A stretch of 64,000 nucleotides of DNA from Thermanaerothrix daxensis (GTDB lineage Bacteria; Chloroflexota; Anaerolineae; Anaerolineales; Anaerolineaceae), in the NCBI RefSeq assembly GCF_001306145.1, contig NZ_LGKO01000005.1, forward strand, positions 248,001 to 312,000. Reading direction: 5' to 3'. The notes below the pieces were generated by a model. That model saw only the letters and a program-made list of their open reading frames with translations. It did not search any database and was not told where the DNA came from. Positions 1 to 64,000 of the stretch are shown here, one piece after another. Made by a program: the position numbers and the translations under genes. Numbering within the stretch: position 1 is the stretch's first letter; the number at the start of each line of letters is the position of its first letter.

Positions 1-708
1 ACCGCCGAGGATCTCAGTGAAGCCCACTGCGGCGTACTGGGCTACGTTGCCGAAGCCCTGGATGGCGGCCACGCACTGAGAGGGTTCCAGGTTAAGGTGC
101 TTGAGAGCTTCGCGGACGGTGTAGATGACACCGAATCCGGTCGCTTCGGTGCGTCCCAGCGAACCACCGCCTCCCACGGGCTTGCCGGTGATGACCCCAG
201 GGGTGTACTGCCCAACCAGTTTGGAGTACTCGTCCATCATCCAGCCCATCATTTGCGGGTTGGTGCCCACATCCGGCGCGGGGACGTCCTGACGTGGGCC
301 AATGTTGCGCCAGATCTGCTGGATGTAGCCGCGGGCCAGGCGCTCTTTCTCGCCTTCTGAAAGGGTTGCCGGGTCCACAATAACGCCGCCCTTGCCACCG
401 CCGAGCGGCAGATCTACCACGGCGCATTTCCAGGTCATCCAGGTGGCCAGAGCACGCACTGTATCAATGGTTTCAGCAGGGTGAAAGCGAATGCCACCTT
501 TGCACGGCCCGCGGGCGTCATTGTGCTGAACGCGGAAGCCCTGGAACACGCGGATGGTGCCATCGTCCATGCGCACCGGGATGCGGAAGTGGTACTCTCG
601 CATCGGCCAGCGCAGGATCTCGCGCACCTGGGGGTCGAGTTGGAGCAGTTCGGCTACATGATCGAATTGACGCTGAGCCATTTCGAAGGCATTGGTCGTA
701 CCCGTCAT
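1..708 (-). CDS. gdhA: Glu/Leu/Phe/Val dehydrogenase (glutamate dehydrogenase), 3' end outside window
   Basis: Only the N-terminal ~236 residues are present; the gene runs off the left edge. The enzyme interconverts glutamate and 2-oxoglutarate plus ammonia with NAD(P)H in the cytoplasm. The reading shows the family's glutamate-binding region (GGIRFHP near residue 90, then KCAVVDLPLGGGKGG with the substrate and catalytic lysines), the PAPDVGT block with the catalytic aspartate, and GKPVGGGGSLGRTEATGFG leading into the Rossmann domain (IQGFGNVA). ATG 706-708 is chosen because GGAGAG lies 6 nt upstream; a second in-frame ATG at 712-714 touches that ribosome site and is too close. The family is certain; glutamate rather than leucine or phenylalanine as substrate is inferred. 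Confidence 0.93.
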   Translation of the reverse strand, partial: MTGTTNAFEMAQRQFDHVAELLQLDPQVREILRWPMREYHFRIPVRMDDGTIRVFQGFRVQHNDARGPCKGGIRFHPAETIDTVRALATWMTWKCAVVDLPLGGGKGGVIVDPATLSEGEKERLARGYIQQIWRNIGPRQDVPAPDVGTNPQMMGWMMDEYSKLVGQYTPGVITGKPVGGGGSLGRTEATGFGVIYTVREALKHLNLEPSQCVAAIQGFGNVAQYAAVGFTEILGG

Positions 709-786
709 AAGCATCTCTCCTGAGGGGGTGGGGTTTGGGGTGAGGAATTTTAAGGCGCGGAAGCATTGACGCCTGGGAGAAACTAA

Positions 787-815
787 TAGCGGGCATCCCG
801 GTCGTATGCCCGCTA
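787..815. repeat. Intergenic perfect hairpin, REP-like palindrome
   Basis: TAGCGGGCAT (787-796) and ATGCCCGCTA (806-815) form a perfect 10-bp stem around a 9-nt loop. No T-run follows on either side, so it does not look like an intrinsic terminator. It lies between two divergent genes, where a terminator would not be expected either. It is the most structured part of the 349-nt gap 709-1057, which otherwise holds only the two promoter regions. Its form resembles dispersed REP palindromes, but only one copy is seen here. Confidence 0.5.
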
Positions 816-983
816 CAAGTTGCCCCTATGTATGGCCAAAATTGGCACGTTGGCGCCTCCGCTTGTTTCGATCCATTTACAAGGTTAATGGATTATCGCG
901 CTTGCGTCAATAGGATGAACGTCTTCAATCCTGGATGATCTCTTTCACTCCATACAGCTCTGACAAGCCTGCTGCGGAGCCGT

Positions 984-1014
984 TTGGAGGAAATAAGCCC
1001 GCCTCTGGTATAAT
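984..1014 (+). promoter_or_regulatory. Promoter of glyQS with extended -10
   Basis: TGGTATAAT at 1006-1014 is an extended -10 (TGn plus TATAAT). A poor -35 (TTGGAG, 984-989) lies 19 nt upstream. Transcription would start near 1021, which excludes the upstream ATG at 935 and supports ATG 1058 as the start of glyQS. No T-box-like leader fits in the ~37 nt of leader. Confidence 0.6.
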
Positions 1015-1057
1015 CAAAAGGCTAACGGACTTATCTGATCAGGAGTTTGGTCAACCT

Positions 1058-4054
1058 ATGAGAGACCCATTGGATTTTCAATCCATTATCATGAAGTTAC
1101 AACAGTTTTGGGCCGAGCAAGGGTGCTTGATCTGGCAGCCCTATTACACCCAGGTGGGTGCCGGGACGATGAACCCGGCTACCTTCTTGCGTGTTTTGGG
1201 GCCGGAACCCTGGAATGTGGCTTACGTGGAGCCCTCGATTCGCCCGGACGATGGTCGCTACGGCGAAAATCCTAATCGTCTGCAACAGCACTATCAATTT
1301 CAGGTCATTCTCAAGCCCGATCCAGGTAACCCGCAGGAGATTTACCTGCGCTCGCTGGAAGCCCTGGGCATTGACCCGCGCGAGCACGACATTCGCTTTG
1401 TTGAAGATAACTGGGAATCGCCCGCACTGGGGGCCTGGGGGCTAGGCTGGGAGGTCTGGCTGGATGGATTGGAGATCACCCAATTCACCTATTTCCAGCA
1501 GGCAGGCGGGATGGTGCTGGAACCGGTCTCCGTGGAGATAACCTACGGGCTGGAACGCATTGCCATGGCCCTGCAGCGTGTCAGCAACTTTCGGGATATC
1601 CGTTGGAACGCCGAACGCACCTATGGGGATGTCAACCTGCAGGGGGAACGCGAGCACAGCACGTACTATTTTGAGGTCGCCGATGTAGAGCGACTGCGCC
1701 AGATGTTTGCCCTCTTTGAGGCTGAGGCCGAGGCGGCGCTGGCGCGCGGATTGGTCTTGCCGGCACACGATTATGTTTTGAAGTGCTCACACACCTTCAA
1801 TGTGTTGGACACGCGTGGCGCAGTGGGAGTAACTGAGCGTCAGGTGCTTTTCGCACGCATGCGGGATATGGCACGGCGCGTGGCCGAAGCCTATGTGGCT
1901 CAGCGCCAGGCGCTGGGCTTCCCCTGGCTCAAACCCACAGCCCAGGTGAGCGAGGCCCCAGCCGTGAGGGAAGCGCCCCGTTCCATCCCAGAGCAGGAGA
2001 CTCTGCTGATCGAAATCGGCACTGAAGAACTTCCTCCCGCAGACCTGGAGGCCGCCCTGGCGCAGTTACGTCAGCGAGTGCCGGCGTTGCTGGATGAATT
2101 GCATCTGCCCCATGGAGATGTTCAGGTCTGGGGGACACCCCGGCGCCTGGTGGTATGGGTGGAAGATTTAGCGGGGCGGCAGCCCGACCGAGAATTGATC
2201 ATCAAGGGCCCGCCGGCTAACCGCGCTTTTGATGCCGAAGGACGCCCGACTGCGGCGGCGGAGGGCTTTGCCCGGAGCAAGGGGGTGCCGGTGGAAGCGC
2301 TCACGGTTGCCGAAATGGACGGAGGCCGTTACGTGGTGGCTCACGTGCGTGAGACCGGACGCCCGGCGGTGGAAGTGCTGGCCGAGGTCCTGCCGGGAGT
2401 GATTGCCGACCTGCGCTTCGAACGTTCGATGCGCTGGAACAGTAGCGGGGTGGCTTTCTCGCGCCCAATCCGCTGGCTGGTAGCACTGCATGGTGAGACT
2501 GTTATTCCCTTCACCTATGCCGGGCTGACCTCCGGGCGGGTGACGCGGGGGCTGCGTTTTGCCGAGCCGGCCACCTTTGCACTCTCTCACCCGCGCGATT
2601 ACCGCATATTCCTGGAACGGCAGGGCGTGGTTGTAGAGCCGGAGATTCGGCGGGCCCGAATTGCCGAGCAGGCGCGTACCCTGATCGCTGACGTGGGGGG
2701 GGACCCGGAACACCTGGATGAGGCGGTGCTCAATGAGGTCACACACCTGGTTGAAGCCCCGACCGCCCTGCGCGGCAGGTTTGAAGACGAGTATCTGCGC
2801 TTGCCGGAAGAAGTGCTGGTCTCGGTAATGAAGAAGCACCAGCGCTACTTCCCGGTTTACACCCGCGAGGGGCAGCTCCTACCCTACTTCATTGCCGTGC
2901 GCAACGGTGGGAAAGAAGGGCTGGACGTGGTAACGGACGGGAACGAACAGGTGATTCGGGCGCGTTTCGCAGATGCGGCCTACTTTATCCGTGAGGATCT
3001 GAAGCACCCGTTGGAGTACTATTTGCCCCGCTTGAGCACCCTCACTTTTCAGGCCAAATTGGGTTCAATGCTGGATAAAACCCATCGCATTGAAGTGCTG
3101 GTGGAGCGTTTGATTCCCATGGTGGGGCTGGAGGCAGAAGATGCCGCCGCAGTGCGTCGGGCGGCTCATTTGTGCAAAGCGGATTTAGTAACCCACATGG
3201 TGGTGGAAATGACCTCTTTACAGGGGGTGATGGGACGCTATTATGCCCTGCAAAGCGGTGAGCCCCGGGCTGTAGCGGAAGCCATTTTCGAGGCCTATCT
3301 GCCTCGTTTTGCAGGCGATCGCTATCCTGAGACCCCGGCTGGTCTGGTGCTGGGTCTGGCGGACCGCCTGGACACACTGATGGGACTGTTTGCAGTGGGG
3401 TTAGCCCCGACCGGCACCAAAGATCCTTTTGCTTTGCGCCGGGCGGCGCTGGGGCTGGTGCAGAATTTGATTCATTGGAATCTGGATTTCGACCTGCGCC
3501 AGGGTCTGGAGGCCGCCGCGCAAGGTCTGCCGGTGCCGGTAAGCCCCGAAGCCAAAATGGAGTGTTTGGAGTTCATTGTGGGGCGCTTGCAGAACGAACT
3601 GCTGGAGCAGGGTTATCGTTATGATGTGGTGGCCGCGGTGCTGGCTGCTCAGGGGCATAACCCGGCGGCGACGGCGCGTGGTGTGCGGGAACTGAGTGCG
3701 TGGGTGAGCCGGTCGGATTGGAATACCATTCTGCCTGCCTACGCCCGCTGTGTGCGGATCACCCGCGACCAGACCGAGCGTTTCGCAATTGATCCCGCGC
3801 GTCTGGTTGAGCCGGCAGAGAAGCACTTGCTCTCAGCGCTCCTTCAGGCGGAGGTCACTCCCCGCCGGCCCGGGAGCGTGGAGGATTTCTTCCAGGTCTT
3901 CCTGCCCATGATCCCGGTGATCAACCGCTTCTTTGACGAGGTCCTGGTCATGGCGGAGGATGCTGGTTTACGCGCCAATCGCCTTGGCCTGCTTCAGCGT
4001 ATTGTGGCCCTGGCAGATGGAGTGGCCGATTTCTCGAAACTGGAAGGGTTCTAA
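1058..4054 (+). CDS. glyQS: Glycyl-tRNA synthetase, fused alpha and beta chains
   Basis: Charges tRNA-Gly with glycine. The 998-residue product joins both subunits of the bacterial alpha2beta2 enzyme in one chain. The alpha part (roughly residues 1-290) begins [18 protein letters not shown] and contains [18 protein letters not shown], the class II catalytic core. A short linker (~290-315) leads to the beta part ([13 protein letters not shown] onward), which carries [12 protein letters not shown], an HD-like segment and a C-terminal anticodon-binding region with DEVLVMAED. An ATG exists 123 nt upstream in frame, but AGGAG at 1041-1045 and the -10 at 1009-1014 place the start at 1058. Such fusions are known in several bacterial lineages, including Chloroflexota. 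The gene stands alone. Confidence 0.97.
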
Positions 4055-4142
4055 ATCCTCTGGTTTCGGATTAGATAAAGGTTCAACCACTGTTCGTCGG
4101 ATCATTTTCCCAGCACGCCGGGAGAGATAGTGGTGGAAAACC

Positions 4143-4177
4143 GGGGATCTTGGAGTGGTCACCATTCCTAGATCCCC
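4143..4177 (+). terminator. Likely terminator of glyQS (long imperfect hairpin)
   Basis: GGGGATCT (4143-4150) pairs with AGATCCCC (4170-4177); inside, after one T-T mismatch, GGAGTGGT pairs with ACCATTCC with one G-U. The whole 35 nt folds into one long stem followed by AATCATTTTGG. It lies 89 nt past the stop codon. Confidence 0.55.
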
Positions 4178-4229
4178 AATCATTTTGGGCCGGGTTGCTG
4201 AGAGCAGTGTCGAGATAGTGAAAACGCAA

Positions 4230-4251
4230 CTGCCGGTCGGATGACCGGCAG
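4230..4251. terminator. Hairpin between convergent genes, probable terminator of the LCP gene
   Basis: CTGCCGGTC (4230-4238) and GACCGGCAG (4243-4251) form a perfect 9-bp stem with a GGAT loop. Read on the minus strand, the stem is followed by TTGCGTTTT, suiting termination of the gene that ends at 4280. Confidence 0.6.
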
Positions 4252-4279
4252 CGTCTTATCGGGATTTGACCTGACAGCG

Positions 4280-5695
4280 TCAGGGTAGGATGTTGCTCTG
4301 TGCCCAATCGTTACCCAACGCAACGGCAAGATCCACCGCGGCGTTAGGGTCGTAGCGATTGTAAATGCGCGGGTTTTGCAGTTGCATGACGGTAATGAGG
4401 TAATTCAGCGTATAGGGTTTGGGGCTGTAAAGGAAAATGGTGGTTTGGCTGTAAAGGTTGTCGGCATTGGTCTCTTGAACCACGTTAAAGCCCTTGCCGC
4501 GCAGAAATTCGGCCGTGCGTCCGGCCAGTCCCGCCACGCTGGTACCGTTTTGCACGACAATGCGTGCATTTTCTGCTTCCATCAGGGCTTTGGGGTCTTC
4601 TGCCACCGCAGCCGGCCCAACTGCGCCGTTGGTGGAGAAAACTTCGTCTCGGATCAGACGGATCTGATCCGGGATGGGGATGAGGATGTCCAAACCGTCC
4701 GGGGAGGTGGCCATTTCAACGGCATTCGGGCCGATTACCCCGCGCTTAATGTTCTCCGCCGGAATCTGCACGGCCAGCCAGGCCAGTTGAATGGCTTCTT
4801 GCAGAGTCATGTTGGTACGAATGCCTGCCGACAACTCGTTATATAGCACGGGGGCTTTTGCAATCAATTTGGGGATTTGATCATACTGCAAGATGCGGTC
4901 ACGGATGGCCAGAATGACCTCTTGCTGCCGCCGGGCACGGTCAAAGTCACCGCCTTCGGTGTAGCGGTTACGCGCGTAGGCCAGTGCCAGATCTCCTCCC
5001 ACAGCATAGACACCTGGTTCCAGATGCACCTTGGGGCGGTTACCGGTGGGGTAGAGGGTAATCGGCTCTTGGACGCGAATTTTGATGCCCCCGATTTCGT
5101 CAATAAATCTCTCGAAGGCGTAGAAGTCAATCTGGGCGTAGTAGTTGATCGGGACTCCTAGGAATTGGCGTACCGTTTCGACTGCCAGCCCTGGCCCGCC
5201 GCCGGGCAGTTTATATGTCTCCCCTAGGAAGTAGGCGGTGTTAATTTTCCCGTAGTCAAAGCCGGGGATGTTGACCCACATATCGCGGGGGATCGAAAGA
5301 ATCCCCGCCGTGCGGGTCAGTGGATCCAGAGTCAGGAGCATCATGGTGTCCGTCCGTGGCGTCTCCCCGGCTTCCCAATCGCGGTAGTCCAGGCCCATGA
5401 CCAGGACGGTCACACGGCTTTTGCCATCCCAGGGTTCGGGCGCGGGCCCATTTTCCTGAAGAGGCTGGTTGAGGGGGACATTGGTGGCGGAAAGTCCGGC
5501 TGGGTTTGTCGTATTGGGCCCTACCGGAACGCCGCCCAGGCTGGTCATGCTCCACGAGCGGAAGAAGTTGCGTGCCAGCGAAAAAGCGGCCCATCCAGTC
5601 ACCAAGGCCAGGAGAATGAATACGATCAAAACAACCAGTGTCAGGCGATCTAAATGGAGACGCCGGGGAATCATGCGGGTGCGCAGTTGCGACAT
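4280..5695 (-). CDS. LytR-CpsA-Psr (LCP) family envelope protein
   Basis: LCP proteins transfer polyprenyl-linked glycopolymers onto the cell wall or other envelope acceptors. This 471-residue protein has a short basic cytoplasmic start, one membrane segment (about residues 18-40, LTLVVLIVFILLALVTGWAA), a Pro/Asn-rich spacer, then the LCP domain. Visible there are VLVMGLDYRDW, the pair RTDTMMLLTLDP, LSIPRDMWV and KINTAYFLG, with arginines and aspartates that hold the pyrophosphate in known members. A C-terminal LytR_C-type region follows (RIVVQNGTSVAGLAGRTAEFL). The acceptor cannot be told from sequence. It is transcribed alone toward glyQS. Confidence 0.93.
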   Translation of the reverse strand: MSQLRTRMIPRRLHLDRLTLVVLIVFILLALVTGWAAFSLARNFFRSWSMTSLGGVPVGPNTTNPAGLSATNVPLNQPLQENGPAPEPWDGKSRVTVLVMGLDYRDWEAGETPRTDTMMLLTLDPLTRTAGILSIPRDMWVNIPGFDYGKINTAYFLGETYKLPGGGPGLAVETVRQFLGVPINYYAQIDFYAFERFIDEIGGIKIRVQEPITLYPTGNRPKVHLEPGVYAVGGDLALAYARNRYTEGGDFDRARRQQEVILAIRDRILQYDQIPKLIAKAPVLYNELSAGIRTNMTLQEAIQLAWLAVQIPAENIKRGVIGPNAVEMATSPDGLDILIPIPDQIRLIRDEVFSTNGAVGPAAVAEDPKALMEAENARIVVQNGTSVAGLAGRTAEFLRGKGFNVVQETNADNLYSQTTIFLYSPKPYTLNYLITVMQLQNPRIYNRYDPNAAVDLAVALGNDWAQSNILP

Positions 5696-5761
5696 AAAGC
5701 TTTCAACCCTTTGGAATCAGAAATTTCATGCTCAAGGGTAAGGTGCAAGATGGATGCCATT

Positions 5762-5983
5762 TCAAGCAGGGGGTGGGGGTGGCACCGGTAGGTCGTCTAC
5801 CGGGGTCTCCATCCATTTGCTGCCTTCATCAATCAGCATCACCGGGATGTCTTCCACAATCGGGTACTTGCGTCCGCAGTCACGGCAGACCAGCCAGGTC
5901 TCGCGAACCAGGTCTAGAAGTCCCTCGCGTTCGCGCACACAGGCCGGGCAGCGTAAGATTTCTAACAAGTCCTGGCTTACCAT
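5762..5983 (-). CDS. Trm112-like zinc-ribbon small protein (UPF0434/YcaR type)
   Basis: A 73-residue protein starting SQDLLEILRCPAC, with a second CRDCGRKYP pair, so four cysteines likely bind one zinc. This is the pattern of the Trm112/YcaR family. Eukaryotic and archaeal members activate methyltransferases; the role of bacterial members is mostly unknown. The tail is a run of prolines. The start has AAGGAGG 4 nt upstream. It is divergent from the MFS gene and 66 nt upstream of the LCP gene on the same strand, so the two may be cotranscribed. Confidence 0.8.
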   Translation of the reverse strand: MVSQDLLEILRCPACVREREGLLDLVRETWLVCRDCGRKYPIVEDIPVMLIDEGSKWMETPVDDLPVPPPPPA

Positions 5984-6120
5984 ATGGCCTCCTTACCAGT
6001 TTCTTGGCCTCTATTGTACCACCAAGGGGAAGAGGGTGTAAAATTCGCTGCGGATGCCTGCATGCGGGTGTTGGTTTGTCCGGAGATTCTAATTTGCGCG
6101 ACCCATCGGAGAGATCAACG

Positions 6121-7407
6121 ATGCAATCTTTATGGCGTGCTTTCAAGACCCCTTATCCCCGCCAGTTCTGGTTGATGTTTGTGGGGATGTTCATCAGCAC
6201 GGTGGGGGCCAGCATGATCTGGCCTTTCCTGATGATTTACATCAGTGAACGCTTGCAGTTGCCGCTGACCTCAGCCGCAGGCCTGATCACCTTGAACGCC
6301 GCGGTAGGCCTGGGGGCTTCGTTCCTGGCAGGCCCAATTGTGGATTACCTGGGGCGAAAGTGGGTAATGGTGATCAGCCTGATGGTCAACGGAATGGGGT
6401 TTGTGTTGATGCGCCAGGCTCACACGTATTCCGCCTTTGCCGGATTGATGGCGCTGCAGGGGTTCTTTAACCCGCTCTACCGCATTGGCGCAGATGCCAT
6501 GATGGCGGATCTGATCCCCGCTGAGCAGCGGGCAGAAGCCTATTCGATGCTGCGGTTGAGCAACAACCTAGGGGTGGCAATCGGCCCGGCGGTAGGTGGG
6601 TTCATCGCTAGCATCTCCTATGAGATTGCCTTTCTGTGTGCCGCAACGGGCATGAGCCTATATGGATTGCTGATCGCCCTGCGCGCTCGTGAAACGCTAC
6701 CGCGCCGTAGGAGAATGGAATCGGGCGGCAAGTCCTCCCATCCACGCGAGCGTTTTGGGGGGTACGGGCGGGTCCTGCGTGATCGTCCGTTCCTGGCCTT
6801 CACGTTGACCTTCACGTTGACTCAGGTTTGTGCGGCCATTTTATGGGTGTTGCTTTCGGTTTATACCAAGCAGAATTTCGGTTTACCAGAAAGCCGTTAT
6901 GGCTGGATTCCGACCACCAACGCGCTCATGGTGGTGCTCTTTCAGATTCCGGTCACGCTGGTGACCAAGCGCTTCCCGCCCCTGCTGGTGCTGGCAGTGG
7001 GCTCGCTGTTTTATGCCTCGGCGGTGACCAGCGTGGCCTGGGGACGCGATTTTTGGGCTTTCTGGCTGAGCATGGTGGTCATGACCATCGGGGAGTTGAT
7101 TTTGATCCCCACCTCCACCACTTATGTGGCCGGGCGGGCACCAGAGGATATGCGAGGGCGTTACATGAGCATTTATGGGTTGACCTGGGGAGTGGCCTCT
7201 GGGATTGGCCCGGTGCTGGGCGGGTTGTTAAACGATCATCTGGGGCCGCGTTTTATCTGGTACGGAGGTGGTGCGGTTGGATTGGTCAGCGTGGTGCTCT
7301 TCCTGGTATTGAGCCGGGTGCAACCATCTGCTGTGCCAGGGGGTGGTGTGCCCGAGGCAGCATCTGCGGCGCAACCAGAGGTAGTGCTTGAGCGCGAGGT
7401 TCGGTAG
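6121..7407 (+). CDS. MFS transporter, drug-efflux type
   Basis: A 428-residue inner-membrane protein with about 12 hydrophobic segments. The loop after segment 2 reads PIVDYLGRKWVMV, a form of the MFS signature GxxxDrxGRK/R, and the repeat AYSMLRLSNNLGVAIGPAVGG resembles the motif C region of drug:H+ antiporters (EPGPAxGG). A longer open frame begins at 5728, but the conserved membrane region and GGAGAG 7 nt upstream fix the start at ATG 6121. Substrate unknown. Its stop is 6 nt from the stop of the convergent ndh gene. Confidence 0.88.
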   Translation: MQSLWRAFKTPYPRQFWLMFVGMFISTVGASMIWPFLMIYISERLQLPLTSAAGLITLNAAVGLGASFLAGPIVDYLGRKWVMVISLMVNGMGFVLMRQAHTYSAFAGLMALQGFFNPLYRIGADAMMADLIPAEQRAEAYSMLRLSNNLGVAIGPAVGGFIASISYEIAFLCAATGMSLYGLLIALRARETLPRRRRMESGGKSSHPRERFGGYGRVLRDRPFLAFTLTFTLTQVCAAILWVLLSVYTKQNFGLPESRYGWIPTTNALMVVLFQIPVTLVTKRFPPLLVLAVGSLFYASAVTSVAWGRDFWAFWLSMVVMTIGELILIPTSTTYVAGRAPEDMRGRYMSIYGLTWGVASGIGPVLGGLLNDHLGPRFIWYGGGAVGLVSVVLFLVLSRVQPSAVPGGGVPEAASAAQPEVVLEREVR

Positions 7408-7413
7408 GCGGGG

Positions 7414-8757
7414 CTAATTTGGCCGGCAGGTAGTGAGCGAGGCCATGGGGGATGTTTCACCGGGTTGCGCAGCGGGGAGCGGCGCGTTCCGATGTGCCGG
7501 AGGCAGTGGGTAAATCAGCCGGGCAGCACGCTCATAGCGGAAGTACTCCCAGGCCCAGTTAATCAGCACGACCAGCCGGTTGCGAAAGCCCACCAGCTGC
7601 ATCAAGTGGACAAAAAGCCAGATCAGCCAGGCTACCCAACCCTTGAGGTGTAAGCCAAAAAGCGCGGCCACTGCCTGGTTGCGGCCAATGGTGGCCATGC
7701 TCCCCCAATCGCGATAGCGAAACACCTGAAGAGGTTGTCCTTGCAAGGCACGCAGGATGTTGCGGGCCGCATGCTCGCCTTGTTGCATGGCCACCGGTGC
7801 TACCATGGGCAGGGGGTGACCGTTTTCATCTTCGAGGTACGCGGCGTCGCCGATGACGAAAACCCGGGGGTAACCCGGTAGTTGCAGGGTCGGCAGGACG
7901 CGCACACGTTTCTGAGTTCCCAGGGCGGCCGGCAAATTTTGAACCAGGTCAGCAGCCTGGACACCCGCGGCCCAGATCAGGGTCTGAGTGGGCAAGGTGC
8001 GCCCATCGGCCAGGTTCACACACTGCCCGTCGTAATCCCGAACCTGGGCCTTTAACCAGACTTCCACGCCTTTCTGACGCAAGGCTTCCTGAGCGGCTTG
8101 GCCCAAATTGGGTGGCAGGTGGCTCAGCAGGCGGTCGGTGGCCTCCAGTAAAATCACACGGGCTCGGCTCAGGTTGAGGTTGGGGTAATCTTTACGCAAG
8201 ACCAGGCGAATCAGTTCGGCCAGGGCGCCCGCGCATTCTACACCGGTCGGGCCACCCCCCACAACCACAAAGGTCAGCATGGCGCGCTGCACGTCGGGAT
8301 CAGTTTGCTGGGTGGCCAGTTCAAAGCGGCTTAATACGTGATTTCGGATAGCGAGGGCTTCATCAATGTCTTTGAGCCCGAAGGCATGTTGAGCAATGGA
8401 GGAAAGACCAAAAGTGTTGGTGACACTACCGACAGCAAGGATCAGATAGTCATAGGGAATTGGGCCGGCGGTGGTGAACAGATAGCGGCCTTCCAGGTCA
8501 ATCCGCTGCACGTCTGCCTGCACAAAGGTCAAGTTTTTCTGCTGCCGCAGGATGCCGCGCACCGGGTAGGCGATTTCCTCCGGGGCCAAACCAGCGCTGG
8601 CTACCTGGTAGAGGAGGGGTTGAAAGAGATGGTAGTTGCGCCGGTCAATGAGCGTCACGCGCACGGGGGCGTTTGCCAGTGCGCGTGCTGCGCGCAATCC
8701 GCCGAATCCGGCTCCCACAATTGCAACATGAGGTTGGGTCACACTCGAAGGTTTCAT
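7414..8757 (-). CDS. ndh: Type II NADH:quinone oxidoreductase
   Basis: Single-subunit, non-proton-pumping NADH dehydrogenase that passes electrons from NADH through FAD to quinone. The 447-residue protein shows the FAD dinucleotide fold VAIVGAGFGGLRAA at the start, the NADH-binding fold VVVGGGPTGVECAGALAEL near residue 165, and FVIGDAAYL near 300. The C-terminal region is hydrophobic and aromatic (WVAWLIWLFVHLMQLVGF), as expected for membrane anchoring. ATG 8757 has GGGAGA 7 nt upstream; a start 27 nt earlier lacks this. The promoter region carries a striking inverted repeat. Confidence 0.92.
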   Translation of the reverse strand: MKPSSVTQPHVAIVGAGFGGLRAARALANAPVRVTLIDRRNYHLFQPLLYQVASAGLAPEEIAYPVRGILRQQKNLTFVQADVQRIDLEGRYLFTTAGPIPYDYLILAVGSVTNTFGLSSIAQHAFGLKDIDEALAIRNHVLSRFELATQQTDPDVQRAMLTFVVVGGGPTGVECAGALAELIRLVLRKDYPNLNLSRARVILLEATDRLLSHLPPNLGQAAQEALRQKGVEVWLKAQVRDYDGQCVNLADGRTLPTQTLIWAAGVQAADLVQNLPAALGTQKRVRVLPTLQLPGYPRVFVIGDAAYLEDENGHPLPMVAPVAMQQGEHAARNILRALQGQPLQVFRYRDWGSMATIGRNQAVAALFGLHLKGWVAWLIWLFVHLMQLVGFRNRLVVLINWAWEYFRYERAARLIYPLPPAHRNAPLPAAQPGETSPMASLTTCRPN

Positions 8758-8792
8758 CAGGTCGTCTCCCTGGATACGTACCAAGCCGGAAT

Positions 8793-8843
8793 TGTGATAA
8801 ATGTAACTAATACTATTATAGTCTAATTTATCACATAATACAA
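8793..8843 (-). promoter_or_regulatory. ndh promoter flanked by a perfect 10-bp inverted repeat
   Basis: On the minus strand, TTGTAT (8843-8838) and TATAAT (8820-8815) are separated by 17 nt, giving a start near 8808. The arms TGTGATAAAT (8793-8802) and ATTTATCACA (8826-8835) are perfect inverted repeats with centres 33 bp apart, about three helical turns. One arm lies between -35 and -10, the other just after the start site. This geometry suits a repressor; TGTGA half-sites occur in Rex and CRP/FNR operators. Confidence 0.65.
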
Positions 8844-8844
8844 C

Positions 8845-8869
8845 GGGCTGTGTAAACCCACACCTGCCC
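8845..8869 (-). terminator. Weak hairpin after pcrA, before ndh promoter
   Basis: GGGC/GCCC (8845-8848 with 8866-8869) and GTGT/ACAC (8850-8853 with 8860-8863) form an interrupted 8-bp stem. On the minus strand it is followed by GTTGTATT. It may end transcripts coming from pcrA, but the stem is imperfect. Confidence 0.3.
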
Positions 8870-8959
8870 CATCATGAAAGTGCTTGAAGAAGTCCTCCTT
8901 GTCGCCCAGAGCGAAGGCTGGAGCGTGGTTTTGTGGTTGCCCTGCAACTCTCTTCTGGT

Positions 8960-11170
8960 CTAATCGGGGTTGATGGCTTCCAGACGCGCAATGGAGGCGA
9001 TGACCCGCTTAAAGCCGACGCTTTCAAAGAACACGTCTACGGTTTCCTCGCCGTCTTCCTGAATGCGGCTGTCTACCACCATGCCCTCGCCCCAGGCGGG
9101 ATGGCGCACACGCTGACCGGGGCGGTAACGGGGTTGCAGGATGGCAGCATGGGCGGGGGAGGGCGGTACGCGCGAAGATGGCGAGCGTTCTGCTGCCCAG
9201 GTCGTGGCAGATGAGCGGGTGCGCCGATACCCCTGGCGCTGAAGCAAACGCTCGTCAATATCCGCAAGGAAACGCGAGGGCTCTTGTTCAACCGCAACGC
9301 CGTAGGCACTGCGGCGCAAGGCCCGCACCAGGTAAACCCGGTCTTTGGCCCGTGTTAGGCCCACATAGAAGAGGCGGCGTTCTTCTGCCATCTCCTCCGG
9401 ATCGTCTCGTGATCGGCTGTGGGGCAGGAGCCCCTCGTCCAGCCCAATGATGAAAACTTGAGGAAATTCCAACCCTTTGGCGGCATGCAGGGTGAGCAGG
9501 GTAGGGGCATTTTGATCCTGGGGCAGTGTATCCTGGTCGGAAACCAGTGCCAGGTCTTCTAGGAAGGCGCTCAATCCGCGCTCGCGATATTCAAAAGCCA
9601 AACGGCGCAATTCTTGTACGTTTTCCCAACGATCCTGACCCTCTTCACTGCCGTCGTTGATGTAGGCTTCGTAGCCCACATCGGCCAGGATGCGGTCAAA
9701 TAATTCAATCAGGCTCAGGGTATCACGTGCTCGTTGCCAGTTGGCAAGTAGTCCCCCGAAATCGGCCAGGAGCATGGCGCTGCGCCCCGGAAAACGCGCC
9801 CAATAAGGAGAATCATGCCCTTTTTCACCCAGTTCAAGCAGAAGGTGGCCTGGGGATTGGTGGGTCTCGCGGGCCAGCAGTTGTAAAGCAACCAGAGACT
9901 TCTCGCCGATCCCGCGCGGCGGGACGTTGATCACGCGCAGCAGGCTGATTTCGTCATCCGGATTTTGGGCCAGACGCAGGAAGGCAATTACGTCCTTGAC
10001 CTCACGCCGGCCGTAAAAGCGCTGGGCTCCGACCAGGTGATAGGGAATGCCTGCACGTAAGAAGGCCTCTTCCAGTAGGCGAGATTGAGCATTGGTGCGA
10101 TACATTACTGCAAAATCGCTGCCGCGAGCCTTACCGCTTTCTATCCACTGGCGGATGGTATCCACGACGAAGGTGGCCTCTGCAAATTCGTCCACGGCCT
10201 CATAAAGGACAATCGGCTCACCCCGCCCGCGATCAGAGAAGAGGCGCTTGGGCGTGCGCTGGTGGTTGCGGTTGATGACCCCCTGGGCCGCATCCAGTAC
10301 GGTTTGGGTGGAGCGGTAGTTTTGCTGCAAAAGGATCTTCTGAACATCCGGAAATTCCGATTCAAAACGCAGCACGTTGCGGTAATCCGCCCCGCGCCAC
10401 CGGTAAATGGATTGATCCTCATCGCCTACCACGAAGACGTTCTGGTGTACGGAGGTCAATAATTTGAGCAGTTCGTATTGCACCAGATTGGTATCTTGAA
10501 ACTCATCCACCAGCACGTGTTCGAAACGCCCCGCGTAGCGCTCCAAAACCGGTGGGTTTTCGCGAAACAGACGCACGGTTTCAATCAGCAGGTCATCAAA
10601 GTCAACGGCGTTGTTATTGCGCAGGAAGGTCTGGTACTGCTGGTAAACGCGCTTGACAACCTCATCGCGGTAAGTGCGGGGAGTGAACTCCTCGGGGGTG
10701 ATGAGGTTATTTTTCGCCATGGAGATGGTGGCGTGAATACCGGCTGGGCGGTAAAGCTTTTCATCAAGGTTTAGTGCTTTAAGGGCCTGGCGTACCAGAG
10801 CAATCTGGTCATCTGCATCCATGATCACGAAGTTTTGATCGAAGGGTAGATAGGCTGCTTCGCGCCGTAAAATGCGAGCACAGACGGCATGAAAGGTACC
10901 CAACCAGATGGACTGGCTTTGTTCACCCAGGAGGGTCTCGAGGCGATGTTGCATCTCGCGGGCGGCTTTGTTGGTAAATGTGACGGCCAGGATGTGGTGA
11001 GGGCGTACTCCCATGGCCTTGACCAGATAAGCGATGCGCTGGGTGAGAACGCGCGTTTTGCCCGACCCCGGTCCGGCCAGCACCAAAATGGGCCCTTCCC
11101 CGGCGGTCACCGCGCGGTATTGTTCGGGATTGAGGTGTTTCAGAAAGTCCAGCGGTTGATTTTCGAACAT
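8960..11170 (-). CDS. pcrA: ATP-dependent DNA helicase, PcrA/UvrD family
   Basis: Superfamily 1A 3'-5' helicase used in nucleotide excision repair and in clearing proteins from DNA. About 736 residues. Motifs in order: LNPEQYRAV (Q motif region), AGPGSGKTRVL (Walker A), FTNKAAREM (Ia), VDEFQDTN (Walker B), GDEDQSIYRWRGA (III), QNYRS (IV), TLHAAKGLEFPQVFI (V) and VGLTRAKDRVYL (VI). The C-terminus (GQRVRHPAWGEGMVV) is the Tudor-like RNA polymerase-binding segment typical of PcrA/UvrD. The start is unsure: ATG 11170 and ATG 11182 are both possible with no good ribosome site; a longer frame to 11224 overlaps the -10 box. Confidence 0.95.
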   Translation of the reverse strand: MFENQPLDFLKHLNPEQYRAVTAGEGPILVLAGPGSGKTRVLTQRIAYLVKAMGVRPHHILAVTFTNKAAREMQHRLETLLGEQSQSIWLGTFHAVCARILRREAAYLPFDQNFVIMDADDQIALVRQALKALNLDEKLYRPAGIHATISMAKNNLITPEEFTPRTYRDEVVKRVYQQYQTFLRNNNAVDFDDLLIETVRLFRENPPVLERYAGRFEHVLVDEFQDTNLVQYELLKLLTSVHQNVFVVGDEDQSIYRWRGADYRNVLRFESEFPDVQKILLQQNYRSTQTVLDAAQGVINRNHQRTPKRLFSDRGRGEPIVLYEAVDEFAEATFVVDTIRQWIESGKARGSDFAVMYRTNAQSRLLEEAFLRAGIPYHLVGAQRFYGRREVKDVIAFLRLAQNPDDEISLLRVINVPPRGIGEKSLVALQLLARETHQSPGHLLLELGEKGHDSPYWARFPGRSAMLLADFGGLLANWQRARDTLSLIELFDRILADVGYEAYINDGSEEGQDRWENVQELRRLAFEYRERGLSAFLEDLALVSDQDTLPQDQNAPTLLTLHAAKGLEFPQVFIIGLDEGLLPHSRSRDDPEEMAEERRLFYVGLTRAKDRVYLVRALRRSAYGVAVEQEPSRFLADIDERLLQRQGYRRTRSSATTWAAERSPSSRVPPSPAHAAILQPRYRPGQRVRHPAWGEGMVVDSRIQEDGEETVDVFFESVGFKRVIASIARLEAINPD

Positions 11171-11222
11171 CCTGCCGTCCATTGAATAAAATCCGTGCCC
11201 AAAGAAAAGCAAGGCGCTTAGC

Positions 11223-11230
11223 ATTATAAT
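11223..11230. promoter_or_regulatory. Shared, palindromic -10 box of divergent pcrA and CitE-like gene
   Basis: ATTATAAT reads as TATAAT on both strands (minus 11228-11223, plus 11225-11230). It lies in the ~100-nt gap between two divergent genes and could serve either direction. No strong -35 is visible on either side. Confidence 0.4.
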
Positions 11231-11269
11231 TCATCTCAACGTCGAAACCGGTAACATGGGAGGCGAGGA

Positions 11270-12154
11270 TTGCGAGCGCGACGGGCTTTGCTGTATGTGC
11301 CAGCCGATGACTGGCGGAAACTCCAGAAGGCAACTACGCTGGGGGTAGATTGTGTGTGTCTGGACCTGGAAGATGGGGTGGCGCAGAATCGCAAAGAAGA
11401 GGCGCGGCGTAACATGGTGCAGGCTCTCCAAACACTGGATTTTGGGAAAGCGGAGCGCCTGGTGCGCATCAACGGGGTGGAGAGCGGTCTGGCCGAGGAC
11501 GACTTAGAGGCGGCGCTCTCCGGCAGCCCGGATGGCATTGTGGTGCCCAAGGTGCGCTCCGCAGAGGACTTGCGCTGGGTAGCGGCTCACCTGGAAGTTG
11601 CCGAACCGCGTCTGGCCCGGCCGGCGGGTAGCCTGATTATGATGGTCATTATCGAGCGGGCGCAGGCGTTTCTCAACCTGGCCGAGATTTGCCAGGCCAC
11701 GCCACGCTTAGAGGCTTTGATCTTCGGTGCAGAGGACTTGGCAGCCGAGTTAGGTGTCAAGCGCACCCGCGAGGGCTGGGAGCTCTTTCATGCGCGCAGC
11801 ACGCTGGTGCTTCATGCGGCGGCTTTTGGCCTACAGGCCATTGATTGGGTCACAGTGGATTTCCAGGACGTGGAATGGGTGCGCCAGGAAGCGGAGCGTG
11901 GCGCGACTTTAGGATTTTCGGGAAAGCAAATCATCCATCCCAACCAGGTGGCCCCGGTGCAGGCGGCTTTCACGCCTTCACCCGAAGAGATTGCCTGGGC
12001 TCGTGAACTGATGGCGGCTTTTGCGAGTTATCAGGCGCAGGGTAGAGGGGCATTTGCCTGGCAGGGGCAGATGGTAGATCGCCCGGTGATCCGGCGTGCC
12101 GAGGGCATTTTGGCGCGGGCGCGTGCGGCGGGGGTGCTGGCAGAAGCCGATTAG
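11270..12154 (+). CDS. HpcH/HpaI aldolase / CitE-like CoA ester lyase
   Basis: A 294-residue TIM-barrel protein of the citrate lyase beta subunit-like family, whose members cleave malyl-, citramalyl- or related CoA esters. Visible are RRALLYVPADD at the start, CLDLEDGVA, LVRINGVES with the substrate arginine, VPKVRSAEDL, the metal-binding glutamate in IIERAQAFLNL and the aspartate in FGAEDLAAELG. The start is TTG 11270, with GGGAGG 6 nt upstream; the nearby ATG at 11256 is out of frame. The substrate is not readable; no CitD, CitF or thioesterase lies nearby. The stop overlaps that of the convergent phosphatase by 4 bp. Confidence 0.87.
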   Translation: MRARRALLYVPADDWRKLQKATTLGVDCVCLDLEDGVAQNRKEEARRNMVQALQTLDFGKAERLVRINGVESGLAEDDLEAALSGSPDGIVVPKVRSAEDLRWVAAHLEVAEPRLARPAGSLIMMVIIERAQAFLNLAEICQATPRLEALIFGAEDLAAELGVKRTREGWELFHARSTLVLHAAAFGLQAIDWVTVDFQDVEWVRQEAERGATLGFSGKQIIHPNQVAPVQAAFTPSPEEIAWARELMAAFASYQAQGRGAFAWQGQMVDRPVIRRAEGILARARAAGVLAEAD

Positions 12155-12960
12155 GGAATGCCAATGAGGATGAGAGTGATATTGTCGTGCCCTCCGCGCT
12201 GATTTGCCAAGTCCACCAGGATTTTGGCGGCCTGTTCCATGGGGTGTAAGTTGAGCAGGTGGGCCATTTCCTCGTCATTCACCAGGTCGCTCAATCCATC
12301 GCTGCACAAAAGCACGAAATCTCCAGGGTTCAAATGTAGCCCCTGATTGGCGCGAGCCTGTAGATCACTTTCCTGGGCTGAAAGGCGCAGGCGCAGGTCC
12401 ACTTCGGGGGGAGTGGCCGAGCCGAGGAACTGCCGGATCATGTGCGCCTGAGGGTGGTGGAGGGCTTCCTCCCGGGTGATCCAGCCGTTATCCAGGGCTT
12501 CCTGGACCCAGGTGTGGTCCACGCTCAAGCGTTGAGGTTGCCCGCGGCGAATCAGGTACACCCGCGAATCGCCCACATTGGCAATGTAGAGCCGCCCTTT
12601 TTGGATCCAGGCACAGGCGCAGGTTGCTCCCATGCCGGTTTGATCGGGGTTGCGCTGCGCCTGCTCGTAGATGACCTGACTGGCATGGCGAAGGGCTTCA
12701 AAAAGGAGGGAGGGCGGAGAGAGGCTGTCCCCATGTTCAAGCACAAACGCCTCCACCATTGTCACTGCCAGTTCAGCAGCAACCTCGCCTGCCTGGTGCC
12801 CACCCATTCCATCGGCCAGAATCGCCAGAAGCACGGGGGCCTCGGGGGCGCGGGGGTCGGCCAGGGCGCAGACGCGGAAGCGATCTTCGTTGTTGCGGCG
12901 CTGGCGCCCGCAGTCGGAAAGGGCGATGACGGGGAGGTGAGGTTGGGGCAAGCGGATCAT
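12151..12960 (-). CDS. PP2C-family Ser/Thr protein phosphatase
   Basis: Metal-dependent protein phosphatase, 269 residues, cytoplasmic, counterpart of Hanks-type kinases. The PP2C motifs are complete: SDCGRQRRNNEDRF near residue 16, ADGMGGHQAGEVAAELA with the first metal aspartate, NVGDSRVYLIRRG, DHTWV, LLCSDGLSDLVNDEEM and GGHDNITLILI at the C-terminus. It overlaps the upstream VWA-FHA gene by ATGA, which points to translational coupling and a shared signalling role. No kinase gene is present in the window. Confidence 0.95.
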   Translation of the reverse strand: MIRLPQPHLPVIALSDCGRQRRNNEDRFRVCALADPRAPEAPVLLAILADGMGGHQAGEVAAELAVTMVEAFVLEHGDSLSPPSLLFEALRHASQVIYEQAQRNPDQTGMGATCACAWIQKGRLYIANVGDSRVYLIRRGQPQRLSVDHTWVQEALDNGWITREEALHHPQAHMIRQFLGSATPPEVDLRLRLSAQESDLQARANQGLHLNPGDFVLLCSDGLSDLVNDEEMAHLLNLHPMEQAAKILVDLANQRGGHDNITLILIGIP

Positions 12961-14891
12961 GCGGCATCCTCATAGGGTAGCAATAGGGGATGAGGGGGAG
13001 GTGATGGGTGAGGGAACTCAAATCGGAGAGCCACGCTTCCCAGGTGGAGAATATCGCCGTGGCTCAACCAGGTCCCTTCAGGTGGGAGGGGGGCTGCGTT
13101 CAACCAGGTACCCGCGATGGACCCCGCATCTACCAGTTTAAACCCCTCCGGGCCAGGTATAATGCGCGCGTGCACGCTTTCCACGCTGGGGTGAGGAAGG
13201 TGCAGGGTGGCTCGGCGGGGATCGCTGCCCAGGGTAACCTCGGCCTGGGAGAGGGCAAAAAAGCGCCTTTCATCCTCGGGGTCAGCGCTTGCATCCTGAA
13301 TGAAATCGAACGGCACTTCGTCACTACGCAGCCAAACCAGCCAGGCGGGAGCCCCTTGAGGAGGGGCAGCGGTGGGAAATGGGCCGGGGATGGGGCGTCC
13401 GGAAGGGAGCGTTTCTTTTACTTTTCTGGGGGCAAGGCGGGCGTAAAGCGGTTGGGTCAGGCGCCGATAGGCACGCCAGCGCCAGAGGATCAGCCCCAAT
13501 GTGGCTGCACTCATCAGCACGGCCCATAGGGGCAGAACCTGTGGGGTGGTGAGACGCGCCCAGGCCTGCTCCGGCAGACTGCGCGGTGGCTCGGGGACGA
13601 TAACCTCCAGAGGCCATTCCCGGCTTTGGCCTTTCAATCCCAGGCTATCCTCTACTTCCACGCGGATCCGAAAGCGTTCGCTGGTAGTGATGTCTTCAAG
13701 GGACCACTCCAATGTCTCAAACGGTGCACTCAGACGTTCGGCGACCAGGGAGTCATTAACGAAAAGGCGGGCAGCGCGCAGAGGACGGGGGTGCTGGTCG
13801 GGAAATTCGGTGATGAAGGCAAAGGCGTAGGTGCTTGGGGAAAGGCGCCGCGCGAGTTGATCTGTGGAATCATGCCAGGTGCGAGCAATCTCAGCCGGGG
13901 GAGCCAGAAGAATAGGGTTGGGAGGAAGTATGGTGAGGTCAACAGTGAGCGGTTCAGAGTCCAGGGGCACCCCATTCTGGATCACCCTTACCACCAGTTC
14001 GTGGCTTCCGCTGGTAGTGAGGGCGGAGGTGTAGGTGGCGCGGTAGCCATAGCGCAGGGGCTGAAGCAGGGGCTCAGGATCGGGTAGCGCTTCGGGCCCG
14101 CTGAAGAGGAGAAACTGCCCCCCACTCTGAGTAGCCAGGTCATTCAGAGCGGCGTAGTTCTGGGGCAGGCGGGTTGGGGCCCGGGCATTAGCCACCAGCC
14201 AGACATGCACGGGCACCCCTTGGTTTTGGGCACGTTGACGGAGATCGGCCAGGGCAGGGAGCGCCGAACCCGGCAGTGGTGCGGTGAGAAAGAAGATGAT
14301 CGGGCGTTGGGGATTCGTGGGGTCTATGCTGCTGGCCAGGTCAAGCGCGCGGGTCAGCCCGTTAAGCGAGGCCGTCTCCCGTTGCAGGTCGGGGCGTGCG
14401 GTCTCCAGCCAATCGGCCCAGCGCGCTGGGTCGTTGTTACGCACCAGTTGGAGGCCGCTGTTGGTGATGAGGCTAAGACGGTCCGGGGTCGGGGAAGGTT
14501 GAGCCTGCGCCCAGGCCAGCCAGTGCTGGCGTAGATACTGGAAGCGGGAGCGCTGAGCATATCCCACGCTCCACTCCGGTCCGTAATTGAGAACCAGGAT
14601 GATATGGGCGCCGGGATTGAGAAGAGTCACTCCCAGCGGGGAGCGCGGCTGATCGTCTTCTAAAATTTGGAGGGCCTCGCTTTGCAGATTGGTGAGAAAT
14701 TGTCCCTCGGCGTTGTAGACCTCAAAATAAAGGCTCAGGGTGGGAAAGTGGGTGCTCTCCACCCGGCGGAGAAGCACCCTTTCTGCTGCCTGGGCATGGG
14801 TCACTGCATCCACCCCCTGGAGGAGCAGGCCAGCATAAATCAGGCTTATCAGGGTCGCAATCTTACGCCCAGGCAGGCGAGGGGGTATCAT
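12957..14891 (-). CDS. Membrane protein: VWA-like domain, one TM segment, C-terminal FHA domain
   Basis: About 644 residues. An N-terminal hydrophobic segment (residues ~8-30) acts as signal or anchor. A von Willebrand A-like region follows (IILVLNYGPEWSVGYAQRSR, PIIFFLTAPLPGS), but it lacks a clean DxSxS metal site. A Pro-rich/Ig-like stretch precedes one membrane segment near residues 450-470 (LWAVLMSAATLGLILW). The last ~90 residues are an FHA domain (VTLGSDPRRATLHLP, SVESVHARI, LVDAGSIAGTWLN), which binds phosphothreonine. An external sensor tied to an internal phospho-reader is inferred. It begins 34 nt after guaA on the same strand. Start: ATG 14891, or in-frame TTG 14894; no clear ribosome site. 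Confidence 0.82.
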   Translation of the reverse strand: MIPPRLPGRKIATLISLIYAGLLLQGVDAVTHAQAAERVLLRRVESTHFPTLSLYFEVYNAEGQFLTNLQSEALQILEDDQPRSPLGVTLLNPGAHIILVLNYGPEWSVGYAQRSRFQYLRQHWLAWAQAQPSPTPDRLSLITNSGLQLVRNNDPARWADWLETARPDLQRETASLNGLTRALDLASSIDPTNPQRPIIFFLTAPLPGSALPALADLRQRAQNQGVPVHVWLVANARAPTRLPQNYAALNDLATQSGGQFLLFSGPEALPDPEPLLQPLRYGYRATYTSALTTSGSHELVVRVIQNGVPLDSEPLTVDLTILPPNPILLAPPAEIARTWHDSTDQLARRLSPSTYAFAFITEFPDQHPRPLRAARLFVNDSLVAERLSAPFETLEWSLEDITTSERFRIRVEVEDSLGLKGQSREWPLEVIVPEPPRSLPEQAWARLTTPQVLPLWAVLMSAATLGLILWRWRAYRRLTQPLYARLAPRKVKETLPSGRPIPGPFPTAAPPQGAPAWLVWLRSDEVPFDFIQDASADPEDERRFFALSQAEVTLGSDPRRATLHLPHPSVESVHARIIPGPEGFKLVDAGSIAGTWLNAAPLPPEGTWLSHGDILHLGSVALRFEFPHPSPPPHPLLLPYEDAA

Positions 14892-14924
14892 CAATCATCA
14901 CAGGGCGGAGCACAGGTTGGGAAG

Positions 14925-16484
14925 TCATTCCCATTCAATCGTTGCAGGTGGTTTACTAGTAATATCATACACAACACGGTTAATTCCGTCCACTTCGTTG
15001 ACGATGCGGTTTGCGATCCGTTCCAGCAGATCATCGGGCAAACGTGCCCAGTGAGCGGTCATGAAATCCTGAGTGGTCACTGCTCGCAGAGCGACGACGT
15101 CCTGGTAAGTGCGTTGATCCCCCATGACGCCCACGGATTGCACCGGCAGTAGCACCGCAAAAGCCTGGGCCACGGCAGACTCGCCTTCACTTCCGGGGCG
15201 CTGTTGCAGGAGGCCGGCGTGTTCCAGTTCGCTGGTGAAGATTGCGTCGGCGGCGCGCAGGCGGGCCAGGCGCTCGGCCGTAACCTCACCCAGACAGCGC
15301 ACAGCCAGCCCCGGTCCGGGGAAAGGCTGGCGCCACACCAACGCCGGGGGTAGCCCTAACGCTTCGCCTACCAGGCGCACTTCATCCTTGAAGAGGTAGC
15401 GCAGGGGCTCAACCAATTCGAAACTCAGGTCAGCTGGCAGCCCACCCACGTTGTGGTGGGTTTTGATGCGCTGGGCACGTGAGCGGTCGGGGGCGCTGGA
15501 TTCAACCACATCCGGGTAAATGGTTCCCTGCACCAGGAAGCGAATCGTGCCCAGACGACGTGCCTCTTGTTCGAAGACACGGATGAAGGTTTCCCCAATA
15601 ATGCGTCGCTTCTGTTCAGGGTCGGTCACTCCTTTTAGCGCGTTAAGGAAGGTTTCTGCAGCATCCACAACGATCAGGTTGGCGCCCAGAGTTTTTCGGA
15701 AGGTGGTTTCCACCTGTTCCCGTTCGCCCTGGCGGAGCAGACCAGTATCCACGAAGACGGCCACCAACTGGTCGCCGATGGCACGCTGCACCAGAGCAGC
15801 CGCTACGCTGGAATCCACGCCGCCACTCACGGCGGCCAGGGCGCGTTCTGAACCCACCTGAGCACGGATGCGCTCCACGGCCTGGGTGATGATGGAGGTC
15901 GGGGTCCAATCCGGTGTGGCACCACATATATCCACCACGAAGCGGCGCAAGATGTCCTTTCCCCCTGGGGTGTGATGCACTTCGGGATGGAACTGAACGC
16001 CGTAGTAGTGACGGGTCAGGTCGCCCATGGCGGCGATGGGGCTATTGGGACTGCGAGCCAGCACCTCAAACCCTGGGGGCAGGGCTTCAATGCGATCTCC
16101 ATGGGACATCCAGACGCGTTGCCGGCCCATGGGAAGCAGGGGATTGGGCAACTGGGTTTCGATCTCCGCTGGTCCGTACTCGCGCTCAGGTGCCGGAGCA
16201 ACCTTTCCACCCAGGGCGTGAGCCAGGGCTTGCATGCCATAGCAAATGCCCAAGATGGGGCGTCCCGACCCCAAAACGTAGTCGGGGATTTGAGGAGCGC
16301 CCGGTGCGTAGACTGAGGCGGGTCCCCCGGAGAGAATGAATCCTTGGGGACGGAGTGCCATTACCTGCTCGGCGGGGGCGTCCCAGGGGAAAAGTTCGCA
16401 GTACACCTGAAGTTCGCGTACCCGCCGGGCGATTAACTGGCTGTATTGGGAGCCAAAATCGAGAATAGCAATACCTGTGTTCAT
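14925..16484 (-). CDS. guaA: GMP synthase (glutamine-hydrolysing)
   Basis: Converts XMP to GMP with ATP and glutamine, the last step of guanine nucleotide synthesis. 519 residues. The class I glutamine amidotransferase domain (1-195) has the catalytic cysteine in [15 protein letters not shown] and the His/Glu in [10 protein letters not shown]. The ATP-pyrophosphatase domain has the P-loop [13 protein letters not shown] near residue 220. The C-terminal dimerisation domain ends [12 protein letters not shown], the usual GuaA terminus. Its ATG overlaps the TGA of xpt, so salvage and synthesis of GMP are co-expressed. Confidence 0.98.
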
Positions 16485-17053
16485 GGTGCCAGGATAATTT
16501 GTCCATTTTCCATGGAAGTGATGACGGCCAGTGACTCAATAGGCACCCCCAAATGTTCCAGGGCTTTGCGCCCTCCCTCAAACGTCTTTTCGATTAATGT
16601 GCCAATCCCCACCACGGTTGCCCCTGCGGCTTCGGTCAGGCGCACCAATCCCAGGATGGTTTGACCGGTTGCGAGGAAGTCATCAATGATAAGCACGCGC
16701 TCGCCGGGTTTTAGGTATTCGGGTGAGACGATTAATTCCACCATCTGGCCCTTGGTGTGAGAGGGGGCAATGGTGAGGTAAACCTGGTTGGGCATGGTGA
16801 TGGGCTTGCTCTTGCGTGCGTAGACCACCGGGATCCCCAGGTGCATGGCCGTTGTCAGGGCTGGCGCGATTCCAGAGATCTCAGCGGTGAGGACGCGGGT
16901 AGGGTTGACATGGGCAAACCGACGGGCCAGTTCTGCCCCGCAGGCGTCCATGAGCAATGGGTCCACTTGGTGGTTGATGAAATTGTCGACTTTTAAGATA
17001 CCTCCCCCCAGATTTTTACCTTCTCTGAGGATACGCTCTTTCAGGGCTTGCAT
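16481..17053 (-). CDS. xpt: Xanthine phosphoribosyltransferase
   Basis: Salvages xanthine with PRPP to give XMP, the substrate of the next gene, guaA. 190 residues, the usual Xpt length. It starts [14 protein letters not shown] and contains [27 protein letters not shown] and the PRPP loop [19 protein letters not shown] lies 7 nt before ATG 17053. A purine riboswitch is common ahead of xpt in Firmicutes, but I find no purine-aptamer core in 17054-17256. Confidence 0.96.
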
Positions 17054-17140
17054 GCCGTTCCCTCCTGAAGTGGTGATTGTGTGGACATTTTAAGACGAAA
17101 CGGCGGGCTTGGGTAGAGGAACGGGAGAAGACCATTCTGA

Positions 17141-17156
17141 TGTGACATTCGTCACA
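17141..17156. promoter_or_regulatory. Perfect TGTGA-N6-TCACA operator
   Basis: The 16 bp 17141-17156 are a full palindrome except for the central ATTC: TGTGAC at the left, GTCACA at the right. It matches the classic CRP/FNR-family half-site spacing and also the Rex format. Its centre is about 58-60 bp upstream of the start predicted from 17173-17200, close to the class I activator position. It is also upstream of divergent xpt. Confidence 0.65.
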
Positions 17157-17172
17157 TATTTTGTCTGACATA

Positions 17173-17200
17173 TTGACTCGCGGCGCAATTTCCTTATAAT
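17173..17200 (+). promoter_or_regulatory. Promoter of first peptide ABC operon
   Basis: TTGACT (17173-17178) and TATAAT (17195-17200), 16-nt spacer, start expected near 17207. The leader to GTG 17257 is about 50 nt. Confidence 0.75.
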
Positions 17201-17256
17201 GAAATTATCCCCGGTAGATTCTCCCTTGAATAGAATGCAACAATCTGGAGCATAAC

Positions 17257-18204
17257 GTGCTGAGGTATTTCATTCGCAGAGCGCTGGCTCTGGTACCGGT
17301 ATTTTTCTTGATGACCGTGATCGTCTTCTTGTTGATTCGCATGGTGCCCGGCGATCCGGTGGATGTCATGTACGGGGCAGAGGGACTGGATCCAGCACGG
17401 CGGGCGGTGCTGGAGCGCAGCCTGGGCCTGGACCAACCGCTTGTAGTGCAGTATGTCAAATGGTTGGGGCGCGCCCTGACCGGTGACCTGGGGCGCTCCT
17501 ACCGGGCGCAAATGCCGGTCTTGGATTTGATTTTGCAACGGCTGCCAGCGACGCTCTACCTCTCGCTGGCGGCTTTGTTATTTTCGGTCGTGCTCGCCAT
17601 TCCCTTGGGAATTATCTCGGCGGTTAAGCGCAATTCTTGGGCCGACCTAGGAGCCATTGGCTTTGCCATTCTGGGCATCTCGTTACCGCAATTCTGGTCA
17701 GGCATCATGCTGGTCCTGCTCTTTGCAATCGTGCTCGGTTGGTTGCCTTCCATTGGCTATGTACCTCCGCAGGAGAATTTTGGCCGATTTCTCCGGCATA
17801 TTATCCTGCCGGCCGTGACCCTTGGCTGGTCGCTGGCGGGCACCACGACGCGCCTGACCCGTTCCAGCCTTCTGGAGGAGTTGGGCAAGGACTACGTACG
17901 CACGGCCCGCGGAATGGGCTTGCCTGAGCGTAAGGTTTTGTGGGAGCATGCCCTGCGCAATGCCCTGATCCCGACGGTGACCATGATTGGCTTGCAACTG
18001 GCGTTCTTAATTGGAGGCGCGGTGATTGTGGAAACCGTCTTTGCCTGGCCAGGGATCGGTCTGCTGATCGTGGATAGCATCTTTGCGCGCGATTACCCGG
18101 TGGTCCAGGGGGTGATTATGGCAGTGGCGGTGATGGTGGTGTTGGTGAATCTCCTGGTGGATTTCATCTACACGCTCTTGGACCCGCGCATTCGCTTGGA
18201 GTAA
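17257..18204 (+). CDS. Peptide ABC transporter permease, DppB/OppB family
   Basis: Inner-membrane subunit of a family-5 peptide/nickel-type importer, 315 residues, about six membrane segments. It begins LRYFIRRALALVPVFFLMTV and has the conserved MVPGDPVD loop near residue 30. The ATPase-contact (EAA) loop reads RTARGMGLPERKVLWEHALR, and VETVFAWPGIGLLIVDSI is typical of DppB. Start GTG 17257, with GGAG 6 nt upstream. First gene of the operon; it has no ATPase gene beside it, so ATPases from elsewhere, possibly those at 56.9 kb, may serve it. Confidence 0.94.
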   Translation: MLRYFIRRALALVPVFFLMTVIVFLLIRMVPGDPVDVMYGAEGLDPARRAVLERSLGLDQPLVVQYVKWLGRALTGDLGRSYRAQMPVLDLILQRLPATLYLSLAALLFSVVLAIPLGIISAVKRNSWADLGAIGFAILGISLPQFWSGIMLVLLFAIVLGWLPSIGYVPPQENFGRFLRHIILPAVTLGWSLAGTTTRLTRSSLLEELGKDYVRTARGMGLPERKVLWEHALRNALIPTVTMIGLQLAFLIGGAVIVETVFAWPGIGLLIVDSIFARDYPVVQGVIMAVAVMVVLVNLLVDFIYTLLDPRIRLE

Positions 18205-18258
18205 AGAGCCCGGGTGGACTCTTCTCAAAACCTGAACCAGAGGAGAAGGAGGTTGACA

Positions 18259-19899
18259 ATGAAAACCAAATACCTGAAGTGGCTCACTTTACTGATTGCA
18301 CTGGTGCTGGTGGTGAGCGCCTGCCAGCCGGCGGCTACACCCGCACCCACGCTTGCTCCGACGACGCCCCCTGAGCAGCCGCCAGCAGCAACTGAGCCCC
18401 AGCCCGCGGCTACCACCGAAGCGCCTCCGGCGGGGCCAAAGTACGGTGGGGTGATCACCTTTGCGATGAAAGAAGATGTTACTACCTTGGACCCGCTCAA
18501 AGCCATTCAATACGGGGATATTCGCTTGAATGGGCTGGTGGTGCAACAACTGGTGGCGCCAGATCGCAGCGGCAAATTTGTTGGCGTGCTGGCAGAGAGC
18601 TGGGAAACCTCACCGGATGGTAAGGAGTGGATCTTCCACCTGCGCCCAGGGGTGAAGTTCCACAACGGTGCGGAGTTGACCGCCGATGATGTCAAGTGGA
18701 TCTTCGACCGCATCCTGGATGAAAAATCGGGCGCGGTCATGCGCAACACTTACCTTAACATTGGCCTCCAGGTTGAGGTGGTAGACCCACGCACGGTGAA
18801 GATGACCATTGAAAAAGGAGCGGGGCCGTTCCTGTCTTACTTGGCACTGCTCAATCGCTCCGGGATCATTCACCGCGATAGTTACGATGCGGAAGGAAAC
18901 GTGACCAAACTCATCGGTACAGGGCCCTTCATGCTGGATTCTTACAAACCGGGGGAATCCTACACCCTCAAGCGCTTCGATCAGTACTGGAAAGAGGGTG
19001 AGCCCTATCTGGATGGGGTGGTGCTGAAGGTCATTACCGATCCCGTGGTGCGGCTGAATGCGCTGCGCACGGGTGAGGTGGATATGACTGAGGAACTGCC
19101 TCTTGCCGATGTCAAGCGCCTGCTAGATAACCCCGATCCCAACTTTACCGTGGTGGTGTACTACTTCAACTCGGGGGCCCGCCTGGTCATGAATCACACA
19201 CGCCCGCCGTTCAATGATCTCAATGCCCGCATGGCGGTGCAATATGCCTTTGACCGCGAAGCCTACAACGAGGCGGTGTATTTTGGGCTTGGCCAGGTGC
19301 ACAATCAGCCCTTCGTGCCGGAAGATATGTGGTACCTGGATGTGCCCATGATTAAGCCCGATCTGCAAAAGGCCAAGGAGTACTTCCAGAAGGCGGGCCT
19401 CAGGGAAGGTACCGAGATCACTATGTTGCTGATGCCCAACCAGAAGGATGCCGCCGAAATCATTGATGCCATGCTCTCTCAGGTGGGTTTCAAGGTCAAG
19501 TTTGACATTGTGGATGCGGCAGCCTGGAACTCACGGGGTCGGGCGCTGGATTACGACCTGCTCATGGGGACCATGACCGGCATCTTCGATCCTGACCGGC
19601 CGTATGGCTACCTGACTCCCAAGAGCAGTGGTAACTGGCTGGTAGGGGGATACAGCAATCCCAAGATGGATGAATTGCTGGAGCAAGGAATTGCCGAGGT
19701 GGATGTCGCAAAACGCAAAGAGATCTACAAGCAGGTCTTGCAACTGGTGCAGGACGATGCGGCAACCATGTACGTGTTGGGCCTGCCCTGGGTGGAGGGT
19801 TGGCGCAATTTCGTCAAGGGATACCGCCCGGGCAATGCTCCCATGTTGATGATGATGGATGCCTCCGAAGGATTGAACACAACCTGGTTAGATAAATAA
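18259..19899 (+). CDS. Peptide ABC transporter substrate-binding lipoprotein, family 5
   Basis: Extracytoplasmic binding protein, 546 residues. Signal peptide with lipobox LVVSAC, then a Thr/Pro/Ala-rich linker to about residue 70, then the SBP_bac_5 fold (VITFAMKEDVTTLDPLKA, LAESWETSPDGKEWIFHLRPG). The ligand is not readable. ATG 18259 follows AGGAGAAGGAGG with 6-nt spacing; an earlier in-frame ATG at 18214 would put 15 polar residues before the signal peptide. It is followed by a terminator-like hairpin, a usual way to make more binding protein than permease. Confidence 0.95.
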   Translation: MKTKYLKWLTLLIALVLVVSACQPAATPAPTLAPTTPPEQPPAATEPQPAATTEAPPAGPKYGGVITFAMKEDVTTLDPLKAIQYGDIRLNGLVVQQLVAPDRSGKFVGVLAESWETSPDGKEWIFHLRPGVKFHNGAELTADDVKWIFDRILDEKSGAVMRNTYLNIGLQVEVVDPRTVKMTIEKGAGPFLSYLALLNRSGIIHRDSYDAEGNVTKLIGTGPFMLDSYKPGESYTLKRFDQYWKEGEPYLDGVVLKVITDPVVRLNALRTGEVDMTEELPLADVKRLLDNPDPNFTVVVYYFNSGARLVMNHTRPPFNDLNARMAVQYAFDREAYNEAVYFGLGQVHNQPFVPEDMWYLDVPMIKPDLQKAKEYFQKAGLREGTEITMLLMPNQKDAAEIIDAMLSQVGFKVKFDIVDAAAWNSRGRALDYDLLMGTMTGIFDPDRPYGYLTPKSSGNWLVGGYSNPKMDELLEQGIAEVDVAKRKEIYKQVLQLVQDDAATMYVLGLPWVEGWRNFVKGYRPGNAPMLMMMDASEGLNTTWLDK

Positions 19900-19908
19900 A
19901 GAGGTGTT

Positions 19909-19956
19909 GAGGTGGGGCGCCTTGCCCTGCCTGGACGGGCGCCTCACCTCCTTTTA
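19909..19956 (+). terminator. Attenuating terminator between binding protein and permease
   Basis: A 13-bp stem pairs 19909-19921 (GAGGTGGGGCGCC) with 19938-19950 (GGCGCCTCACCTC) with one G-U, followed by CTTTTATT. It is inside the operon and probably only partly stops transcription. Confidence 0.75.
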
Positions 19957-19963
19957 TTGACCT

Positions 19964-20863
19964 ATGGCAACGACACAAGCCCGTGTGATTGCTTCCATGG
20001 AACCCGCACTACGGCAGCGACGCCTGAGTGAACGGGTCTTCTTCCGATTACTGCGGCACCGCCTGGCACTGGTGGGAATGATCCTGACAGCGCTGGTAGT
20101 GTTCACCGCCATCTTTGCGGATGTGATTGCTCCCTATGATCCGCTGGAGATACGGCTCAAGGATCGCCTGCAGCCACCCAGTCCGCAACATTTAATGGGT
20201 ACAGACCACCTGGGGCGAGATGTTTTCTCGCGGGTCGTGTACGGCTCGCGCATTTCATTGCAGGTAGGCGTGGTATCTGTGGCGCTGGGCACCATTGTGG
20301 GGCTCTTTGTGGGGATGGCAGCCGGGTATCTGGGTAAGTCGGTGGATACCGTGCTGATGAGCGTCATGGATGCTATTTATGCCTTTCCGGCCATCCTACT
20401 GGCGCTGGCGCTGGTCGCAGCCTTCGGTCAGGGGCTGGTGACCGTCATGACCGCCATTGCCATCGTACGTATTCCCATTTTTGCACGTACCGTGCGTTCT
20501 TCGATCATGGCCGAGAAAGAAAAGGAATATGTCGAGGCAGCGCGCTGCATTGGCCAGCGGGAGTGGCTCATTCTTTTCCGACATATTTTGCCCAACATCA
20601 TGGCCCCCATTATTGTGGTGACCACCACATACTTTGCCGCGGCCATTGTGGTGGAGGCTTCATTGAGTTTCTTGGGGCTGGGGGTGCCGCCCCCTCAGGC
20701 CAGTTGGGGGGTCATGCTTTACGATGGACGGAAGTATATGGAGCAGGCCCCTTATGTGGTGGTTTACCCCGGTTTGGCAATCTCGCTGGCAGTCCTGGGC
20801 TTTAACCTCCTGGGGGATGGCCTGCGGGATGTGCTGGACCCGCGGCTACGGAATGTGACATGA
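19964..20863 (+). CDS. Peptide ABC transporter permease, DppC/OppC family
   Basis: Second inner-membrane subunit, 299 residues. It shows FRLLRHRLALVGMILTALVVF, the motif FADVIAPYDPLE, LMGTDHLGRDVFSRVVYGSR typical of DppC, and the ATPase-contact loop EAARCIGQREWLILFRHILP. GLGVPPPQASWGVML and GDGLRDVLDPRLR close the protein. No ribosome site is visible before ATG 19964; the terminator arm occupies that place. Confidence 0.94.
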   Translation: MATTQARVIASMEPALRQRRLSERVFFRLLRHRLALVGMILTALVVFTAIFADVIAPYDPLEIRLKDRLQPPSPQHLMGTDHLGRDVFSRVVYGSRISLQVGVVSVALGTIVGLFVGMAAGYLGKSVDTVLMSVMDAIYAFPAILLALALVAAFGQGLVTVMTAIAIVRIPIFARTVRSSIMAEKEKEYVEAARCIGQREWLILFRHILPNIMAPIIVVTTTYFAAAIVVEASLSFLGLGVPPPQASWGVMLYDGRKYMEQAPYVVVYPGLAISLAVLGFNLLGDGLRDVLDPRLRNVT

Positions 20864-22041
20864 GCGCTGTGCTCCCTTTTGAGGTGGCCACCAGCGAGGC
20901 GCTGCGGTTGGTGGTGGATTTAGTGCGCATTCCGGCTCCCTCAAGCGGAGAGCAGGCGGCGGCAGATTTTACCCAGGTCCAGATGGAATGTCTGGGCTTT
21001 GAGGGGGTGCACCGAGATATCTGCGGTAATGTGATTGGGTACTGGCAGGGGGCGAGGCCGGGCCCCACCTTGCTGCTTGAAGCCCATTTGGACGTTGTGC
21101 CGCCAGGGGATGAGTCGGCCTGGCATTATCCCCCTTATGGGGGCGTGGTAAGTGCGGGGCGGGTGTGGGGACGGGGTGCCGCTGATACGCATGCCTCACT
21201 GGCCGCGATGCTGGCGGCAGTGGCTTCTCTCCCCCGCTCCGATCTGTGCGGACGGGTGGTGGTGGCGGCTACTGTGATGGAAGAATCGCTGACCGCGGGT
21301 GCGGTTGAAGGATTACTCGCAGTTGAGCGTCCGGATGTATTTGTCACGGGCGAACCCACTGCCCTGCGCCTGGGGGTGGCCCAAAAGGGGCGGGCGACTC
21401 TGGAGATCCGAACTGTTGGGCGGGCGGCGCACACCTCGCATCCGGAGCAGGGGATCAACGCGATTAGGCGCATGATGCACACTCTGACGCGCATTGAGAA
21501 CCTGCCGCGGCGATGGGAAGAGGTTCTGGGTGGTGAGGTGTTTGAAGTGACCGAGATCGTCTCGCATCCCTATCCGAATATCAATGTAGTACCACCGGGA
21601 TGTCAAGCGCGCCTGGTGGCTCGCTTATTGCCAGATGAGACCCCCCAGTCCTTGCGGGTTCGTCTGACCCAGGCCATGGCGGGTCTGGATGGGGTGGAAA
21701 TCACCCTGGCCAGGCTATGTCAGACCTGCTACACCGGGCACGTGCTGGAGCGCGAAGATTTTCTGGTGGGCTGGAGGATGCCCGCTGAGCACATCTGGCG
21801 GGTTCGCATGCTGGATGCTCTGCGCTCCCGGGGCCTACCAGCAGAGACGCTGGCGGCGGGCTTTGGCACAAATGCGTCTGCGGCAGCAGCGATTGGAATC
21901 CCCTGCTTTATTTATGGACCGGGAGACCTGGCACAAGCCCATACGGTGGACGAGTGGGTGGCCATTGAGCAGGTAGAACAGGCCGTGGCGGGGTATCGGG
22001 CGTTGGTTCAGGCTTGTTTGGGGTCCCCTTGCGGGTTTTAA
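20860..22041 (+). CDS. M20-family metallopeptidase/deacylase (ArgE/DapE/YgeY type)
   Basis: Two-zinc amidohydrolase, 393 residues. LLEAHLDVVPPGD gives the first metal His and its aspartate; GRGAADTHASLAAML gives the bridging aspartate; TVMEES carries the catalytic glutamate. The lid domain (GRAAHTSHPEQGIN) and the C-terminal YGPGDLAQAHTVDEWV with the last metal His are present. The C-terminal part resembles YgeY-type hydrolases. Its ATG overlaps the permease stop (ATGA), so it probably hydrolyses a peptide or acyl-amino acid brought in by this transporter. The exact substrate is unknown. Confidence 0.9.
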   Translation: MSAVLPFEVATSEALRLVVDLVRIPAPSSGEQAAADFTQVQMECLGFEGVHRDICGNVIGYWQGARPGPTLLLEAHLDVVPPGDESAWHYPPYGGVVSAGRVWGRGAADTHASLAAMLAAVASLPRSDLCGRVVVAATVMEESLTAGAVEGLLAVERPDVFVTGEPTALRLGVAQKGRATLEIRTVGRAAHTSHPEQGINAIRRMMHTLTRIENLPRRWEEVLGGEVFEVTEIVSHPYPNINVVPPGCQARLVARLLPDETPQSLRVRLTQAMAGLDGVEITLARLCQTCYTGHVLEREDFLVGWRMPAEHIWRVRMLDALRSRGLPAETLAAGFGTNASAAAAIGIPCFIYGPGDLAQAHTVDEWVAIEQVEQAVAGYRALVQACLGSPCGF

Positions 22042-22109
22042 TAAAGAAACAGTACTTATGAATTTGCTTGAGCAGGGCGAATCGGCACCTCTGGGGGACC
22101 TATCAGGTG

Positions 22110-22118
22110 TGATAAAAT
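22110..22118 (+). promoter_or_regulatory. Extended -10 of maf; possible leaderless start
   Basis: TGATAAAAT at 22110-22118 fits TGn plus TAAAAT. The predicted start is only a few nucleotides before ATG 22129, and no ribosome site is present, so the mRNA may be leaderless. Confidence 0.4.
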
Positions 22119-22128
22119 CATAAGCAAC

Positions 22129-22797
22129 ATGAGTGTTCCCCTTATTTTGCTGGCATCGAATTCACCCCGACGGCGGGTCTTGCTTTCATGGACGGGCTGG
22201 GCGTTTGAAGTCCGTCCGGTCAACCTGGATGAAACTCAGGCGCTTGATGAATCACCGCGTGATTATGTGATGCGCCTAGCCCAGGAAAAAGCCCTGGCGG
22301 CGGCCGAGTTTGAAACGGAAGCGACCGTTATCCTGGCGGCAGATACGGTGGTCGCCCTGGAGGACGAAGTACTGGGGAAGCCAGAATCGCCGGAACAGGC
22401 CGCGGAATTTTTACGCCGGTTGCGCGGGCGGGTGCACGAGGTTTATACGGCCATTGCTCTCGTTGATCGTCGTAGTGGCGAATTGCTCACCGACATATGC
22501 CGCTCCCTTGTGCCCATGCGGACCTATAGCGAGGCGGAAATTGACGCCTACGTGGCCAGCGGCGATCCAATGGACAAGGCTGGTGCCTATGCCATTCAGA
22601 GTCCTGATTTTCATCCGGTGACGGATTTTGAGGGCTGTTATGCCAGTGTGATGGGACTCCCATTGTGCCATCTGGTGCGCACGATGGCAATCCTGGGTTT
22701 TGAACCGCCTGCGGATGTGCCTGAAGAGTGCCAGAGGCACTTGAATTATGCCTGCCCGGTGTATCGGGCCATCCTGGAAGGTGAAGATGAGGGCTAA
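22129..22797 (+). CDS. maf: Maf-family nucleotide pyrophosphatase
   Basis: House-cleaning dNTP/UTP pyrophosphatase. 222 residues: LLASNSPRRRVLL at the start binds the nucleotide, VILAADTVVALED carries the catalytic aspartate, and GDPMDKAGAYAIQ is the family signature. The last ~30 residues (after MAILGFEPP) extend beyond the usual Maf end and hold two cysteines (EECQRHLNYACPVY); their role is unknown. It is first of a plus-strand run through 29.2 kb. Confidence 0.93.
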   Translation: MSVPLILLASNSPRRRVLLSWTGWAFEVRPVNLDETQALDESPRDYVMRLAQEKALAAAEFETEATVILAADTVVALEDEVLGKPESPEQAAEFLRRLRGRVHEVYTAIALVDRRSGELLTDICRSLVPMRTYSEAEIDAYVASGDPMDKAGAYAIQSPDFHPVTDFEGCYASVMGLPLCHLVRTMAILGFEPPADVPEECQRHLNYACPVYRAILEGEDEG

Positions 22798-22832
22798 CCC
22801 GATGCACAGAGCCTTGTGAGGGGTAGGGTGCA

Positions 22833-25079
22833 ATGACGAAACCACGTGCATGGATCTTGCTTATACTCATCGCGATATGGCTCTTAGGGGCTTGCCGGCC
22901 TGACCTGGGGGCACCGGCGAGCACGCCCACTCTGCCGAACCTGGGTGACCCGGTGGTTAATATCACCTCGGTACCGGACGTGCGGGCAGCGGCGGAAGCC
23001 TTTTTGGCGGCGTGGAAGGCTGAGGATTATGCTGGCATGTACGCGCTGCTCACCCGCCTTAGTCAGGATGCCATGAGCGAGGAGGCATTTGCTCAGCGCT
23101 ACCGCGATGTGGCCGCGACCATGAGTCTGAGCGGGTTGGATTACGCCATCCTTTCCACCTTAACCAACCCCACAAATGCGCAGGTGGCCTATCAGGTCAC
23201 CTTCCACACGGTCTTGTTGGGAGATCTGAGCCGCGAGATGGTGATGAATCTGGTGCTTCAGGACGGGGCCTGGAGAGTGCAGTGGGAAGATGGCATGATC
23301 CTGCCCGAACTGCGAGGGGGCAACCGTCTGATGATGGATATCACCATCCCGGCGCGGGGTAATATTTACGATAGCCGGGGGAACGCGCTGGCCGCTCAAA
23401 CAGATGCTGTGGCCTTGGGGATCATCCCCGGTCAGATTGACCCCGAACAAGAGGGCACTCTGCTGACCGAACTGGCTAGCCTGACCGGCTTAAATCCAGA
23501 TTATATTCGCTCGCTCTATCAGTATGCCGCACCCGATTGGTACATTCCGGTGGGGGATGTTTCCGCCCAGGCGGTGCAGCGACGCTACAGCGTGCTTTCC
23601 AACCTTAGCGGGCTGGTGATGCGCACTTACAATACGCGTTACTACTTTGATAGCGCGGCCCCGCATGTGACGGGATACGTTCAGCCTATTCCGGCTGAGG
23701 CGTTGGAGGAGTACAAACGGAAGGGCTATCGAGGCGATGAGCGGGTGGGTATGGCCGGCCTGGAACAATGGGGAGAAGCCTACCTGGCGGGTCAGCGCGG
23801 CGCGGCGCTGTATGTGGTGGATGCACAGGGGAATATCCTGACCCGGTTGGGGCAGCGGGATGCACAACCTGCCTATTCGATTTACACCACGCTGGATAAG
23901 GATTTTCAGGTGCAGGTGCAGAAAGCCATTGAAGGCTTTCGAGGCGCCATCGTGGTGTTAGAGCGGGATACCGGGCGCATTCTCGCTCTGGCCTCATCAC
24001 CGAGTTTTGACCCCAATTTGTTTGATCCGAATAACTACAACAGTGGCTGGTTGTTGAATCAGGTCTTTGATGCGAACACCACGCCTCTGCTCAATCGAGC
24101 CACTCAGAGCGCCTATCCCTTGGGCTCGGTTTTCAAGATCATTACCATGGCAGCGGCGCTGGAAAGCGGTCTCTTTACCGCGGACTCTATCTACGAATGT
24201 GGCCATACCTTCACCGAGATCCCGGGGTTGACCCTTTATGATTGGACCTATGAGAAGGAGAAACCCCCCAGCGGTACGCTGACCCTGCCGGAAGGCCTGA
24301 TGCGCTCTTGCAATCCCTGGTTCTATCATATTGGCCTGGAACTCTACCGCCAGAATCGCCCCCAGGACGTCAGCAATATGGCGCGGGCCTTTGGTTTGGG
24401 ACGTCCTACTGGCATTGAACAACTCCCCGAAGTGGCGGGGAACATCCCCGACCCGACCGGCGAGAATGACGCAGTCCAATTAGCCATTGGGCAGGGAGCC
24501 ATGCTGGTCACTCCTTTGCAGGTGGCAGATTTCATTGCGGCGGTTGGGAACGGAGGTACGCTCTACCGCCCGCAGGTGGTGGAAAAAATCACCAACCCGG
24601 ATGGGGAATCGGTGTATGCTTTTAAACCCGAAGTGCGCGGGCAATTGCCCGTTTCCCCTGAGAATCTCAAAATTATCCAGGATGCGATGCGCAGCGTGGT
24701 CAGTAACCCCCGCGGCACAGCCCACTACGCAATGATCGGTTTGCAGATCCCGATTTACGGCAAAACAGGCACTGCGACGAACCCGGCGGGCAAACCGCAT
24801 GCTTGGTTTGCCGGTTACACGGATGCCAAGCGCAGTGATAAACCGGACATTGCCGTGGTGGTTCTGGTCGAAAATGGGGGCGAGGGTTCTGAAGTAGCGG
24901 CACCGATTTTCCGCCGGGTGATCGAGGATTATTTCTACGGGCGTCCTTTGCGTCTCTACCCGTGGGAAGCCTCCCTTTACGTAACGCGTACCCCCACACC
25001 GCTCTACACGCAGACGCCTACGCCCACGCCGGTACCAACTGAAACCCCGCTTCCTCCGGAGGAAACCCCGACGCCATGA
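22833..25079 (+). CDS. Penicillin-binding protein transpeptidase with MecA-type NTF2-like N-terminal domain
   Basis: Cross-links peptidoglycan outside the membrane. 748 residues: a lipoprotein-like signal (IAIWLLGAC), an NTF2-like domain (~50-150, [19 protein letters not shown]) as in Staphylococcus PBP2a, a PBP dimerisation domain starting [12 protein letters not shown], and the transpeptidase domain. The catalytic motifs are S432-VFK, S492-CN and K644-TG. The last ~30 residues are Thr/Pro-rich. Its stop overlaps the rsgA start by ATGA. MecA-like order does not by itself imply beta-lactam resistance. Confidence 0.93.
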
Positions 25080-26014
25080 GTTCCTTCTCCGCCACAACGG
25101 ATTCCTCTTGGGGGCAAGTTGTGCGTGCCCAATCGGGTTTTTATACCGTGCGCATGCGCGGTGGGCAGAGTGTTGTTTGCCGTTTGCGCGGCCGTTTGAA
25201 GAAGATGCATCGTCAGGGGGATGTGGTGGCTGTGGGGGATTGGGTGCGAGTGACCCTGCTCTCGGACGGCAGTGGTGTGATTGAGGCGGTTGCACCGCGT
25301 CAGCGTGCCCTGGAACGCCGCGCCCCTACGGCACGGGGCACCTACCAGCAGGTGTTGCTGGCTAATCCGGATCAACTGGTCCTGGTTTTCGCCTGTGCCC
25401 AACCCGAGCCGCGATTGCGCATGCTGGATCGTTTCCTGGTCATTGCCGAGAAACAACAAATCCCTGCGCTGATCGTGGCAAATAAAGTAGATCTGGTGGG
25501 GCTGGAGCGTGCACAGGAAATTTTTTCCATCTATCCCCCTCTGGGCTATCCGGTGTTGTATACCTCGGCGAAAACCGGCTACAGGGTGGCAGAATTGAAA
25601 GCCCATCTCCTGGGTAAACTCTCGGCCCTAGCTGGGCCTTCCGGGGTGGGCAAAAGCAGTTTGCTCAACGCCATCCAGCCGGAATTGGGTTTGGCAGTGG
25701 GCAGTGTGCGTGAGAAGGGTGGTAAAGGTCGCCACACCACAGTGGTGCGTCAATTGTTTCCCTTAGAGGGGGGCGGTTATGTGGCAGATATGCCGGGATT
25801 GCGCACGCTAGCCCTGTGGGATACGCAACCCGAGGAATTGGATGGCTATTTTCCGGAGATCCGCGATTTGGTGTCCCAATGCCAATTCAACGACTGTACC
25901 CACACGACCGAACCGGGCTGTGCGGTGCGTGAGGCGGTGGCGCAAGGTAAGATCCACCCCCACCGTTATGAATCTTATTTGCGCCTGCGCCAAGGCGAAG
26001 AAGACGACGAGTAA
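25076..26014 (+). CDS. rsgA: Ribosome small-subunit GTPase RsgA
   Basis: Circularly permuted GTPase that helps mature the 30S subunit. 312 residues: N-terminal OB fold ([14 protein letters not shown]), then the permuted motifs in the order NKVDLV (G4), [12 protein letters not shown] (G1), TT in GRHTTVV (G2), DMPG (G3). The C-terminal zinc segment contains [14 protein letters not shown]. Start ATG 25076 overlaps the stop of the preceding gene, suggesting coupling. Confidence 0.97.
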
Positions 26015-26044
26015 TGGGTAATTCCCTCCCAAGCAGGAGGTTTA

Positions 26045-27076
26045 ATGTCCTCAAATCTTTCACTTCAATGGGAGTGCCTGACGCTGGTGTTAAGGCACCC
26101 GTTTCGTCTATCTTATGGGGTGAGTGAGACGCGTCGGACCTACTGGGTGCGCCTGGGGGATGACGTGGGGTGGGGTGAAGCGACTCTCCCACCTTACTAC
26201 GGGGTGCCGCTGACCGATTTCGAAGCCTACTGGGAGATGCGCCGCCAGCGTGGACTGCGCTGGCCGGAGAGCCTGGAGGATCTACCTGCCTGGGTGGGGG
26301 TGGAAGGCCCAGCAGCGGCGCGATGTGCGCTGGAGATGGCGGCCTGCGACTACTTGGCCCGTCGAGCGGGGCAACCGCTGTACCAATTTTTGGGTCTCCC
26401 CGAGCCCCCAGCCCTGCCCACTTCGCTGACCATTGCCATTGATACGCCAGCGGCTATGGCCGAGGTAGCCGCCCGCATGAGTGCCTACCCGGTGCTGAAA
26501 CTTAAACTGGGAGGTGCTGAGGATCTGGAACGCCTGGAAGCCGTCCGGGCGGCGCGACCGGAAGCCGAAATCCGCATTGATGCAAATGCCGGCTGGACGC
26601 TGGAAGAGGCCAGGGCCTATCTGCCCCGCCTGGAGGCGCTGCGGGTGTCTATGATTGAACAACCTTTGCCGAAAACGGCGCTGGCTGAAATGGGGCAGTT
26701 ACAGCAAATGACCCTCATTCCGGTGGTCGCGGATGAATCGCTGCAGACATATGCCGATGTGGAGCGGCTGGCTACCGCAGGGGTGCGCGGGATCAATGTC
26801 AAACTCATGAAGACCGGCGGGCTCCTTGAAGCGCTGCGCATCATCCGCCGCGCTCGCGAACTGGGCCTGCAGGTCCTGCTGGGGTGCATGATTGAGACCT
26901 CGCTGGGGACGACAGCCATGGCTCACCTGGCGGCTCTGGCCGATTGGCTTGACCTGGATGCCCCCCTCTTGATTGCCAACGACCCGTTTGAAGGAGTGAG
27001 CTACGATCCCAATGGGCGCATTCGGGTGCCTGCGCGCCCGGGCATTGGCGTCATCAAACGCATTTCACATTACTAG
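26045..27076 (+). CDS. Dipeptide epimerase, enolase superfamily (L-Ala-D/L-Glu epimerase-like)
   Basis: 343 residues, muconate-lactonising-type fold. The acid/base lysine lies in KLKLGG, the metal ligands in RIDANAGW, SMIEQPL and VADESL, and the second lysine in INVKLMKTGG. AGGAGG precedes the start. The following gene is an NlpC/P60 endopeptidase; this pair matches the ykfB-ykfC logic of Bacillus, where murein peptides are trimmed to L-Ala-D-Glu and epimerised. That match is the reason for the substrate call; o-succinylbenzoate synthase is a less likely alternative. Confidence 0.82.
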   Translation: MSSNLSLQWECLTLVLRHPFRLSYGVSETRRTYWVRLGDDVGWGEATLPPYYGVPLTDFEAYWEMRRQRGLRWPESLEDLPAWVGVEGPAAARCALEMAACDYLARRAGQPLYQFLGLPEPPALPTSLTIAIDTPAAMAEVAARMSAYPVLKLKLGGAEDLERLEAVRAARPEAEIRIDANAGWTLEEARAYLPRLEALRVSMIEQPLPKTALAEMGQLQQMTLIPVVADESLQTYADVERLATAGVRGINVKLMKTGGLLEALRIIRRARELGLQVLLGCMIETSLGTTAMAHLAALADWLDLDAPLLIANDPFEGVSYDPNGRIRVPARPGIGVIKRISHY

Positions 27077-27086
27077 GAGGTTGTAT

Positions 27087-28115
27087 ATGTCCGATCTTAC
27101 CGGGCGAGCCCAGGAGGTTTTACAGCGTTTAGCCCGCGAGCGCGCCGATGAGCGACTGCATGTGTTTGAGGTGAAAATCGAGACCGTGGATGAATGGCGC
27201 CTGCGCTTAAGTGGCCGGGTGTTGGAGGAGGCCGATCGCCAGGCTTTGCGAGCGGCCTTCCGGGCTGAAGACGAGCGTTGGGTGATAGAGGATAGCGCCT
27301 TGCAGGTCTTGCGCCATCCGCATAACCCCATCCTGGCGGTTGCGACCCATCTCACCAGCCTGCATCGCGAACCTTCCTTCCTCGCCGAAATGCTGACTCA
27401 ATTGCTTTGGGGAACTGCGGTAGAGGTGTTGGAAGAAAGAGAGCGCTGGGTGTTCGTGCGCTGCCCGGATGGTTACCTGGGATGGACGTATCGCCCCTAC
27501 CTGGGCGAGGCTCTGCCTGCGGTTCCCACGCACATGGTGGCGGCACCGGTAGCCCTGGTGCGCGCTCAACCTGAAGCCGCGGCTCCTCTTGTCAGCCGGA
27601 TCTTTGCCGGCACTTATCTTGGAGTGGGGGAAGTGGTCGGTAAGTGGGCAAAGGTACAGGCTCACGTGCAGGGTTGGGTGCCCACTGAGGCATTACGGTC
27701 GCTAGAGGCGCTCCCGCGCACCCCAGCGGTGCAACGTGCCCAAATGCTTGAGGATGCCTTTCGCCTGATTGGTGTACCCTATTTATGGGGTGGCACCACG
27801 GTCAATGGCATTGATTGCTCGGGTTTTGTGCAACTGGTGCACCGACTCAGCGGGATTAATCTGCCTCGGGATGCAGACATGCAGCAGGCGGCCAGTCGGC
27901 CTTGTGACCCTGTCGCTCTGCGCCCTGGCGATCTGCTCTTCTTTGGTGAAAAGGGGGAGTCTCGCGCCGTCACACATGTGGCGCTGAGCCTGGGGGGATG
28001 GCGCATTTTGCATTCTTCACGCTCACGGAATGGCGTATATGAGGATGATGTGCAGCAAGTGGCTCATTTACGCGAGTCGCTGGTTGCTACCGGCACCTTC
28101 CTGGAGGTGGACTAG
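27087..28115 (+). CDS. SH3b-NlpC/P60 cell-wall peptide endopeptidase (YkfC-like)
   Basis: 342 residues. An N-terminal ~70-residue alpha/beta region of unknown role is followed by two bacterial SH3 segments (AEMLTQLLWGTAVEVLEE; APVALVRAQPEAA) and an NlpC/P60 domain from ~residue 215. The catalytic cysteine is C244 in GIDCSGF; the histidine lies in VTHVALSLGG. No signal peptide is seen, so it probably works in the cytoplasm on imported peptides such as L-Ala-D-Glu-diaminopimelate. ATG 27087 follows AGGAGG by 6 nt, 10 nt after the epimerase stop. Confidence 0.88.
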   Translation: MSDLTGRAQEVLQRLARERADERLHVFEVKIETVDEWRLRLSGRVLEEADRQALRAAFRAEDERWVIEDSALQVLRHPHNPILAVATHLTSLHREPSFLAEMLTQLLWGTAVEVLEERERWVFVRCPDGYLGWTYRPYLGEALPAVPTHMVAAPVALVRAQPEAAAPLVSRIFAGTYLGVGEVVGKWAKVQAHVQGWVPTEALRSLEALPRTPAVQRAQMLEDAFRLIGVPYLWGGTTVNGIDCSGFVQLVHRLSGINLPRDADMQQAASRPCDPVALRPGDLLFFGEKGESRAVTHVALSLGGWRILHSSRSRNGVYEDDVQQVAHLRESLVATGTFLEVD

Positions 28116-28118
28116 GCA

Positions 28119-29216
28119 ATGGCGGAAGGGCTGACCTCGCCAGTTGGGCCGCGGGTGATGGTGGCTGGCCGGGAATGCGATTATTTTTCCGGCACCGGTT
28201 ACCTGGGCTTGCAGAGCGACCCACGGGTTCTGGCCGCAGCCCAGGCGGCCCTGGCCCGTTTCGGCTTGAGCACGGCTACTTCGCGTGGCGGTTATGGGGA
28301 GCACCCTCTATATGTAGACCTGGAACGAGCCATTTGTGCCTATTTTAGCACCGAGCAGGCGCTCTACCTGCCCACGGGCTATCTGGGGATGAGTCTGTTG
28401 GTGCAGGGGTTACACGGTCTTTATGAACGTCTCTTTGTAGACGAGGCCGCTCATTTCAGCATTTGGGATGCGGCGCGAGGGACCAACCTGCCGGTGGTGT
28501 CCTTCCATCATCTCGATGTTGAGGATTTGGCGCGTCAGTTGCGTGCTCACCTGCGCCCGGGGGAGCGTCCTCTGGTGCTCAGTGATGGGGTGTTTCCCAT
28601 TTCCGGGGAGATTGCCCCCCTGCCCGCGTATGTGCGCCTGGTAGCAGAGTATAACGGATGGGTGGCTATAGACGATGCCCACGGGGTGGGCGTACTAGGG
28701 GTGCATGGCCGCGGAACGTTGGATTACTGGGGGGTGAGCGATCTGCATTGCTTTTCCACGGCCACTTTAAGTAAAGCCCTGGGGGGTTACGGGGGGATCA
28801 TCGCCGATCGGGCAGAACGAATCCAGCGCTTGCTGGCGCATTCTGCGGTCTATGTGGCGACCAGCCCACCTCCGCTACCAGTGGCTGCTGCCTCGGCTAC
28901 GGCGCTGCGCATCGCGCTGGAGGAGCCTCAACGCCGCGAGCGCTTATGGCAGAACGTGGCGCTGGTGCGGGCGGGGGTGCGCAGGTTGGGGTGGGATTTA
29001 CCGGAAACACCGGTACCCATCCTTTGCTTGCGTTCCCGACCAGGGCTGGATTTGAGCGACTTACAACGTCGTTTGTTCGAAGCGGGTATCTGCGTGGCGC
29101 ATGTGACGCGCTATTCCAGCACGCCTCCGGGTGGGGCGCTTCGCATTGCCATTTTTGCCACGCACACCGAAGCCCAAATTCAGCGTCTGATCGAAGCGCT
29201 TGGGGAGTTGCTCTAG
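28119..29216 (+). CDS. Alpha-oxoamine synthase family PLP enzyme (BioF/Kbl-like)
   Basis: 365 residues, fold type I. It shows YLGLQSDPRVLAAAQAAL, GYGEHPLYVDLE, the PLP-ring aspartate in IDDAHGVGVLG and the Schiff-base lysine in ATLSKALGGYGG. Family members condense an amino acid with an acyl-CoA (8-amino-7-oxononanoate synthase, 2-amino-3-ketobutyrate CoA ligase and others). Starting 3 nt after the NlpC/P60 gene, it probably belongs to the same operon, yet no biotin gene is nearby, so a biotin role is not supported. It could act on an amino acid released from murein peptides. The stop overlaps that of rnz by 4 bp. Confidence 0.82.
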   Translation: MAEGLTSPVGPRVMVAGRECDYFSGTGYLGLQSDPRVLAAAQAALARFGLSTATSRGGYGEHPLYVDLERAICAYFSTEQALYLPTGYLGMSLLVQGLHGLYERLFVDEAAHFSIWDAARGTNLPVVSFHHLDVEDLARQLRAHLRPGERPLVLSDGVFPISGEIAPLPAYVRLVAEYNGWVAIDDAHGVGVLGVHGRGTLDYWGVSDLHCFSTATLSKALGGYGGIIADRAERIQRLLAHSAVYVATSPPPLPVAAASATALRIALEEPQRRERLWQNVALVRAGVRRLGWDLPETPVPILCLRSRPGLDLSDLQRRLFEAGICVAHVTRYSSTPPGGALRIAIFATHTEAQIQRLIEALGELL

Positions 29217-30175
29217 CCGGGCCCGCCGTTAGCGCGGTTTTCGATGCGGCGCAGGGGCTCGCCGTACTTGACTTGATATACATCGAAATCGCGCGCGACA
29301 AATACATTGGGAAAAACCGCCTGTGCCTCGTGCAGGATGTCTTTCTCGCGGTAGCGCCGTGAAAGGTGGGTCAGAATCAGAGCACCGACATCGGCTCGAC
29401 GGGCCAGTTCGGCGGCGCGGCGGGCGGTCAGATGCCCAAAATGGCGGGCCATCTCGGCCTCTTCTTCCAAGTAGGTGGCTTCAATCACCAGAGCATCTGC
29501 CTGGTAGCACGGCTCTACCAGATTGTCAATCTCGCCGGCATCGCCAACGATTACCAGGTGGGTGCCGCGGCGGTACTCACCGAGCACCATATCGGGGGTA
29601 ATTAGGCGTCCATCGGAGAGGGTGATGGTTTGGCCTTCGACCAGTTGCCGACGCAGCGGGCCGTTAGGAACACCCAGCGCCTCGGCTTTTTCGGGAAGGA
29701 AGGGACGGCGTCCCTTCTCTTCAAAGCGGAACCCCAGACTATCGGCACCGCGATGCTGGACGGGAAAAGCCGTGATGGTGAAATCATCGGCTTCAAAGAA
29801 GGTGCCGTTGCTGATCGGACGCAGATTGAGCGGCATGGGTGGGGTGGCACCCCGCAGGACCACCCCGAAGAGCAGGTCGTGGATGCGTTCCAATGCCCCG
29901 CGGCTACCGAAAATTTCTAATTCGTCAATGGTCTCCCAGCGCATGAACGTGGAGAGCAATCCTGCGAGCCCTAAAATGTGGTCCAGGTGCCCGTGGGTGA
30001 TTAAAATGCGGTTGAGGCGCTTGAAACCAATTCCGGCTTGCAGGATCTGCCGCTGGGTGCCTTCGCCGCAATCTACCAGGAAACGGTGCTCGTCATGCTT
30101 AACAACAATTGCCGGCAGGTTACGCCGGATGGAAGGAGCAGATGCGGAGGTGCCGAGGAAGATGAGTTCAAACAA
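29213..30175 (-). CDS. rnz: Ribonuclease Z (tRNA 3' endonuclease)
   Basis: Trims the 3' end of precursor tRNAs. 320 residues, metallo-beta-lactamase fold: LIFLGTSASAPS at the start, the zinc motif THGHLDHILGL near residue 60, VIVGDAGE with the bridging aspartate and ALILTHLSRRY with the late histidine. Start TTG 30175 with AGGTGA 6 nt upstream; no ATG gives the conserved N-terminus. It is convergent with the PLP enzyme and shares CTAG as overlapping stops. Confidence 0.93.
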   Translation of the reverse strand: MFELIFLGTSASAPSIRRNLPAIVVKHDEHRFLVDCGEGTQRQILQAGIGFKRLNRILITHGHLDHILGLAGLLSTFMRWETIDELEIFGSRGALERIHDLLFGVVLRGATPPMPLNLRPISNGTFFEADDFTITAFPVQHRGADSLGFRFEEKGRRPFLPEKAEALGVPNGPLRRQLVEGQTITLSDGRLITPDMVLGEYRRGTHLVIVGDAGEIDNLVEPCYQADALVIEATYLEEEAEMARHFGHLTARRAAELARRADVGALILTHLSRRYREKDILHEAQAVFPNVFVARDFDVYQVKYGEPLRRIENRANGGPG

Positions 30176-30291
30176 GGGAGGTCACCTGATTAAGTGGTGT
30201 GCCTTATTTTAATGCAACTTGGCAGGAAGCAGTAAAATTATCGGAAGGAGCGACACCATTTGGGTGAGAAAAAATCACAGGAGGTGACCCC

Positions 30292-30777
30292 ATGGAAATT
30301 AAAATTGTGCCGATTGAAAAACCGGAAGCCGTGAATGTCATCTTGGGGCAGTCGCATTTCATCAAGACGGTGGAGGATATTCATGAAGCGCTGGTGACCA
30401 GCGTGCCGGGTATCAAGTTTGGGCTGGCCTTCTGCGAGGCTTCGGGTGCCTGCCTGGTGCGCTGGAGCGGGACAGACCCCGACCTGATTACCATGGCGCA
30501 GAAAAATGCCCTGGCGGTGGGTGCGGGCCATACTTTCTTCGTTTTCTTGGGCGAGGGTTTTTATCCCATCAATGTTCTCAAAGCCATTCAGGCGGTTCCC
30601 GAGGTGTGCCGAATATTCTGCGCCACAGCCAACCCGCTCCAGGTCATTGTGGCTGAAACCGATCAGGGACGCGGTATCCTGGGGGTGGTGGATGGGAGCA
30701 GCCCTAAGGGGATTGAAGATGAGGAGGGGATTGCCTGGCGCAAAGGCTTCCTGCGACGCATTGGCTACAAGGCATGA
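30292..30777 (+). CDS. Adenosine-specific kinase family protein (PF04008-like)
   Basis: 161 residues, alpha/beta protein of the small family named for an archaeal adenosine-binding structure. The conserved stretches GQSHFIKTVEDI, GIKFGLAFCEASG, GHTFFVFLGEGFYP and FCATANPLQV are recognisable. The biochemical role in bacteria is not established. AGGAGGTGA precedes the ATG. It is divergent from rnz across a 116-nt gap with no clear promoter. Confidence 0.85.
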   Translation: MEIKIVPIEKPEAVNVILGQSHFIKTVEDIHEALVTSVPGIKFGLAFCEASGACLVRWSGTDPDLITMAQKNALAVGAGHTFFVFLGEGFYPINVLKAIQAVPEVCRIFCATANPLQVIVAETDQGRGILGVVDGSSPKGIEDEEGIAWRKGFLRRIGYKA

Positions 30778-30865
30778 GGCCCGGAACTTGCAACAGGCTT
30801 TTTGCGTCTAAGAAATATCCTCTCTTCCTCGAATCTCAAGAGTGACTCATGAAAAGGAGTTGATG

Positions 30866-31819
30866 ATGAAAGTACGATGGATCGGTGCCCTTATCCTGGC
30901 TGTGATGCTGGGAGGATGTGGACTTTTAGGACAGCGGCCTACCCCTTCGGATGCCGAGATGGCAACCCAGGTGGCTCAAATCCTGACGGCCATGCCAACC
31001 CCAACGTCGCCGCCCCTTGAACCTACCCCAACTCAGCCGTTACCTACCGTGGCGTTCACGGAGCCTCCCACGGTTCTTCCGCCGACCGAGACACCCACCC
31101 CGCTCCCTCCTGAGCCGACGGCCACTACGCCGGCTTATCCGGCACCTGAAACACCTGCCCCTACTGCTACGGCCACGGTGACAACTCAACCAACGCCTAC
31201 CTACGCCTTTACCCCTCCCGCAACGGACCCGGTGCTCAAACTGGGTAATGCCACGTGGACCGATTCGATGGACAACGACCGCAATTGGCCCACTGGCCCG
31301 GATCAATATACCAGCATTGAATTTCGGGATGGGGTGATGCGGCTGACCGGTCTGACCTCTACGGATGGCTGGCGGATGACCTGGCCGAAGGTAGCCGATT
31401 TTTACCTGGAGGCGACCTTCCGTACGGGTGAGTGTAAGGGCAGTGATCGCTACGGTCTTTTCTTCCGCGTGCCGATCCTAAGCAATCCCGACCGGGGTTA
31501 CCTGTTCGGTTTAACCTGCGATGGTAAATATGCTCTGCGCCGTTGGGATGCTTCGGTTGGGACCCGGGGCGAGATGATCACCCTGGTGAATTGGAAGTCG
31601 GATGCCGCCATTAACGCAGGACCCAATCAGGTTAACCGCCTGGGGGTGATGGGTATCGGTGATCGTTATGCCCTCTATGCCAATGGTGTGTTGCTCACTG
31701 AGGTGCGCGATGATCGCTTCTTAGAGGGCTATTTCGGTGTCTTCGTAGGCGCCCGTGAGACCGAAAACTTCACCATCCAGGTGGATCAGATTCGCTACTG
31801 GGAGAATCCACGCCCGTAA
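30866..31819 (+). CDS. Lipoprotein with Thr/Pro-rich linker and jelly-roll-like C-terminal domain, function unknown
   Basis: 317 residues. Signal peptide with lipobox LGGCG, a short helical stretch (MATQVAQILTAMPTP), then about 80 residues very rich in Thr, Pro and Glu, and a C-terminal domain of ~190 residues (DSMDNDRNWPTGPDQYTSIE to IQVDQIRYWE) that looks like the concanavalin/DUF1080-type folds of extracellular proteins. AAGGAG lies 6 nt before ATG 30866; ATG 30863 is adjacent and GTG 30842 less likely. Carbohydrate binding is possible but not shown. A strong terminator follows. Confidence 0.7.
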   Translation: MKVRWIGALILAVMLGGCGLLGQRPTPSDAEMATQVAQILTAMPTPTSPPLEPTPTQPLPTVAFTEPPTVLPPTETPTPLPPEPTATTPAYPAPETPAPTATATVTTQPTPTYAFTPPATDPVLKLGNATWTDSMDNDRNWPTGPDQYTSIEFRDGVMRLTGLTSTDGWRMTWPKVADFYLEATFRTGECKGSDRYGLFFRVPILSNPDRGYLFGLTCDGKYALRRWDASVGTRGEMITLVNWKSDAAINAGPNQVNRLGVMGIGDRYALYANGVLLTEVRDDRFLEGYFGVFVGARETENFTIQVDQIRYWENPRP

Positions 31820-31835
31820 TGATTTAACTTACACC

Positions 31836-31871
31836 AGAGAGCGGGTTCTACACCCCCGCTCTCTTTCTTTT
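31836..31871 (+). terminator. Intrinsic terminator after lipoprotein gene
   Basis: AGAGAGCGGG (31836-31845) pairs perfectly with CCCGCTCTCT (31855-31864), followed by TTCTTTT. Confidence 0.85.
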
Positions 31872-31922
31872 GGTAGGGGTAAAATAGGGTATTGTTGATC
31901 ACGAAAAGAGAGTTTTCAGGAA

Positions 31923-33257
31923 ATGACCACACTTAAAGGCCACCAGTTGCTCCCCTACCTGCCGCGGATTCGTAAGGATACCCCCGGTTTTCTGCTGGAT
32001 TGTGCCCGGCGCTATGGGGATTGGGTGCACTTTGATATGGGAGTTACTCAGGCATTCTTCATCAACCATCCGGATGCCGTGCGTCACATTCTGCAGGAGA
32101 ATCACCGCCATTACACGAAAGATACCCTTCAATACCGCACTCTGGCGCTGATTACTGGCCAGGGGCTGCTGACGGCGGATGGCGAGATGTGGTTGGAGCA
32201 TCGGCGCTTGCTTCAACCGGCTTTTGCGCGTCCGCACTTAATGGCTCTGGATGAAGTGGTTCTACCAGTGGTGGAGCGGATGCTTCAGCGCTGGGAGCAC
32301 CTGGTGGCCCGTCAGGCGGTTGTGGACGTGGATCACGAGATGCTGGAAACAGCGCTGGAGGTGGTGGGCCTGGCTCTTTTCGGTTTGGATCTCAGCCGGG
32401 AGGCTCCTCAACTGGTCAGGGCGGTGCTCACGGCTCTGGATTATGTCATTTACCGCGCTCAGAATCTGGTGGTTCCGCCCTTGAACTGGCCGACACCGCG
32501 TAATCGTGCCTTTAAGCGTGCTCTGGGTGAGTTGGAGCGCGCGGTGGACGCGATCCTGGACACACAGCGTGATAAGGACGCGCGAGGAGAAAATCTGCTG
32601 AGCCTGCTGGTGCAGGCCGAGCAGGCGGGCCGTATGTCTCGGCAGCAAGTGCGCGATGAATTGGTTACCATGATCGTGGCGGGGCATGAAACTGTCGCCA
32701 CCGCCCTGACCTGGACCTGGTATCTTTTGACGCAGCACCCCGAGGTGGAGGCTGCTCTGCTTGACGAGATTGATACGGTTCTGGATGGACGCCCACCAAC
32801 ACGGGAAGATTTACCGAAATTAACCACCACCGCGCACGTGTTTGCGGAAGCCTTGCGCCTTTACCCGCCTGCGTGGTTGATCACGCGGCGAGCCATTGCT
32901 GAGGATGTGTGGATGGGGCACCCCATTCCACCAGGGGCACTGATTATCATGAGCCCTTATGTGCTGCACCGCCACCCTGCGTTCTGGGATGAGCCCGAAG
33001 CCTTCCGGCCCGAGCGGTTTGCTGACGAAAAGGCGCGGACTTACCACCGGTTCGCCTATATTCCTTTTGGGGGTGGACCGCGCCTGTGCATTGGCAATCA
33101 TTTTGCGCTGGTTGAAGCGCAACTTATCTTGAGTCGGGTATTGCAGCGATTCCGTCTTGTCTTTGCGGGCGCAGGGCCCGTGCAAGCCGAGCCGTTGGTC
33201 ACCCTGCGCCCGAAAGGTGGAATGCCCATGCGTCTAATCGCACGCGAAGGGCGCTGA
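31923..33257 (+). CDS. Cytochrome P450
   Basis: Heme monooxygenase, 444 residues, soluble. All P450 landmarks are present: I-helix AGHETVATALTW, K-helix EALRLYPPAW (ExxR), FRPERF, and heme loop FGGGPRLCIG with the thiolate ligand C389. No ferredoxin, ferredoxin reductase or fused reductase is nearby. The substrate is unknown; the class resembles bacterial fatty-acid or terpene hydroxylases of the CYP102/CYP110 style, but this is only an impression. The stop directly abuts that of the convergent isochorismatase-family gene. Confidence 0.95.
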   Translation: MTTLKGHQLLPYLPRIRKDTPGFLLDCARRYGDWVHFDMGVTQAFFINHPDAVRHILQENHRHYTKDTLQYRTLALITGQGLLTADGEMWLEHRRLLQPAFARPHLMALDEVVLPVVERMLQRWEHLVARQAVVDVDHEMLETALEVVGLALFGLDLSREAPQLVRAVLTALDYVIYRAQNLVVPPLNWPTPRNRAFKRALGELERAVDAILDTQRDKDARGENLLSLLVQAEQAGRMSRQQVRDELVTMIVAGHETVATALTWTWYLLTQHPEVEAALLDEIDTVLDGRPPTREDLPKLTTTAHVFAEALRLYPPAWLITRRAIAEDVWMGHPIPPGALIIMSPYVLHRHPAFWDEPEAFRPERFADEKARTYHRFAYIPFGGGPRLCIGNHFALVEAQLILSRVLQRFRLVFAGAGPVQAEPLVTLRPKGGMPMRLIAREGR

Positions 33258-33968
33258 TCAGACGATTTTCTCAACCACCTCGATGCCGTTGAGGGCCATG
33301 TGATAGAGGAAAACGGCGTGCAGCAAGTCACCGGGGTGTGGGAAACCACCTTCTCTTTCGGCCACCTCGATGGGGCGGTCATAGGTTTCCACACCATCCG
33401 TTGGAACAATCACTCTGCGTTGCAACTGGCGCGCATTGGCGTCCAGACGCAGGTGCATGGCCAGTTGATAGGTGCATAAGTCGGTGCAATCGCCCACCAC
33501 AATGAATGTATTAACCTCGGGATGCTGAGCCAGCCAGTCGTTCAGTCCTGTGTTCAGACCCGAGGAAATGGAGTTTTTCTCCAAAATCACCATCTGGTTG
33601 AAAAAGGGCAGGCGTTTGAAGGCGTCTACGGGTTCGGCTTCGGTAGTGCCACGTACGCAGTGGGGGGGCCAGGCGGAAAATTCGACAGCATCTGGCTCGT
33701 GGCTGTCCTGAGTCAAGAGGATGTGACGGATGCCGTAATCCCAGGCGTGCTGGAAAAGCGAAGCAATGGGTTCTACGATGCGTCCCACGCGCTCACTGGC
33801 CAGAGGCCCGCTCACACAAAAGCCATTAATCACATCCACCGAGAGGATAGCCGCTCGCGCGGGGTCAGGAGCGATCTCCTTCAAGCCAACGACCGGTAAT
33901 TGGGCCAGCCACTGTTCCAGATAGCGCAGGAAGGGCACGCTTTGGTCTTGCAGATTGAGACGAGGCAT
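33258..33968 (-). CDS. Isochorismatase-family cysteine hydrolase, nicotinamidase-like
   Basis: 236 residues. The catalytic triad can be placed: aspartate in LSVDVINGF, lysine in LEKNSISSG and cysteine in DCTDLCTYQLA. HILLTQDSHEPDAVEF with PPHCVRGT resembles the metal-binding stretch of nicotinamidases, so conversion of nicotinamide to nicotinate for NAD salvage is the favoured guess. Other family members act on isochorismate or N-carbamoyl compounds. ATG 33968 has AGGAGG 6 nt upstream and its own promoter. Confidence 0.82.
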   Translation of the reverse strand: MPRLNLQDQSVPFLRYLEQWLAQLPVVGLKEIAPDPARAAILSVDVINGFCVSGPLASERVGRIVEPIASLFQHAWDYGIRHILLTQDSHEPDAVEFSAWPPHCVRGTTEAEPVDAFKRLPFFNQMVILEKNSISSGLNTGLNDWLAQHPEVNTFIVVGDCTDLCTYQLAMHLRLDANARQLQRRVIVPTDGVETYDRPIEVAEREGGFPHPGDLLHAVFLYHMALNGIEVVEKIV

Positions 33969-34007
33969 AAACCACCTCCTGGGTTATAAAGGGGATCTGA
34001 TCACTTT

Positions 34008-34057
34008 GTGTCATATTTACACTAAATCAATTTTAGCAGGAAGGAGGGGGTTGTCAA
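34008..34057 (-). promoter_or_regulatory. Promoter and possible operator of the isochorismatase-family gene
   Basis: On the minus strand TTGACA (34057-34052), 16-nt spacer, TAAAAT (34035-34030), start near 34023. Just downstream, GTGT and ACAC (34008-34022) form a small inverted repeat with a 7-nt centre. GTGT/ACAC arms occur in niacin-repressor sites, which would suit a nicotinamidase, but the arms are short. Confidence 0.5.
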
Positions 34058-34091
34058 GCACATCCCTCAGGAGGTGAGTGATAAATGGACT

Positions 34092-34976
34092 CTACCAACG
34101 CTTCTGCAAGCGAATGCGCAGGATGATAGCCGTGGTATTGAGCAGGAGCAATACCGCCAGCAGGACAATGATGCCAGCCGCGGCCAGTTTTTGAAACTCC
34201 TTTTGGGGCAGCGAGATCCAGTTAAAAATCTGAATGGGCAGCACGGTGAAGAGGTCCAATGGCCCGCGCAAGTCGAAACGAATGTAGGTGAGAGCGCCGA
34301 TGGTGATTAATGGGGCGGTTTCACCAATGGCACGCGACATGGCCAGGATGGTACCGGTGAGAATGCCTGGCATAGCATAGGGCAGAACATGGTCGCGCAC
34401 GGTTTGCCAGGGCGTGGCTCCCAATCCAAAAGCGGCCAGGCGCACACTGCGTGGCACGGCGCGGATGGCTTCGCGCGAGGAGACGATTACCGTGGGCAGA
34501 ACCAGCAGGGTCATGGTCAGGGCACCTGCCAGCAGACTGCGCCCCAGGTTTAACCCGTACACGAACAGACCCAGCCCCAGCAGGCCATAGATGATGGAGG
34601 GTACACCGGCCAGGTTGGAGATGTTGATCTCGATGAAGCGGGTGAACCAGTTGTCACGGGCATATTCTTCAAGGTAAATGGCTGCTGCAACGCCAATGGG
34701 AAAGGAAAGCACGGCAGTGATTACGGCCAACCAGAGAGTGCCCTGCAGGGCGGAGCGCAGCCCCGATTTATCTGGGAACCGTGAAGGAAATTGGGTGAAA
34801 AATTCGGGGCGCAGCCAGGGCAGTCCATCCAAGAAAACGTCAATCAGCAGGATGAGCAGCACCACAATACCGATCAGAACCGCCAGCAAGGCAAGAAGTT
34901 CGAACCATCGTCCGCGCTGTTTGCGCCGTTGGAGGCGTTGAAGTTCGTTAGGGCTGAGGAAGGCGCTCGTGTTCAT
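34092..34976 (-). CDS. pstA: Phosphate ABC transporter permease PstA
   Basis: 294 residues, about six membrane segments. It contains [29 protein letters not shown], the ATPase-contact region [22 protein letters not shown] and GAIGETAPL-like [15 protein letters not shown]. The ATG overlaps the pstC stop and GAGGTG precedes it. The operon stops here: pstB and phoU do not follow. Confidence 0.96.
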
Positions 34977-35923
34977 TCGTACACCTCGCGGAAGCGACGG
35001 GTCAGGAAGTGGCTGAGGACGTTCATCACCAGGGTCATCAAGAAGAGCATCATTCCCACCGCAAAGATGGTCAGGTAGGCAAGGCTCTGTTGAGGCGTAT
35101 CACCCAGGCTGACCTGAACAATGTAGGCGGTCATCGTTTCAATGGACTCAAGGGGGTTAAGGGTTAGTTTGGGTTGCTGGCCGGCGGCAATGGCCACGAT
35201 CATTGTTTCGCCGATAGCGCGGGAGACAGCCAGGATGAAAGCGGCGCTGATGCCCGAAAGTGCCGCCGGGACCACGATTTGAGTCGAAACCTCAAGTTTG
35301 GTGGCGCCCAGGGCATAGGCGGCATCCCGGAGGGAGCGAGGCACGGCTGAAAGTGCGTCTTCGGAAATGGAGGCTACCATGGGTAAGATCATGAATCCCA
35401 TCACAATGCTGGCGCTAGCGGCGTTGAAGGTCTGAGTCTGAGGGAAGATGGATTTGAGCAGGGGGGTGACGAAGAGCAGTGCAAAGTAGCCATACACCAC
35501 GGTGGGAATGCCCGCCAGTACCTCCAGAACCGGTTTGAGGATACGCCGCGCGTTGTCAGAAGCGTATTCACTCATGTAGATGGCGGCCAGCAATCCCAGG
35601 GGCAGGGCGATGATCATGGCCCCGGCGGCAACCAAAACAGTGCCGTTTACCAATGGCCAAATGCCAAATTTTTTAGAGGCGAAAAGGGGGGTCCAGCGCG
35701 TTTCGGTGAAGAATTCGACGATGGAAACTTGTTGGAAGAAAAGAACCGTCTCACGCAGCAGGGTGAAAACGATGCCCAAGGTAGTCAGAATAGAGATGGC
35801 CGCGCAGACCAGCAGCCCCGTCTGAATCAGCCGTTCGCCAGTACGGGGACGACGCTTGAGCATCTGAGGAATGGAGGTGGAAGAGGAAGGTGCGAGTAGG
35901 GAGGTGGTTCGAGATGTCTCCAT
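34973..35923 (-). CDS. pstC: Phosphate ABC transporter permease PstC
   Basis: 316 residues from ATG 35923, chosen because GGAGA lies 9 nt upstream; ATG 35938 is an alternative and the open frame extends further up. It shows a long non-conserved N-terminus, a first membrane segment ([17 protein letters not shown]), [25 protein letters not shown], the ATPase-contact region [20 protein letters not shown] and [16 protein letters not shown]. Works with PstA to form the phosphate channel. Confidence 0.94.
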
Positions 35924-35943
35924 GCAGGGGATCTCCATGACAG

Positions 35944-35973
35944 CCTGGGAAGGGTGGGGTTTCCCTTCCCAGG
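35944..35973 (-). terminator. Hairpin between pstS and pstC
   Basis: CCTGGGAAGGG (35944-35954) and CCCTTCCCAGG (35963-35973) make a perfect 11-bp stem with an 8-nt loop. There is no T-run after it on the minus strand, so it is more likely an mRNA-stabilising or partly attenuating hairpin that raises PstS over the permeases. Confidence 0.6.
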
Positions 35974-36011
35974 TAGATTCTACATGAATTTTTGGAGGAA
36001 ATCGGCGATTC

Positions 36012-37106
36012 TCATTGCTCCTTGGCCAACAAGTCAGCCAGGCTGACGCCCACGGTAGACCCTTGCCCCTCAAAGATTGAGCCCGTCACGCGGTTTTCAA
36101 AACGCTTTTGGACAAGTTCGTAGATCTCCGGCGTGAGCGGGATGTAGCCCACTTCTGTGACAATTGTGGTTGCGTTCTTCAAGTAGAAGGAAATGAAGGC
36201 GTTGATCTCATCTTTCTGGTCCACCCGGGCGCGGTTGACGTAGATGAACAGCGGGCGGGAAAGCGGCCGGTAAGTGCCGTTAGAGACAGTTTCCAGCGAA
36301 GGCAGAACGCAGCCGTTTCCACTGTCAATGGCAACCAGTTTTAGTTTATCCTTATTTTCCTCGTAGTACGCCAGGCCGAAGAAGCCCAGGGCGTTTTCAT
36401 CTCCCGCGATGCCCTGCACGAGCACATTGTCGTCCTCACTGGGGAGGAAATCGCCACGGCTGGCGCCCTCCTTGCCCACGATGGCCTCGGTGAAGTAGTC
36501 ATAAGTCCCCGAGTCCACCCCTGGCCCATATAGGGTCAAAGGACGATTGGGGAAGCCCTCCCGAACCTGGTTCCAATTGGTGATCTTCCCCTCTGCTTCG
36601 GGCTCCCAAATCTTCTTGAGTTCGGCCACTGTGAGGCACTCCACAAAGTCATTCTTGGGATTGACCATCACCGCCAGGCCGTCAAACGCGATGGGCAACT
36701 CAATGTAGTCGATACCGTTCTGCTTGCACAGTTCGGTTTCGGATTCCTTGATGGGGCGGGAAGCATCAGAGATGTCGGTTTCGTCATTGCAGAATTTCTT
36801 GAAGCCTCCGCCGGTGCCGGAAATGCCAACCGGGACGCGCACGTTGGGGTACTCGCTCTGGAACTCCTCCGCAATGGCAGCCGTGATGGGCGCAACAGTG
36901 CTGGAACCATCTACCAGAATGGTGCCTTCAATATCAGCGGAGGTTGTGGGTGCAGGGGTGGCGGTAATCACCTGTGGAGTTCCTGCAACGATACGGGTGA
37001 TTTCAATCACGGTGGGTTCTGCGGGTGGTGGTGTGGCCGGTGCACAGGCGCTGATCACGATGGCGGTCACAAATAGCAGACTTATTAGACGGAACAAATT
37101 ACGCAT
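36012..37106 (-). CDS. pstS: Phosphate-binding lipoprotein PstS
   Basis: 364 residues. Signal peptide with lipobox VISACAP, a Thr/Pro-rich linker, then the PstS fold starting [13 protein letters not shown]. Phosphate-contacting segments [25 protein letters not shown] and [12 protein letters not shown] are present. ATG 37106 has AGGAGA 7 nt upstream. First gene of pstSCA. Confidence 0.96.
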
Positions 37107-37151
37107 GGGTCTTCTCCTCTCGTTTCTTAAAGTGAGATGGCTTCACATATG

Positions 37152-37206
37152 AGTATATATGGGGCGTGTTAAGGGTGCTCAAAAGAGGGTTTAAGAATGG
37201 GTTAAG
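37152..37206 (-). promoter_or_regulatory. pstS promoter with 11-bp-spaced Pho-box-like repeats
   Basis: TTAAG occurs on the plus strand at 37169, 37191 and 37202, with a degenerate copy (CAAAAG) at 37180, so four elements repeat every 11 bp; on the minus strand they read CTTAA(C/A). They sit just upstream of a -10 TATACT (minus 37157-37152). Tandem 11-bp-period TTAAC-like repeats in this position are the format of Gram-positive PhoP boxes. Confidence 0.65.
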
Positions 37207-37223
37207 GATTGAAGAAAAACGAC

Positions 37224-37250
37224 TTCACATTTGTGAATCGTATTCACAAA
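37224..37250. promoter_or_regulatory. Compound TTCACA/TGTGAA operator upstream of SorC-type regulator
   Basis: TTTGTGAAT (37230-37238) and ATTCACAAA (37242-37250) are perfect inverted repeats 3 nt apart. The left one also pairs with TTCACA at 37224-37229 to form TTCACATTTGTGAA. The block ends 4 nt before the -35. It is a candidate site for the regulator encoded next, or for Rex, whose format is close. Confidence 0.6.
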
Positions 37251-37254
37251 TGAC

Positions 37255-37282
37255 TTGTAACCCGGCAGATAATCCCTATAAT
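37255..37282 (+). promoter_or_regulatory. Promoter of the SorC-PDH-PTS cluster
   Basis: TTGTAA (37255-37260), 16-nt spacer, TATAAT (37277-37282), start near 37289. Confidence 0.7.
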
Positions 37283-37319
37283 CACAATTGGTCGTTATCT
37301 GCTTGGCTCGAGTCTAAGG

Positions 37320-38321
37320 ATGTTATTGAACGCGGATCGCCTGGATTTGCTGGCACGAATTGCTGAAATGTACTACGAGAGCAACCTGACGCAAGATCAG
37401 ATTGCTAAAATTACCGGCTATTCGCGCTCAATGGTATCCCGTCTGTTGACCGAAGCCCGGCGGCAAGGGGTCGTTGAGATCCGCATCAATCACCCGATGC
37501 AGCGCCGCCGAGACTTGGAGCAAGCCCTGCAGGCACGTTTGCACCTGGATGAAGTGTGGGTGATGGCCCGGGGCACGCTGGCGCATGGGGAGATGTTGCG
37601 TCGCCTGGGTGTGCTGGCGGCGCGGTTTTTAGAGGCGTATCTCCACGATTACATGACGCTGGGGACCTCGTGGGGCACGGCGGTTTACGAGACGGTGAAC
37701 GCGCTGCAACCGCGCACGTTTCGCGGCATTCGGGTGGTGCAGATGATTGGGGCTCTGGGCACCCCCAACCCCGATATTGACGGTCCGGAACTGGCGCGAC
37801 GCATGGCACGGGCCCTGGCCGGGCAGTACGCCACGCTGCCAGTGCCCCTGATCGTAGAGAGCGAGACCACCCGTCAATCGTTAATGCGGGCACCGCATGT
37901 GCAGCGCGTAACTCAGTTTTTCCGTCAAATTGATTTGGCGTTGGTCGGGGTTGGTACGGTAGAACCCGAGCATGCCAGTCTTTTGCGCGCTGGCTACCTG
38001 ACGGCTGAACAATTAGAGGATTTGCGCGCTGCTGGCGCGGTAGGAGATGTGTGCGCCATTCATATTGCCCTGGATGGCTCGCTGGTGGATACCCCGTTGA
38101 CTCGCTGTATCCTGGGCATTGATGCGGAGACTCTGCGCCGTGTTCCCATTCGCATTGGGGTGGCCGGGGGGCAAGCCAAGGCCCTGCCGATCCTGGCTGC
38201 CAGCCGCTCTGGGTTGATCAATCGTCTGGTAACCGACGAGGTTGCCGCAACTTTTGCTTTACGTATTTTGGAGGAAGGATCATTGTCGTATGTCAATGCA
38301 ACCGAACCCGATGCAGATTGA
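37320..38321 (+). CDS. SorC/DeoR-family sugar-responsive transcriptional regulator
   Basis: 333 residues. An N-terminal helix-turn-helix ([20 protein letters not shown], residues ~20-40) is followed by the effector-binding domain (~60-330) of the SorC family, which senses phosphorylated sugars; [17 protein letters not shown] and [10 protein letters not shown] are typical. ATG 37320 is used, but TTG 37326 fits better the AAGG site directly before. Its 3' end overlaps the E1alpha gene by 32 bp, so it most likely controls the downstream dehydrogenase and PTS genes, and probably itself through the site at 37224-37250. Confidence 0.92.
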
Positions 38322-39303
38322 GAATACGCTTCCGGTGAATCATGAACAGTTGCTGGCCGAATTGGGGCGTGACCAGGCGCTGGATATGCTAGCGACCATG
38401 TGCCTGATTCGCGCCTTTGAGGAGAAGGCCGAAGATCTCTTCGCGCGAGGGATGGTGCACGGCACCATGCATCTCTCGATTGGACAGGAGGCAGTGGCCG
38501 TTGGGGCTACCCGCGCCATGCAGCAGGGGGATTACCTGCTCAACCATCACCGCGGGCATGGGCACTGCCTGGCTTGGGGCAGTGATGTAAACCTGATGAT
38601 GGCGGAGTTTCTGGGTAAGGAAACTGGCTACTGCCGCGGGCGTGGGGGCTCGATGCACATTGCCAATGTGGAGGCAAATAACCTGGGTGCCAATGGCATT
38701 GTGGGAGGGGGGCTTCCCATCTCGGTGGGAGTGGGGTTGAGCATTAAAATGCGTCGCACCCGCCAGGTTTGCCTGACCGTTTTCGGGGATGGCGCCGCTA
38801 ATGAGGGTGCCTTCCATGAGGCGCTTAATATGGCAAGTATTTGGGATCTGCCGGTGGTGTACCTGTGTGAAAATAACCAGTATGCCATGTCAATGCCAGT
38901 AACCAAGGCGTTTAATATCGAGCGCATTAGCCAGCGTGCGTGTGCTTACGGAATACCGGGCGAGACGGTGGACGGCAATGATGTACTGGCCGTTTATGCG
39001 GCCGTGCGCCAGGCGGCAGAACGCGCCCGCAGTGGTCAGGGTCCGACGCTGGTGGAGGCAGTGACCTACCGCTGGCGCGGGCACTCGAAAAGCGACCGCC
39101 AGGCCTACCGCACGCGTGAGGAGGTCAAGGTGTGGCAGCAGCGTGATCCGATCCGCCGCTTTGCCGCTCTTCTGGGGCTGAGCGAGGAAGAACTGGCGGC
39201 TTATACCGCCGAAGCGCAGCGTAAAGTTGAGGCGGCAGTTGCTTTCGCTCAGGCCAGTCCTGAGCCCGATGTGAGCACTATTCTTGAGGGTGTCTATGCG
39301 TGA
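38290..39303 (+). CDS. 2-oxoacid dehydrogenase E1 alpha subunit (pyruvate/acetoin type)
   Basis: 337 residues. Thiamine-diphosphate subunit that decarboxylates the 2-oxoacid. [34 protein letters not shown] and the TPP/Mg motif [17 protein letters not shown]...ENNQYAMS are clear. ATG 38290 lies inside the end of the regulator gene; GGAGGAAGGA at 38270-38279 serves it. The length and sequence style fit PdhA/AcoA; pyruvate is favoured from context, acetoin is possible. Confidence 0.93.
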
Positions 39304-40282
39304 GATTACTTACGTCGAAGCCATACGCGAAGCCCTGGCCCAGAAGATGGCCGAGGATCCAACAGTTTTCCTCATCGGTGAGGATATTGGCATTTACGGC
39401 GGTGCCTTTGGGGCAACGGCGGGGTTGATTCAGCAGTTCGGAGAAGAACGAGTCATTGATACCCCAATTTCAGAAGCGGGAATTGCTGGTGCCTGTATCG
39501 GTGCCGCCCTCACCGGGATGCGCCCCGTGGGGGAGATCCAGTTCATGGACTTTGTGACCCTCAGCATGGAGCAACTGGTGCTCCAGGCCGCCAAAATTCG
39601 CTTTATGTTTGGGGGAAAAGCAAAGGTGCCGTTTGTGCTGCGCATGCCAGGTGGCTCCGGCACGGGTGCGGCGGCACAGCATTCCGAAAGTCTGGAGAAC
39701 TGGTTCGTCCATGTGCCGGGACTGAAAGTAGTCATGCCCAGCACCCCTTATGATGCCAAGGGGTTATTAATTGCAGCCATTGAAGACGATAACCCGGTCA
39801 TCTTCGTTGAGCACAAGTTGTTGTATAAGATCAAAGGGCCGGTTCCCGAGGAGATGTACCGTATTCCGCTGGGGCAGAGCCATGTGGTGCGCGAGGGCAA
39901 AGATCTGACCATTGTGGCGACCTCGGTCATGGTGCAGCGTGCCTTGCAAGCCGCCGAACAGTTGCAGGCCGAAGGCATTGAAGCAGAAATCATTGACCCA
40001 CGCACGCTACGTCCTCTGGATGATGAACCCATCATCCGTTCGGTCATGAAAACCGGACGCGCTTTAGTCGTCCACGAGGCGGTGAAGATGGGCGGTTTTG
40101 GCGGCGAGATTGTAGCGCGCATTGTAGAGAGCGAAGCCTTTGACTATCTCGAAGCCCCGGTGCGCCGCTTGGCCGGGCTGGACATCCCCATTCCATATAA
40201 TCGTACCCTGGAGTATCATGCCGTACCCCAGGTGGAGAACATTGTGGAAGAAGCCCGCAAACTGGTCAAAGGGGCCTATTAG
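39296..40282 (+). CDS. 2-oxoacid dehydrogenase E1 beta subunit
   Basis: 328 residues, transketolase-like partner of E1 alpha. It begins [20 protein letters not shown] and shows [47 protein letters not shown] and [17 protein letters not shown] 39296 overlaps the E1alpha stop by 8 bp, so the two are translationally coupled. Confidence 0.94.
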
Positions 40283-40290
40283 GAGGTAGC

Positions 40291-41670
40291 GTGGCGCACG
40301 AAGTGATTATGCCCAAATTTGGTTTTACCCAGGAGACGGCGGAGATCGTGCGCTGGCTCAAGCACGAAGGAGACGTGGTTGAGCAGGGGGAGCCCATTGC
40401 TGAGGTGACGACGGATAAGGTCAACATGGAGGTGGAGGCTCCTGCCAGTGGCATTTTGGCTGGGGTGCGCTATCGCGAAGGGGAGGTGGTGCCGGTCACT
40501 CAGGTCATTGCCTATATCCTCCAACCCGGTGAGGTGCTGCCTGAGGAAGCGGTCCCTTCTGCTAAGGAAGTGGGCGAGGGTGCAGCCCCTACTGAGGAGG
40601 ACCTTCTGCACGTCACACCGGTGGCAGCGCGTCTGGCGGAGGCCGAGGGAGTGGACCTAAGCCAAGTACGGGGGAGCGGTCCTGGTGGGCGAATTACCCG
40701 GAAAGATGTTGAAGCCTATCTGGCTGCCCGTCAAGCCCCGCCGGGCAAGGTGCGGGCTGTGCCGGCCGCGCGGCGATTGGCTCGCGAGTTGGGGGTGGAT
40801 TTGGGGCAGGTTGCGGGGAGTGGCCCGCGCGGGCGTATCCAGTCAGAGGATGTGCACCGTGCTCATGCGGCTCAGGTGCAAGCCGCTCCTGCGGTGGTAG
40901 CGCCTGCGGTTGAAGCCGCAATGGCACAACCGGCGGCGGTGAGCGAGGTGTCTGGCGTGCGTACGCCCATTGCGCAGGCGATTACCCTGACGGGTATGCG
41001 CAAGGTCATTGCCCAGCGCATGCAGCAGAGCGCTCAGAATGCTCCGCACATTCATCTGGAGATCACGGTGGATGCAACAGCCGCGGAAGCCCTGCGTGCA
41101 CGGGCTAATCAGCGCTTGAAAGAGGGACAACCCAAGGTCAGTCTGACAGCGGTTATTGCGCGGGCGTGTGCCTGGGCGCTGACTCAGCACCCGCGGCTGA
41201 ACGCCTGGTTGGTGAGTACATCGCAAGGGGAACAACTCTTAATCCCTGCTCAGGTTAACCTTGGGATTGCGGTAGCAGTGGATGAGGGGTTGATTGTGCC
41301 GGTGGTACGCGATGCGGCGCGGAAGAACCTACTGCAATTGGCGGGTGAGATCGGGGATCTGGTGGAACGGGCGCGGGCCAACCGCCTGAAACCTGAGGAC
41401 GTGGTGGAAGGGACTTTCACCATCTCCAACCTGGGCATGTTCGGGATTGAGCGCTTCACGGCCATCATCAATCCGCCACAAGTGGCCATTCTGGCGGTGG
41501 GGAGTCTGCGGCAGGAGGTCGTAGCCGATACAGAGGGGCAGATCCAGGTGCGCCCGGTGTTCAGCTTGACTCTGTGTGCCGATCATCGGGTTGTGGATGG
41601 AGCGGTCGCAGCGCGTTTCCTGGCCGACTTGCGTGAGGCGCTGGAGCAACCCGAGGTGATGGTGGTGTAA
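40291..41670 (+). CDS. Dihydrolipoyl acyltransferase E2 with two peripheral-subunit-binding domains
   Basis: 459 residues. Lipoyl domain (1-80) with the lipoylated K43 in TTDKVNME; two E3/E1-binding domains in tandem (about 107-144, [16 protein letters not shown]...; and 154-192, [15 protein letters not shown]...), each ending in GSGP(G/R)GRI; Ala/Pro linker; catalytic domain from ~225 with the active-site [12 protein letters not shown] 40291 follows AGGAGG by 4 nt, 8 nt after E1beta. One lipoyl with two binding domains is less usual than one of each. No E3 gene is in the cluster. Confidence 0.94.
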
Positions 41671-41671
41671 G

Positions 41672-41687
41672 GACTAAAATTTTAGTC
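41672..41687. promoter_or_regulatory. Perfect 16-bp palindrome between E2 and EIIA
   Basis: GACTAAAA directly followed by TTTTAGTC. It lies in the 27-nt gap ahead of the PTS genes. It could be an internal operator, or a weak RNA hairpin; no promoter can be assigned to it. Confidence 0.45.
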
Positions 41688-41697
41688 TGGAGGGAAT

Positions 41698-42189
41698 GTG
41701 GACTCAACCCCGTTAAATCTGCTAGACTTATTAATACCGGAAGCGATTGCGCTCAATTTTACGGCTGCCTCGGCTGAAGCGGTCATCCGACACCTGGCAG
41801 CAGCGCTCCTCCGGCAGGGTTATGTGCGCGAGACATTTGCTGAGGCGGCTCTGGAGCGCGAGGCGCGGCTACCTACGGGTCTGCGGCTCTCGGGTGAAAT
41901 TCATGCGGCGATCCCGCATACGGATATTGAGCATGTGCTTCGCCCGGCCGTGGGGCTGGCCACCTTGCCCGAACCCGTGATTTTTCGCAACATGATTGAT
42001 CCCACAGATGTTGTTCCGGTACGTCTGGTCTTTTTGCTAGCCTTGGAGCAACCCAAATCACAGGTGGAGATGCTTCAGCAGGTTGCCACCATCTTGCAAA
42101 ATCCTCAGGTCGTCAGTGATCTGGTCACTGCGCAAACGTTGGAAGAGGTGCGGCGGATACTCGCGCAGGTAATGCCTGCGCAGTCGTGA
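41698..42189 (+). CDS. PTS EIIA, fructose/galactitol (mannitol-type) family
   Basis: 163 residues, cytoplasmic. Receives phosphate from HPr on a histidine, most likely H74 in AAIPHTDIEHV, and hands it to EIIB. FTAASAEAVIRHLAAALL and REARLPTGLRL fit the PTS_EIIA_2 fold. GTG 41698 is the start, preceded by GGAGGG. First of three consecutive PTS genes. Confidence 0.92.
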   Translation: MDSTPLNLLDLLIPEAIALNFTAASAEAVIRHLAAALLRQGYVRETFAEAALEREARLPTGLRLSGEIHAAIPHTDIEHVLRPAVGLATLPEPVIFRNMIDPTDVVPVRLVFLLALEQPKSQVEMLQQVATILQNPQVVSDLVTAQTLEEVRRILAQVMPAQS

Positions 42190-42256
42190 AGCAGGTGGTA
42201 CGTAATTTTCTCCCTTTACTCAATTCATTCTAAACCTGATCTGTGAGGAGGTTAAC

Positions 42257-42544
42257 GTGAGCAAACCCAAAGTCGTTCTGGTGGCCTGCGGTACAGCCAT
42301 TGCAACTTCCACCGTGGTAGCCCACGCAATTGAGGAGGAAATGAAGAAGCGGGGAATTAACATCACAACCCGTCAGTGTAAGGCAACAGAGGTGCCAAGC
42401 CTGGCTGCCGATGCTGATCTGATCGTCACAACGACCCCGCTGCCTTCAAATCTTGGTAAACCCGTGATCCAGACCCTGGCGTTTCTCACGGGAATCGGAA
42501 AAGAGGAGGTGTTGAAGCAGATTGAAGAGATACTAAAACAGTAA
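42257..42544 (+). CDS. PTS EIIB, galactitol family
   Basis: 95 residues, a single EIIB domain. The phosphorylated cysteine is C11 in LVACGTAIATST, the P-loop-like turn of this family. GTG 42257 has GAGGAGG upstream. The presence of separate A, B and C genes is the galactitol (Gat) arrangement. Confidence 0.93.
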   Translation: MSKPKVVLVACGTAIATSTVVAHAIEEEMKKRGINITTRQCKATEVPSLAADADLIVTTTPLPSNLGKPVIQTLAFLTGIGKEEVLKQIEEILKQ

Positions 42545-42614
42545 TTCCCTATTTCGATCGTTTATTTTCTATTCCCCCCAACTTTTTCATTTCAAATCCT
42601 CTCAGGAGGCCAAA

Positions 42615-44024
42615 ATGGATGCCGTATTAAGTGCGATTAAGACGTTATTTGACACGCTTGGCGCTACGGTCATGCTCCCCATCATTATCTTCTTGCTGGC
42701 CTTGATCCTGGGTGCCAAGCCGGGGCGGGCCTTCCGCGCCGCCGTTACCATCGGTGTGGCATTCGTCGGTATCAATCTTGTTATTGGGCTGATGTGGTCA
42801 AACCTGACCGAAGTGGCGCAGGCCATTGTGAAGAACACCGGCGTAACTCGCGATGTGGTGGATGTGGGTTGGCCTTCAGCCGCTGCCATTGCCTTTGGTT
42901 CCTCGGTGGGTCTGTGGGTGATTCCGTTAACCCTGGTGGTTAACCTGGTTTTATTGGCTCTGCGTCTGACCCGCACCCTGGATGTAGATGTGTGGAACTA
43001 CTGGCACTTTGCGTTCATCGGTTCGCTCATTGTGGCCGGCACTGGTAACCTGCTGTACGGGTTGATCGGTGCAGCGTTAGCGGCGGCACTGGCGCTTTTC
43101 CTGGGTGACTGGACGGCCAAGGCTGTGCAGAAATTTTACGGCCTGCCGGGCATTTCCATTCCGCACCTGACCTCGGCTCCCATCGTGCCCATTGCGATTG
43201 CCACTAACTGGGTCATTGAGCGCATCCCGGGTTTGCGCGATGCGGAGTGGGATACCGAGACCATCCGCAAGCGCCTGGGGGTTTTTGGTGAACCGGTCAT
43301 TTTGGGCCTGGTTATTGGTTTGGTGCTGGGTGCCATCGCTTTCTACAATGCTGGTGACGCGATGACGGTGCTGGCGAAAGTGTTGGGTGCGGGCATCAAC
43401 CTGGCCGCTGTCATGTTGCTGCTCCCGCGCATGGTTGCGATCCTGATGGAAGGGCTGATCCCGATCTCCGAGTCGGCACGTGAGTTCATGCAGAAGCGCG
43501 CCGGTGGGGATCGCGAGTTCTACATTGGCCTTGACTCGGCTATTTTGATCGGTCACCCTGCCGCGATTGCCAGCGCGCTGGTGCTTGTCCCGATTGCCAT
43601 TCTGCTCAGCATCATCCTGCCGGGCAACCGCGTCATCCTCTTTGCCGACCTGGCGGTGATTCCCTTTGTAGTGGCCATGACCGCACCGGTCATGCGGGGG
43701 AACGTGCTGCGCATCGTCATTGCCGGGACAATCACCCTGGCCGTTGGTTTCTACATTGCCACTTCGATGGCGCCGCTTTTCACCTCCGCAGCGGTGGCTT
43801 CTGGTTTCTCACTGCCTGAGGGCGCGGTGCAGATTACCAGCATTGCGGATGGCTTCCTCTGGCCTCCGTTCCTCTTTGTTCGCACGGTCATGGGGCTGGG
43901 CGCGCTCGGGTTGGTGGTTCTGGCGGCTCTGTTGGGTGTAGCACTCTTCTTCTTCCTGCGCAACACCAAAGCCTGGGAAGCGGCCGCAGGTGCGCCCGCA
44001 GAGGCTACAGCTTCAGCCGACTAG
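42615..44024 (+). CDS. PTS EIIC permease, galactitol (GatC) family
   Basis: 469 residues, about ten membrane segments. It shows LGATVMLPIIIFLLALILG at the start, WPSAAAIAFGS, the loop KFYGLPGISIPHLTS, and GLDSAILIGHPAAI. Family members carry galactitol and other polyols or pentoses; the true substrate cannot be read. No sugar-phosphate dehydrogenase or aldolase is linked. AGGAGG precedes ATG 42615. A strong terminator ends the cluster. EI and HPr must be elsewhere. Confidence 0.93.
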   Translation: MDAVLSAIKTLFDTLGATVMLPIIIFLLALILGAKPGRAFRAAVTIGVAFVGINLVIGLMWSNLTEVAQAIVKNTGVTRDVVDVGWPSAAAIAFGSSVGLWVIPLTLVVNLVLLALRLTRTLDVDVWNYWHFAFIGSLIVAGTGNLLYGLIGAALAAALALFLGDWTAKAVQKFYGLPGISIPHLTSAPIVPIAIATNWVIERIPGLRDAEWDTETIRKRLGVFGEPVILGLVIGLVLGAIAFYNAGDAMTVLAKVLGAGINLAAVMLLLPRMVAILMEGLIPISESAREFMQKRAGGDREFYIGLDSAILIGHPAAIASALVLVPIAILLSIILPGNRVILFADLAVIPFVVAMTAPVMRGNVLRIVIAGTITLAVGFYIATSMAPLFTSAAVASGFSLPEGAVQITSIADGFLWPPFLFVRTVMGLGALGLVVLAALLGVALFFFLRNTKAWEAAAGAPAEATASAD

Positions 44025-44046
44025 GCCTGATTTCCGCTTCACCTTT

Positions 44047-44083
44047 GGATCAGCCCGAGCGCCCTCGGGCTGATCCATTTTTT
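44047..44083 (+). terminator. Strong intrinsic terminator of the PDH-PTS cluster
   Basis: Perfect 13-bp stem: GGATCAGCCCGAG (44047-44059) with CTCGGGCTGATCC (44064-44076), 4-nt loop, followed by A and seven T. Confidence 0.95.
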
Positions 44084-44102
44084 GTCGAGGGCACGGTTGT
44101 GT

Positions 44103-45092
44103 TTAGCGCATCAGCCCGCGGATGATCAGATCCACGGCTTCGTCCTCGCTTAACCCGCGTGCCATCAGCGTTTCAAGTTCCTTGCGGTTAACGGTGCCAA
44201 TGGCTGCCTCATGTGTCACCTGAGCCTGATCGTGGCGGACGATGACGAGGGGATTGTTGCTGGCCTGTGCCTGCCCGCGCACGATTTCGGTGCAATCCAT
44301 GTGTCCACGCGTGTTAGGGGCGTTGCCTTCGGTGACGGTATCCACGCGGCTTTGGGCGTGGTCCTGAACGGCAATGCGGGTGCGGGTTAACCCCCTTGCC
44401 CCGGGCCCCTCCAAAACCACGACTTCGCGCACATGGATGGCATCTTCACCTTTGCCATAGGCTTTGGTCACCAGTTCCGTCACACCACCAGCCTCGACGC
44501 GGACGTGGTAATCCAAACGCAGTACGCCTACCCGACCGCGCGTCAATGCGAAGGTGGTGGTGAAGTATCCACCTTCTTCGACAACGACCTCGGCCTTGGG
44601 AAGAACCACTGTGCCCCCCTGAGGGCCGTGAAAGTGTTCTTCAGTGTACGTCAGGCTGGCATTGCGTCCCACCCGAATACGGGCTTGCATGCGGTGCTCA
44701 ACTTTGATCGCATTAGGGAAGGAGCAGTGTGCCAGAAAGCGCACCTGCGCCTGTTCGCCAATCTCATAATCGGCGATAATCTCCTGTTCTCCTTCGGCTG
44801 GCAGAAGCCCAAAGCATAGATGCACCGGCTGAGTGAAGCGGGTATGGGGCTCTACCCAGATGTGGGCACGCACGCCATGCGGCAGACTCTCCGCTTCGAA
44901 ATGAACGCCGGGAATCTCATGTGCTACCAGCACCTGATTGGCCGAAATGACCAGGGTGGCAACCTGGGGCAGTTGGAGGACGCCCGGGTCGCCACCAGCC
45001 TGCCGGTAAGCCTCCATCATGGCGTTGAGTTCACCTGCCCATGTGGGTGCTGCCTCGCTTGAGGGGGATGGAAAACGAGATGCGCGGGTCAT
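44103..45092 (-). CDS. SufB/SufD-family Fe-S assembly protein (SmsB-like)
   Basis: 329 residues, clearly shorter than SufB (~470) or SufD (~430), the size of the SmsB protein of the minimal two-gene system. It has the beta-helix core (YTEEHFHGPQGGTVVLPKAE, VREVVVLEGPGARG) and the C-terminal SufBD signature NTRGHMDCTEIVRGQA...THEAAIGTVNRKELETLMARG. Cysteines remain in LAHCSFP and HMDCTEIV. It overlaps sufC by ATGA. Confidence 0.9.
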   Translation of the reverse strand: MTRASRFPSPSSEAAPTWAGELNAMMEAYRQAGGDPGVLQLPQVATLVISANQVLVAHEIPGVHFEAESLPHGVRAHIWVEPHTRFTQPVHLCFGLLPAEGEQEIIADYEIGEQAQVRFLAHCSFPNAIKVEHRMQARIRVGRNASLTYTEEHFHGPQGGTVVLPKAEVVVEEGGYFTTTFALTRGRVGVLRLDYHVRVEAGGVTELVTKAYGKGEDAIHVREVVVLEGPGARGLTRTRIAVQDHAQSRVDTVTEGNAPNTRGHMDCTEIVRGQAQASNNPLVIVRHDQAQVTHEAAIGTVNRKELETLMARGLSEDEAVDLIIRGLMR

Positions 45093-45847
45093 GCCTGGCC
45101 TTCCTCCTGTTCCAGACCCATTCTCATGAGTTCAAGAGGGGTAGGATGCAAGCGACAATGCTCACGGTAGAAACGCCGCGTTTCCTGAGGATTGCCGATG
45201 AATGCAATGCTGCCCAGGCACATCAATGAGGCGCAATCGCCAATTTCAGCCAGTTCATCGCGATGGGTGATGAGTAGGATGGTGCTGCCCTCGGCGGCCA
45301 TGCGGCGGATCAGATGCTCAATATCCGTCAGCGAAAGAGCGTCTATTCCCGAATCGGGCTCATCCAGGATGGCCAGGCGTGGACGCATGGCATAAACGGC
45401 AGCCAGTTCGATACGTTTGCGTTCCCCGCCCGAAAGGGTCTTGTCCACTGCCCGGTAAGCATATTGGGCAGGGGGCAGGGCGACTGCTTCCAGTGCTTCC
45501 AGCACGCGTTGGCGGTCTGGCTCTTTCATCCCCAGGCTGATGTACTTGCCGACCGGGATGCCCTCAAAACGCGCCGGTTCCTGCCAGGCCAGGGTGATGC
45601 CTAAACGAGCGCGTTCAGAGAGGCTCAAAGGGGTAATATCGCGTCCTTCGAAAAGGATTTCACCACGGTCGGGAGTATAACCGGCGCACCCCATCAGGGT
45701 ATAGGCCAAAGTGGATTTTCCCGAGCCGTTTAACCCCAGCAACACATGGATCTCACCTGGCTTGAGAGACAGATTGACGTTGTTCAGCAACACCCGACCC
45801 TCTCGCGTCAGGTAGAGATTTTTGACCTCCAATAGATAGGAATCCAT
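45089..45847 (-). CDS. sufC: Fe-S assembly ATPase SufC (SmsC)
   Basis: 252 residues, cytoplasmic ABC-type ATPase partner of SufB/D. Walker A GLNGSGKSTLAYTL, signature LSGGERKRIELA, Walker B LAILDEPDSGIDALS and switch LLITHRDEL. Only one SufB/D partner follows, and sufS, sufU and the regulator sufR are not linked. The upstream region holds repeats that may be an operator. Confidence 0.95.
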   Translation of the reverse strand: MDSYLLEVKNLYLTREGRVLLNNVNLSLKPGEIHVLLGLNGSGKSTLAYTLMGCAGYTPDRGEILFEGRDITPLSLSERARLGITLAWQEPARFEGIPVGKYISLGMKEPDRQRVLEALEAVALPPAQYAYRAVDKTLSGGERKRIELAAVYAMRPRLAILDEPDSGIDALSLTDIEHLIRRMAAEGSTILLITHRDELAEIGDCASLMCLGSIAFIGNPQETRRFYREHCRLHPTPLELMRMGLEQEEGQA

Positions 45848-45873
45848 CGTTTTGCCTTATCCGGGTTTATCAT

Positions 45874-45916
45874 TATTCTGGATTCAGAATATAATCCCGA
45901 ATCGTGCCACTGGCTA
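45874..45916 (-). promoter_or_regulatory. sufC promoter with palindrome at the start site
   Basis: On the minus strand a weak -35 (TAGCCA, 45916-45911) and -10 (TATATT, 45893-45888) are 17 nt apart. TATTCTG (45874-45880) and CAGAATA (45885-45891) form a palindrome centred on the expected start, a good position for a repressor. Confidence 0.45.
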
Positions 45917-45975
45917 GTTCCGTTTGTCACGATTACAACTCTGTTTTGTCACCCATTAAGGCGAGCCAGTGGCAC
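45904..45975. repeat. 12-bp inverted repeat enclosing two 8-bp direct repeats
   Basis: GTGCCACTGGCT (45904-45915) and AGCCAGTGGCAC (45964-45975) are perfectly inverted, 48 bp apart. The interval carries TTTGTCAC twice (45923-45930 and 45945-45952), starts 22 bp apart. It occupies the middle of the 441-nt gap between sufC and metK. No ORF is visible in it. Confidence 0.6.
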
Positions 45976-46008
45976 CAAAGGGCTTTGAGTCTCATTGCAG
46001 GATCATCC

Positions 46009-46037
46009 TTTACATTCCGGGGGGGTTGTGATAATAT
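46009..46037 (+). promoter_or_regulatory. Promoter of metK leader
   Basis: TTTACA (46009-46014), 17-nt spacer, TAATAT (46032-46037) with upstream TGA making an extended -10. Start near 46044, about 27 nt before the riboswitch. Confidence 0.65.
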
Positions 46038-46070
46038 ATGCTTTGACAATTGAATAGCCTTTTACAGGCA

Positions 46071-46198
46071 CCTCTTATCCAGAGAGGCGGAGGGACCGGC
46101 CCGATGAAGCCTCGACAACCTGGATGCGCGTGAAGTGGGCGCACGGGCATCCAAGGTGCCAAGTCCGGCAGAAAGTTCAATTTCTGGAAGATAAGAGG
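46071..46198 (+). ncRNA. SAM-I (S-box) riboswitch aptamer
   Basis: Binds S-adenosylmethionine and shuts off metK. P1 is formed by CCTCTTATC (46071-46079) and GATAAGAGG (46190-46198), 9 bp. The core AGAGAGGCGGAGGGA followed by CCGATGAAGCCTCGACAACC, the P3 hairpin and the AAGGTGCCAAGTCCGGCAG block match the S-box consensus. Class and position ahead of metK agree. Confidence 0.97.
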
Positions 46199-46259
46199 GC
46201 AGCCTACACCCGTGTAGAGATTGCCCCTCCTTATCCCAGAAGGGGCATTTTCTTTTTCT
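46190..46259 (+). terminator. Expression platform of SAM riboswitch: terminator with competing antiterminator
   Basis: GCCCCT (46223-46228) pairs with AGGGGC (46241-46246), followed by a T-rich tract (46248-46259): the terminator. The 3' strand of P1 (46190-46200) can instead pair with 46223-46235 (GCCCCTCCTTATC), which would break the terminator when SAM is low. Confidence 0.85.
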
Positions 46260-46288
46260 AAAACCTTTATAAAGGAGGTAAAACCAGA

Positions 46289-47515
46289 ATGAATACGTCG
46301 TTTATGCATTCGCCTCGGTACCTGTTCACCTCTGAATCGGTGACTGAGGGGCATCCTGATAAAATGTGCGATCAAATCAGTGATGCTGTCCTGGATGCGT
46401 GTCTGGCGCAGGATCCGTATTCCCGGGTGGCCTGCGAGACGGCAACCAAGACCGGCTTCGTGATGCTCTTGGGTGAAATCACCACCCGTGCCATCCTCAA
46501 CTTTGATCAACTGGTGCGCCGGGTGATCCTGGATATTGGTTACGATGATTCCAGCAAGTCATTTGATGGAAACACCTGCGCAGTGCAGGTAGCAATCAGT
46601 CAGCAATCCGGCGATATTGCCATGGGCGTGGATCAGGCCCTGGAAGCCAAAACGGGCGAGATGAGCGATGCCGAAATTGAGAAAATCGGCGCCGGTGATC
46701 AGGGGATGATGTTCGGCTATGCCTGCAATGAAACACCGGTGCTGATGCCCATGCCGATTTACCTGGCCCATAAACTGACTCGGCGCCTGGCGGAAGTGCG
46801 CAAAAACGGCACGCTGCCCTGGCTGCGGCCAGATGGCAAATCTCAGGTCACAATTGAGTACCAGTACGGTAAACCTGTGCGCGTTCATACGGTGCTGATC
46901 AGTGCACAACACGCCCCCGAGGTCACCCAGCAACAGATACGCGATGCCATTATCGAACATGTCATTCTGCCCGTTTTGCCCTCACACATGGTAGATCGGG
47001 AGATGAAGATTTACGTCAATCCCACCGGCCGCTTTGTCATCGGTGGTCCGCTGGGAGATGCCGGCGTGACCGGGCGCAAGATCATCGTGGATACCTACGG
47101 TGGGATGGGGCGGCACGGTGGGGGCGCTTTCAGCGGCAAGGATCCCACGAAAGTGGATCGCTCGGGTGCCTATGCGGCGCGGTACGTGGCAAAGAACATT
47201 GTGGCGGCGGGCCTGGCTGAGCGCTGCGAGATCCAGGTGGCCTATGCCATTGGCGTCGCACGTCCGCTGAGCATCAATGTGGAGACTTTTGGCACGGGCG
47301 TGATTCCCGATGAGGAGATTGTACGCCTGGTGGAGACCCACTTTGATTTACGCCCGGGTGCAATCATCCGGGATCTGGACCTGCGCCGGCCCATTTACCG
47401 CCAGGTTGCAGCGTATGGTCATTTCGGTCGGGATGATCTGGATTTGACCTGGGAACGCACCGACAAGGCGGAACTCCTGCGCGAAGCCGCGGGTCTGCGG
47501 GTAGCGGCCTCCTGA
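46289..47515 (+). CDS. metK: S-adenosylmethionine synthetase
   Basis: Makes SAM from methionine and ATP. 408 residues, full length: [20 protein letters not shown] at the start, [16 protein letters not shown], and [19 protein letters not shown] are the methionine, ATP and phosphate motifs. AAGGAGGT lies 9 nt before the ATG. Controlled by the riboswitch just upstream, so the enzyme's product represses it. Confidence 0.98.
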
Positions 47516-47543
47516 AAGCGACCTTTTTTGAGAAACCGAAGCC

Positions 47544-47576
47544 CTGGCTGCAGGAAACCCCTGTAGCCAGTTTTTT
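47544..47576 (+). terminator. metK terminator
   Basis: CTGGCTGCAGG (47544-47554) pairs with CCTGTAGCCAG (47560-47570) with one G-U, then six T. The T-run overlaps the stop codon of convergent ftsK. Confidence 0.9.
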
Positions 47577-49968
47577 AATCGTCTTCCGGGGGTGGAGCCG
47601 TTGGCCCGTAATCCAGCACCTCGCGGATGGGGGAATTGGGCAGAGCGGGCGAGATAATGCCCTTTTCTTCCATAGCGTCAATCAAACGGGCGGCGCGGGT
47701 GTAACCGATGCGCAGGCGGCGTTGTAGCATGGTCACCGAAGCCCGCCCCTCACGACGCACCAGGTCAATGGCTTCCTGCAGCAGGGGGTCTCCCTCTTCG
47801 AGGTTCCACAATTCCCCCTGCTTGAGGGGTACGTGAGGTGGGAAGAGATCTACCTGGGTCTCGCCGCTGGCACTGGGGGAAGGAAGGGATGTTTGCTGGG
47901 CGGCTGCCGTGCGCCAGTAGTCCACTAGGCGTTGTATTTCGATGTCGGAAACGAATGTGCCCTGCAAGCGCACTGGCGCGGCGGCGTCGGGAGCCTGGAA
48001 GAGCATGTCTCCGCGCCCCAACAAACGCTCTGCCCCGGGTTGATCCAGGATCACCCGACTATCTATCGAGGAAGCCACGGCAAAGGCAATTCGTGCCGGA
48101 AAGTTGGCTTTGATCAAACCGGTGACCACATCCACAGAGGGTCGCTGGGTGGCCAGGATCAGGTGAATCCCGGTGGCACGCGCCAGTTGGGCCAGGCGCG
48201 TGATGCTGCGCTCAGTCTCGTCGGGCGCCAGCATCATTAAGTCGGCCAGTTCGTCAATCACGGCGACCAGATAGGGCAGGGGCGGCTGGTGGCGAGCGTT
48301 GTATTCTTGCAGGTTGCGTACCCCAACTTGGGCAAATTTGTGGTAGCGAGCATCCATCTCGCGCTGAAGCCACTGTAGCGCTCCAATGACGCGCTCGGTA
48401 TCCACCACCACCGGGGTTAGCAAGTGCGGAATGCCATTGTAGCCAGTGAGTTCCACGCGTTTGGGGTCCACCAGCACCAGACGCAATTCCGCAGGGGTGT
48501 TATGAAGGAGCAGGCAGGTGAGGATGGCGTTCACGCAAACCGATTTGCCGGAGCCGGTTGTGCCTGCGATGAGGAGATGGGGCATGGCAGCCAGGTCGGC
48601 GGCTACCGGCCGCCCTGCAACATCCTTGCCCAGGGCAAAGCGCAGGGGCGACCGCAGGCGCTTGAATGCCTCACTCTCGATCACCTCACGCAATGCGACC
48701 CGGCTAATTTCGACATTGGGCACTTCAATGCCTACGTAATGCTTGCCCGGTACCGGTGCTTGAATGCGGATACGCGGGGCTGCCAGTGCCAGCGCCAGGT
48801 CATCGGCTAACGAGACGATGCGGCTGACGCGGACACGTGTGCGTCCGTTGCGGGTCTCGATAAAATCGGGTTCTACGCCGAAACGCGTGACGGTTGGCCC
48901 GTGGGAAATATCCACCACATGACCAGGGGCCCCGAAGGATGCCAGCGTGTCTTCGATGATCTTGGCACGTTCGTGGTCCAGGTTATCCTGGGTGGCAGCC
49001 GGCGTGGGCAGGTCAAGGATCTGATCCAGTGCGGGCAGCACCCAGGGCGAGGGGGGTGACGAGGCAGGAGAAGGAGCGGTCTCGGGGGATTCTGGAGGCC
49101 CCGCCGGCGCTGAAGACGCCTCGGGGGTAGATGGGGAGCGCGAGCGGCGCGGCTTTGCCGACACCGGGCTGCGCAGTGGGACTGCCGGCAAGGGCTGAAA
49201 CTCAGCGGGGAGAGGTTCCTCTGTCGCCGGGGCGTGGGGGGAGGAAGTGGACTGGCGTGAGGAGGACTGCCGGGTGCGCCTGGTCACCGCAGCCTGCCAG
49301 GCTTTGTTCAGTTGCTGTATCAGCACGGTGAGTGAGGTATCGGTGAGCAGCATCAGGCTGAAGCACAACCAGGCCAGGAGCACGACGCCCGCCCCCATGG
49401 GGCCGAAGGCCTGGATCATGAGCCAGAGCGTACGTTCCCCAAGCCATCCACCGCCCTTACCCTGGCCTACCAGGGCGGGTGTGCCACCGCTGAGCCAGTG
49501 CAATCCTGTCAGGGCATTCCAGTAGAGCAGGCCCAGGCCCACCAGGCGGGGCGCCGAGGGCAGGGGAAGGCGTTCAAGGCGGCGCAAAATCAGCCAGATG
49601 CCGACGATCACCATGGCAATGGGTACAGCCAGGCTGCCCCATCCGAGGAACTTCCGCAGGGTGGTAAGAATGAGGCGGCTCAGGAGCCCGTTTTGAGCAG
49701 AGATCAGGCTTAAAAAGAGGGCCAGGCCTGCCACTGCCAGAAGCACGCCCAGGGCATCCAGTTTTCGATCAGGGGAAATGCGGTGCCACATATCCCGCAG
49801 TCGCGAGAGCAAGCGCGGGGCGGCGGTAGGGAGAGCGGAGGGGGACTTTCTGCGCCGTGAGGTCGTTCGCGGAGTTGGCGGAATGCCACGTGAGGACGAA
49901 GAACGTCCGCTTGAACGGTCTTTACGTGAGGAGGGCGAACGGGTCTTGGCTTGCGGGGTCATGGGCAT
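47575..49968 (-). CDS. ftsK: DNA translocase FtsK/SpoIIIE
   Basis: Pumps chromosome DNA through the closing septum. 797 residues: a basic Ser/Arg-rich start, about four membrane segments (residues ~70-225), a Pro/Ser/Ala-rich linker (~230-320), and the motor with IAGTTGSGKSVCVNAIL (Walker A), VAVIDELADLMMLAPDE (Walker B) and ATQRPSVDVVTGLIK. The C-terminal winged-helix gamma domain (MLQRRLRIGYTRAARLIDAM) reads KOPS/SRS sites. Start ATG 49968, or 49962. Last gene of the minus-strand run from 52.3 kb. Confidence 0.96.
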   Translation of the reverse strand: MPMTPQAKTRSPSSRKDRSSGRSSSSRGIPPTPRTTSRRRKSPSALPTAAPRLLSRLRDMWHRISPDRKLDALGVLLAVAGLALFLSLISAQNGLLSRLILTTLRKFLGWGSLAVPIAMVIVGIWLILRRLERLPLPSAPRLVGLGLLYWNALTGLHWLSGGTPALVGQGKGGGWLGERTLWLMIQAFGPMGAGVVLLAWLCFSLMLLTDTSLTVLIQQLNKAWQAAVTRRTRQSSSRQSTSSPHAPATEEPLPAEFQPLPAVPLRSPVSAKPRRSRSPSTPEASSAPAGPPESPETAPSPASSPPSPWVLPALDQILDLPTPAATQDNLDHERAKIIEDTLASFGAPGHVVDISHGPTVTRFGVEPDFIETRNGRTRVRVSRIVSLADDLALALAAPRIRIQAPVPGKHYVGIEVPNVEISRVALREVIESEAFKRLRSPLRFALGKDVAGRPVAADLAAMPHLLIAGTTGSGKSVCVNAILTCLLLHNTPAELRLVLVDPKRVELTGYNGIPHLLTPVVVDTERVIGALQWLQREMDARYHKFAQVGVRNLQEYNARHQPPLPYLVAVIDELADLMMLAPDETERSITRLAQLARATGIHLILATQRPSVDVVTGLIKANFPARIAFAVASSIDSRVILDQPGAERLLGRGDMLFQAPDAAAPVRLQGTFVSDIEIQRLVDYWRTAAAQQTSLPSPSASGETQVDLFPPHVPLKQGELWNLEEGDPLLQEAIDLVRREGRASVTMLQRRLRIGYTRAARLIDAMEEKGIISPALPNSPIREVLDYGPTAPPPEDD

Positions 49969-49993
49969 CCGGGCAGACTCAATTTCTCATAAA

Positions 49994-50485
49994 TCATTCT
50001 ACCCCAAGGGCGCGGCGAGTGGCTCGAAAAGCCAACGGTGGCAATCGATCGCGGTCAAAGAAACCCACCTGGTCGGCATCATCCCCCGGGCGAAGCGTCC
50101 CCCCGACCCGTTTGGCGCGGTAGATGATGACGATGTCGGCGCCGCGTTCATGCTCGCGCCCGCTGATCACTCCCACCAGGTCGGTGACCTGAACTTCCAA
50201 CCCGGTTTCCTCGAAAGTTTCTCGCTCGGCGGCCCGGGCAGGGTCTTCGCCCGCATCCACAAACCCCGCTGGCAAGGTCCAGAAACCTTGATAGGGCTCA
50301 TTGACGCGTCGGGTAAGTAAGACTCTGCCCTCTTCTTCCACAATGGCCGCAGCGGCTACTTTGGGGTCGGCGAAGTAGATCCAACCACATTCGGGGCAGG
50401 TAGGACGCTCCTGTCCAAACAGGAAGCGCGAGACAACGGGAACACCACAATAGGGGCAAAATCGTATCGGACGTTGAGGCATCAT
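49994..50485 (-). CDS. Nudix hydrolase with N-terminal zinc ribbon
   Basis: 163 residues. A zinc ribbon (C10, C13, C30, C33) precedes a Nudix domain whose box GFVDAGEDPARAAERETFEE continues TGL, with the metal-binding RExxEE present. Members with this layout hydrolyse NADH, ADP-ribose or other nucleotide diphosphates. The start codon overlaps the anti-sigma stop (ATGATG), so 50482 is an alternative. Confidence 0.92.
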   Translation of the reverse strand: MMPQRPIRFCPYCGVPVVSRFLFGQERPTCPECGWIYFADPKVAAAAIVEEEGRVLLTRRVNEPYQGFWTLPAGFVDAGEDPARAAERETFEETGLEVQVTDLVGVISGREHERGADIVIIYRAKRVGGTLRPGDDADQVGFFDRDRLPPLAFRATRRALGVE

Positions 50486-51291
50486 GGACGAGGCTTTCGG
50501 ATCAAAATCCCTATGCCCAGCACGAGGGCAAGCATGAGCAAGCCGGCTTGAATCAAGCGCTTGAGCGAGATCCCACTACTGATCGAGGGGCTTGCAGGGG
50601 TGGCTGTGTATATTTTACCCCGTTCTTCGGGGGCCGGCAGCCCCAGGATGGGGTTCGGGGATTCACCGGAAGGGCCTTGCAAGGCGCGCACTTCGGGAGT
50701 GGCCTGCGGAGTTGCCGGCGGTGGTGAGGGAGAGGGCGCCATAAGGGGGGCCGAGGTGATGGATGGGAGCAGGGGATACCCTGGAACCACCCCTTTGGAA
50801 GCGCTTCCCCCCATATCGGAGGCTCCTCCTCCGCCACCCATGCCCATGGCGCTGGGAGGTGGGGGTGGCCCGCCCCAATAAACGATGACAGGAGTGGGGG
50901 TGGGCTCGCTGAGCCCCAGGGCTTCCATCTGTGGAGCGCCGGGCGCCTGGGCGCGCATGGTTGACCCGCCGGTGGGGAAGGGGAGCCATTCCAGTATGAC
51001 GACCAGAACCACCAGGGCAATGGCCAGCGCTGGGGCTAATTGCCAGATCGGCATGGGGCGGGGCCGTGGGGAAGACACCATGGCAGGGGTTAGGGTGAAG
51101 GAACGCGGGGCTTTGCGCCGCGGCGCCTGGCGTAGCACGTGCCGGGTCTGGCGCAGGCTTTCCCAGGCTTCGCGGTACTCGGGGTGCGTGCGCAATTGCT
51201 CTTCCACCTTGCGGCGGTCGCGCTCGCTGAGCTGCCCATCCAGGTAGGCGGAGAGGCGTTCCCAATCCTTGTAGGAGAGCCGCGTTTTCAT
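50482..51291 (-). CDS. Putative membrane anti-sigma factor
   Basis: 269 residues. The N-terminal ~60 residues (YKDWERLSAYLDGQLSERDR to TRHVL) look like an anti-sigma/RseA-type helical domain without the HxxxCxxC zinc motif. A membrane segment follows (~85-105, LAPALAIALVVLVVILEWL), then a long Pro/Gly/Ser-rich stretch and a second membrane segment near the C-terminus (LLMLALVLGIGILI). Overlap with the sigma gene by ATGA supports the role. The stretch between the two segments would be outside the cell. Confidence 0.8.
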   Translation of the reverse strand: MKTRLSYKDWERLSAYLDGQLSERDRRKVEEQLRTHPEYREAWESLRQTRHVLRQAPRRKAPRSFTLTPAMVSSPRPRPMPIWQLAPALAIALVVLVVILEWLPFPTGGSTMRAQAPGAPQMEALGLSEPTPTPVIVYWGGPPPPPSAMGMGGGGGASDMGGSASKGVVPGYPLLPSITSAPLMAPSPSPPPATPQATPEVRALQGPSGESPNPILGLPAPEERGKIYTATPASPSISSGISLKRLIQAGLLMLALVLGIGILIRKPRP

Positions 51292-51896
51292 GCCATTTCC
51301 TCTTTACCTAGACGAAAGCGGGCCGGCAATAGTTCCGCAAACCCCGCCAGGCAATCCCGCAGCCGCAGGCGGGCACGCGCCAGGCGACTTTTGATAGTGC
51401 CCAGCGGTTTGCCCAGCGCTTGGGACACCTCGGCGTAGTCGTACCCTTCCACATCTACCATAATGACTACCGCCCGAAAGTCTTCCGGGAGGTCTTGTAA
51501 ACAGTGCGTGATCGCATTTTCGACCTCACGCAGTTGGACCATTTCCTCCGGTGAGAGGTGATCGTCCATTAACCAGGCGGGGGATTCGATTTCTTCTTCG
51601 TCACGATTGAGCGGCTCGAGTGCCACCGTAGGGCGACGTTTGCGCCGCCGCAATTCGTCATAGCAGGCGTTGGTCACCATGCGCAGCACCCAGGCTCGGA
51701 ATGAACCACCGCGGTAAGTCTTGAGACTGCGGTAGGCGGCGATGAACGCCGATTGCGTTACATCGGCAGCCGCATCTGGGTCATTCAACATGCGATAAGC
51801 CAGGTTATAGGCACTATCCTGGTAAGCCAGGACCAGTTGATTGAAGGCCTCCAGGTCGCCTTCCAGAGCACGGGCAATGCATTGGGCCTCGTCCAT
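51288..51896 (-). CDS. ECF-type RNA polymerase sigma factor
   Basis: 202 residues with sigma regions 2 (NLAYRMLNDPDAAADVTQSAF, AWVLRMVTNACYDELRRRKR) and 4 (LPEDFRAVVIMVDVEGYDYAEVSQ, LGKPLGTIKSRLARARLRLR). No extra C-terminal domain. It begins 1 nt after the upstream gene's stop and is translationally coupled to the anti-sigma gene. The signal it answers to is unknown. Confidence 0.95.
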   Translation of the reverse strand: MDEAQCIARALEGDLEAFNQLVLAYQDSAYNLAYRMLNDPDAAADVTQSAFIAAYRSLKTYRGGSFRAWVLRMVTNACYDELRRRKRRPTVALEPLNRDEEEIESPAWLMDDHLSPEEMVQLREVENAITHCLQDLPEDFRAVVIMVDVEGYDYAEVSQALGKPLGTIKSRLARARLRLRDCLAGFAELLPARFRLGKEEMA

Positions 51897-51897
51897 T

Positions 51898-52284
51898 TCA
51901 AGCCTTTCTCAAGCGCAGGACCAGCGCTAACCCCTCACGCCACACCGCCATTGTGAGGCCGGTGATCGCGCTGAGCACCAGGACGAAGAAGGGAAGAATT
52001 GGGGCCTGCAACCAGAGACCCCGCAACCATGCTGCCATGGGGGTGGCAAGGAGCGCGGCCCAGAGTGCCCGCCCGCCAATGCCGGCGCGGGACCATCGGG
52101 AAGGTTGATAGAGTTCTAACGCAGGGGCAGTCAGAGCCCAGCCAACGAGCAGCGGGATGAAGGTGCTGAGCCATCGGCCCGAGAGCAGTGAGAGGCCGTG
52201 GGTGAGTTCCCCGGCTAAGGTGACCCCTAGCAGAAATACCACATCGCCGGCAACCACCCAACCCGTCAACCGAGATACACGCAT
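51898..52284 (-). CDS. Small integral membrane protein, DUF3054-like
   Basis: 128 residues with about four hydrophobic segments. WVVAGDVVFLLGVTLAGELTHG, FIPLLVGWALTAP and GGRALWAALLATPMAAWLRG match what I recall of DUF3054, a family without known function. The open frame extends 45 nt further up, but ATG 52284 gives the usual N-terminus. First gene of the run ahead of the ECF sigma factor. Confidence 0.7.
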   Translation of the reverse strand: MRVSRLTGWVVAGDVVFLLGVTLAGELTHGLSLLSGRWLSTFIPLLVGWALTAPALELYQPSRWSRAGIGGRALWAALLATPMAAWLRGLWLQAPILPFFVLVLSAITGLTMAVWREGLALVLRLRKA

Positions 52285-52407
52285 GGTTGTCACGTCAGTT
52301 ATCCTATCCCAAAGCGAAACCAGCGTCAAGCCAGTGACCCCATTAATGTATGTGAGAATCGGCTTTTACCGGAGAGAAGAAAAATACTTGCCGGATCGGC
52401 GGTGTAT

Positions 52408-52486
52408 TATAATCAGCATGGATCAACGATCTCTATTTTGGAATGAGGACCAACGGGCGATACTCTCATGGTGGGTGGCCGGTTGA
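52408..52486 (+). other. Promoter with a possible leaderless 22-codon ORF
   Basis: TATAAT (52408-52413) is followed at 52418 by ATG opening a 22-codon frame (MDQRSLFWNEDQRAILSWWV...) that ends at 52486, 26 nt before dedA. The expected transcription start falls on or next to the ATG. It may be a leader peptide or chance; the -35 is weak. Confidence 0.3.
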
Positions 52487-52512
52487 CAAGGTAAGCAAGA
52501 GGTAAGGTTGCA

Positions 52513-53166
52513 GTGGAAGGTTTGCTCAACGGGATTGAACGCGCTCTGGGGTGGTTTCATCTTTTCCCGGTGGCACCGGTGGGGCTATGGTTTTACCCTT
52601 TGCTGGTCCTCATGGTGGCCCTAGAGGGACCGGTGTCCATTTTGCTGGCGGCCACAGCCGCTTCTGCAGGCTTTGTTGCGCCTGTTCCGGTTTTCCTGGC
52701 CGCTTCCCTGGGAAATTTGATTGCGGATACCCTGTGGTATGCGCTGGGCTATGCCGGCAAATTGGAGTGGTTAACCCGCTGGCCCTGGCTGGGGATCACG
52801 CCGGCGCAGGTGGAACGCTTGAAAGAAGGGGTGCGACAACATGCACTCAAGATTCTGGTGATTGCCAAATTGACCAACGGGATGATCATACCTGCTTTGA
52901 TTGCCACTGGCCTGGCGCGGGTTCCTCTGCGTCGCTGGTTTGGGGCCATTTTCCTGACCAACCTGGTGATCACAGGGGCTTTTGTGGCCGCCGGTTATTT
53001 CATGGCGAACAGTCTCATGCAAATTACCCAGGGGGTACGGTATTTGGCCATTGCTTCGACACTTCTTTTCCTGATTTTGGGCATGCTTTTCCTGCCACGC
53101 CTGTTGCGCCGTCATCCGGCATTGCAAATGGACGGATCGGCCGATTCTCATGAACCCAAACCCTAG
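52513..53166 (+). CDS. DedA-family (VTT domain) membrane protein
   Basis: 217 residues, integral membrane protein with re-entrant helices. VALEGPVSILLAATAASAG, FLAASLGNLIADTLWYALG and the GLARVPLRRWFGAIFLTN region are typical of the DedA/VTT fold. Family members take part in recycling of undecaprenyl phosphate or phospholipid flipping. GTG 52513 with a purine-rich site upstream. The next gene is a glycosyltransferase, consistent with lipid-linked sugar work. Confidence 0.88.
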   Translation: MEGLLNGIERALGWFHLFPVAPVGLWFYPLLVLMVALEGPVSILLAATAASAGFVAPVPVFLAASLGNLIADTLWYALGYAGKLEWLTRWPWLGITPAQVERLKEGVRQHALKILVIAKLTNGMIIPALIATGLARVPLRRWFGAIFLTNLVITGAFVAAGYFMANSLMQITQGVRYLAIASTLLFLILGMLFLPRLLRRHPALQMDGSADSHEPKP

Positions 53167-53170
53167 ATCC

Positions 53171-54964
53171 ATGCGTATTCTGATTGTCACGACCACTTAT
53201 CCGCCCCATTTGAACGGGCAGGCCACTTTCAGCGGCAACCTTGCCAATGGGTTGGCGGCGCGGGGCCATGCGGTACGGGTGGTAGTACCGCAGCGCGGTT
53301 GGAAATTGGAAGTAGAAGAACACGGCAACCTGAGCGTGTGGCGGGTGCCCGGTCTGCCTCTCAGTTTGCTTCGCAATGAGTTGATTTGGGTATGGCGGCT
53401 AAGCGCTCATATCCGCCAGGTGTTTGAGGAGTTTCAACCTGAAGTTGTGCATTTGCAGGATTCCTCGCCTCTGTGTCGGGCAGCGCTAAAAGAAGCCCGC
53501 CGTCGTGGTATTCCGGTTCTGGCGACTCATCACCCTGGGCCGGAAATTTGGGCGCCTTATTTCTCGTGGTTGGCACGCTACTTTCGCCCCCTGGTTGCCT
53601 GGATTGCCTGGCGCTGGATGCTCTCCTTTCTCAATTGCGTGGATGGCGTGGTGGTGCCCTCTGAGGCTGCGGCCCAGGTATTGCATGCCCAGAAGGTTCG
53701 CCCTCCGGTAGAAGTGATCTCATGTGGGGTGGATTGGCATGGTTGGCAGGCATTGCCCCCCGTGGATCGCGTGGCCGTGCGTCAGGCCTGGGGATTGCCG
53801 CCTGACCAACCTGTCTTTTTGTACGTGGGGCGATTAGATCCGGAAAAGCGGTTGCCAGTGCTGCTTGAAGCGGCGGCCCTGGTTCGTGGAAGTGCCTTTC
53901 AGGTTGTGCTGGCAGGAGAAGGGGGGCAGGAGTATCAATTGCGCCGCTGGGTAAACGCTCAGCGGCTCCAGGAGCGGGTGCGGTTTCTGGGACGGGTGCC
54001 GCGTGAAGCCATTGCGCCGTTGTTGCAGGCGGCAGACATTTTCGTCATGCCGGGCGATGTGGAATCCCTGAGCCTGGCAACTCTGGAGGCCATGGCCTGT
54101 GGGAAGCCGGTCATTGCGGCGCGGGCTATGGCGCTGCCGGAACTGGTCCGGCACGGCCTTAGCGGTCGTCTGTTTCAACCCGGCGAGGCAGGTGACCTGG
54201 CGGCTCAGATGCAGTGGATGCTGGAGCATCCCGAGGCGTGGGCGGTCATGGGGGCACATGGGCGTCAGTTGGCGCGTGCTCATGACCTGAATCGGACGTT
54301 GACGCACTATGAGGGACTCTATGAACGTATGGCCCTGCCTGCCGGGGTACCGGCTCCAACACGGCGCCCCTGGGTTCGGGGAAGAGTTGCGCGTCTTTCA
54401 CCCGCGCGAGCATTGGCAGTGATACTGATTGCCCTGTCGGCGCTTTTTTTGAGCGATATGTACCGTGCTCCGGCGGCGTCGGCTTCGGGTTTGAGCCTGA
54501 GTGAATTGCGGACCACTGTGATCGAGCACTTAGGGCGCTTGTTTGAGCATCGCCTGGGCGAAGGTCGAACTACGGGCACGCCAAACTACCCCTGGCAATC
54601 TATGGAACGGCCGATCCGCGTTGCCTTGTTTACGCAGGGCGGGGGCATGGTGTGCCCTCCCTTGATCATGGATTGGCAGCCTCTACCAGCCTGGCTGGCG
54701 GAAGAAAATCCATCCGATAACGCGGTTGCCGTGGGCGCGTTGATGATCGTGGAAAGCAATTGGGATACAAAGCAATTACAAATTGCCTGGCAGCCGCAGG
54801 GGTGTCAGCAAATGCCTGTGTCCGACCCGGCCGCTGAACAATCGCTTTTGCAGTCCTATAAATCCATTGCCTGCCAGGCGGTTCCAACCCAGGAGGATTC
54901 TGAAGCCTTGCAGTGTGCGCTTCAGGTGCTGGAATCCTGGATGCACTTGGAGGTCACCCCTTAA
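53171..54964 (+). CDS. GT4-family glycosyltransferase with C-terminal membrane segment and extra domain
   Basis: 597 residues from ATG 53171 (an in-frame ATG at 53150 overlaps dedA). The first ~390 residues are a GT-B enzyme: RILIVTTTYPPHLNGQATF, HLQDSSP, the donor-site FLYVGRLDPEKRL and the E-x7-E motif in ESLSLATLEAM. After GLYERMALPAG comes a basic/Pro stretch, one membrane segment (~410-430, ALAVILIALSALFLSDMY), then ~165 residues with three cysteines and no recognised domain, probably outside the cell. Related enzymes make mannosylated or glucosylated lipids. Confidence 0.88.
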   Translation: MRILIVTTTYPPHLNGQATFSGNLANGLAARGHAVRVVVPQRGWKLEVEEHGNLSVWRVPGLPLSLLRNELIWVWRLSAHIRQVFEEFQPEVVHLQDSSPLCRAALKEARRRGIPVLATHHPGPEIWAPYFSWLARYFRPLVAWIAWRWMLSFLNCVDGVVVPSEAAAQVLHAQKVRPPVEVISCGVDWHGWQALPPVDRVAVRQAWGLPPDQPVFLYVGRLDPEKRLPVLLEAAALVRGSAFQVVLAGEGGQEYQLRRWVNAQRLQERVRFLGRVPREAIAPLLQAADIFVMPGDVESLSLATLEAMACGKPVIAARAMALPELVRHGLSGRLFQPGEAGDLAAQMQWMLEHPEAWAVMGAHGRQLARAHDLNRTLTHYEGLYERMALPAGVPAPTRRPWVRGRVARLSPARALAVILIALSALFLSDMYRAPAASASGLSLSELRTTVIEHLGRLFEHRLGEGRTTGTPNYPWQSMERPIRVALFTQGGGMVCPPLIMDWQPLPAWLAEENPSDNAVAVGALMIVESNWDTKQLQIAWQPQGCQQMPVSDPAAEQSLLQSYKSIACQAVPTQEDSEALQCALQVLESWMHLEVTP

Positions 54965-55706
54965 GCGGGGGCGTAAAGGCCAGTTCACCGGCCCACCCGA
55001 ACAGTTCGAGGGCTGCGCGCTCGTTCGTAATGCCTTGCATGAGCAAAAAGACCTCGGCTTGGGAGGTGTATCCCCAATCGTGGAGGACACCGGGGATGCT
55101 GCCGGTTTTATGGCAAAAGGTCACTGCATCCGGGTTGAAATTGCGTTTGAGTAGGCGATCGTCCTGGTTCAGACTGAGGACCTGATCTACCCACTGGCGC
55201 TCAATGGGGGGTAAGGCCCGTACCAGATCGAATAAACGTATGCAATCAGTGGCGCTTATCCAATTGTCTAAACCCCGCGCACGGGCTTCAAAATCCATCA
55301 ACTTGCGTTGCAGTACCGTGCCCTTTAGTCCGAGGGTCGCAAAGGCCCGGTTCAAGCGCTCAATGCCCAGCCGGCGGATCACCAGGTTGGTGCATAAGTT
55401 GTCGGAGGTGGTGATCATCATGAGCAGCACATCGTGGTAGGTCAGGCAGCGCGTAGTCATTGCCCAGGCAAAACCAGCACCCTGGACCTGAGGCTCCTCG
55501 TCCAGGTTGCACCACTCGCTCCGGCTGACCTCTCCGGCGCGCTCCAGGTGCAGCCAAGCCAGCAGGATGGGGACCTTGATCAGTGAGGCAGCGGAAAAGC
55601 GATTGCAGTTGGCTTCTAGATGAGGGGGCTTCCCCTGAAACTGCAGGTAAAAGGCGTACTGGGTTCCCGAATCCCGCAGGGCATGAAGAAAGGCAGTTAA
55701 ATCCAA
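54954..55706 (-). CDS. Class A beta-lactamase-fold serine hydrolase
   Basis: 250 residues. The penicillin-recognising triad is complete: S41-LIK, an SDN motif in MMITTSDNLCTN, and HKTGSIPG. The omega-loop region MDFEARARGLDNW keeps a glutamate. No signal peptide is visible, odd for a beta-lactamase. The start is taken as TTG 55706, since GGAGG lies 5 nt upstream; the longer frame to ATG 55799 would overlap the upstream gene and has no ribosome site. The 3' end overlaps the end of the convergent GT gene by 11 bp. Confidence 0.85.
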   Translation of the reverse strand: MDLTAFLHALRDSGTQYAFYLQFQGKPPHLEANCNRFSAASLIKVPILLAWLHLERAGEVSRSEWCNLDEEPQVQGAGFAWAMTTRCLTYHDVLLMMITTSDNLCTNLVIRRLGIERLNRAFATLGLKGTVLQRKLMDFEARARGLDNWISATDCIRLFDLVRALPPIERQWVDQVLSLNQDDRLLKRNFNPDAVTFCHKTGSIPGVLHDWGYTSQAEVFLLMQGITNERAALELFGWAGELAFTPPLKG

Positions 55707-55771
55707 AATGTCCTCCGTAAACGAAGGATGATGGGTTGCCTTGATTTTACTTCTTAACCTCTCCAATTGGC

Positions 55772-56683
55772 CTAAGGCGAGGTGAGGATGTGCTGGCACT
55801 CTGGAGCCGTTGAGAGGCTGGTATGGAAGAAATGGATCAGTTGGGGCATAAGATGGTCCAGACCAGGGGAACGCACCTGCTCATGGGTGGCGTTAGGGAG
55901 CCAGATGATGGCCTTGGGATTTTCGGCAGCAGCATAAAGCCGCACGGCTTCCTCAGGGGGAATACGGCGGTCAGCCCGACCGAAGACGAAAAGGATGGGG
56001 CGGGGGGAGAGGCGATGTACGACATCCAGAGGGCGTACCTCATCCCGTGAGAATCCCTTACGCCATTCCGAAAGGCGCATGACGTGTTCGTAAAGGGGAA
56101 CCGGGAAAAAGGCCGGCCGATTAACCCGCCAGGCGTCCGCAAGGGAAGGGAAAGGTGCGGCCGCAACAACAGCGCGGAGGTTGGGTGTACGGGCGGCGCT
56201 AAGGATCAGCGCCACTGCACCGGCCGAATGACCAATGCCCCCCACGCAGGGGAGGCCACGCGTTTCGGTGAGATACTGCACGGCTGCATCTACATCCTGG
56301 CTTTCGCGAGCCCCATAGGAGAAGGCAAAACGGTTGCCCTCGCTTTCCCCGCTCCCTCGATAACTGAAAAGCAGAACGTGGAACCCGGCATCATGTAGCG
56401 GCCGGACCAGAGACAGGCCCTGGCGCTGGTCTTTGGCGGTAGCGGGTGCGTAAAGGATCGCCGGTGCGTCGGAACTAGAGGTGGGGAAAAACCATCCCCG
56501 TAGAGTCAATCCATCGGTGGTAGGAAAAGCCACCTCTTCATAGGCCAGGTTTAGATCAGAGGGTGGGTTTTTGAGACTTCGCAGGGGAGCGGTGGTGGCG
56601 ATCATCTCGCCAAGCAAGGGGGCCGAAGCCAGGAAAAAGGACAAACTTGAAATTAGGCTGGTCAGTAAAAGCGTGCTTCTCAA
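55772..56683 (-). CDS. Alpha/beta hydrolase, secreted or membrane-anchored
   Basis: 303 residues. N-terminal hydrophobic segment (~4-25, LLLTSLISSLSFFLASAPLL), then the hydrolase fold: SYRGSGES (oxyanion region), nucleophile elbow GIGHSAGAVAL, FVFGRADRRIPPEEA with the aspartate and NATHEQV with the histidine. Substrate unknown; esterase or peptidase. TTG 56683 with AAGGT 7 nt upstream is the start. Confidence 0.86.
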   Translation of the reverse strand: MRSTLLLTSLISSLSFFLASAPLLGEMIATTAPLRSLKNPPSDLNLAYEEVAFPTTDGLTLRGWFFPTSSSDAPAILYAPATAKDQRQGLSLVRPLHDAGFHVLLFSYRGSGESEGNRFAFSYGARESQDVDAAVQYLTETRGLPCVGGIGHSAGAVALILSAARTPNLRAVVAAAPFPSLADAWRVNRPAFFPVPLYEHVMRLSEWRKGFSRDEVRPLDVVHRLSPRPILFVFGRADRRIPPEEAVRLYAAAENPKAIIWLPNATHEQVRSPGLDHLMPQLIHFFHTSLSTAPECQHILTSP

Positions 56684-56812
56684 ACGGCTACCTTATGCAT
56701 TGCAAAGTGTGCCTTATTGTATCTGTAAAAGAGGGGATTGAACAGGTTGTGAGGTTGTACGGAATTTGAAGCCCTCCTATGCTTTTACGGTGGGAGTTGA
56801 GGGTGATTCAAT

Positions 56813-56841
56813 TTGACATGCCTTTATTTTGGTTGTAAAAT
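56813..56841 (+). promoter_or_regulatory. Promoter of second peptide ABC operon
   Basis: TTGACA (56813-56818), exactly 17 nt, TAAAAT (56836-56841). Start near 56848, leaving a leader of about 79 nt before ATG 56927 and excluding earlier in-frame starts at 56813. Confidence 0.85.
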
Positions 56842-56926
56842 TGATTTTGCCTTGCTTCTGGGCTTTAGTATGAATTATTCCACACCTGTTCCAGGGAACA
56901 CATCCATATCAACCGAGGTCCATTCC

Positions 56927-57913
56927 ATGACCGAATTGTTGACTGTCGAGGGCCTGGAGACCCAATTTCGTACGCGTGAAGGGATCGTCCATGCCGTCAA
57001 CGGGGTTTCGTTTTCGCTGCGCGAAGGGGAGACCCTGGGCATTGTGGGGGAGAGCGGATGCGGCAAAAGTGTTACCGTTATGTCCATCTTGCGCCTGATT
57101 CCCTCGCCGCCGGGTAAGGTGGTGGCAGGGAAGGCCATCTACCAAGGCAAAGACCTGCTGAAGATGAGCGATGAAGAAATCCGCCATATCCGCGGGGCTC
57201 AGATCAGCATGGTCTTTCAGGACCCGATGACCTCGTTCAACCCGGTGTTGACCATTGGCCGGCAAGTGGCAGAACCATTGGAGATCCACATGGGGATGTC
57301 GCGCAAACAGGCGCTTGAGCGCGCCGCGGAGATGCTGGCCATGGTGGGTATTCCCCATGCCAAAGAACGCCTGAATGACTATCCCCACCAGTTTTCGGGC
57401 GGGATGCGCCAGCGTGTGATGATCGCCATGGCGCTGGTCTGCACGCCCCAAATTCTGATTGCCGATGAACCGACTACGGCATTGGATGTGACCATTCAGG
57501 CGCAGATTATTGACCTGGTTAAGCGCCTGCGCGATGAATTGGGGATGGCGATTATCTGGATCACCCACGATTTAGGCATCATTGCTGGTCTGGCTGATCG
57601 GGTGGCGGTGATGTACGGGGGATATATTATTGAAATGGCCCAGGTGGACGAGCTCTACGCCCATCCTACCCATCCCTATACAATTGGCTTGCTGGGCAGT
57701 TTGCCCCGCATGGATGAAACCGGCCATCGGCGCCTGGTTTCAATTGATGGCTTGCCGCCGGTATTGCTGGAAAAACCGAACTACTGCCCCTTTGCACCGC
57801 GGTGCAAATATGCGGTTGAGCATTGCTGGCATGAGAATCCGCCCTTGATGTCGGTCGCTCCTGAGCATCAAGTGGCATGCTGGGTGGATACTCAAACTGG
57901 GAGAGAGCGCTGA
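56927..57913 (+). CDS. Peptide ABC transporter ATPase, DppD/OppD family
   Basis: 328 residues. Walker [17 protein letters not shown]-loop [11 protein letters not shown], signature [15 protein letters not shown], Walker [14 protein letters not shown] and the C-terminal oligopeptide domain with cysteines ([15 protein letters not shown]), which in relatives binds a Fe-S cluster or metal. GAGG lies 8 nt before ATG 56927. First of a six-gene run. Confidence 0.95.
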
Positions 57914-58893
57914 TGGCCGACTCCGAAGTTCTGGTTCGTGTTGAGAATCTGGTTAAGCATTTTCCGATTACTCGTGGCATTATTATTCAGCGTCAGGTGG
58001 GGGCCGTCCATGCGGTGGACGGGTTGACCTTCGACATTTACAAGGGTGAAACCCTGGGTTTGGTGGGTGAATCGGGGTGTGGAAAATCCACTACGGGACG
58101 TACCATCCTCCAACTTTACCGCCCGACCTCGGGTAGTGTGCACTTTGAAGGGGTGGATTTGGTTAAACTCAAGGGGGAAGACCTGCGCAGGATGCGTCGG
58201 CGGATGCAGATGATCTTCCAGGACCCCTATGCCAGCCTCAATCCGCGTATGACGGTTGGTGAGATCATCGGTGAGCCACTAATTATTCACAATGTGGCGC
58301 GTGGGCGTGAGGTGCAGGAACGGGTGGAGCACTTGCTGGAATTGGTGGGGTTAAACCCAGCCTATGCCAACCGCTACCCACATGAATTCTCAGGTGGTCA
58401 GCGCCAGCGCATTGGTGTGGCGCGCGCACTGGCATTGCAGCCTTCTTTCATTGTGTGCGATGAGCCCATCTCGGCGCTGGATGTATCTATTCAGGCCCAG
58501 GTGGTCAACCTGCTGGAGGACCTACAGCAGGAATTTGGCCTGACCTATCTTTTCATCGCCCACGACCTTTCAATGGTGCGCCACATCAGCAACCGGGTGG
58601 CAGTGATGTACCTGGGGGTGATAGTGGAATTGGCCTCGCGAGATGAACTTTACAATCACCCGCTGCACCCCTATACGCAAGCCTTGCTTTCGGCGGTACC
58701 CATCCCGGATCCGGCCGTTGAGAAAAAGCGCAAGCGCATCATCCTCCAGGGCGATGTGCCCTCGCCGGTTAACCCCCCTTCGGGGTGCCGCTTCCGCACG
58801 CGTTGCCCGCTGGCGGCCGAGATTTGTAAAGAAGTAAAACCCGAGTGGCGTGAGGTGAGTTCAGGTCACTTTGTGGCCTGTCACATGGTTTGA
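57913..58893 (+). CDS. Peptide ABC transporter ATPase, DppF/OppF family
   Basis: 326 residues. [12 protein letters not shown], Walker [17 protein letters not shown]-loop [12 protein letters not shown], signature [15 protein letters not shown], Walker [14 protein letters not shown], and the cysteine tail [19 protein letters not shown] 57913 overlaps the TGA of the preceding gene. It pairs with DppD to drive the permeases at 60.9-63.0 kb. Confidence 0.95.
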
Positions 58894-59022
58894 AGCCGCG
58901 CGAGTCTTTTCTGGAAGGAGGTGATGATCGGGGCGAAGGGAAGTTCAGAGCGGTTGGTGAAAGCAGGGTGTTTAACCCATTCGAGTAAACAACCCTAGAT
59001 CCTTTTCAAGGAGGAGAAAGAT

Positions 59023-60828
59023 ATGCGTACGAAATTGTTTCTGTTGATCAGTGTGCTGGTGTTGGCGAGCCTGGTTCTGGGTGCCTGCCAGCCGGCTGCA
59101 CCAACCCCCGAGACGATCATTCAGACGGTTGTGGTCGAAGGCACACCCAGGGAGGTGGTGGTGACCGCGACCCCTGCGCCAGCGGCCGCGGGTCCCAAGG
59201 TTTTGCGCCTGAACATGGGGCCGGGCGACATTCCCACACTGGATCCTGCGCTGGCGACTGATACCTCATCTACCCAGATCATTGAGTTGACCTCGGTGGG
59301 CCTGACCCGTCAGGATGAGGAAACCGCCGATGTTCTGCCCGGCATGGCGGAGTCCTGGGACGTTGTCAACAATGAAGATGGTACGCAGACCATGACGTTC
59401 CACCTGGTGTCGGGCATCCCGTGGGTGCGCTGGAACGGCAAAGAAGTGGAGCAGGTGCTGGATTGCGAGGGTAATCCGCGCTATGTGACAGCCTACGATT
59501 TTGAGTATGGCATCCTGCGCACGCTCAAGCCCGAGACGGCCTCGGACTACGCCTACGTGCTGGGCTTTGCTATCAAGGGTGCGGACGCCTATAATGCGGG
59601 TGAGACCGATGATCCCACCACCGTGGCGGTGAAGGCGTTGGATGAGAAGACCCTGGAAATTACCTTCAAAGAGCAAGCGGCCTACAACGTGAACATCGCC
59701 GGTATGTGGGTGGCTCACGCCATGCCCAAGTGGCTGATCGAGGGTGATGACTGCACCGAGGCCCGTGGCGATAAGTGGACCGAGACCGGTTTCTTCCAGG
59801 GTTATGGCCCGTACACGCTGAAGGAGTGGGTGCATGACTCCTACATCACCCTGGTGAAGAACCCCTTCTGGCCGGGTCTGCCCTCCGTGCCGGTGGCCAA
59901 GATTGACGAAGTTACCTGGACCATGCTGGATGAAGTACCGGCTTTCGCCGAGTACGAGGCGGGTAACCTGGATGTGGCTGGTGTTCCGCTGGCGGATATT
60001 GACCGCGTGAAAGCCGACCCCGAACTCTCGCAGCAACTGGTGATTGGGCCCGTGATGTGCACCTACTACTACGGCTTCAACACCAAGGCAAAGTTCGTGG
60101 ATGATCCGCGTGTGCGCCGTGCCCTCTCTATGGCCATTGATCGCCAGAGCCTGATTGATAACGTGCTCAAGGGCGGTCAGGAGCCGGCGCAGTGGTTCTC
60201 CCGCCCCGGTCTGACCGGTGCACCAACGCCGGAGAAGTATCCTGATCTAGGTGTCAAATTTGACCCCGAGAAGGCCAAGGCCGAACTGCAGTCCTACCTG
60301 GATGAGAAAGGTCTGACTTTAGCGGATCTGGACATCACCCTGATGTTCAACACCTCCTCGGGCCATCAGAAGATTGCCGAAGCCATCCAGCAGATGTGGA
60401 AGGAGTATCTGGGTCTGGATGTCAAACTGGCCAACCAGGAGTGGAAGGTCTACTTGAAGACCATCCGCGACCCGCAGGCCACGCCGCAGATTTGGCGCCT
60501 TGGCTGGTGCCAGGACTACCCGGATGCCAACAACTTCCTGCGCGAAGTGCCCACCAAGGGTGGCTCGGCCAACCCGGCTGAGGGCGGTGGCTTCAACTGG
60601 GAGAACCCCAAGTTTGAAGAACTCGTTGTCCAGGCTGCCCGCGAGACCGATCCACAGAAGCGCGTTGATCTCTACGCTCAGGCCGAACAGATCCTGGTCT
60701 ACGAAGATGCGGTGATGATCCCGATCTACTGGTACACCCGCGTCACCGTGACCAAGCCGTACGTCCAGCGCACCTTCTCGGTGCTGGGTGGCCTTGAGCA
60801 CATTGAGAAATGGGATATCACCCAGTAA
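59023..60828 (+). CDS. Peptide ABC transporter substrate-binding lipoprotein, family 5 (copy 1)
   Basis: 601 residues. Signal with lipobox LVLGAC, Thr/Pro/Val linker, then an SBP_bac_5 fold (LNMGPGDIPTLDPALATD, FFQGYGPYTLKEWV). The insertion VEQVLDCEGNPRYVTAYDFE is shared with the copy at 63136 but not with the binding protein at 18259. AAGGAGG precedes the ATG. Ligand unknown. Confidence 0.95.
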   Translation: MRTKLFLLISVLVLASLVLGACQPAAPTPETIIQTVVVEGTPREVVVTATPAPAAAGPKVLRLNMGPGDIPTLDPALATDTSSTQIIELTSVGLTRQDEETADVLPGMAESWDVVNNEDGTQTMTFHLVSGIPWVRWNGKEVEQVLDCEGNPRYVTAYDFEYGILRTLKPETASDYAYVLGFAIKGADAYNAGETDDPTTVAVKALDEKTLEITFKEQAAYNVNIAGMWVAHAMPKWLIEGDDCTEARGDKWTETGFFQGYGPYTLKEWVHDSYITLVKNPFWPGLPSVPVAKIDEVTWTMLDEVPAFAEYEAGNLDVAGVPLADIDRVKADPELSQQLVIGPVMCTYYYGFNTKAKFVDDPRVRRALSMAIDRQSLIDNVLKGGQEPAQWFSRPGLTGAPTPEKYPDLGVKFDPEKAKAELQSYLDEKGLTLADLDITLMFNTSSGHQKIAEAIQQMWKEYLGLDVKLANQEWKVYLKTIRDPQATPQIWRLGWCQDYPDANNFLREVPTKGGSANPAEGGGFNWENPKFEELVVQAARETDPQKRVDLYAQAEQILVYEDAVMIPIYWYTRVTVTKPYVQRTFSVLGGLEHIEKWDITQ

Positions 60829-60841
60829 CGGGTTGTACTCA

Positions 60842-60870
60842 GGAGGGGAGGGGGGTAACCTCTCCCCTCC
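60842..60870 (+). terminator. Attenuating hairpin after binding protein gene
   Basis: GGAGGGGAGGGG (60842-60853) pairs with CCTCTCCCCTCC (60859-60870) with one G-U around a 5-nt loop. No long T-run, so partial termination or mRNA protection is more likely. Confidence 0.55.
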
Positions 60871-60908
60871 ATCCCTTTGGGGAAGATTTGGATGTTAGGA
60901 GCGAGTGA

Positions 60909-61964
60909 ATGGGCCGATACATTGCACGGCGTTTGATTTACCTCTTGGTGGTTCTATTTGTAGTTTCAGCCATCACTTTTGGTTTAATGCACGCCGTACC
61001 CGGAGGGCCGTTTGATCGTGAAAAGGCTTTGCCTCCGGAAATCATTGAAAATCTCAATAGGCGTTACCATTTGGATGAGCCTTTGCTAATGCAGTATGGG
61101 CGCTATCTTTACGACGTGTTCATTCCGCGTATTAGCGCCACCCCGCCCAAGGGGAGTGTGGATGACGACTTTCTCATTACGGTGAAATTGGGCAACGTGT
61201 GGTTCAAGTGGATGAATTTTGGACCCACCTATTCATCCCGTAGCCGCACGGTTAATGATATCTTTCGACAGCAGTTGCCGGTTTCGGCGCAACTGGGAAT
61301 CATGGCCTTGTTGGTGGCTATTATCATTGGTATGCCACTGGGTATTTTGGCTGCCCTCAAGCAAAACACCATTTTTGATTATCTGGGGATGAGTGTGGCC
61401 ATTTTTGGGGTCTCAGTGCCGGTTATTATTTTGGGCCCCATCATGATATGGATCTTTGGGGTCACCTTGAAGTGGTTCCCTCCGACCGGTTGGGGGGCAA
61501 AACCCCCATTCGTCTTGGGTATATTCCCACGTGAGTTGGGTCCGGAGTTCTTCCGTTATGCGATTATGCCTTCGGTGGCGCTGGGGCTTGGCTCTTCGGC
61601 CATTATTGCCCGCCTCACCCGCGCCAGTCTGCTCCAGACCATGCGGGAAGATTATATTCGCACGGCGCGCGCCAAAGGATTGCGCGAGTCGCTTGTCATC
61701 GTGCGCCATGCACTCAAAAACTCGCTTATTCCGGTGGTCACCATTTTGGGGCCGCTGTTTGCTGCGCTGGTCACCGGGACCTTCGTCACTGAGGTGACAT
61801 TCGGAATCCCGGGGATGGGGCGTTACTTCGTCACCAGCATTACCAACCGGGATTACCCGGTGATTATGGGCACTATCTTGCTTTATGCGTTGATCCTGGT
61901 CATTGCCAACCTGGTCGTGGATATTGTATATGCTTACCTGGATCCGCGCATTCGTTATGATTGA
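60909..61964 (+). CDS. Peptide ABC transporter permease, DppB/OppB family
   Basis: 351 residues, six membrane segments plus a longer external loop after segment 1. It shows RYIARRLIYLLVVLFVVSAI, MHAVPGGPFD, the ATPase-contact loop RTARAKGLRESLVIVRHALK and VTEVTFGIPGMGRYFV. A family variant in which the external loop (ISATPPKGSVDDDFLI) is expanded relative to the 17257 permease. Confidence 0.94.
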   Translation: MGRYIARRLIYLLVVLFVVSAITFGLMHAVPGGPFDREKALPPEIIENLNRRYHLDEPLLMQYGRYLYDVFIPRISATPPKGSVDDDFLITVKLGNVWFKWMNFGPTYSSRSRTVNDIFRQQLPVSAQLGIMALLVAIIIGMPLGILAALKQNTIFDYLGMSVAIFGVSVPVIILGPIMIWIFGVTLKWFPPTGWGAKPPFVLGIFPRELGPEFFRYAIMPSVALGLGSSAIIARLTRASLLQTMREDYIRTARAKGLRESLVIVRHALKNSLIPVVTILGPLFAALVTGTFVTEVTFGIPGMGRYFVTSITNRDYPVIMGTILLYALILVIANLVVDIVYAYLDPRIRYD

Positions 61965-61986
61965 TCAAGACATCTGAGGGATCAAT

Positions 61987-63012
61987 ATGGCTCAACCTGT
62001 GACATTGGATGCTCGTGCTCACGACAAAGATGCACTTTTGACCACCAAGCGCGAAAGCCTGTGGCAAGATGCCTTGCGCCGGTTGGTGCGCAACCGGGCG
62101 GCGGTGGTGGGTGGGGTAATCATCCTTATGTTATACCTGATGGCCATTTTTGCCGATAAAATTGCCCCTTACCCCTACGAAAAGCAAACGTTGGTGGACC
62201 AAAACAAGGTACCGGCCTGGATGCTTAAAGTCTTTCCTACTATGCAGCCTTATGCCAAGATCTCGGATAAGTACCTCCTGGGGGCAGATTACGTTGGGCG
62301 CGACCTTTTCAGCCGCATTGTGTATGGGACGCGTGTATCGTTAACGGTGGCCTTGATTGGTCCGCTCATCAGCCTGATTATCGGGGTGACTTACGGTAGC
62401 ATCTCGGGGTATTTCGGGGGGCGGTTGGATAACATCATGATGCGCATTGTGGATGTGCTCTACGCCTTCCCGGGTTTGCTCTTTATTATCCTCCTCATGG
62501 CCTTCTTCCGTTCGACCTTTGCCCGCCCGGAGCCCGGCACGTTCACTTATGCAGTCAGTCAATTGGATGCGCGTCTGGGGGGGATGTTGTTTATTTTCAT
62601 CGGCATCGGCCTCACGGCGTGGGAAACCATGGCGCGCCTGACCCGCGGACAAGTGCTGTCTATGCGTGAGAAGGAATTCATTGAGGCTGCCCGCACCATT
62701 GGCGCAACCGATTTGCGCATCATGTTCCGTCATATTCTCCCCAACATTGTCGGTCCGCTGGTTGTAGCGGAGACCCTAGCCATTCCGGGGTATATTACTA
62801 CCGAGGCGTTTCTCTCGTTCATCGGTCTGGGGGTTAACCCACCTACACCCTCCTGGGGCTCCATGATCTCCGAAGGGGCGCAGGTGATTCGGACTTACCC
62901 CAACCAGACCATTTTCCCGGCCCTCGCCTTGGCGATTACCATGTTTGCTTTCAACTTCCTGGGGGATGGCCTGCGCGATGCGCTCGATCCCCGCTTACGC
63001 GGTACCCAGTAA
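61987..63012 (+). CDS. Peptide ABC transporter permease, DppC/OppC family
   Basis: 341 residues. QDALRRLVRNRAAVVGGVII, LLGADYVGRDLFSRIVYGTR, the ATPase-contact loop EAARTIGATDLRIMFRHILP, GLGVNPPTPSWGSMI and GDGLRDALDPRL are all typical. It lies 22 nt after the DppB gene. Confidence 0.94.
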   Translation: MAQPVTLDARAHDKDALLTTKRESLWQDALRRLVRNRAAVVGGVIILMLYLMAIFADKIAPYPYEKQTLVDQNKVPAWMLKVFPTMQPYAKISDKYLLGADYVGRDLFSRIVYGTRVSLTVALIGPLISLIIGVTYGSISGYFGGRLDNIMMRIVDVLYAFPGLLFIILLMAFFRSTFARPEPGTFTYAVSQLDARLGGMLFIFIGIGLTAWETMARLTRGQVLSMREKEFIEAARTIGATDLRIMFRHILPNIVGPLVVAETLAIPGYITTEAFLSFIGLGVNPPTPSWGSMISEGAQVIRTYPNQTIFPALALAITMFAFNFLGDGLRDALDPRLRGTQ

Positions 63013-63054
63013 ATATCTTTAGTCCCGCAACTCTTGCACTTTTAAATTTCGGAA

Positions 63055-63095
63055 AAACCGCACTGAAGCGCTTTCCGAAGCCTTCGGGGCGGTTT
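63055..63095 (+). terminator. Possible weak terminator between permease and second binding protein
   Basis: AAACCGC (63055-63061) and GCGGTTT (63089-63095) enclose a small inner CGAAG/CTTCG hairpin. No T-run follows, so the effect is uncertain. Confidence 0.35.
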
Positions 63096-63135
63096 GCTAT
63101 TAAACCAAAATGGAGAGATAGAAAGGAGGAGAACG

Positions 63136-64000
63136 ATGCGTACAAAGGTCTGGATGGTTCTAAGTGTTCTATTGGCTGTGGCGATGCTACTGGCGGCTTG
63201 TCAACCTGCCACCCCAACCCCGCAGGTCATTATAGAAACGGTGGTCGTAGAGGGAACTCCCCGGGTGGTCGTCGCCACGCCCCAACCCACCCAGCCCGCC
63301 GAGCAACGCAAGGTCTTGCGGCTGGCCTGGGGGCCGGGAGATATTCCCACCATTGATACTGCGTTGGCGGTGGATGTGATTTCGATTCAGTTGATTGACT
63401 CGATGACGGTCGGGCTGACCCGCCAAAATGAGCAGACAGCGGAATTGGAACTGGCCATGGCCACTGAGGTTAAGACCTCGGAGGATGGGCGTACCTACAC
63501 CTTTACGATCAAAGAGGGAGTACCCTGGGTGCGCTACAACGGTAAGGAGGTCGAGCAGGTATTGGATTGTGACGGCAATCCACGTTATGTAACCGCTTAT
63601 GACTTCGAGTACGGCATTCTGCGCACATTGAGCCCGGCGACAGCCTCAGATTATGCTTACGTGCTTTATGGCATTGAGGGCGCGGCGGCCTATAACCAGG
63701 GTGAAACCGATGATCCAAGCACCGTAGGGGTCAAGGCACTAGACGAGAAGACTTTGCAGATCACCTTTATCGAACCGGCGGTTTACAACCTCAACATTGC
63801 CGGGTTGTGGGTGGCCCATGCCCAGCCCAAATGGATTATCGAGGGCGATGACTGCACCGAAGGGCGGGGCGAGCGCTGGACAGAAACGGGCTTTTACCAG
63901 GGCTACGGGCCTTTCACGCTAAAGGAATGGGTGCATGATTCGGAGATCTCCATTGTGAAAAACCCCTTCTGGCCCGGTGATGCTGTGGTGCCTTCGCCCA
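63136..64000 (+). CDS. Peptide ABC transporter substrate-binding lipoprotein, family 5 (copy 2), runs off window
   Basis: At least 288 residues; the 3' end is outside. Lipobox MLLAACQ, a Thr/Pro linker and the same family-5 fold. It is a near copy of the protein at 59023: long blocks such as KEVEQVLDC.GNPRYVTAYDF, VKALDEKTL.ITF and GEGDDCTE-like IEGDDCTE...WTETGF.QGYGP.TLKEWVHDS are the same with few changes, while signal and linker differ more. AAGGAGG precedes ATG 63136. A recent duplication with a likely change in ligand preference. Confidence 0.94.
   Translation, partial: MRTKVWMVLSVLLAVAMLLAACQPATPTPQVIIETVVVEGTPRVVVATPQPTQPAEQRKVLRLAWGPGDIPTIDTALAVDVISIQLIDSMTVGLTRQNEQTAELELAMATEVKTSEDGRTYTFTIKEGVPWVRYNGKEVEQVLDCDGNPRYVTAYDFEYGILRTLSPATASDYAYVLYGIEGAAAYNQGETDDPSTVGVKALDEKTLQITFIEPAVYNLNIAGLWVAHAQPKWIIEGDDCTEGRGERWTETGFYQGYGPFTLKEWVHDSEISIVKNPFWPGDAVVPSP

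Follow-up and report, generated by a model that had tools for sequence, protein, structure and literature searches.

The ndh gene of Thermanaerothrix daxensis very likely carries a Rex operator of ordinary length that overlaps its predicted transcription start. In the window (the whole 64-kb stretch of DNA that was analysed) the 18-bp box TAGTTACATTTATCACAA at 8792-8809 forms a palindrome close to the Rex operator consensus TTGTGAAWWWWTTCACAA and overlaps the predicted start region of this redox and energy gene, which encodes a type II NADH:quinone oxidoreductase (NDH-2). Regulation of ndh by Rex, already proposed in an earlier sequence-only reading of this DNA, appears well supported: boxes are conserved among relatives, the genome encodes a Rex, and a weaker box stands at the promoter of rex itself. 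The earlier reading had started from two inverted arms bracketing the ndh promoter and had remarked that their wide spacing differs from a normal Rex site; most likely it named the right regulator and misread the geometry, as the downstream arm at 8793-8802 is half of the normal-length 18-bp box. A reading in which each arm belongs to a different box probably fits better than a single wide site made of both. The features referred to below are the following:

7414-8757, minus strand: ndh, encoding NDH-2 (447 aa, start codon ATG at 8757)
8766-8771, minus strand: AGGGAG, ribosome-binding-site-like
8792-8809, minus strand: main Rex-type box TAGTTACATTTATCACAA, 18 bp, predicted to span about -1 to +17
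8793-8802, plus strand: downstream arm of the inverted repeat
8815-8820, minus strand: predicted -10 hexamer TATAAT, aligning with the -10 hexamers of 28 relatives
8819-8836, minus strand: weaker Rex-like 18-mer ATGTGATAAATTAGACTA of uncertain function, containing the upstream arm
8826-8835, minus strand: upstream arm of the inverted repeat, its GATAAAT part (8832-8826) lying on the GAYAAA spacer element
8838-8843, minus strand: -35-like hexamer TTGTAT, 3 of 6 positions matching TTGACA, 17 bp ahead of the -10
L002, 1039-1659: Rex repressor gene, passing several NCBIfam Rex models

The ndh product shows the make-up of NDH-2 enzymes, a flavoprotein with two dinucleotide-binding domains and an NDH2 C-terminal domain: Pyr_redox_2 and NDH2_C both scored above the cut-off in a Pfam profile search, and the top solved relative is 9mqy, a non-electrogenic NADH:ubiquinone reductase (E 3.9e-87). 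None of the 25 matches listed against NCBIfam was above cut-off. A protein in a Thermanaerothrix sp. MAG (locus L080) is 85% identical. A UvrD/PcrA-like helicase gene (named by eye) precedes ndh on this strand and ends at 8960. Read along the minus strand from 8843 to 8757, the predicted promoter region consists of TTGTAT, 17 bases, TATAAT, 5 bases, the TAGTTACATTTATCACAA box, AGGGAG and the ATG, so that the main box begins 5 bases after the predicted -10. The -35-like TTGTAT was absent from the picks of a promoter scan.

The main box deviates from TTGTGA-N6-TCACAA at 2 of the 12 fixed positions, its distal half TCACAA being strong and its proximal half TAGTTA weak. With a score of 18.1 it is the best match in the 64-kb window to a matrix built from 33 boxes of relatives, none of them from the genus of the window and three of them with TAGTTA; the inner positions of the published form of the consensus lie outside this scoring. 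The box is letter-for-letter identical in the sister genome G001, which is placed in the same genus and is the only other genome of that genus compared. Because the TAGTTA half is common to the ndh upstream regions L008, L010, L011 and L017 as well, it is conserved and not the result of mere decay.

Comparative footprinting of ndh upstream regions, which had been suggested as a check in the earlier reading, was carried out on 49 sequences: 30 from the family and 19 from 80 named loci. For the family set 101 genomes were searched, 32 of which had an ndh match and 30 yielded upstreams (two were without locus); 33 of the 80 named loci were inspected, of which L080, L086, L087 and L102 were left out as repeats of family rows. 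TTGTGA-N6-TCACAA was matched with at most 2 mismatches in 37/49 upstreams (no mismatch in 8, one in 16, two in 13), including L009, where the match is far upstream and has a matrix score of only 1.9. More than 2 mismatches were found in the other 12 (L021, L025, L026, L027, L028, L029, L081, L082, L085, L090, L095 and L103). Shuffled sequences reached the same threshold in about 1.1% of cases and the reversed pattern in 0/49, both controls being run with two upstreams misplaced, when the observed count was 36/49. The rows are not independent, as several are near-duplicates. Ten distant rows outside the 49 (L089, L092, L097, L105, L106, L107, L108, L115, L142 and L149, with L092 and L097 taken from inside the gene start) gave no match at 2 mismatches, and their inclusion would give 37/59. 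In 28 of 29 hand-picked, hand-aligned promoters the box follows the -10 by 2-13 bases, the sole exception being L026, where the box is absent.

The same alignment displays a GAYAAA element 12 to 7 bases ahead of the -10 in many ndh promoters, located here at 8827-8832 on the minus strand. Its first two positions are G in 22/29 and A in 21/29 of the hand-aligned promoters, and L026, whose genome lacks Rex, has the element too; a regulator other than Rex may bind there. GAYAAW-N6-TATAAT occurs four times in the genome (control 0). A short-spaced class of promoters of the form TTGACA-N8-TATAAT, suggested by this element, is unsupported in general: the genome contains 28 exact TTGACA/TATAAT pairs (control 1), with spacers of 16-18 bp in 22 of them, 8 bp in two and 10 bp in one.

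A Pfam profile search found a single Rex-type DNA-binding domain (PF06971) in the genome. The protein that carries it combines a winged-helix domain with an NAD(H)-binding domain at full length, aligns to solved Rex chains (for example 3ikv, E 2.9e-49 over residues 6-203) and shares 193 of 206 residues with the Rex of the sister genome. Read by eye, its stretch QIRKDLSHFGEFGKQGTGY carries the DNA-recognition Gln-x-Arg-Lys motif (Tma Gln46, Arg48 and Lys49) and a Gly-rich wing, and the equivalent of Tma Arg60 is Gln, so that most of the recognition residues named for Thermotoga maritima Rex (PMC8836258) are present. In the rex promoter CTGTAGAATCTTTCACAA comes after TATAAT, and the sister differs little, its sequence reading TATAATATTCTGTAGAATCCTTCACAA where this genome has TATAATATCTGTAGAATCTTTCACAA. 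This candidate box has the same form and place as that of ndh and is weaker, with 3 mismatches, a number attained by about 10% of shuffled 200-base regions, and a score of only 7.2 with the ndh-derived matrix. The 30 other rex upstreams of the family have at most 2 mismatches in 13 cases, 3 mismatches in 6 and 4 or 5 in 11.

We also compared the presence of Rex with that of the ndh box across the 30 family upstreams, 26 of which belong to Rex-bearing genomes and four to genomes lacking Rex (G023, G024, G037 and G066). By the matrix (leave-one-out, score at least 10) the box is conserved in 22/26 Rex-bearing genomes, the four without it being L021, L025, L027 and L028, and is found in 1/4 of those lacking Rex (Fisher 0.031). 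By the 2-mismatch rule the values are 22/26 and 2/4 (L023 and the far-upstream match of L009), and the association vanishes (Fisher 0.17). The agreement between the two thus appears weak, and since three of the four Rex-lacking genomes are only 64-78% complete the test is weak either way. G066, whose ndh upstream L023 has the box, is 78% complete in 510 contigs; both G031 and G053, of the same genus, have Rex, and it is possible that the rex gene of G066 was missed in an incomplete assembly.

The inverted repeat itself is as the earlier reading had described it: both copies of TGTGATAAAT are exact (8793-8802 on the plus strand, 8826-8835 on the minus strand), 33 bp or about three turns apart from centre to centre, and for the predicted promoter and start one arm does fall into the -35/-10 spacer and the other just after the start. 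The whole two-arm arrangement (loop 10-40) is unique in the 3.01-Mb genome, and the window holds three further one-mismatch matches to TGTGATAAAT, all at other places. Perfect 10-bp inverted repeats with loops of 3-40 numbered 7 distinct cases in the window, compared with 3.5 ± 2.3 in 30 simulated sequences that kept its dinucleotide composition, and 97 of 20,000 simulated 70-bp stretches of the local AT-rich composition contained one. The pairing of the arms alone is not beyond chance for the whole window, and the weight therefore rests on the likeness of the arms to Rex boxes and on the conserved downstream box.

These observations bear on three other ways of reading the arms. That they form one wide-spaced operator or the ends of a DNA loop is very improbable despite their perfect match at 33 bp, because repeats of this kind are expected several times per window and the only other genome of the genus has AAGATATATA where the upstream arm would be. 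Absence of the arms in close relatives had been named beforehand as evidence against the site, and the outcome divides: the upstream arm is lost in the sister, whereas the whole 18-bp downstream box is kept. The loss and the chance repeat rate leave a wide-armed operator or fixed loop unsupported, and the other spacings of two-box ndh promoters in relatives (42, 43, 56 and 59 bp) are compatible with paired boxes but give no support to a fixed three-turn loop. We reject an RNA hairpin or attenuator, the least probable reading of all, because one arm, the upstream one, falls within the -35/-10 spacer, ahead of the predicted -10, and would be outside the transcript from this predicted promoter, even though the inverted repeat adjoins the start of the gene. 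A more serious, albeit doubtful, possibility is that a Rex box in the spacer and another at the start act together here and give tighter or more graded repression. The upstream 18-mer scores 12.4, ranks fourth in the 64 kb and is equalled by only 6 of 5000 locally shuffled sequences; pairs of boxes no more than 60 bp apart (both at least 10 in a leave-one-out matrix scan) were found in 8/49 ndh upstreams, compared with 60 of 2940 shuffles that contained a window of this kind, and the glycerol dehydrogenase promoter likewise shows a pair of box-like sites, with a distance of 33 bp in this genome and 34 bp in the sister. On the other hand, the sequence replacing the upstream 18-mer (8836-8819) scores 3.4 in the sister, 41/49 upstreams lack a second box, and the eight that have one include the near-duplicates L030/L031 and L083/L084. 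Their spacings vary (27 bp in L003, 56 in L030 and L031, 42 in L083 and L084, 43 in L088 and L100, 59 in L103), and in the window the centres of the two sites are 27 bp or about 2.6 turns apart, which is off-phase. Moreover, GATAAAT and ACTA of the 18-mer overlap the conserved spacer element and the -10 context. Paired boxes thus seem to recur across the group with a geometry that is not fixed. In the upstreams L083, L084, L088 and L100 the boxes, 42-43 bp apart, lie on the -35 region and just past the -10. As a speculation that we hold to be rather unlikely, Anaerolineae might repeatedly acquire pairs of Rex boxes that flank the core promoters of genes for NADH recycling (ndh, glycerol dehydrogenase), with small changes in the conserved spacer element giving rise to the second box, and this species might recently have gained its weaker second ndh site in this way.

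A different question is which protein binds the boxes. TGTGA-N6-TCACA is the core of CRP-type operators, in which it is preceded by A and followed by T, and the core of the pattern TTGTGA-N6-TCACAA coincides with it. The genome encodes four Crp-family domains above cut-off, two of them clearly, the box is kept in the one Rex-lacking genome mentioned above (L023), and NADH dehydrogenase genes of Shewanella are reported to be under Crp regulation (PMC12210985). Binding by a CRP/FNR-family regulator in place of Rex is nevertheless improbable. Where the core is matched with no more than one mismatch (29 upstreams) the flanks are Rex-like, with T before it in 21 (A in 7, G in 1) and A after it in 28; three of the four Rex-lacking genomes are without the box by the matrix; and a box of this form, albeit weaker, stands at the rex promoter.

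Beyond ndh, Rex-type sequences with 2 mismatches occur 109 times in the genome compared with 49 for the reversed pattern, and 98 times compared with 47 in the sister; part of these matches may be CRP-type. Twelve places have at most one mismatch (L035-L046), some of them preceding the genes for enolase, a ccmE-like protein (below the model cut-off) and glycerol dehydrogenase. Ten of the twelve, all except L036 and L039, have a counterpart in the sister that holds a box, L042 only through its overlap with L043, which leaves nine on their own; the comparison was made locus by locus, among sister loci chosen because they contain a match. The sister loci of the enolase, ccmE-like and glycerol dehydrogenase places likewise hold boxes, and at glycerol dehydrogenase the two genomes share the identical box TTGTGAAAATTATCACTA. 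At that promoter (L045, 1468-1518; L177) the two Rex-like boxes bracket a -10-like hexamer. The second-best box-like site of the window is ATGTGACATTCGTCACAT at 17140-17157, between a phosphoribosyltransferase-like and a transporter-permease-like gene (both named by eye); it has a near copy, GTGTGACATTCGTCACAC, in the sister genome, and its A and T flanks look more CRP-like. Another sister locus (L184, G001:C1:157588-157635) contains a pair of box-like sites at a distance of 30 bp.

In other bacteria the binding of Rex to such boxes is promoted by NAD+ and weakened by NADH, as described in PMC8836258 and PMC2883068, and boxes that overlap or follow the start probably act by blocking transcription (PMC5355995). 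Transferred to the Rex operator at ndh, we infer that at low NADH an NAD+-bound Rex dimer would occupy 8792-8809 and keep RNA polymerase from starting there. With rising NADH, Rex in its NADH-bound form would release the operator and NDH-2 would be made; its re-oxidation of NADH would then close a negative feedback loop. The weaker upstream box in the -35/-10 spacer, which is outside the conserved operator, may add occupancy in this species. Among Anaerolineae, organisms described as strictly fermentative anaerobes carry respiratory genes, as is stated for T. daxensis (PMC4653793), and a Rex-controlled NDH-2 would suggest a hidden respiration wired to the NADH balance.

A literature search for Rex and Chloroflexi together with NADH dehydrogenase or type II NADH dehydrogenase found no paper, the Rex papers retrieved dealing with other bacteria; we make no claim that such regulation is unpublished, and RegPrecise is stated to include a Chloroflexi collection (PMC3840689). 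Most likely the ndh operator is otherwise ordinary and Rex-ndh feedback is already known elsewhere; if our reading is true, this feedback extends to Anaerolineae. The closest parallel is Bacillus subtilis, where Rex (YdiH) is reported to repress the gene for the NADH dehydrogenase Ndh in yjlC-ndh, forming a Rex-Ndh regulatory loop (PMC5355995): Rex control of an NADH dehydrogenase gene is common to both, whereas the phylum is another. In Streptomyces avermitilis the stretch of cydA1 protected by Rex is reported to run from -3 to +25 and to contain a half-site as well as a box past the start (PMC5355995). This resembles the ndh promoter in having a box past the start and an extra site upstream of it; however, cydA1 is another gene and its half-site spans the start, whereas at ndh the additional box is located in the spacer, ahead of the -10. 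Finally, Rex of Thermotoga maritima was crystallised on ATTTGAGAAATTTATCACAAAA, the TM0201 operator (PMC8836258), which has the same half ATTTATCACAA as the ndh box and, like it, an imperfect partner half, TTGAGA in T. maritima and TAGTTA here.
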